Source: a virus. Taken from it: 22,896 bases of DNA. The first letter of the stretch is position 1. Each line of letters starts with the position of its first letter. Shown piece by piece: positions 1-22,896 of this stretch. The stretch covers positions 1 through 22,896 of IMG/VR virus record IMGVR_UViG_3300018033_000004. One strand, given 5' to 3'. A program made the position numbers and the translations under genes. Below the pieces are notes generated by a model. It saw nothing but the letters and a program-made list of their open reading frames with translations. It searched no databases and was not told where the DNA came from.

Positions 1-75
1 GCTCTGGCCGGCGGCTCTCCATGGTTTGGTACCGATGAGCGAGATTATGTCCTTCGGATTGCCCGACGTTTCTGA
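1..75 (+). CDS. Possible 3' end of a plus-strand gene (partial)
   Basis: From the first base, frame 1 of the plus strand is open for 24 codons and ends in TGA. The peptide ends in DYVLRIARRF, which looks like ordinary protein sequence. If real, this gene converges on the minus-strand operon to its right. It is too short to identify, and chance is a real alternative. Confidence 0.2.
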   Translation, partial: ALAGGSPWFGTDERDYVLRIARRF

Positions 76-455
76 TTGGTTATTCCGGCACCAGACAGTA
101 ATTTTCCTTAATGGATTTTGACGGAAAAGATTTAAAGTGCATCCACATCCTTCAACGGAGAGCAGAGACCGTGGAGGACCATGAATCCCGGACCAATCAT
201 TCCCTGTTTCTGCCAACCTTGAACGAGGAATTGATATCGAAAAACGCAAAATTTGCGTTTTCGCAAATTTGTGTTTTTGCTCTCTCTGTGGATCAGCCAT
301 CACTCGTTTCCAAAAGCCTTTCAGATCAGGTGCGTTACAGGAGGGCCATTGGACCCCCCCTTCGACTTGTTTCTCCCCCGATCTCTCCCTGCTCCCATAC
401 GAGGAAACCCCGGCCGGCCGGGAAGTCCGGAAAGAATTGGTTCTCACAGGCTCAA
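76..455. other. Non-coding stretch left of the operon
   Basis: I see no convincing gene in this stretch. The short plus-strand frames here have no ribosome binding site and no family resemblance. It holds a hairpin terminator candidate at 236-275. Base composition changes inside it: AT-rich around 100-320, and more GC-rich around 340-440. Confidence 0.5.
236..275 (-). terminator. Hairpin terminator of the six-gene operon (candidate)
   Basis: Positions 249-270 form a perfect inverted repeat with a 9-bp stem, AAATTTGCG and CGCAAATTT, around a 4-base loop. Read on the minus strand, the stem is followed by TTGCGTTTTT. A plus-strand transcript would also have a T-rich run after the stem, so it could stop transcription from both sides. 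It lies about 190 bases after the stop of the radical SAM gene. The stem is AT-rich, so its strength is uncertain. Confidence 0.5.
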
Positions 456-1505
456 TTAGGAGAGTTTATCGTAGTGTGGCGAAAGGCACATCGGGTCGGG
501 ACACTTTGACAATTCCCCGTGGGCATAGAATTTCTGTGCCATACACCCCGATTTACAGTTTTCAAGCTTTTCACATATTTTGCATTCTGCCGCAAATTCT
601 GTCGTCAGGTATTTCCTGACAGCACCAAGGTAAGGTGATTTTGCCCAGCATTCCGGAAGAGAGTGTTTTTTGCCAATTCTTGAATACTCAGGACCAACTC
701 CAATGTTCTCAGGGGAAATATGCTTAAATGCATCGCATGGGAATATCCTGAGGTCTGGGCCTATTGTCAAGCGATCAATTCCTGATCGGCATTGCGGTTT
801 GTCTCGAAGCATGAGGAAATTGTATGGTGAGCCAAGTCGCACATCTTGGCCAGAAGTTCTAAGAGTTTCAATTATTTCAAGGAGTTCAAGATTGTTTGAA
901 TAGCTTAGCTGTTGATTCTTCTGTTGCTCGGCTCTTCCTTGTGGGACTAACCGGAGCACGCTTATGCGCCTAACCCCCATACGGCGCGCCAATCCAGCTA
1001 TTCCATACAGGGATTTATAATTATGGGACAGGGGGACAAAATGAAATTCGGTATCGAGACCAATATTTGAACAATATGATGCAATGCTAAGTGTCATTTC
1101 GAAGCTCCCCCTAACTCCGGTCACATTCTCATGCTGATCTGCACTCGCTCCAAAAAGACTAAACATCGCGCGGGAAAGACCAGCGTTTTTGAGGTTATCC
1201 ATCGCCTCCTGTGCATTCGATACATTGCCTGTTGTGTAAAGGAAAACCCCCATTCCGTTTTTTGAGGCAACCTCAACAGCATTTTGAATGTGTCCCCAGA
1301 TTAACGGTTCACCCCCTGAGAAAGCGACTTCTTTCACGCCCATAGCAGCGGCTTCATCCAAGATCTGCCTGCACGAGGCCCATTCCATACTTCTCCCGGA
1401 ATTGGCATTGGCGACACTGGAGCAATGAACACATTTCAAAAAACAATCATGCGTGACTTCGATTTTAATTTCCCTAAGCCTGAACCGCGATTGGTGATTT
1501 TCCAT
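456..1505 (-). CDS. Radical SAM enzyme with SPASM-like C-terminus
   Basis: This 349-aa protein should cleave S-adenosylmethionine at a 4Fe-4S cluster to make a radical that modifies a substrate. The cluster motif CFLKCVHC (CxxxCxxC) is at residues 21-28. FSGGEP at 62-67 fits the SAM-binding GGE motif. The last 45 residues hold a set of cysteines (CKICEKLENCKSGC, then CPDPMC) typical of SPASM or Twitch domains, which bind extra Fe-S clusters. It is the last gene of the operon, 20 bases after the kinase-like fusion gene, with no strong Shine-Dalgarno site. SPASM proteins often modify peptides, but I see no precursor peptide nearby. Given its neighbours, a nucleotide or carrier-bound group is the more likely substrate, which is inference. 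Family call is strong; substrate is unknown. Confidence 0.9.
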   Translation of the reverse strand: MENHQSRFRLREIKIEVTHDCFLKCVHCSSVANANSGRSMEWASCRQILDEAAAMGVKEVAFSGGEPLIWGHIQNAVEVASKNGMGVFLYTTGNVSNAQEAMDNLKNAGLSRAMFSLFGASADQHENVTGVRGSFEMTLSIASYCSNIGLDTEFHFVPLSHNYKSLYGIAGLARRMGVRRISVLRLVPQGRAEQQKNQQLSYSNNLELLEIIETLRTSGQDVRLGSPYNFLMLRDKPQCRSGIDRLTIGPDLRIFPCDAFKHISPENIGVGPEYSRIGKKHSLPECWAKSPYLGAVRKYLTTEFAAECKICEKLENCKSGCMAQKFYAHGELSKCPDPMCLSPHYDKLS

Positions 1506-1525
1506 ATGATTGCAATCCAGCTAAA

Positions 1526-3220
1526 TCACTTCTTTAAGAGGTTTCCTTCAATGTTCTGATTTATGTTCCACTTGGGTGGATAAAAATAATCAATTCTATC
1601 TGAAATGGGTCTGAATTTTTGTTTTATACGATTCCGTCCCGTGAGACCCTTAACTTCCGGATGTGCAATCCTGGCGTATTTGTCGACTTCGCAGAATAGA
1701 TTTTGGCAGTCAATGAGCTGAAGCTGACGACCCCAAAGATTCTCAAATTGAAGATCCAAACGTGAAAACTCCTCCTGTTGTCGATCAGCCATTAGTTTGA
1801 TCAAATCTGTTTCGCTGAGACCACCGGAGTCAGAGAAGCACTTCCTAATACCATCTTTTGCCCCTGGGCCTGGCATAACGAAAGACATTTCACTAAAATT
1901 TGTAATGGTGCTATAATTAACGTCGATTGCATATTGGTATGCTAGAAAATCACCTATCATGGGATATCCCCGCAAAAGCTCAAAAACCTCTTGCATGGAT
2001 TTGGAATCACTGATCCGTTCTGTCAGACCGTTTGTCATCATCGTTTCCAAAAGGCTAAGATGATTACGGTGCTTAGCAGAATGACCGAATGAGTGCCCTC
2101 CAGATGGCATAATATAAGCGGCAGAGTAAATGGTCTTTTTGCTTTTTTGAGCTTCGGTTAAAATTCGGTCATAAATCCGAAAATCGTATTCCCTCCAAGA
2201 TATTGAGCCTAGTTTTTCAATAAGCAATTTCCAAGTATCGATCTTGTTGAAAGTCTTGAACAGGAGAATTCGAAACAACACCTCTTTAGGGTCCAGTTCC
2301 CCTTCATAGATAACATGGCGTATCAAGAATTGGCTGACTCTATCGGAAGCCCTGTAAGCGTTTGTGAACTTGTATTGTTTAAGGATTGGGTCCTCCGTCC
2401 ATGGCTCTTTTTCTCCATTCAGTCGTTTAAAGAATATGGACTGCCTTTCCGCAGCGAAGTACCAAAAAGTATCGAAAACTTCTGTTGTTCTGGTGGGCGC
2501 CCATCGGTCTTTTTTGAATCTCGTTGCCTTGGGCTTTGTTTGGAAACGGAAAGACTTTTGTCTTGGTTTCCGGTCCCTGTTTTCATCAGAAGACCGACTC
2601 CAAATCTTCGCAAGGATGCTGTCCACAACCTCAGGCAAAGGTTTCGAATTTTCAATAATGGTTATCAGTTGACGATCTTTTTCTTCAATAGCCAGATCCT
2701 TGTACGCAGCACAAACCCTCGACCAATGATCAGGCAAAAGTTCAGCCCTGAATGGTTCGGGCCGTGTTATTAAAAACAAATTGTCGGGCCTAAGCTTTCC
2801 CCATGCTGTTCTTTCGAGTTCGATCATAGCGTAAAGGATCTCTTTCGCGACCCCCGACACCAGGCCATAGGCTATGGTTGACCACCAATACCGATCAAGG
2901 ATTATGGTCTTACCTCTGGAAAGGGCCGGGACAATTTGTCTCTCGATACAATCGACATGTGCAGCAACATGAAGGATTTGCAAACTGCCGGATGAAACCC
3001 GATCTATTCCAAGGGAGTTTGAATCATGATGCAAATCGTATACGAGTTTACCTAGCGAGTTCGGTTCATGCCCGGGGAAACTAAGGAGTAGAACTTCGGT
3101 GCCTTTTTTGCGAAGCTCTTCTGCGACGCGCCCGGCGATTGTGGTTTTCCCTACGCCATCAGAGCCTTCGAAAGCGAAAAAATTCCCGTGGAAGGGATAT
3201 TTACAGTCCTCAGATCGCAT
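1526..3220 (-). CDS. Thymidylate-kinase-like domain fused to 5-hmdU-kinase/thymine-hypermodification-type helical domain
   Basis: This 564-aa protein has two parts. Residues 1 to about 205 are thymidylate-kinase-like: P-loop EGSDGVGKTT at 18-27, FPGHEPNSLG near 48-57 in place of the family's EPGGT loop, and DRYWWS at 109-114 matching the kinase DR(Y/F)xxS motif. A basic linker (about 210-240) leads to a second domain. That domain starts near VFDTFWYFAAERQSIFF, includes EPWTEDPILKQYKFTNAYRASD, split here as PWTEDPIL and FTNAYRASD, and ends with IGDFLAYQYAID and MPGPGAKDGI. I recognise this pattern from the helical domain of phage 5-hydroxymethyl-dU DNA kinases and the related thymine pyrophosphorylase-type enzymes. 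It overlaps the upstream thymidylate-synthase-like gene by 11 bases. A role in phosphorylating or modifying a thymidine-type nucleotide or DNA base is inferred. A plain host dTMP kinase is about 210 aa, so this is not the housekeeping enzyme. Confidence 0.8.
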   Translation of the reverse strand: MRSEDCKYPFHGNFFAFEGSDGVGKTTIAGRVAEELRKKGTEVLLLSFPGHEPNSLGKLVYDLHHDSNSLGIDRVSSGSLQILHVAAHVDCIERQIVPALSRGKTIILDRYWWSTIAYGLVSGVAKEILYAMIELERTAWGKLRPDNLFLITRPEPFRAELLPDHWSRVCAAYKDLAIEEKDRQLITIIENSKPLPEVVDSILAKIWSRSSDENRDRKPRQKSFRFQTKPKATRFKKDRWAPTRTTEVFDTFWYFAAERQSIFFKRLNGEKEPWTEDPILKQYKFTNAYRASDRVSQFLIRHVIYEGELDPKEVLFRILLFKTFNKIDTWKLLIEKLGSISWREYDFRIYDRILTEAQKSKKTIYSAAYIMPSGGHSFGHSAKHRNHLSLLETMMTNGLTERISDSKSMQEVFELLRGYPMIGDFLAYQYAIDVNYSTITNFSEMSFVMPGPGAKDGIRKCFSDSGGLSETDLIKLMADRQQEEFSRLDLQFENLWGRQLQLIDCQNLFCEVDKYARIAHPEVKGLTGRNRIKQKFRPISDRIDYFYPPKWNINQNIEGNLLKK

Positions 3221-4025
3221 CAGCCAGTTCCCTATCCAATGCTTTGCAGAGAATCCTACAATCGCGTTTTTTTCCGGACCTATCGCTCAATTTCAGATTG
3301 GATGCGACACAGGTAATTCCGCGTAATTTCAGTCTCATCTCTCCGGCCATAAACCTCCCGAGCCTGAATAATCCGAGATAATTCCCGTAGGCTTTGTCCA
3401 GAAGGAGTTGGTTCGCATAAAAGGCAACGACACTGATCCCATCAGTCCCGTTCACGCCATGGGTATGGAATACAACCTGTTGCAAACAGGGGAAACCAGG
3501 AATTCGACTTTTTACATGGTCTTGAAAAGGATCAAAAATTCCAGCCTGCATCGCACTGTGGCAACGGTTCCCGTTTTCCCACTTATTAAGTATTTCTTGA
3601 AGCTGGTTGACCTTTTTTTCCTCGGTCGGTTTGCCGTAAGCTGTAAGGCGTCTAAAGTAGGTCCCTCTGTGGTTGCGGCCACATTTTTGGATTTGAGGCC
3701 ACATTTCATCGTATTCGCTGAAAAGCTTTTCGCGATCCCCATGGCAGCGCTTCCAGATCGATTCCGGGAAAATTGTGCCCGCCACCGTCTCGATATTACT
3801 CTGATTTGCCGAGCAAATACCAAAAGTAACAAGTTGTTCTTCCAATGAGCAACGGATGCTTGCCGTCTCCAATTCCCACGATCTGTTTTCTTCATCGACA
3901 TCAAAACAAACTATTTCGGGGGCGAGCACGTTGCCGCTTGCATTCCAGCATTTTACAAAGGCTTTTGCCCATGCTGCCGAAAGATTTCGACCGTGAACCG
4001 GTTTGATGGGATTAACCGCTAACAT
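3210..4025 (-). CDS. Thymidylate-synthase-like protein
   Basis: This 271-aa protein resembles the thymidylate synthase / dUMP hydroxymethylase superfamily in its second half. GFPCLQQVVFH (Cys180) is placed like the catalytic cysteine segment (PPCH) of thymidylate synthase. About 35 residues later, YGNYLGLFRLGRFMAGEM (Asn215) fits the position of the asparagine that recognises uracil rather than cytosine. The arginine-serine pair that binds phosphate in true thymidylate synthase (RSxD) appears to be replaced by YANQ. The first 120 residues are not recognisable. The start has a strong GGAGGAC ribosome site and overlaps the ImmA gene by 14 bases; the end overlaps the kinase fusion by 11. I infer that it adds a one-carbon group to a dUMP-like substrate. 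The match is by eye, so it could be a diverged or non-catalytic relative. Confidence 0.6.
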   Translation of the reverse strand: MLAVNPIKPVHGRNLSAAWAKAFVKCWNASGNVLAPEIVCFDVDEENRSWELETASIRCSLEEQLVTFGICSANQSNIETVAGTIFPESIWKRCHGDREKLFSEYDEMWPQIQKCGRNHRGTYFRRLTAYGKPTEEKKVNQLQEILNKWENGNRCHSAMQAGIFDPFQDHVKSRIPGFPCLQQVVFHTHGVNGTDGISVVAFYANQLLLDKAYGNYLGLFRLGRFMAGEMRLKLRGITCVASNLKLSDRSGKKRDCRILCKALDRELADAI

Positions 4026-4896
4026 TTGAGTCCTCCTCAGGATCAGGGAGAAAACGATATCGAGCCAAACCTTGGTAATGCTTGGAAGAGATCCGTATAT
4101 TCACAGCCCATTCATTCTCCTCAAGCGAAGCTCGAACGTAGCCTCTTGACACAGCCCGAAACATCTGCTGCCCATCAATTGTCCCATGCGGGTTAAGTCG
4201 CGGGCTATCTTCAAGCACGACACCCTTTTGCAGAACGAGAATGTCGCCAATCTCAAGATCCACAGCCCGATTCTTCCAAAGCTCATCAACTAAAATTAGC
4301 TCTGATTGCGGTGGGCAGCCGTACTGAGCTTTCAATTCCTTCGGTTGTATCTTCAACAATGTTTCACGTTGTTTTGGTTGCAGCAGTCTTAATGTCCAGG
4401 TCATGTGCTCTATCAGTGTACTGTAACCTACCCCGAAGAAGCTGGCCAAACCAAATGCTTGGTCCGACTGGAATCGGTCGGGCTGGATTTGCCGATCTTT
4501 TAAAGCGCGACGGATACTTCCCTGAGACATCAACAGGAATGCGCCGAACATATCGGCAACGAATTCGTCGGGATCTTTATATGATTGGAAACGTGTGGCA
4601 TTGAGTTCTTCTAACCGAGTGCCGTGTTTAAATTCATGGTGTCCAAGTTCATGAACACAAGTGAAAGCACGCCGTCCCGCGGGGCGTTGTGAGCCGAGTA
4701 TGATGACTGGCCTCGGGGTCGGAGCGTAAGCACCTTCGAGAGAGGGCAATGACATCAATCGGATTTCGCACCCTCTCATTTCTGCCACCTGAAAAGGATC
4801 TACCGCCGAGGTCCGTTGGATATTGCATTTTAGCCTCACTAGCTCTGCATGGGCGGCAGCACGCAGGGCAAGTTCTCTTCGGGAGAGGGCATTCAT
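4012..4896 (-). CDS. ImmA/IrrE-family metallopeptidase
   Basis: This 294-aa protein has the zinc peptidase motif HELGH at residues 82-86 in the usual ImmA/IrrE setting, followed by DPDEFVADMFGAFLLM, where Glu111 is the likely third zinc ligand. ImmA-type peptidases relieve repression by cleaving an XRE-type repressor, often one encoded next door, in mobile elements such as ICEBs1. Here the XRE gene lies directly upstream, with stop and start sharing a base (TAATG), so the two are translationally coupled. The C-terminal 130 residues, beyond the peptidase domain, are longer than in the minimal family and may sense the inducing signal. The end overlaps the thymidylate-synthase-like gene by 14 bases. 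Family call is firm; the cleavage target is inferred. Confidence 0.88.
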   Translation of the reverse strand: MNALSRRELALRAAAHAELVRLKCNIQRTSAVDPFQVAEMRGCEIRLMSLPSLEGAYAPTPRPVIILGSQRPAGRRAFTCVHELGHHEFKHGTRLEELNATRFQSYKDPDEFVADMFGAFLLMSQGSIRRALKDRQIQPDRFQSDQAFGLASFFGVGYSTLIEHMTWTLRLLQPKQRETLLKIQPKELKAQYGCPPQSELILVDELWKNRAVDLEIGDILVLQKGVVLEDSPRLNPHGTIDGQQMFRAVSRGYVRASLEENEWAVNIRISSKHYQGLARYRFLPDPEEDSNVSG

Positions 4897-5246
4897 TATT
4901 TATTCCCCTCTGGCTTGAGAGACATCAGAAGATCAATGACTTTTTCAAGATCCTCATTCTTCAGGCCAGCAACACCCCTCGCAGCCAATTGGAATTTATC
5001 CCGAAGGGGGTCAGCCTTTTGTTCCCCAACTCCTGCAAGCCATTCAATATCAACGGAGTAAAGCTCGGCAAATCTTGCTAGCTCCTCTGCGGCCACACGT
5101 CTGCGTCCAGCTTCAATCTCAGATATAGAAGGTCTAGGTAACCCGATTTCTTCTGCGACCTGGGATTGAGACAAACCGGCGCGCTCCCTGGCAATTAAAA
5201 GCCGGGAGCTAATTAGTTTCCGCTTCTCCATCATTTCATCTGTCAT
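4896..5246 (-). CDS. XRE-family helix-turn-helix repressor
   Basis: This 116-aa protein has a Cro/CI-type helix-turn-helix at about residues 13-67 (LIARERAGLSQSQVAEEIG, then RPSISEIEAGRR). The C-terminal 45 residues are mostly helical and could give dimerisation or the contact with the peptidase. It is the second gene of the operon, 20 bases after the acyl-carrier-like gene and coupled to ImmA by a TAATG overlap. The inverted repeat across the operon promoter at 5587-5612 is the obvious candidate operator, so I infer autorepression lifted by ImmA cleavage. Confidence 0.9.
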   Translation of the reverse strand: MTDEMMEKRKLISSRLLIARERAGLSQSQVAEEIGLPRPSISEIEAGRRRVAAEELARFAELYSVDIEWLAGVGEQKADPLRDKFQLAARGVAGLKNEDLEKVIDLLMSLKPEGNK

Positions 5247-5266
5247 CGGTGTTGTCCTTTTTTAAG

Positions 5267-5548
5267 TCACTTTTGCAATTTCATAATGCGATCCGCCACT
5301 TCGCCCACCGTCAAGGCATTATTTTGTCTGCCGATGAACAGGCTGGGAAAAGATAAGGTGAGACCAATGTCCAAAGCATCAAGACAGTGCACGGTCACCT
5401 GGACGCTTGCGAGGCTATCAAAAGCCTTCAGGTCACCGATTGGGCGAGTGCCCTCATCAATTGTCTCTAGCTCCTCGCTGAGGTCTTGCTGAGCTTCGCG
5501 TAAGGCATTGACCAACACTCCTACCACTTCTTGTCGCGATAGTTTCAT
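5267..5548 (-). CDS. Acyl-carrier-protein-like small protein
   Basis: This 93-aa acidic protein is the first gene of the operon, with a strong GGAGG site before its ATG. It has the layout of an acyl or peptidyl carrier protein: a first helix (residues 5-30), a loop, then DLKAFDSLASVQVTVHCL, where Asp44-Ser45-Leu46 sits like the DSL motif whose serine takes the phosphopantetheine arm. The C-terminal LTVGEVADRIMKL resembles the fourth helix of carrier proteins. A carrier in an operon with thymidine-nucleotide-type and radical SAM enzymes suggests that an activated acyl or aminoacyl group is delivered. No adenylating or acyl-transferring partner is visible in the window, so it would have to come from elsewhere. 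The fold call is by eye. Confidence 0.6.
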   Translation of the reverse strand: MKLSRQEVVGVLVNALREAQQDLSEELETIDEGTRPIGDLKAFDSLASVQVTVHCLDALDIGLTLSFPSLFIGRQNNALTVGEVADRIMKLQK

Positions 5549-6097
5549 AGCGCCCTCCAGTTTTTCATACCTTCTGTCCGATATTCTTACATAACGACGG
5601 AAATTATGTCAAGACACTTTTGGGTCAGTTTCCCGTGATATTAGACCAAAAATCCAGAATTTCGGAACTGATGCTTTAAAAACTTCGTAAATTATTCTTT
5701 ATCGTTATTTATTGAAGAATCCTGATTGGCGTGCTGAAAAATAAGGCAGTGAAATGGATGGCAAGTAGCTAACCTCATTCATTCAAAGTATGTGGGAAAC
5801 CGAGCCCCTGAACGAAATCTACTTCTCCATGGCCCGCTCAGGAAGGTGACCAGCACCTGACTGGCGTTGCCGTTCCCTCTCTTCAATCCAAGTCCTCTGA
5901 AGGTCCTCTTCGACAATAAAGGCGGAAACGAGGCGCATGGTGTCATGCTATCTGCGTTTGGGGTGTGACATGAAAGTAAGTGTGATGAAGATAAGGTGAA
6001 AGTCAGCGGCAATGCCCTTCCTTATTGGTAATATCTTGTCGGCTTTATTGATTATTTTTGAATAGAACATGATAAATTGCCGACTCAAAAGTACGTC
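5549..6097. other. Non-coding junction region between operon and phage tail gene
   Basis: Positions 5549-5720 are AT-rich and hold the operon promoter. A second imperfect symmetric element, with GGTC and GACC arms, lies at about 5631-5657. Positions 5780-5960 are GC-richer and hold a minus-strand frame at 5819-5938 (39 aa, start MRLVSAFIVEEDLQ, end ERAMEK) with protein-like composition but no ribosome site. It may be a leftover fragment of a gene. Positions 5960-6097 are AT-rich with nothing recognisable. No tRNA or clear attachment site was seen. Confidence 0.5.
5584..5612 (-). promoter_or_regulatory. Sigma70-type promoter of the operon with overlapping operator
   Basis: On the minus strand a consensus -35 box TTGACA (5607-5612) is followed after exactly 17 bases by TAAGAA (5584-5589) as the -10 box. 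Transcription would start near 5577, about 30 bases before the first gene. The same stretch is an inverted repeat: TTACATAA at 5587-5594 and TTATGTCAA at 5604-5612, 9 bases apart and differing from perfect symmetry by one inserted base. An XRE dimer bound here would cover both promoter boxes. The geometry is visible in the sequence; binding is inferred. Confidence 0.7.
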
Positions 6098-8218
6098 TTA
6101 AATAGTTGTGAATGTGTAGACGTTCACCCAGAAGTTGTATGCGAGGTCCCGGACAATCGACCCTTTGGCCTGCACGTACAGGATGTCGTAATTGATGACG
6201 ATTGGCGGAAGGTCCGCGCAGCCCACGTAATTTTGCGGAACCACTACGGTGTTTGTCGGAGTGACAGCGATCGGGGATGTGATCGCTCCCCCCACCAGAA
6301 GCCACGCGCCGCCGGCCGTCAGCACCACCAGGTTATTCATCGGAACCAGCCACTTAATGGCGTTTACCTGATTTGCGGCAATCGTCATGACGATCGCGTC
6401 GCTCGCCTGGCTCGGATTGGATACGTCCATATTCTTGAAATCCGCCGGCTGCGTCATCCAGATCGTCTGGGGACTTTGGTTCGATCCGGCGAAGACCTTT
6501 CGCTGTTGAAAATAGGTCGCGCACGATGGGAAGTTGCCCCCGGGAGCGACCGTCGCGGAAAACGTCGCGCCCGATCCGCCGCTCTGGGTGAACACGAGCG
6601 AATCTCCGTTCGTGTATCCGCTTCCCCCTGGATCGTCATACGCGGGTGGTGGTCCGCCTCCAATACCTCCAAGACCTACCGGACCTGTCGGAGCAGGCGC
6701 CCCGTGAATTGCGGTAATAACGCCGTTTGATACCTCGGCGATAAATGTTGCTCCCGTTCCCCCGCTCGCGGCCGTGATGGTCAAATCTCCGAAATAGTCC
6801 TGGCCTCCGGACAGGACCTTCACACTGACCACCGCGCCGCCGGCGATTCCCCCCGCGGTTGTGATCGTCGCAACGGCGCCGCTCCCCTGGTTGCCGGGCT
6901 GGATGCTCGGGTTCTGGTAGTTTTTCCCGCCGTTTGTAACCGTTACCGCGGTAATCACCCCGGAGACGACCGTTGGCGTAAAGATAGCGCCCGTGCCCGC
7001 AATGTCCGTGGCTATGATCTCGATGGTGTCGTCATAGCCCGATCCGCCGTCTATAACGCTAACCGTGCCGATCTGTCCTTCGACGAATGGATCTGTGCCC
7101 TGGGGAGGAGTCTGCGTAAAATCGGGGGCGATTTCCGTGTCAACAAAGCTCGGCCCGTAAGCGGTCCCGATATAGCCATACATGACATTTGCCGGCGTGA
7201 TCGTGAGATTGTAGGTCGGCTGCGCCTTGTAGATCCGGTAATACTGGGCGGCTGTGATCGGCGTCCAGCTTAGAGAATTGTACGCTCCGTCAGCCGAGTT
7301 TAGCTGCACGCCGTTTTTTGTGGCCGGCGCCGATGCGAAGGATTCGTCCGGAGGAGAAGCCGAAACGGCCGTCACCACGTAGGAGTACTGCCATTTGGTG
7401 TCCGTGTATCCGGATGTGCCTGCCGTATTGGTAAACGTGAGACCCGCTGGAGCCGCAACCGTGGGCGCAAAGGAAAGGTTTGTGAGCGCCCAGGCCCAGT
7501 GCTGCGTTCTGGTCAAATCCGCCGGCATGTAGCTTGGATGGCAAAGCGTCATGGTATCGGCGCTCTGCGTCCATTTGAGCGCCTGAACGTCTTGCCCCGC
7601 GTAAGGGGTCGCAAGAGTGTAGACGCGGGCGATCGTGCCCGATCCGCCCCAGGAAGGAAAGCTCGTCGCATTGATCGGGTTTCCGTTGAGATCGGTGAGG
7701 GTGAACGTTTGATGAAAGTTTAATCCAGCGCGCGCGACATACGAGTTCGCCACCAGATATTGTCGGGCCGGAGTTGAATCAAGGGGAGTGCCGGTGCCTG
7801 CGACATAGACCTGATCGCCGTTATTATATGGACCCGTATTAATCGGCAGGCTTATCAAAACGGGGTCGTTATTCGTTATGTTGGCAATTGTATATGCAGG
7901 CTCGAGAACATAGCCTGCACCACCCGTCGAAGAATTCATGATCACCCGCATGTAATAATGGCCGAACTCGAGTACATAGGTCTGAACGAGATTGAATTGG
8001 AAAGGGATCAAATGAACGGGCTGCTGGCTGTTGTAGCACCTTCCGACAAACTCGGTCCCCGCGCGGTTGCTTGCCCCTCCATGCACCCAGACGAAGAAAT
8101 TCCTCAAGAGCTTTGCCGCGATGTGGTACTTGGCCAGATCCACGCGCGCGTAAAGAAGAGATGGTGCAATTTCGCCTGCGGCAAATGATGTCTGGATCAT
8201 GTTCAAAAGAGGGGGCAT
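6098..8218 (-). CDS. Tail tubular protein B / tail nozzle, apparently C-terminally truncated
   Basis: This 706-aa protein begins with the signature of podovirus tail nozzle proteins (T7 gp12-like): SFAAGEIAPSLLYARVDLAKY, shown by GEIAPSLLYARVDL, then GGASNRAGTEFVG. The C-terminal part has the family's YVQAKGSIVRDLAYNF segment. In relatives this is normally followed by another 80 or more residues (a Dlt-like stretch, HLF and later segments), but here it stops about ten residues later with NVYTFTTI. A glycine-rich block at about residues 380-560 contains several repeats of a G-GY...I...G...I..V pattern and looks like an inserted beta-rich domain. The start has GGAGTGAG upstream. It should form the tip of the short tail through which DNA exits. 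The missing end suggests the tail would be defective, or that the last domain is dispensable here. Confidence 0.8.
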   Translation of the reverse strand: MPPLLNMIQTSFAAGEIAPSLLYARVDLAKYHIAAKLLRNFFVWVHGGASNRAGTEFVGRCYNSQQPVHLIPFQFNLVQTYVLEFGHYYMRVIMNSSTGGAGYVLEPAYTIANITNNDPVLISLPINTGPYNNGDQVYVAGTGTPLDSTPARQYLVANSYVARAGLNFHQTFTLTDLNGNPINATSFPSWGGSGTIARVYTLATPYAGQDVQALKWTQSADTMTLCHPSYMPADLTRTQHWAWALTNLSFAPTVAAPAGLTFTNTAGTSGYTDTKWQYSYVVTAVSASPPDESFASAPATKNGVQLNSADGAYNSLSWTPITAAQYYRIYKAQPTYNLTITPANVMYGYIGTAYGPSFVDTEIAPDFTQTPPQGTDPFVEGQIGTVSVIDGGSGYDDTIEIIATDIAGTGAIFTPTVVSGVITAVTVTNGGKNYQNPSIQPGNQGSGAVATITTAGGIAGGAVVSVKVLSGGQDYFGDLTITAASGGTGATFIAEVSNGVITAIHGAPAPTGPVGLGGIGGGPPPAYDDPGGSGYTNGDSLVFTQSGGSGATFSATVAPGGNFPSCATYFQQRKVFAGSNQSPQTIWMTQPADFKNMDVSNPSQASDAIVMTIAANQVNAIKWLVPMNNLVVLTAGGAWLLVGGAITSPIAVTPTNTVVVPQNYVGCADLPPIVINYDILYVQAKGSIVRDLAYNFWVNVYTFTTI

Positions 8219-8250
8219 AGCTCACTCCGTTTCGCTTAGGGGCTTAGGGG

Positions 8251-8339
8251 GAACCCTCACTTCGTTGCGGGTTCGCGCTTGAAGCATGAACCCACGTTTG
8301 ACATGCATAGTTCGCGCCCGATCTTTTGTGAGGGCGCAG
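8251..8339 (+). repeat. Family A repeat, copy 1
   Basis: This 89-bp element starts GAACCCTCAC and ends GTGAGGGCGCAG. Its ends are inverted repeats (CCCTCAC/GTGAGGG). It interrupts a family B sequence: TTAGGGG lies to the left and CTGAAGGGGTTTAGG to the right. Confidence 0.8.
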
Positions 8340-8361
8340 GCTGAAGGGGTTTAGGTACTTA

Positions 8362-8407
8362 CTCAGTCCTCAGTCCTTTTCTCACTCAGTCCTCAGTCCT
8401 CAGTCCT
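8362..8407 (-). repeat. Family C 7-bp array
   Basis: Units of CTGAGGA (minus strand) repeat with interruptions just beyond the end of the tail fibre gene. The tail fibre stop TAG lies at its edge. Confidence 0.75.
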
Positions 8408-10112
8408 ACAGCTCAGACCCCGTAAACAGGATAAAATCGCTCGCGCTCGTTGTATCCAATAGACAGGCGTTTCCCGCTGTTAGCCCGCTCGCAACGGTCA
8501 TATTCACAATCGCGCTGGCAGCACTCGCGGACCCCAAGGAAATCCCCGTCACGGACTGCATGCCACCGGTGGATTTCATGACCTGCCACCCGCCGTTGGC
8601 GTAGGCAATGCCGGTTGGAGCAATTCTTGCCGGCACGTTGAAAGGAATCACAAAACTTGCCGCGCCCGCGCCCGTCGCCTGGCCGGATGCAAAAATCCCG
8701 TAGCTCTGGCGAAATCCGGGAAGATACCTCTGGCATCGCATGAGCTCTTCATCGATCTTCATGCGGTCAAAAGGCGTGGCGTAGGCCCCGGCTTCGAACT
8801 GTGCGCCCGTGATATCGAGCGTTCCGGACGTCAGCCCGGTTGTGCTGGAAAACTCGATAGAGACACCGTTTACTGCGCTCGAAGGCAGCGTGAAGGTGGC
8901 CGAGTATTGATTGAGCGAGGCGTTGATGGTCCATTGCCCGCTGGCGATTTGTGTCTGTGTGCCGTAGTTGTCGGCGGCGCTCGGGTAATATGCGGCCCAG
9001 TTCAATGCTGTGATCAGACTGCTTGCCGTATAGAGACTCACGGTCACGGTGCTTCCGGCCAGATCCTCGACGTTCATGCTCTCGATTCGTTGCCCGAAAG
9101 TGATCCAGTTGTTTCCCGCAGCACCGGTCAGCCTGAAATAGTTTTTCCATGGGCCGGACCCCGCATACCGAGTGCCCGCTACAGCCGACCCGGCAACGTA
9201 GGCATACCACCGATCGACCGTGTATTGGCTGCCCCCGGTCGTGGCACTGATGCTCTGGGATGCCCCGTTATTTTTCTGATCGATTATCATTTCCGCATTG
9301 ATGAATCTGTTGCGGTTGGGAAGTATCGCCACCTGGCTCCAGTATCCCTGGTTCGTCGGGACCTCGTTGGTGCTCGACTGCAGGGCCACGTAGGCCATAC
9401 CGTTGTACTCGATGCCCATTCCCTGAGTGTATGCCGTGGCCGAGCTCCACGCCCCCTGCCAACTGATGCCCGTTGCTCCGGTCGCCCCTGTGGGGCCCAC
9501 AAGGGATGTCCCGCTGCCGGGCCACGCCCCCGCCGCCTTCGGGCCGTAGAATGTCCAGTTGGTCGTATTGATGTACCAGTCGCCGTTGACGCCGGTTCCC
9601 GACGCCGGAGCTCCGGCGCCGCTCCAAATCGTGTTGCCGTTGGTGCCGTTGGTGCCGTTTGTTCCCGCGGCGCCTGCGGGACCCTGCGGACCGACAAAGG
9701 AAACCTGTCCGGTTGCCGCCGCCTGGAGCTGCTGGATGAGCATCGTGAGGTAATCAAGGGCCGCCTCGACAACGCTTGGATAAAAGCCGCCCTGGTTGGT
9801 AAGAGACGTCCCCTGGGTGTAGGGCACAACCCTTTGAATCGTGATGCTCCACCCCGAAGGCAACGGGGATCCCGACGCCGGATAGGTGACCGTTCCCCCT
9901 GGCCCGCTTCCCCCGGAAAACTCATTTCCGTTTCCGATCCCCGTCACGTTATACTGAGAAGTCGAAAGCACGGTTGTCGCCGCCGGACTCACGTTGTTAT
10001 TCGTGATCGACACCACGAGCTGGGAAGCAGCCTGAACGATGAAGTTAAACGGGAAACTCGTGGTCGCCCCGTTTCCCTGGTATGTCACATAGGATTGCGT
10101 TGTCGTCAGCAT
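8406..10112 (-). CDS. Tail fibre with collagen-like and carbohydrate-binding segments
   Basis: The protein is 568 aa from the ATG at 10112. That start is chosen because GGAGGAG lies just upstream, at the end of the adaptor gene; a longer reading to 10253 would overlap that gene. Residues 1 to about 130 resemble the T7-type fibre N-terminus that binds the tail. Collagen-like Gly-X-Y stretches follow (GPQGPAGAAGTNGTNG and later GPTGATGATG). Next comes a segment like a small carbohydrate-binding module (WSSATAYTQGMGIEYNGMAY). The C-terminal 290 residues are beta-rich and carry MRCQRYLPGF, a pattern common in phage fibres. It should act in host recognition. It lies between the adaptor and the nozzle gene, as expected for a tail operon. 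Confidence 0.8.
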   Translation of the reverse strand: MLTTTQSYVTYQGNGATTSFPFNFIVQAASQLVVSITNNNVSPAATTVLSTSQYNVTGIGNGNEFSGGSGPGGTVTYPASGSPLPSGWSITIQRVVPYTQGTSLTNQGGFYPSVVEAALDYLTMLIQQLQAAATGQVSFVGPQGPAGAAGTNGTNGTNGNTIWSGAGAPASGTGVNGDWYINTTNWTFYGPKAAGAWPGSGTSLVGPTGATGATGISWQGAWSSATAYTQGMGIEYNGMAYVALQSSTNEVPTNQGYWSQVAILPNRNRFINAEMIIDQKNNGASQSISATTGGSQYTVDRWYAYVAGSAVAGTRYAGSGPWKNYFRLTGAAGNNWITFGQRIESMNVEDLAGSTVTVSLYTASSLITALNWAAYYPSAADNYGTQTQIASGQWTINASLNQYSATFTLPSSAVNGVSIEFSSTTGLTSGTLDITGAQFEAGAYATPFDRMKIDEELMRCQRYLPGFRQSYGIFASGQATGAGAASFVIPFNVPARIAPTGIAYANGGWQVMKSTGGMQSVTGISLGSASAASAIVNMTVASGLTAGNACLLDTTSASDFILFTGSEL

Positions 10113-10113
10113 T

Positions 10114-10986
10114 TCAGTACACTCCTCCCGCTCCGGGGTAATAGCCGGAATCATCACCCATCGGATACACGCCCTCTCCGGTAACAGGCCATCCTGTTCT
10201 TGCTTTGATCCAATCAGGCGTATGGCTCGGGCTAAGCGGCTGCTCGTTTCCATCGACGGCCCGGGCGGTAATCGCTGCCTGGGCCGCTTTCTCGTAGAGT
10301 GCCTTGTCTAACTGCTTGTCGCCAACGAGAGCCCCCACCAGGTGAGACGCCAGCATGAAGATGTAGGCTTCCGTGAACTCGTCGTCCCAGAGGTTCGGGT
10401 CATCGACTAAAGCCGTGTAGACAATGAGGGCGTATTCAATGTTTGTGAGAATGACCTTGATTTGATTGCCGGCTGAATCGGCATCAAGGGAAATCTGGTA
10501 AGGGACCCGATTGTCCAGGCTCCCGGAGCCGCCAAAGCCGGGACTGGCCATGTTTATGCCCGGCCAGATCGGCACAGTGTTTGTTCCCTGGCTGGGGCTG
10601 TTAACGGGAGGCTTTACCTGCCGAAGCCTCACGCAGCTCTGAGGCCATGCGTATTCATACAGCCACGGTACAATTTGAAGCGGCATGCTGCCGGCGGGAT
10701 TTGCCGTACTGATCGGCACAAGGGGAAGAGGCACCGTCCCATTGAGATTTTCAGGCGTCCCCGGAGCTGCGGCAAGAAGGGCCCCTTGAATTGTCGCCCT
10801 TGCAAACGACCAGGGCGCAAGACGCAGGAGCGCCCTGCAGGCCCCCTCGAAATGGAGCGTGCAGGCCTGCGCCTCGGGCGTTGATTCGGTAAGGCTTGCC
10901 ACTAGCGAATACGCGCCTCCGCCAACACTTGAGCGCGTCCCGATAACTGATAGTGCGCGGTTACATACTTCGATCTGAGAGGGCAA
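10114..10986 (-). CDS. Tail tubular protein A / head-tail adaptor
   Basis: This 290-aa protein starts PSQIEVCNRALSVIG after the first residue and has ACTLHFEGACRALLRLAPWSFA. This is the typical opening of podovirus tail tubular protein A (T7 gp11-like), which joins the portal ring to the tail nozzle. The start codon is TTG, supported by AAGGAG seven bases upstream and by the conserved N-terminus. The C-terminus is rich in Gly and Tyr (DDSGYYPGAGGVY). It ends one base before the tail fibre start and so is co-translated with it. Confidence 0.85.
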   Translation of the reverse strand: MPSQIEVCNRALSVIGTRSSVGGGAYSLVASLTESTPEAQACTLHFEGACRALLRLAPWSFARATIQGALLAAAPGTPENLNGTVPLPLVPISTANPAGSMPLQIVPWLYEYAWPQSCVRLRQVKPPVNSPSQGTNTVPIWPGINMASPGFGGSGSLDNRVPYQISLDADSAGNQIKVILTNIEYALIVYTALVDDPNLWDDEFTEAYIFMLASHLVGALVGDKQLDKALYEKAAQAAITARAVDGNEQPLSPSHTPDWIKARTGWPVTGEGVYPMGDDSGYYPGAGGVY

Positions 10987-11006
10987 TTGATCGCTCCTTG
11001 CAGTCG

Positions 11007-11087
11007 CTTAGACAATTAGGGGATTAGGCTGAAGGGGCTTAGGTAGTACCTAAAAGCCTTCAGCCTTTCTCTTGCTTCAGCCTACTT
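11007..11087 (-). repeat. Family B hairpin repeat
   Basis: On the minus strand, GGCTGAAGGCTTTTAGGTA pairs with TACCTAAGCCCCTTCAGCC, an 18-19 bp stem with a few mismatches and almost no loop. It begins right at the stop of the 74-aa gene. No T-run follows, so it may protect the mRNA end rather than terminate transcription. Confidence 0.75.
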
Positions 11088-11312
11088 TCACTTCTTCCAC
11101 TTCGCCGCATTGCGTGCGAAATTGGCGCGCTTCTTTTCCGTGGCCGATGCCTTGCTTCCCGGCTTCAAAACTTCCTTTGCGCGCTCCTGAACACTCTCGC
11201 CGTGTTCCTTGGCATCCTTGGTGAATTTGCCCTTATTCTCCGGGTTGATATGGATGCTCGATTTGCTGCTCTTGGAGCTCGAAGATGCTGAACTGCGTTT
11301 ACTTCCAGCCAT
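11088..11312 (-). CDS. Small basic phage protein
   Basis: This 74-aa protein has a Ser/Lys-rich start followed by IHINPENKGKFTKDAK and ends in KKRANFARNAAKWKK. This pattern recurs in small phage proteins of unknown function near tail genes. The high Lys/Arg content suggests nucleic-acid or capsid contact, which is inference. An AAAGGG site precedes the ATG. Confidence 0.7.
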   Translation of the reverse strand: MAGSKRSSASSSSKSSKSSIHINPENKGKFTKDAKEHGESVQERAKEVLKPGSKASATEKKRANFARNAAKWKK

Positions 11313-11353
11313 GGTTTTCCCTTTGTTTTTTGGGTTACTCAGTCCTGAGCAAC

Positions 11354-11506
11354 TCAGTCCTCGCGCTTCGCGCCCTCCGGCTCTTCCGCCACGGCGGCCA
11401 GCATTGCGTTATAGAGCTGAACGGGCTTGAACCCGTAGAGGTGCGCAAACTCCATCGCCCCCTTCGCAAGCTCGATCCGATCTCCCATGTCGATGTAGCG
11501 TGGCAT
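11354..11506 (-). CDS. 50-aa phage protein
   Basis: The ATG at 11506 is preceded by AAGGGG and lies 10 bases after the stop of the 101-aa gene, which is good operon spacing. The peptide starts MPRYIDMGDRIELAKGAMEF and continues with AHLYGFKPVQLYNAMLA; it looks like a compact helical protein. Its stop TGA comes from a family C repeat unit (GAGGACTGA). Function unknown. Confidence 0.7.
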   Translation of the reverse strand: MPRYIDMGDRIELAKGAMEFAHLYGFKPVQLYNAMLAAVAEEPEGAKRED

Positions 11507-11516
11507 GATTTACCCC

Positions 11517-11822
11517 TTAAACAGGCTGCGTCCCGTCCGCCTTCTGGATAACCTCGAAATCTTTGGTCGCGCCGTACTCGAGATCCGATACCAATAGGTG
11601 GAACTTATTGAGGTCAGCCGGATATGACGTCGTGAAAAGCAGACCCTTCGCCCCATAGGCTCTGGTCATAGGAAGGGCTTTGACAATGCCAACGGTTAAA
11701 TTGCATGACCCCGCGGCAGTCACATCTAAAACCGGCCCAATGATATCGTGCTTCACGTTGTACCCGCGCCCCATCACGATATCGCCAACCTCAACGAGCT
11801 TTCCATTTCGATCATGCGGCAT
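11517..11822 (-). CDS. Hypothetical phage protein, 101 aa
   Basis: This mixed alpha/beta small protein starts MPHDRNGKLVEVGDIVMGRG, a pattern seen in short phage proteins with an SH3-like beta barrel (VGDIV...G.V..V). A strong AAGGAGAAG site overlaps the end of the upstream gene, three bases away. No function can be assigned. Confidence 0.7.
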   Translation of the reverse strand: MPHDRNGKLVEVGDIVMGRGYNVKHDIIGPVLDVTAAGSCNLTVGIVKALPMTRAYGAKGLLFTTSYPADLNKFHLLVSDLEYGATKDFEVIQKADGTQPV

Positions 11823-11825
11823 GAA

Positions 11826-12062
11826 TCACTTCTCCTTTTTCTCTTCCATCTTCGGATACATTTTGTCAGCCAGGCCGCCCACGCTTTGAATGCGCTTCAG
11901 GTCCTCGCTGATCTCTTTTTCAATGTCTTTTGCCGCTTTCACCGCTGCAGCCAGGCGCTTTTCATCACCCGTGATTTCCTTGGCGCGGGCCAGGGTGTGA
12001 GCGTCCACTTCGGCTTCCCAGTCCTTGTCCGTCTTTTGTCCAACAGTGGGCGATTTTGCCAT
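11826..12062 (-). CDS. Small charged protein sharing the scaffold C-terminus
   Basis: The 78-aa reading from the ATG at 12062 is chosen because AGAAGGGG precedes it; an upstream reading would overlap the previous gene. It is a Lys/Glu-rich, probably coiled-coil protein. It ends ADKMYPKMEEKKEK, nearly the same tail as the scaffold protein (NAMYPKMEEKQD). That shared end suggests it touches the same partner, perhaps the capsid protein. Function unknown. Confidence 0.65.
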   Translation of the reverse strand: MAKSPTVGQKTDKDWEAEVDAHTLARAKEITGDEKRLAAAVKAAKDIEKEISEDLKRIQSVGGLADKMYPKMEEKKEK

Positions 12063-12066
12063 CGAC

Positions 12067-12294
12067 TTACCCCTTCTCGAGATTCTCGATTTCAAGCTGC
12101 TCCTTAACGGTCATGCCCGCTTTTTCCGCGAGCGCCCGAACCAGGCTGCACAGCCTCGATATTTCGGCCTTGAGTTCGGCAATTCCGCAGCTTTTACAGT
12201 TATCTTTGCGGATAGCCCAATGCAGGGCCGCGCCGATCACCATACTCACAATACTGCCCACGATCATCCAGCCGGCGTGCTCCATTGCGTCCAT
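12067..12294 (-). CDS. Small membrane protein with coiled-coil tail (lysis accessory candidate)
   Basis: This 75-aa protein has one N-terminal membrane helix (WMIVGSIVSMVIGAALHWAI, residues 9-28), then KDNCKSCG and a charged helix. It lies just after the endolysin gene. The layout fits a spanin-like or small holin-like lysis protein. It lacks a lipobox, so an outer-membrane spanin is not supported. An AAAAGG site precedes the ATG. Confidence 0.6.
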   Translation of the reverse strand: MDAMEHAGWMIVGSIVSMVIGAALHWAIRKDNCKSCGIAELKAEISRLCSLVRALAEKAGMTVKEQLEIENLEKG

Positions 12295-12317
12295 CCTTTT
12301 GTCGCCTCCCCTTCAGC

Positions 12318-12731
12318 CTACGCCAGCGCTCTGCGCTCCCAACCCTTCAGAAACTTCCCGTCCTCCGAATGCTTGATGACAATGCCTTCGAAGTGCTTGA
12401 CGCAGACCTGCTTGTACATATCGAGCGAGCTGCATCCCGTGAGGAGGAGTTTCGCCTCATAGATCCCCATGAGGACCCCGAGATTGAAAACCTTCGCCTT
12501 GTAAACGGGATCCACTTTATCGAGCCCGCCCTTCAGCCAGAAGTCGTAATAGTAAATGCCTACGGCATCCTCGCGCGTGAGGTTCTTGATATCGAGGGTG
12601 GGATAGGACTTGCTCGAGATCCCAAACTTCGTGCCGCCGCCGGCGTCTTCGGGCGTCTTGGTGTACGCAGTGCCTTCCCAGTTGTCGATCAGATCGTCAA
12701 CAGCCCTCTGAAAGTCCTCTGGATAATTCAT
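12318..12731 (-). CDS. GH108-family endolysin (muramidase)
   Basis: This 137-aa protein cleaves peptidoglycan glycan strands for phage release. The N-terminus has NWEGTAYTKTPEDAGGGTKF followed by GIS, the glycosyl hydrolase 108 pattern with Glu19 as the likely catalytic acid. The C-terminus (GKFLKGWERRALA) fits the short peptidoglycan-binding segment that normally ends the family. At 137 aa it is somewhat shorter than the usual 160-180. There is no signal peptide, so release would depend on a holin. A holin candidate (13084-13395) lies upstream and a membrane protein downstream. Confidence 0.85.
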   Translation of the reverse strand: MNYPEDFQRAVDDLIDNWEGTAYTKTPEDAGGGTKFGISSKSYPTLDIKNLTREDAVGIYYYDFWLKGGLDKVDPVYKAKVFNLGVLMGIYEAKLLLTGCSSLDMYKQVCVKHFEGIVIKHSEDGKFLKGWERRALA

Positions 12732-12770
12732 TTGCGCGTCCTTCTTTTGCCTTTACTCAGTCCTCAGTCC

Positions 12771-12860
12771 TGCGGCCTCACAAAAGATCGGCCGCGAACT
12801 TGAAGCGTCTAACGCGCTTCCTCGATGTTACCCGCGAACCCGAGACGAAGTGAGGGTTCA
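12771..12860 (-). repeat. Family A repeat, copy 2 (inverted)
   Basis: Same element as the 8251 copy but in opposite orientation: it starts TGCGGCCTCACAAAAGATCG and ends GTGAGGGTTCA. It lies upstream of the endolysin gene, between two short family C arrays. Confidence 0.8.
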
Positions 12861-13067
12861 GTCCTCAGTCCTTTTCCCACTCAGAATCTCGCACAGTTCT
12901 GCGCCGCCCGCCTCCTGGAGGAGGGGATAGGCCCACCTGTCCGTATCGAAACCCATCCTCATGCAGACCAAAGCCCTCAAGCTTTTGCGCTTTTTAGCGT
13001 GAGCGTGCTCAAGCAGCTTTTCAAACACCCATGCGATCTGGGCCGGCGTGGGCCGCTGCACGATCAT
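12858..13067 (-). CDS. Hypothetical protein, 69 aa
   Basis: This is a mostly helical small protein (start MIVQRPTPAQIAWVFEKLLE) in the lysis region. Its last residues, KRTED plus stop, are encoded by family C repeat units, so the native C-terminus may have been replaced. It follows the holin candidate by 16 bases. Function unknown. Confidence 0.55.
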   Translation of the reverse strand: MIVQRPTPAQIAWVFEKLLEHAHAKKRKSLRALVCMRMGFDTDRWAYPLLQEAGGAELCEILSGKRTED

Positions 13068-13083
13068 CGAAATGCAAGCTCCC

Positions 13084-13395
13084 TCAGCTCAGGTTCGTAA
13101 GGTTATGCTGCTGGACGTCTTGGGCGGTCTGTTTCGCCACTTCGGCCGCCTTCTCTACGGGATGCTGCACAACCCCCGTATGCGGAGAGACGAGCGCGCC
13201 GATCCCAGTGATAGTCCCCACGATTTTTAACTGCAGATCGGGGCTCACAATCACACCGCAGTATTTCGCGTACTCGGTTGCCGCGCTGCTCACCACCAGG
13301 GCGATTACTGCCGGATCGTACCAGTAGGGCTTCCCGGCCGCCTTGTCCTTTTCGTAGTAAAAAATGAGATTGAAAAACCACTTAATGATTTCCAT
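13084..13395 (-). CDS. Small membrane protein, holin candidate
   Basis: The 103-aa reading from the ATG at 13395 has GAGGTG six bases upstream; a GTG at 13404 is less likely. An amphipathic N-terminus (MEIIKWFFNLIFYYE) and two hydrophobic stretches (PAVIALVVSSAATEYA and LKIVGTITGIGALV) fit a membrane protein. Its position two genes before the endolysin makes holin the best guess. There is no family-specific signature. Confidence 0.5.
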   Translation of the reverse strand: MEIIKWFFNLIFYYEKDKAAGKPYWYDPAVIALVVSSAATEYAKYCGVIVSPDLQLKIVGTITGIGALVSPHTGVVQHPVEKAAEVAKQTAQDVQQHNLTNLS

Positions 13396-13423
13396 GAACC
13401 GCACCTCACTTCGGTTTCTTCAC

Positions 13424-13512
13424 GAGCCCTCACAGTGTTCGGGCTCGCGTTAAACATCCCAACCCATGTCCGACGCTTAATAGCTCGGCGTCCGATCTTT
13501 TATGAGGACGCC
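13424..13512 (+). repeat. Family A repeat, copy 3 (diverged)
   Basis: Starts GAGCCCTCACAG and ends ATGAGGACGC. The two inner hairpin arms have changed together (GAGCCC with GGGCTC; GGCGTCC with GGACGCC), which suggests the pairing is maintained. Confidence 0.7.
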
Positions 13513-13520
13513 GCTACACG

Positions 13521-13898
13521 TCATTGACTGATGGAAACGGACAGCGTTGATGGAGAAGAGGGCGCTCCTGGCACAGTGAATGAGAAAGGGGGAGACTGCA
13601 CGCTGCATGCCTGCCCCCAGATCGGATCGTTATTACAAGCCTGGGCCGTCACCGTGTAAGATCCCGCCGCAATGCCCGCAAGATTTAAGGCAAATCCGTA
13701 AGTCCCCGTTGAATCGGGGGGAATATTGGTTGCTGCAATGGCTGAAGGCAAACCGCTCACGTTGAAAGTGAGGGTGTCCCCGGTAGTGGGCGGCGTGTAG
13801 GTGTATTTAGGACAGACCAGGTAAGGGCCTGCCGCCATAGCCGGAAGTGACCATGCCAGAACCATTAACGCGACAAAAAAAACTATACGTCTCATCAT
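13521..13898 (-). CDS. Secreted beta-rich protein
   Basis: The 125-aa reading starts at the ATG overlapping the previous stop as ATGA. It has a clear signal peptide: MMRRIVFFVALMVLAWSLPA then MAAG, with cleavage likely after AMA. The rest (CPKYTYTPPTTGDTLTFNVS and QACNNDPIWGQACSVQSPP) looks like an Ig-like or fibronectin-like beta domain with a possible disulfide. A phage gene for an exported protein suggests a surface function, possibly a lysogenic-conversion trait. That is inference. Confidence 0.65.
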   Translation of the reverse strand: MMRRIVFFVALMVLAWSLPAMAAGPYLVCPKYTYTPPTTGDTLTFNVSGLPSAIAATNIPPDSTGTYGFALNLAGIAAGSYTVTAQACNNDPIWGQACSVQSPPFSFTVPGAPSSPSTLSVSISQ

Positions 13899-14098
13899 CT
13901 TGCCTGCCCCCCTCTGGATCTCGGGATAAGAGTCCCATCCTCGTTTCGTTGCCCGTCCAATATTTCCCGCGTCTTCCACTCCCTGAGCATGGCCCCGGTT
14001 ATCGCCAGGGAATACTCGGCCACCCGGAGCTGTTCCTGGAGGCCGTCCCTGATCCGGGTCTGTTCCTTTTTCCTTCTGAGCAGATCAATCTTTTCCAT
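13895..14098 (-). CDS. Hypothetical coiled-coil protein, 67 aa
   Basis: This helical, charged protein (MEKIDLLRRKKEQTRIRDGL) ends in RSRGGQAR. GAGGACTGGGCCG before the ATG gives the ribosome site. It overlaps the next gene by ATGA. Its start once overlapped the end of the small Cys-rich gene that copy 4 of repeat A has interrupted. Function unknown. Confidence 0.65.
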   Translation of the reverse strand: MEKIDLLRRKKEQTRIRDGLQEQLRVAEYSLAITGAMLREWKTREILDGQRNEDGTLIPRSRGGQAR

Positions 14099-14123
14099 CG
14101 GCCCAGTCCTCGTACTGTTCGCA

Positions 14124-14213
14124 GTGAACCCTCACTTCGTTTCGGGTCCGCGCTATACACAGTGGAAGCACGCCTAATGCTTCAAGTTCGCGCCCGATCT
14201 CTTGTGAGGGCGC
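14124..14213 (+). repeat. Family A repeat, copy 4, between 30-bp direct repeats
   Basis: The copy starts (G)TGAACCCTCAC and ends GTGAGGGCGC. It lies between identical 30-bp sequences at 14094-14123 and 14233-14262. A 15-bp repeat, TGACAGGACGTCCCC, occurs at 14216-14230 and 14270-14284. Confidence 0.8.
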
Positions 14214-14334
14214 CCTGACAGGACGTCCCCTCTCCATCGGCCCAGTCCTCGTACTGTTCGCAATCGTCTTGACAGGACGTCCCCCGTTCCGACTTCCAGC
14301 GGCTCGGACATATGTTGCGCCAGGGACAGTCCAT
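14182..14334 (-). CDS. Small Cys-rich ORF interrupted by repeat A
   Basis: The 50-aa frame starts MDCPWRNICPSRWKSERG, with GAGGA eight bases before the ATG supplied by a family C unit. After CEQYEDWADGEGTSCQ it runs into repeat A, which provides the last residues and the stop. The segment CEQYEDWADG recurs after the repeat, followed by KD and a stop (about 14089-14124, same strand). The uninterrupted gene was therefore probably about 36 codons and overlapped the 67-aa gene. Four cysteines in the first 26 residues suggest metal binding. Possibly now non-functional. Confidence 0.5.
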   Translation of the reverse strand: MDCPWRNICPSRWKSERGTSCQDDCEQYEDWADGEGTSCQGALTRDRART

Positions 14335-14414
14335 TGCTCAGTCCTCAGTCTTCAGTCCTTTTCATACTCAGTCCTCGCGTTTCGCGCAGTCCTCAGTCCT
14401 CGCGTCTCGCGCAC
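14335..14414 (-). repeat. Family C array with CGCGAAACGCG-type spacers
   Basis: CTGAGGA units are broken by short GCGCGA(A/G)ACGCGAGG spacers. No gene is seen here. It lies between the lipoprotein stop and the Cys-rich ORF start. Confidence 0.65.
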
Positions 14415-14753
14415 TCACTTTTTCGCCGGCTCAACCACGGTAGTCGCGGCAGGTAAAAGCTCACCCACAACTGGCGTCATTACAGCCGCCGTCCCGGTCG
14501 ATGCGGCTGCGGCCTTCAAGACATCATGAACAGTGCCGGTAGTGCTGATGTCAGACGGGTGCTGAAGCACGCCATTCTCATCGTAGCGATCGATGGTTAT
14601 GGCCTCATCACCCAGAATGCCAATCTTGTTATTGCCGACAACATAGGTTTTCGTTTTGCCGGCCACCGTCACTGGATGCGCTGTAAACGGGTTTGTGGAG
14701 GCGCACCCCCCCAGGGCGATGCCCACAATCAAAATCAAAACTGTCAGTCGCAT
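14415..14753 (-). CDS. Lipoprotein, 112 aa
   Basis: The start at 14753 is chosen because GGGAG precedes it and the protein then begins with a lipoprotein signal: MRLTVLILIVGIALGGCAS, lipobox ALGGC. A longer reading to 14843 would overlap the previous gene. The mature part mentions no known family; it has KTYVVGNNKIGILGDEAITI and an Ala/Val-rich C-terminus. Phage lipoproteins can block superinfection or serve as outer spanins, but this is too long and not Pro-rich enough for a typical spanin. Function unknown. Confidence 0.65.
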   Translation of the reverse strand: MRLTVLILIVGIALGGCASTNPFTAHPVTVAGKTKTYVVGNNKIGILGDEAITIDRYDENGVLQHPSDISTTGTVHDVLKAAAASTGTAAVMTPVVGELLPAATTVVEPAKK

Positions 14754-14757
14754 TCGA

Positions 14758-15045
14758 TTACTCCCTATTCCATCCGACCATAGGATTCCGGCAATCGGGA
14801 CGCCGGTAATTCGATACCTTCGCCCTGACGTCCATAGCTTCAACTGCCCATTCCCTACCCCTTACAGCATCTTCGGCTATTGGATTTGTGGATGCTGTAT
14901 AGTCCGAGCGCGTTGTCATAAAGACTGAATCGCCGAGATAGGTCCACAGCGCGCAGATCTCATGGTCGGAGAGTTTCGAGATGCATTCCCGGAAAAGAGC
15001 AGCGCCTGCCCGATCCCCTATCTCCTCGGGGTCATCTAGTCGCAT
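14758..15045 (-). CDS. Hypothetical protein, 95 aa
   Basis: This acidic helical protein starts MRLDDPEEIGDRAGAALFRE. It overlaps the upstream gene by 10 bases and ends 4 bases before the lipoprotein start, so it is part of a coupled run. Its start context AATCGAATGCGACT is repeated at the lipoprotein start, hinting at a local duplication. Function unknown. Confidence 0.6.
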   Translation of the reverse strand: MRLDDPEEIGDRAGAALFRECISKLSDHEICALWTYLGDSVFMTTRSDYTASTNPIAEDAVRGREWAVEAMDVRAKVSNYRRPDCRNPMVGWNRE

Positions 15046-15368
15046 TCGATTCCCCTCTTAGCCATACTCTGAATGAGCGTCAGCCGAACCTTGAGCCCGT
15101 TTGCCTTCTTGTTCAGCCGCTCGGATTCGGCTTTATAGAAGTCCCGCTCGTTCACAACCTGCCCAAGCATCTCCATGCGCTCCGGAAGAGGCAACCTGTG
15201 TTTCCCGTCGCACCACGAGCAATCAAACTCCCCGTTATTGCGCAATGCGGCGCAGAATTGCTCCCAGGAAAGGCGCGCATCGTATCTGCACGGTTTGGCC
15301 GCTTTAGATTCCGCGCAATGATACGAAACGTCCAGCATCCGGACTGGTGTTGGTTCGGGCTTATTCAT
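15036..15368 (-). CDS. Hypothetical protein with two CxxC-like pairs
   Basis: The start at 15368 (110 aa) is preferred because its ATG overlaps the end of the upstream gene (GATGAATAA); the reading to 15410 would overlap by 50 bases. A Cys-rich segment (FDCSWCDGKHRLP) could bind zinc, followed by a coiled-coil region (LGQVVNERDFYKAESERLNK). It resembles small phage proteins of unknown role. Confidence 0.6.
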   Translation of the reverse strand: MNKPEPTPVRMLDVSYHCAESKAAKPCRYDARLSWEQFCAALRNNGEFDCSWCDGKHRLPLPERMEMLGQVVNERDFYKAESERLNKKANGLKVRLTLIQSMAKRGIECD

Positions 15369-15564
15369 CCCCGTGCGCGCCCGGAGCCGGGATTTCCTTT
15401 TCGATTTCATCCACGAGCTCGTGAGGGGCTTCCTCGATGCTTTTCAGCAAGTCGTCTGCTTCCTGGAGGAGTTCCGTGTGGATCCCATTACCTGCCTCGT
15501 GATGCTGGCGCACGGCCGCCACGAGCCTTTTGAAAACGCCGAGAGGTTTGTTCTCTTCTTCCAT
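15361..15564 (-). CDS. Hypothetical acidic protein, 67 aa
   Basis: This helical acidic protein starts MEEENKPLGVFKRLVAAVRQ. It is the first of four overlapping small genes (15564 to 14415). Function unknown. Confidence 0.6.
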   Translation of the reverse strand: MEEENKPLGVFKRLVAAVRQHHEAGNGIHTELLQEADDLLKSIEEAPHELVDEIEKEIPAPGAHGDE

Positions 15565-15576
15565 TGAATTCTCCAG

Positions 15577-15739
15577 CTAGGGGTTTAGACTGAAGGGGCT
15601 TAGGGGTGAACCCTCACTTCGTTCAGGTTCGCGCTAACACTTCGAACCCATGTTAGATGCTTCAAGTTCGCGCCCGATCTGTTGTGAGGGCGCAGGTATT
15701 ACCTAAAAGCCTTCAGCCTATCTTTTGCTTCAAGCCTAC
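15577..15739 (-). repeat. Family B hairpin split by a family A copy
   Basis: The two halves of the B hairpin (15577-15606 and 15695-15739) are separated by an 88-bp A copy at 15607-15694. Removing A restores a normal B element. Confidence 0.75.
15607..15694 (+). repeat. Family A repeat, copy 5, nested in family B
   Basis: Starts TGAACCCTCAC, ends GTGAGGGCGCAG. TTAGGGG lies left of it and GTATTACCTAAAAG to the right. Confidence 0.8.
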
Positions 15740-16125
15740 TTGGCCGACTGAATTGCAGACCCTACCGCGTTGCTGGCCGCAACCACGTTGGTTTCGACCA
15801 CCTTGGCGGCGGCTACCGCATCGGCTTCCGTGAGAGTCCCCGCCTGGTAACCTGTGACGGTTGTGGCCAGCGTATTTACTGCGTTATTCGCGTCGGTGAC
15901 GGCGGTCGTAACCTTGCCGATAGTCTCGGTGTCGTTTTTAAAGACGGCGCCGACCACGGGCAGGGCATTGATGAGACCCTTTTCAAAATTCTGCCAGTAG
16001 GTGAGTACTTCACTCCAGTTGACCGATTCAACCGCCGTCACCACCTTGGCCTCTTCGGTTTTGAGCCACGCGCAGCCGGTAAAGCACAGCGCTACGATCA
16101 CCAGAATTCCGATAAACTTTTTCAT
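15736..16125 (-). CDS. Lipoprotein, 129 aa
   Basis: A lipoprotein signal (MKKFIGILVIVALCFTGCAW, lipobox CFTGC) is followed by a helical Ala/Val/Thr-rich mature part (TTAVTDANNAVNTLATTVTG). It lies between two family B repeats, in the head-gene region. Repeating alanine-rich helices suggest a membrane-associated bundle. Function unknown; superinfection exclusion is one possibility. Confidence 0.7.
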   Translation of the reverse strand: MKKFIGILVIVALCFTGCAWLKTEEAKVVTAVESVNWSEVLTYWQNFEKGLINALPVVGAVFKNDTETIGKVTTAVTDANNAVNTLATTVTGYQAGTLTEADAVAAAKVVETNVVAASNAVGSAIQSAK

Positions 16126-16138
16126 CTCATTCTCCTTG

Positions 16139-16240
16139 TTAGGGGCTTAGGGGATTAGGCTGAAGGGGCTTAGGCAAAACAATCGGTCCGGAAGTCTTGC
16201 CTAATAGCCCTCAGCCTTTCAGTTGCTTCAGCCTGCTCTT
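16139..16240 (-). repeat. Family B hairpin repeat, longer variant
   Basis: The arms GGCTGA(A/G)GG...CTTAGGC and GCCTAATAGCCCTCAGCC are separated by a longer loop than in other copies. It starts right after the stop of the 194-aa gene. Confidence 0.7.
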
Positions 16241-16825
16241 CTAGCTGTTATCTTCCTCCCACTCCACCTCGTACCCGAACGTCCCCGACCCCAGGCCCGT
16301 GATCGTGTTGTAGACCTGGATCACGTCTGCGGTCCCTCGAAGGATCAAAGGCTTGTCGTTGTTGAGACAGAAGTCCCACACAACCGGCATGGCGATATTG
16401 GTTGCCGCCGGAGCCATGACGCCCATGTAGCGCGCACCCATGATCGCGTGAGTTGTCCCGTAGGTGGCCGCAGCGGTGTAGTAGTTGATCACCGCCGTGG
16501 CCGTAACATCCTTGGTGTCATGGACACCGATTGCGCCCACGTTGGCCGAACCGCTGCCTGAAACAGTCGTCGATCTCATGAGTTCGAGTTCGGTGAAAAA
16601 CTTCGTGGCGCATTGACCCCACACGACGATCTTCTTCACCCTGACCGTCATCGTCGCGGACCCGACGATTTCCACCAGGACCGCAGCCGCAGTAGAATAA
16701 AACGTCTGACCTGCCGCTCCGGAACGATAGGTGTACTTATTACTTTCCTCGGTGACCAACACTCGCCCGGTGTTGTCCGGCACGAACTGGTTGGTCAAAA
16801 CATTCGATTGAAAATTTACTGCCAT
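16241..16825 (-). CDS. Hypothetical virion protein, 194 aa
   Basis: This beta-rich protein starts MAVNFQSNVLTNQFVPDNTG and ends GTFGYEVEWEEDNS, with a strong AGGAGG site before its ATG. It lies in the head module downstream of the capsid genes. Composition (Thr/Ala/Val-rich, almost no long helices) and position fit a capsid decoration or head-tail protein. No family recognised. Confidence 0.65.
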   Translation of the reverse strand: MAVNFQSNVLTNQFVPDNTGRVLVTEESNKYTYRSGAAGQTFYSTAAAVLVEIVGSATMTVRVKKIVVWGQCATKFFTELELMRSTTVSGSGSANVGAIGVHDTKDVTATAVINYYTAAATYGTTHAIMGARYMGVMAPAATNIAMPVVWDFCLNNDKPLILRGTADVIQVYNTITGLGSGTFGYEVEWEEDNS

Positions 16826-16861
16826 CAGAAACCTCCTTTTTAGGGACTTAGGCTGAAGGGG

Positions 16862-16950
16862 TGAACCCTCACTTGGTTCGGGTTCGCGCTAACACTTGGA
16901 GCCCATGTTAAACGCTTCAAGTTAGCGCCCGATCTGCTATGAGGGCGCAG
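16862..16950 (+). repeat. Family A repeat, copy 6, joined to a B half and a C array
   Basis: A 5' half of B (16842-16861, TAGGGACTTAGGCTGAAGGGG) is split here as CTTAGGCTGAAGGGG, then A, then GTAGTTACTCAGTCC units. It separates the 194-aa gene from the 83-aa gene. Confidence 0.8.
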
Positions 16951-16955
16951 GTAGT

Positions 16956-16988
16956 TACTCAGTCCTCAGTCCTCAGTCCTCAGTCCTA
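16956..16988 (-). repeat. Family C 7-bp array
   Basis: About four CTGAGGA units (minus strand) lie just after the stop of the 83-aa gene. Confidence 0.75.
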
Positions 16989-16992
16989 TGTT

Positions 16993-17244
16993 CTAGCCGC
17001 TCGCCTCCATGCCAGATTTGATCCCCTGGGGGCTGGCGCCGAAGTCGGCTATCTTGTCAACGATTTCGTGCGTGGACATCTCATGGTTAACAAAGCCGGT
17101 CTTTTTGAAAGCCGTCCTTGCCGCTGCGTCCATCGGCTGCATGTGAGGCCCCGGGATAACCTCGTCTCCAACTTCGACCGTTTCCCCCGGCTCCCATAAC
17201 CGCTCATGGATGTACGCCCGCTCCAACAGTTTGTACTTCGCCAT
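16993..17244 (-). CDS. Hypothetical head-module protein, 83 aa
   Basis: The protein starts MAKYKLLERAYIHERLWEPG and has a beta-rich first half (GETVEVGDEVIPGPHMQP). Small proteins of this form often follow capsid genes in podoviruses. A GGAGTGAG site precedes the ATG. Function unknown. Confidence 0.65.
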   Translation of the reverse strand: MAKYKLLERAYIHERLWEPGETVEVGDEVIPGPHMQPMDAAARTAFKKTGFVNHEMSTHEIVDKIADFGASPQGIKSGMEASG

Positions 17245-17259
17245 CGCTCACTCCGTTCG

Positions 17260-17334
17260 CAGGCTGAAGGGGATTAGGCCGAAGGGGTTTAGGTACTGCC
17301 TAAAAGCCTTCAGCCTATCCCTTGCTTCAGCCTC
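17260..17334 (-). repeat. Family B hairpin repeat
   Basis: GGCTGAAGGCTTTTAGGCAG pairs with CCTAAACCCCTTCGGCC. It begins directly after the stop of the Bbp16-like gene. Confidence 0.75.
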
Positions 17335-17880
17335 CTAAAGGTACTGGTTGCTGTAGCCGCTCCGGTAACCCAGGCCTGGTCCGAGCGCCGTCTTGTCGAT
17401 CACGATGAAAGCCGCGATCGCGCCGGCGGTCATGTTCGCGGTGCCCACCACGTAGTTCATTTGGATGAACTTGGGCAGGGCCGATCCTGTTGCCGCACTT
17501 GGCGTCATGGGCGGAACCTTGATTCTCAAAAGCTCGGTGCCGGCGGTAAGGGCCGTCAGCGCATAGGCGATGCTCTGCGCCACCGTGACAAAGCTTCCCG
17601 GAGATCCGGAACTGTCAGGCGCATACTGCAACTGCACCTGGAGCGTGCTGCTTGAACCGGTGAAAGCGGTCGTCACCATTACGACCAGCTCCAGATCGTC
17701 TCCGATGCCGATGTCTCGGCCATATCCGCTCGCGCTCGATGCAAGCTGGCTCGTGTCGAGAATGTTGGCCGAAGAAGTCGAGCCGACTGTGAAAGTGGAT
17801 CCGGAACTCACCGCGGTCCCGGAAAAAGCGCCGGCCGAAGAGACGGCGCCGTCCAAAAGTAAAAGTCCATCCATTATCAT
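17335..17880 (-). CDS. Bbp16-like capsid cement/decoration protein
   Basis: This 181-aa protein follows the major capsid gene. It matches the Bbp16 pattern known from Bordetella phage BPP-1, where the protein stabilises the capsid: MIMDGLLLLDGA start, GRDIGIGDDLELVVMVTTAF, LQVQLQYAPDSSGSPGS, and FIQMNYVVGTANMTAG then AIAAFIV near the end. It has an AAGGAGA site before the ATG. Identification is from conserved blocks remembered for the family, and gene order agrees. Confidence 0.8.
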   Translation of the reverse strand: MIMDGLLLLDGAVSSAGAFSGTAVSSGSTFTVGSTSSANILDTSQLASSASGYGRDIGIGDDLELVVMVTTAFTGSSSTLQVQLQYAPDSSGSPGSFVTVAQSIAYALTALTAGTELLRIKVPPMTPSAATGSALPKFIQMNYVVGTANMTAGAIAAFIVIDKTALGPGLGYRSGYSNQYL

Positions 17881-17895
17881 GACAAAATCTCCTTG

Positions 17896-17968
17896 TAGGG
17901 GCTTAGGCTGAAGGGGCTTAGGGGCTTAGGTACTGCCTAAAAGCCTTCAGCCTTTCCCTTGCTAAAGC
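17896..17968 (-). repeat. Family B hairpin repeat
   Basis: Hairpin directly after the major capsid stop. Its right arm contains a duplicated GGGGCTTAGG unit. Confidence 0.75.
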
Positions 17969-19015
17969 CTAAGTGAGTGCCGTTTCGGTATTGAGCAATT
18001 GATCACACGTCCGGATCGGAATGCCTCTGAACGTGGTCACGGGCTTTCCGTCGAACTCTTCCATCCTCAAGAGCACGTTGCTCTTGTTCACCGCCTGGAT
18101 GTCCAGCCAGGTCGAAATAGCACGGTTGCAGTAAAACCCGGCCTGCCCCATGGTGAGCTGCGGTTCGCCGTTCTGGCCGCTTGTCTGCACGTTGCCCGCG
18201 CGTGCGGGCTGAATCGGCAGCCTGTGAATCGCGCGGATCATGAGGTTTATGAGGTTTGGAGGAGTCCCGCCCGAAAGAGTCGACACGTCGATGTTGCAGA
18301 TCCGGACCGCATACCGCCAATCCTTCACTACGATGCCTGCATCCCATTTGTAATGGGTCCGCCAGGCGTAGTAGGGGTTGCTGTTCGAATCGTAGACAGG
18401 CGTTTTTCCCATGTCTTCCTGCCGGAAGCCCGCTTTCTGGCCCTTGGGGAAAATCCCGTGAACCGACATCGGCCCCCACATGATGAGCCACATCGACGTG
18501 CACGTGCTCGATGTTCCGCCGGCGTTAATGACGTTATTGGCGGTCTGGGAGTTCGAAGTCGATATGCTCGGATACCTCGGCGCAAGTCCCATGAAGGCCG
18601 CAGGCGTCGAAGTGATGTTGTTATAGAAAATCGTGGCCGCCATCTGCTGATTCATGCCCTCGAGGAAGGCGAGCTCCTCGGAGAGTCTGAAGGCGCGGTC
18701 GTTTCCGGCGAGTGCCACCAGGTCAACATCGATGTCCGAATAGGTCTCGAGCATGCCGCAGGACTCGGTGATCTGCGCGGTTGTCGATTTGCCCCTGGGC
18801 ACGCCTTGATTGAGCAAGCGCCAGTAAGCGGAAGGCAGTCCGGTTCTGATCGTGGTCTTGTGCCCGGTCGGAAGGTTTCCCTCCACCCAGAGCATGTCGT
18901 CCAGGATCTCGTTTGTCTGGGAAAGTAGATTGATGATCTGGGCGATTTTGCCGTCGTCGTCAATCCGCTTCGCCCAATCCACCAGTGTCAATGCAACAGG
19001 TCCTATAGTCGCCAT
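17969..19015 (-). CDS. Major capsid protein
   Basis: This 348-aa protein lies right after the scaffold gene and has the opening of BPP-1-like podovirus coat proteins: LTLVDWAKRIDDDGKIAQII, then LLSQTNEILDDMLWVEGNLP and HKTTIRTGLP. These are followed by LEGMNQQMAATIFYNN. It forms the icosahedral head (HK97-type fold by family knowledge). An AAAGGAG site precedes the ATG. The length is usual for the family and nothing looks broken. Confidence 0.88.
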   Translation of the reverse strand: MATIGPVALTLVDWAKRIDDDGKIAQIINLLSQTNEILDDMLWVEGNLPTGHKTTIRTGLPSAYWRLLNQGVPRGKSTTAQITESCGMLETYSDIDVDLVALAGNDRAFRLSEELAFLEGMNQQMAATIFYNNITSTPAAFMGLAPRYPSISTSNSQTANNVINAGGTSSTCTSMWLIMWGPMSVHGIFPKGQKAGFRQEDMGKTPVYDSNSNPYYAWRTHYKWDAGIVVKDWRYAVRICNIDVSTLSGGTPPNLINLMIRAIHRLPIQPARAGNVQTSGQNGEPQLTMGQAGFYCNRAISTWLDIQAVNKSNVLLRMEEFDGKPVTTFRGIPIRTCDQLLNTETALT

Positions 19016-19091
19016 TAGTCGCTCCTTTTAGTCGCTTCAAAGGACAGGACTGCGTGCTGAGTGCTGAGGACTGAGTAAAACCACTCATATC

Positions 19092-19181
19092 TGCGGCCTC
19101 GCAAAAGATCAGACGCGAACTTGAAGCGTTTTACGCGCTTCCTCAATGTTTACCCGCGAACCCGCAACGCAGTGAGGGTTC
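19092..19181 (-). repeat. Family A repeat, copy 7 (inverted), in scaffold-capsid spacer
   Basis: The 19016-19208 spacer holds this inverted A copy, flanked on the right by C units oriented as usual (19181-19211) and on the left by C units in the opposite orientation (19056-19078). Confidence 0.8.
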
Positions 19182-19208
19182 AGTCCTGAACAACTCAGTC
19201 CTCAGTCC

Positions 19209-19925
19209 TCAGTCCTGCTTTTCTTCCATCTTGGGGTACATTGCGTTCAGGAAATCCTTACCCTTGTTCACCGGTCCACCGGTCAAACTCCCCGGCTCCT
19301 TCAAAAGATTTCCCATCCTCACGAAGAACTTCACCATGGCGGGGTTATTGCCCGCGCCCGTCATGTTTAGAGCGTCCCGCAGAGCCGCGGCTTCGGCATC
19401 GTTTTTGACAAACGGATTTGACTCGCCAGGCTGGAACACCAGCGCGGCGGTCTTTACGGAATCCTGGAACTTTGTTCCACCGATTTCCGGGTCCGCTTTC
19501 ACATCGGCCTGCCACTTGGTCTGCATCTCCGACCACGCCTTGTACGGGGCCTCGGTCAGAGCCTTTATCCTGTCCCCTCCGAAACTGAGCAGCTTCTGGG
19601 CTTGCTCCTGAGTAAGGTCCAGCTCTTTTGCCAGCCCCTTGAACTCAGTCGCGCTCGCTTCATCGAGGCTTGTGCCCTCGGGCATTGTGAATTCCGCATA
19701 TTCCGCCGGCGCTTTGGGCTCCGGTTTCTTCTCCTCTTCACCCTCTTTGGGTTTCTCTTCGCCTTCAGGCGGTTTCTGTTCACCCTCAGGTGGCTTTTGC
19801 TCACCCTCGGGAGGTTTCTGCTCGCCTTCAGGAGGTTTCTGATCTCCGCCAACCAGGGAAGGAGGAGGATTTATTCCCGCCGCGAGAGCGGGCGCTGTTC
19901 CTGCATTTCCTTCAGCTTCTGGCAT
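19209..19925 (-). CDS. Capsid scaffolding protein
   Basis: This 238-aa acidic protein directly precedes the capsid gene. It has a Pro/Glu-rich start with four copies of the 7-residue unit QKPPEGE, then AEYAEFTMPEGTSLDEASAT and LAKELDLTQEQAQKLLSFGG, typical of podovirus scaffolds. NPAMVKFFVRMGNLLKEPG near the end is also typical. It ends NAMYPKMEEKQD, and its stop lies inside a family C repeat. It should fold the procapsid and then leave. It overlaps the HNH gene by 14 bases. Confidence 0.83.
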   Translation of the reverse strand: MPEAEGNAGTAPALAAGINPPPSLVGGDQKPPEGEQKPPEGEQKPPEGEQKPPEGEEKPKEGEEEKKPEPKAPAEYAEFTMPEGTSLDEASATEFKGLAKELDLTQEQAQKLLSFGGDRIKALTEAPYKAWSEMQTKWQADVKADPEIGGTKFQDSVKTAALVFQPGESNPFVKNDAEAAALRDALNMTGAGNNPAMVKFFVRMGNLLKEPGSLTGGPVNKGKDFLNAMYPKMEEKQD

Positions 19926-20346
19926 GTCTTTCCCTTTCCATCTTTGCTGTGACTAAAAAGTTATACAGGGCCGGGTCTTGCTTTCTTACGGCCTCTAAAA
20001 TCTGCCGGTCCGGACTTTTCCTGTGTTCGTCGCACTCCTCGCGCACGTCCTTGTTGAAATCCTTCCAGTCCCCGCTGTGGCCGTGGAAGAGATGGCAATT
20101 CAAATATCCGCCCTCTTCGCAAAGCGTGATCAGGTTGAAATCTTCGAGTTCAAGCCCCGGATGAACGTGGAAGGGCACGATGTGGTGCACCTGGAGCTTT
20201 CCACCGTTTTCTTTTTTAGCTCCGCACCACTGGCACTCCGGCTCTTTTTCCAGGTGTTCCTGCTCAATCTTGTGCCATTTCGGGCTTCGAAGCTTGGCTA
20301 CCTTGCCCTTGATTACGTCGTGGATATACTTGAGGTGTCTTTGCAT
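19912..20346 (-). CDS. HNH endonuclease
   Basis: This 144-aa protein has a zinc pair CQWC, then LQVHHIVPFHVHPGLELEDF, NLITLC and GYLNCHLFHGH, which match the His-Asn-His nuclease core with its second Cys pair. HNH proteins near phage packaging genes can assist terminase, but free-standing HNH genes are also homing endonucleases. Here it sits between the Bbp19-like and scaffold genes rather than beside a terminase. It overlaps the scaffold gene by 14 bases. Confidence 0.85.
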   Translation of the reverse strand: MQRHLKYIHDVIKGKVAKLRSPKWHKIEQEHLEKEPECQWCGAKKENGGKLQVHHIVPFHVHPGLELEDFNLITLCEEGGYLNCHLFHGHSGDWKDFNKDVREECDEHRKSPDRQILEAVRKQDPALYNFLVTAKMERERHARS

Positions 20347-20372
20347 TGCCGAATCCCTCTCCGTGCCCTCTG

Positions 20373-20460
20373 TGCGGCCTCATAAAAGATCGGCCGCGAA
20401 CTGGAAGCATCCTACGCGCTTCCGCAGTCGTCACCGCGAACCCGAACGTTGTGAGGGTTC
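20373..20460 (-). repeat. Family A repeat, copy 8 (inverted)
   Basis: Starts TGCGGCCTCATAAAAGATCG and ends TGTGAGGGTTC. It lies just upstream of the HNH gene. Confidence 0.8.
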
Positions 20461-20485
20461 CTGTGGTGAAGCTTTTATGCCCAAA

Positions 20486-20527
20486 GAAAAAGCCCGCCTT
20501 CCGCTGTGCACAGAAAACGGGCTTTCT
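20486..20527 (-). terminator. Rho-independent terminator
   Basis: The arms AAAGCCCG (20488-20495) and CGGGCTTT (20518-20525) enclose a loop that contains the palindrome CTGTGCACAG. On the minus strand the stem ends in CGGGCTTTTTC, giving a T-run. It lies between the Bbp19-like gene and the HNH gene, so it may separate two transcripts. The 20347-20685 stretch holds no convincing gene. Confidence 0.65.
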
Positions 20528-20610
20528 CAATTCGGGCTGCGCCAGCCGGTGGCCGCCGGGACGCAAAGGTTGTCAGGAATTTTCGCTAAATTTTATCTGT
20601 GTCTATCCGT

Positions 20611-20697
20611 GAACCCTCACTTTGTTGCGGGTTCGCGCTATCCGAACGAACCCTTGTCTGATGTTTCAAGTTCGCGCCCGATCTTTTAGGAGGGCGC
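20611..20697 (+). repeat. Family A repeat, copy 9, forming the end of a gene
   Basis: Starts TGAACCCTCAC, ends AGGAGGGCGC. Its right end encodes the last residues (APS) and the stop of the Bbp19-like protein. Confidence 0.8.
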
Positions 20698-21030
20698 ATC
20701 CGTGTCTGCTTTTGCCTTCTCCTCCTGTTGCGCTTCCACCACCATCTTCATGTAAAGCTCCGGACTCAACCTCGTGATCTCCGCCATCAAATGATTGCCA
20801 ATGTCCCGCCTGCCTTCATTGAAGGCCATGATCAGGGCATCGGTTGAAAATGAAAGCCGAAACGCCCCGCAGCGAGTAAGCAAACCCCACATCCACATGC
20901 GCCCTTCCGGCTCGCCCATGAGCTTTCTAAGAGCCGCTTTCTTTTGCAGATCGCGGGTCTTTTGGCTTTTCTGCCTTTTATTGACCTGCGCCGCATCGCC
21001 GGCGTTATATTCTTCCTGCTTTTCGCTCAT
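20686..21030 (-). CDS. Bbp19-like phage protein
   Basis: This 114-aa protein contains the block GEPEGRMWMWGLLTRCGAFR followed by AFNEGRRDIGNHLMAEI, the signature of the Bbp19 family from Bordetella phage BPP-1, encoded near the portal gene. Its role is unknown. A Lys/Gln-rich N-terminus (VNKRQKSQKTRDLQKKAAL) precedes the block. The C-terminus ends within a family A repeat. Confidence 0.8.
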   Translation of the reverse strand: MSEKQEEYNAGDAAQVNKRQKSQKTRDLQKKAALRKLMGEPEGRMWMWGLLTRCGAFRLSFSTDALIMAFNEGRRDIGNHLMAEITRLSPELYMKMVVEAQQEEKAKADTDAPS

Positions 21031-21036
21031 CAGCTT

Positions 21037-21075
21037 TTTACTCAGTCCTCAGTCCTGAACAACTCAGTCCTCAGT
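21037..21075 (-). repeat. Family C array between the glycosidase-repeat protein and the Bbp19-like gene
   Basis: Several CTGAGGA units are interrupted by GTTGTTC. The TGA stop of the glycosidase-repeat protein belongs to the first unit. Confidence 0.75.
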
Positions 21076-22896
21076 AGTGTCCGTGCCCCTGAAAGAGTTG
21101 ATGCCAAAAATCGCGCCAATGGCTTTGCGTTGGATACACGGTCTTTCCAAAAGACCCCCCTGCAACCGCGCCGCCCTTCATGCTCCACTTCATACAGGCA
21201 ACTTTCGTGAAATGCCCTCCGGCCACCGCTCCGCCCGACATGGAGACTCTGTACAACTGCACATTCGTCCCGCTTTCCGTGAACGATCCGCCCACAACCG
21301 CGCCGCCTTGCATAGAAACAGTATACGTAGTTCCACTCTGCGAATGCGTCGTCATCCCGAAAGAACCCCCCGCGACGGCGCCGCCGGACATACTGACGGT
21401 GTAGTTGACCTCCCCGTAATAAAACGTGGTGACACTGGCAGCCGGGAGCGTATAGGAAAATGAATTCGAAGATACCGTTACGGGCGTTTGAGGAGCAAGG
21501 GATTGGGTCGCAGACGTAACATAGGGAGTTACGCTTGCCGCGCTGAGCCCCCCGGATAGTGAAAAGGTTGTGCCGGCCGCAGAACCCGAGTTCACCGCCA
21601 CAATCGCGAAATCGCCTCCGGAGGATTTGAACGCGCTTACCGCTTGGCTGCCCGTTCCTCCGGTAACATCTATCCGGGTCCAGCCCGGGCGCACGAACTT
21701 GCTCCAGTTTCCCGTTGCATAGGCCCGTAATGGAATGTTTCCGTTTATGTCGGTTAAAGCCGCATTGTCGGTCCCGTTGCCGTTCCCCACCATATCAGTC
21801 AGAAACCACCAGACATAAGCGTTGACGTTGGCAACCGCGAGGTAATTGTGAATGATTTGCGCGCAGGTAAGCGCATCGCTCATGCTGCCGTTGTAGCTGC
21901 TCGATCCGCTCTGGTTGGAATCCTCGGTCACCCAGACGTGCTTGCCGTAATTAGTGGCGGAAACGATATCGCCATCCCCGGAATAACCGTGTTGCGCCAT
22001 GATCCCCACATCGGGCGAAACCGATCCGTCGTTCATCGTTGTCGCGGCAAATCCGTCATAGGTGCTCGACCATGACGAGTTTTCCGGAAACATGATCTCA
22101 GGAGTGTAGCCCGAAGATGCGATCGCCGAATAAAGATAGGGGATGAAGTCATGAAACTGCTGTGCCGTCCAGGTTGCCGAAGGGTAGCCCTCTGACGCAT
22201 CCGGCTCGTTTTGCGGGCTGATCGCAGTGATCGTGATGCCGTATCCCGCCATGAACGCCGGATAGGACGCCAAATCCGCCGCATAGTTGGTATAGTTGGT
22301 GGAGTTCCCGATGAAGCTTCCGCCATTGTAAAACGACCCGTTGGCCTTCATGGAACCTGGAGGGCTCCAACTCGACGCAAAGATCGTCGTCACACCGCGC
22401 GCGGCGGCTTGTTGAGCCACCAGCGGCTCTCCCGTCATAGCTGTTGCACCCGAGGCGACCGTGATGCACTCACTCGCGGGCTGGCTTTCACTCGTCCTCC
22501 ACGCCTGGCAGGAAGCAAGATCGGGCATGATCTGCGTGCGAAGGATAGAAAGTCCTATGCCCGAACCCGTAAAGAAAAAATCGGCCAACTGAGTTGTAAG
22601 AGGAGACACAAAATCGGCACAGGACGCGCCGAACCCGTCAATCGTCTGGTGCGTCACCCCTGCATTTATGGTCCATCCGACCGATGTTGCCGCCTCGGTG
22701 AAACTCCCCCCCGCAACCGCGCCTGCCATCTTTACAACATGGCCGGCAACCTTGGTAAAACTTCCACCGGCAACGGCCCCGCCGGACATGGACGTCGTGT
22801 AGTTCTGGGTCCCGTGATTCTCTACTACTGTGAAGCTTCCGCCCGCAACCGCCCCGCCCGCCATTGAAACGACGTGGCCGGCCTTCTTGGTAAAGC
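21071..22896 (-). CDS. GH30-like glycosidase embedded in GGAVAGGSF repeats (5' partial)
   Basis: The frame stays open to the window edge, and the codons before the ATG at 22864 encode FTKKAGHVVS, part of another repeat, so the gene begins outside the window. Three visible GGAVAGGSF-type units precede, and four follow, a glycosidase domain that starts WTINAGVTHQTIDGFGASCA. The domain has SILRTQIMPD, SSWSPPGSMKANGS, SPQNEPD and HVWVTEDSNQ, which fit clan A family 30 hydrolases. The acid/base Glu would be at 22205-22207 and the nucleophile Glu at 21923-21925. FVRPGWTRIDVT then a beta domain completes it. No signal peptide is visible. A virion-borne polysaccharide-degrading spike is plausible. 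The end is HQLFQGHGHY. Confidence 0.75.
   Translation of the reverse strand, partial: FTKKAGHVVSMAGGAVAGGSFTVVENHGTQNYTTSMSGGAVAGGSFTKVAGHVVKMAGAVAGGSFTEAATSVGWTINAGVTHQTIDGFGASCADFVSPLTTQLADFFFTGSGIGLSILRTQIMPDLASCQAWRTSESQPASECITVASGATAMTGEPLVAQQAAARGVTTIFASSWSPPGSMKANGSFYNGGSFIGNSTNYTNYAADLASYPAFMAGYGITITAISPQNEPDASEGYPSATWTAQQFHDFIPYLYSAIASSGYTPEIMFPENSSWSSTYDGFAATTMNDGSVSPDVGIMAQHGYSGDGDIVSATNYGKHVWVTEDSNQSGSSSYNGSMSDALTCAQIIHNYLAVANVNAYVWWFLTDMVGNGNGTDNAALTDINGNIPLRAYATGNWSKFVRPGWTRIDVTGGTGSQAVSAFKSSGGDFAIVAVNSGSAAGTTFSLSGGLSAASVTPYVTSATQSLAPQTPVTVSSNSFSYTLPAASVTTFYYGEVNYTVSMSGGAVAGGSFGMTTHSQSGTTYTVSMQGGAVVGGSFTESGTNVQLYRVSMSGGAVAGGHFTKVACMKWSMKGGAVAGGSFGKTVYPTQSHWRDFWHQLFQGHGHY

Follow-up and report, generated by a model that had tools for sequence, protein, structure and literature searches.

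A phage-borne operon that joins an acyl-carrier-like protein and a repressor–peptidase pair to relatives of thymine-hypermodification enzymes

The closest described systems are the thymidine hypermodification cassettes of phages such as M6, PaMx11 and ViI. An M6-like cassette comprises genes for a pyrimidine hydroxymethylase, Nmad5, aGPT-PPlase1, a nucleotide kinase, a radical SAM enzyme, a PLP enzyme and aGPT-PPlase2 (PMC9476957). The operon described here has in common with them a homologue of M6 gp55 and PaMx11 gp50 (Pfam family HMUDK_hel), an enzyme of the thymidylate synthase (TS) family and a nucleotide-type kinase. In place of the P-loop 5-hmdU DNA kinase of the phage cassettes, however, it has a domain of the thymidylate kinase (TMPK) type, and PUGT/aGPT-PPlase2 and a PLP enzyme were not found in the operon. 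A radical SAM enzyme is also present in the M6 cassette (gp53; PMC9476957), yet it is unrelated by sequence to that of the operon and was rejected as its counterpart. What the operon adds is an acyl carrier protein (ACP), control genes of the HTH and ImmA types and, in some loci, a phosphopantetheinyl transferase.

Nucleotide-centric conflict systems with TIR, SLOG, Nmad2, MazG_C and HMUDK_hel were reportedly described by Burroughs et al. in 2015. The partnership of HMUDK_hel with MazG_C is common to these systems and to our loci, and one locus of our collection (L109) even combines TIR, Nmad2, HMUDK_hel and radical SAM. The conflict loci are, however, without the ACP-HTH-ImmA-TS block.

At the level of domain types, at which we compared them, the operon also resembles the DefensePredictor-validated E. 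coli sets (Science 2026, PMC13092281). According to the main text of that report, phage infection is reduced by sets in which TS, dNMP kinase and 5-hmdU kinase domains occur; the words "acyl carrier" are absent from this main text. A published description of the six-gene system was not found, although older key literature may mention it. We found no description of an ACP accompanied by its own transferase, nor of the shared operator; the system as such is related to the known thymine-modification and nucleotide-centric ones. Our reading, held with slightly better than even confidence, is that the cassette can be induced, moves horizontally and encodes a pathway of the thymine-hypermodification type, which serves as phage or prophage cargo in the conflict between phage and host.

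The operon and its phage contig

The window, i.e., the whole stretch of 22,896 bases that was analysed, is an IMG/VR virus record. Its other genes, among them those for tail proteins, a major capsid protein of the GP7 type, a protease and an endolysin, share the strand of the operon, which is oriented like the late genes. A sequence-only reading of this DNA had proposed six same-strand genes behind one promoter, and all six were found together with a sigma-70-type promoter at 5612–5583. According to the ORF calls the coding span is 456–5548, entirely on the minus strand; the end point 5612 of the earlier reading is the first base of the promoter, while the coding part stops at 5548. From the promoter end the features are:

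5583–5612, minus strand: sigma-70-type promoter TTGACA-18-AAGAAT with TG before the second hexamer (from a consensus scan only, 10/12 matches)
5576–5590, minus strand: operator-like site GTAAGAATATCGGAC, overlapping the -10 element, with 2 mismatches to GTAAGANNNTCTTAC
5267–5548, minus strand: ACP-like protein of 93 aa, with the family's invariant residue, Ser45, in the motif FDSL
4896–5246, minus strand: XRE/HTH_3 repressor, 116 aa (HTH_3 5e-14; PADLOC capH 3e-12)
4012–4896, minus strand: ImmA/IrrE-type M78 metallopeptidase, 294 aa (Peptidase_M78 2e-12; PADLOC capP 1e-13; HELGH and E111 conserved)
3210–4025, minus strand: divergent enzyme of predicted thymidylate synthase fold, 271 aa (TIGR03283 1e-8)
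1526–3220, minus strand: TMPK+HMUDK_hel fusion, 564 aa (Thymidylate_kin 9e-18; HMUDK_hel 6e-116)
456–1505, minus strand: radical SAM enzyme, 349 aa (Radical_SAM 3e-19; CxxxCxxC and C-terminal SPASM-like cysteines)
249–270, minus strand: terminator-like hairpin 3' of the operon; the stem has 9 bp, and both strands have a T-rich flank

The genes are tightly packed. Gaps of 20 bases separate the ACP-like gene from the XRE gene and the fusion from the radical SAM gene; XRE and ImmA overlap by 1 base, ImmA and the TS-like gene by 14, the TS-like gene and the fusion by 11. Terminator-like hairpins are not more numerous in the region than in shuffled sequence. The operon stops 455 bases short of the window's left end, with phage DNA on one flank only, and further operon genes may lie beyond that end. 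Its GC content is 46.6%, as against 56.5% in the rest of the window with its phage genes, and GC3 is also lower; this difference suggests that the operon is acquired cargo of a phage or prophage.

Improbable in our view is that the operon modifies the DNA of the phage that carries it, as a protection against restriction like in M6 and ViI. A phage contig, late-gene orientation and a phage hypermodification family such as HMUDK_hel would fit this idea, but an operator-like site accompanies the operon's own promoter, and the GC content of the operon is unlike that of the phage. The operon yielded neither a 5-hmdU kinase nor a hydroxymethylase of the phage type, the TS-like gene is without a match among 50,697 INPHARED phage records, and the cassette is also met on plasmids and chromosomes, several times near defence genes.

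Transfer RNA genes and Rfam families were not detected in the window. An HNH endonuclease gene (19912–20346, minus strand) adjoins the capsid protease gene. Amid the phage structural genes, a 597-aa protein (21071–22864, minus strand) matches glycosyl hydrolase family 30 at 1e-10; it is possibly a depolymerase or an acquired polysaccharide hydrolase.

Spread and variants of the cassette

Forty-seven HMUDK_hel loci, the window included, were fetched and searched with purpose-built profiles. The sequence-only reading proved largely correct, apart from the fusion protein, for which it needs amending. It had staked its case on co-occurrence of the genes in other genomes, and this was indeed found: HTH, ImmA and TS-like genes stand together in 27 of the 47 loci, the set with a TS-like gene being identical to the set with ImmA. 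That the window's gene block returns in 26 other loci from several phyla makes it more than a chance assembly. These core loci belong to Cyanobacteriota, Pseudomonadota, Acidobacteriota, Bacteroidota and Actinomycetota; a recognisable ACP is present in 22 of them, a TMPK-type domain in nine, where it is fused in some and separate in others. The cassette is widespread and mobile, residing also on plasmids and chromosomes, and the operon is its copy in a phage. Alignment searches yielded 31 HMUDK_hel loci and three TS loci. The fusion, used as a single-protein query against IMG/VR, found no relative, and a DNA search for an E. coli homologue with one test query gave no match in E. coli genomes.

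The cassette varies in composition. Rhizobial and sphingomonad plasmids carry HTH, ImmA, a C1 peptidase and the TS-like gene together with a uracil-DNA glycosylase (UDG), in L093 and L094 also with MazG; the C1-peptidase cassettes of L093, L094 and L095 lie at about 4400–9500. An archaeal version on a Haloarcula plasmid (L092, 1519–7708) consists of dTMP kinase, HMUDK_hel, an Sfp-type transferase, a small protein, HTH, ImmA, C1 peptidase and TS-like genes and is located near a restriction endonuclease gene. The prophage-like contig L099 has a C1-peptidase-type block with HMUDK_hel and a phage-type hydroxymethylase beside an integrase-like gene. In L096 and L097 the order is DUF1643-ACP-HTH-ImmA-TS-MazG; the L096 copy is flanked by terminase and portal genes, and L097 resembles it.

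Further HMUDK_hel genes belong to TIR/Nmad2/SLOG loci or have DUF1643 and MazG as neighbours. In cyanobacterial loci without the ACP block (L062-L066, L068, L069), HMUDK_hel and MazG are about 900 bases apart, and in the two examined, L062 and L066, a DUF1643 gene lies between them.

Enzymes and carrier protein

The fusion protein consists of a thymidylate-kinase-type domain (about residues 12–214) and an HMUDK_hel domain of the aGPT-PPlase1 type (residues 246–525). The latter finds PaMx11 gp50 at 1e-24 and M6 gp55 at 3e-14 by blastp. The earlier description as a thymidylate-kinase/hypermodification-type fusion thus holds in so far as the C-terminal part belongs to the thymine-hypermodification family of these two phage proteins; this part is, however, not a kinase. 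The gp50/gp55 gene adjoins a kinase gene near a hydroxymethylase gene, in M6 and PaMx11 between the 5-hmdU DNA kinase and the dUMP hydroxymethylase. By this gene order gp50/gp55 would be aGPT-PPlase1, which makes the Pfam name "kinase, helical domain" misleading. The same order as in PaMx11 is seen in L077, L085, L088, L089 and L099, where a phage-type hydroxymethylase TS directly follows HMUDK_hel; the protein of L088 is 39% identical to PaMx11 gp51.

The predicted structure of the HMUDK_hel domain (pLDDT 94) is almost entirely helical. Among solved structures it is best matched, with Z 8–10, by the queuosine enzyme DUF2419, the 5-PmdU glycinyltransferase of PaMx11 (8z2m) and HhH DNA glycosylases. 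The Foldseek E value is 0.3, and for helical proteins a Z of about 10 may reflect no more than a like arrangement of helices; the model is therefore no more than suggestive of a DNA-glycosylase-like arrangement, i.e., the HhH fold of PUGT, AlkA and OGG. The TMPK-type domain has no significant match to the phage 5-hmdU DNA kinases PaMx11 gp49 and M6 gp54. Within the operon, as contained in this fragment, neither a phage-type P-loop 5-hmdU DNA kinase nor a hydroxymethylase-type TS was found, which leaves the source of an activated 5-methylene group unproven.

The 271-aa protein is only weakly recognised as a TS by family models (TIGR03283 1e-8). Its model (pLDDT 81), however, adopts the TS fold and superimposes with Z 15–17 over about 200 residues on AfhB, MilA and ThyA. 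Cys180 and Asn215 are invariant in the family. In TS, the arginine of the RSxD motif helps to bind the phosphate of dUMP. Profile alignment with phage-type TS places Ala204 at this position, while distant sister clades retain the arginine, and this loss implies that the substrate of the clade may differ. The TS fold and Cys180 thus bear out what had been called a thymidylate-synthase-like protein, but a role as hydroxymethylase does not follow, since the clade has lost the arginine. MilA and the dCMP/dUMP hydroxymethylases share the TS fold (profile match to MilA with E 0.007, structural Z 15–17), yet differ in the arginine that is missing here.

The carrier protein of the window alone has no Pfam match. 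In the alignment of its family (20 members) a single column is invariant, the phosphopantetheine Ser45 of FDSL; eight of the 20 members match PP-binding in Pfam, the window protein not being among them. When the family profile was searched against the PDB, the best ACP scored E 1e-5, whereas the top row was a designed repeat protein. Phosphopantetheinyl transferase genes are near the cassette in 11 related loci: AcpS in the fetched neighbourhood of eight of the 27 core loci and in L094 and L095, and an Sfp-type enzyme in L092. Presence of a housekeeping transferase gene at such loci by chance would be rare. These genes are the best evidence that the ACP would be phosphopantetheinylated; none was seen in the window itself. 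With the invariant serine, the profile match to solved ACPs and the transferases nearby, the first gene, previously just called carrier-like, looks like a genuine ACP. An amino-acid or acyl donor for it is not encoded in the operon.

Of course, the ACP-HTH-ImmA-TS block could mainly be a sensor and switch in which the TS-like protein and the ACP inform the peptidase of the state of nucleotides, folate or acyl groups, with the variable genes (HMUDK_hel, MazG, radical SAM, C1 peptidase, UDG) as effectors. The block is constant and its partners change, from HMUDK_hel to C1 peptidase plus UDG (L093-L095) and to MazG alone in the fetched stretch (L096, L097), and a TS-like clade devoid of the RSxD arginine would suit a sensor. 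The invariant Cys and Asn of the TS-like protein and the ACP serine, however, point to chemistry rather than sensing alone, and we give this idea little credence.

The radical SAM enzyme had been recognised from the letters alone, and Radical_SAM (3e-19), the CxxxCxxC motif and the C-terminal SPASM-like cysteines agree. These cysteines were read in the window sequence; the SPASM Pfam domain itself is matched only in the relative from L109. The enzyme is common to the window, L003 and L070-L072, which form one clade with a support of 0.997. Among the 27 core loci, MazG or MazG_C is present in 19 and radical SAM in five, but never both. In the radical SAM clade the enzyme thus stands in place of the MazG-type pyrophosphohydrolase. 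Radical SAM matches in INPHARED were discarded as relatives: they are only 21–24% identical, and the one inspected sits in a PQQ gene cluster. On the IMG/VR contig L109 (6862–9949), genes for TIR (ThsB-like), a Nmad2-like protein, HMUDK_hel and a related SPASM radical SAM enzyme stand in a row. The link of HMUDK_hel to radical SAM therefore recurs in another context.

The enzyme might be taken as a prokaryotic viperin, but the pVip models (3e-11) are far surpassed by PqqE (2e-32), NirJ, mycofactocin and other SPASM families, and this assignment was dropped. The weak match nevertheless belongs to a broader idea with viperin-like logic, according to which the product is not a DNA base but a free nucleotide or dNTP analogue that serves as chain terminator, pool poison or signal. 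Free nucleotides are what TMPK, MazG and the neighbours of the dCTP-deaminase-like and dUTPase types act on, and other HMUDK_hel genes have TIR, SLOG and Nmad2 as partners, as is typical of defence by nucleotide signals. HMUDK_hel, however, groups with phage genes of a DNA-directed pathway (PMC9476957), and its model has a modest match to the fold of DNA glycosylases. Together with the preference of the radical SAM enzyme for models other than pVip, this makes a free nucleotide unlikely, if well worth keeping in mind, as the product.

Control, proposed pathway and conflict

The regulatory genes are reminiscent of CapH+CapP and of ImmR/ImmA, in that an HTH repressor and an M78 peptidase adjoin at the promoter end, next to an operator-like site. 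CapP is a protease activated by ssDNA (PMC13373217), and PprI offers ssDNA-linked peptidase control as its analogue (PMC10904395). CapH+CapP controls CBASS, whereas the present pair would control a thymine-pathway operon; sequence similarity is low, and cleavage of the repressor is here presumed by analogy. A CBASS CD-NTase model is not matched by any of the six operon proteins. The PADLOC labels RmrA, PDC-M51 and PDC-M69 were judged to reflect shared domains.

The 150 bases upstream of the ACP start were searched for palindromes in 22 operons, and for the window copy the whole contig of 22,896 bases. The palindrome GTAAGANNNTCTTAC is found at the promoter, upstream of the ACP gene, in 21 of the 22 operons; the copies are exact in 14, have one mismatch in four and two mismatches in three, the window being among the last. 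An exact copy in 150 bases has a chance of about 1e-5, although the motif was derived from the same sequences and some loci are close kin, so that the 14 exact copies are not independent events. The site at 5576–5590 is the only one with up to two mismatches in the 22,896 bases, a match reached by seven of 500 shuffles of the 150 upstream bases. L089, the C1-peptidase variants and L014, a distant locus from an actinobacterium, lack the palindrome; in L094 and L095, however, the block is preceded by an imperfect palindrome of similar kind, GTTTGATTTTCGGAC. A 6-bp inverted repeat in the window promoter, ACATAA...TTATGT, was rejected as operator, being no better than shuffled sequence. The conserved operator-like site supports the repressor control postulated earlier, presumably by action of the XRE protein on the palindrome. 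The zinc motif (HExxH) of the ImmA-type protein is intact and conserved in the family; palindrome and intact peptidase fit a control of the CapH+CapP/PprI type, with cleavage as its putative trigger.

The pathway that we propose would thus begin with the XRE protein repressing the promoter via the palindrome. A stress signal, probably ssDNA as with CapP and PprI, would make the ImmA-type peptidase cleave the repressor and switch the operon on. The TS-fold enzyme would then perform Cys-initiated C5 chemistry on a uracil-type substrate, and the TMPK-type domain would phosphorylate the modified nucleotide. The aGPT-PPlase1-like domain would act on the activated 5-methylene of a thymine derivative, most likely in DNA, while the phosphopantetheine arm of the ACP would supply or accept a bound group. 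Finally, the radical SAM enzyme, or the MazG-type pyrophosphohydrolase in other clades, would finish the product or clean the nucleotide pool. Gene content, conservation, families, catalytic residues, the operator-like site and synteny with phage hypermodification genes were computed; from them we infer every reaction, the order of the steps, the cargo of the ACP and the choice between self and invader DNA as target.

In a bolder variant, to be regarded as a long shot, the ACP would bear the pyrimidine itself or provide the nucleophile: the phosphopantetheine thiol of holo-ACP would trap the electrophilic 5-methylene intermediate of the TS-like enzyme. The resulting ACP-tethered pyrimidine would be processed by the TMPK, aGPT-PPlase1-like and radical SAM domains into a new DNA base or a nucleotide weapon. 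If true, DNA modification and immunity would gain a new principle, in which a nucleobase undergoes carrier-protein chemistry.

If the pathway proposed above is right, phages, an archaeal plasmid and five or more bacterial phyla harbour an unnamed class of thymine-modification operons that are mobile and inducible, and carrier-protein biochemistry is tied to DNA-base or nucleotide chemistry. The class would also account for many plasmid genes whose only annotation is "acyl carrier protein", "thymidylate synthase" or "nucleotide kinase domain-containing protein", and a likely new type of phage defence or DNA protection could be studied on it in a defined setting.

A role in the conflict between phage and host is likely from the defence neighbours and from the validated E. 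coli anti-phage sets, which, as the main text has it, include TS and 5-hmdU-kinase domains (PMC13092281). In a plain listing with no background rate, type I restriction is near L003, L070-L072 and L086, Lamassu LmuA near L012 and Shedu near L094; a CBASS phospholipase is found in the related L009 and TIR proteins in other HMUDK_hel loci. HMUDK_hel is present but the ACP block absent in L009, L086 and the TIR loci. The product is probably used as a weapon or shield between phages and microbes.

A Mesorhizobium plasmid (L015, 7941–14600) carries a TMPK-type gene 38% identical to the N-terminus of the fusion, together with genes for TIR, Nmad2-like and MazG-type proteins, a uracil-DNA glycosylase and further TIR proteins.
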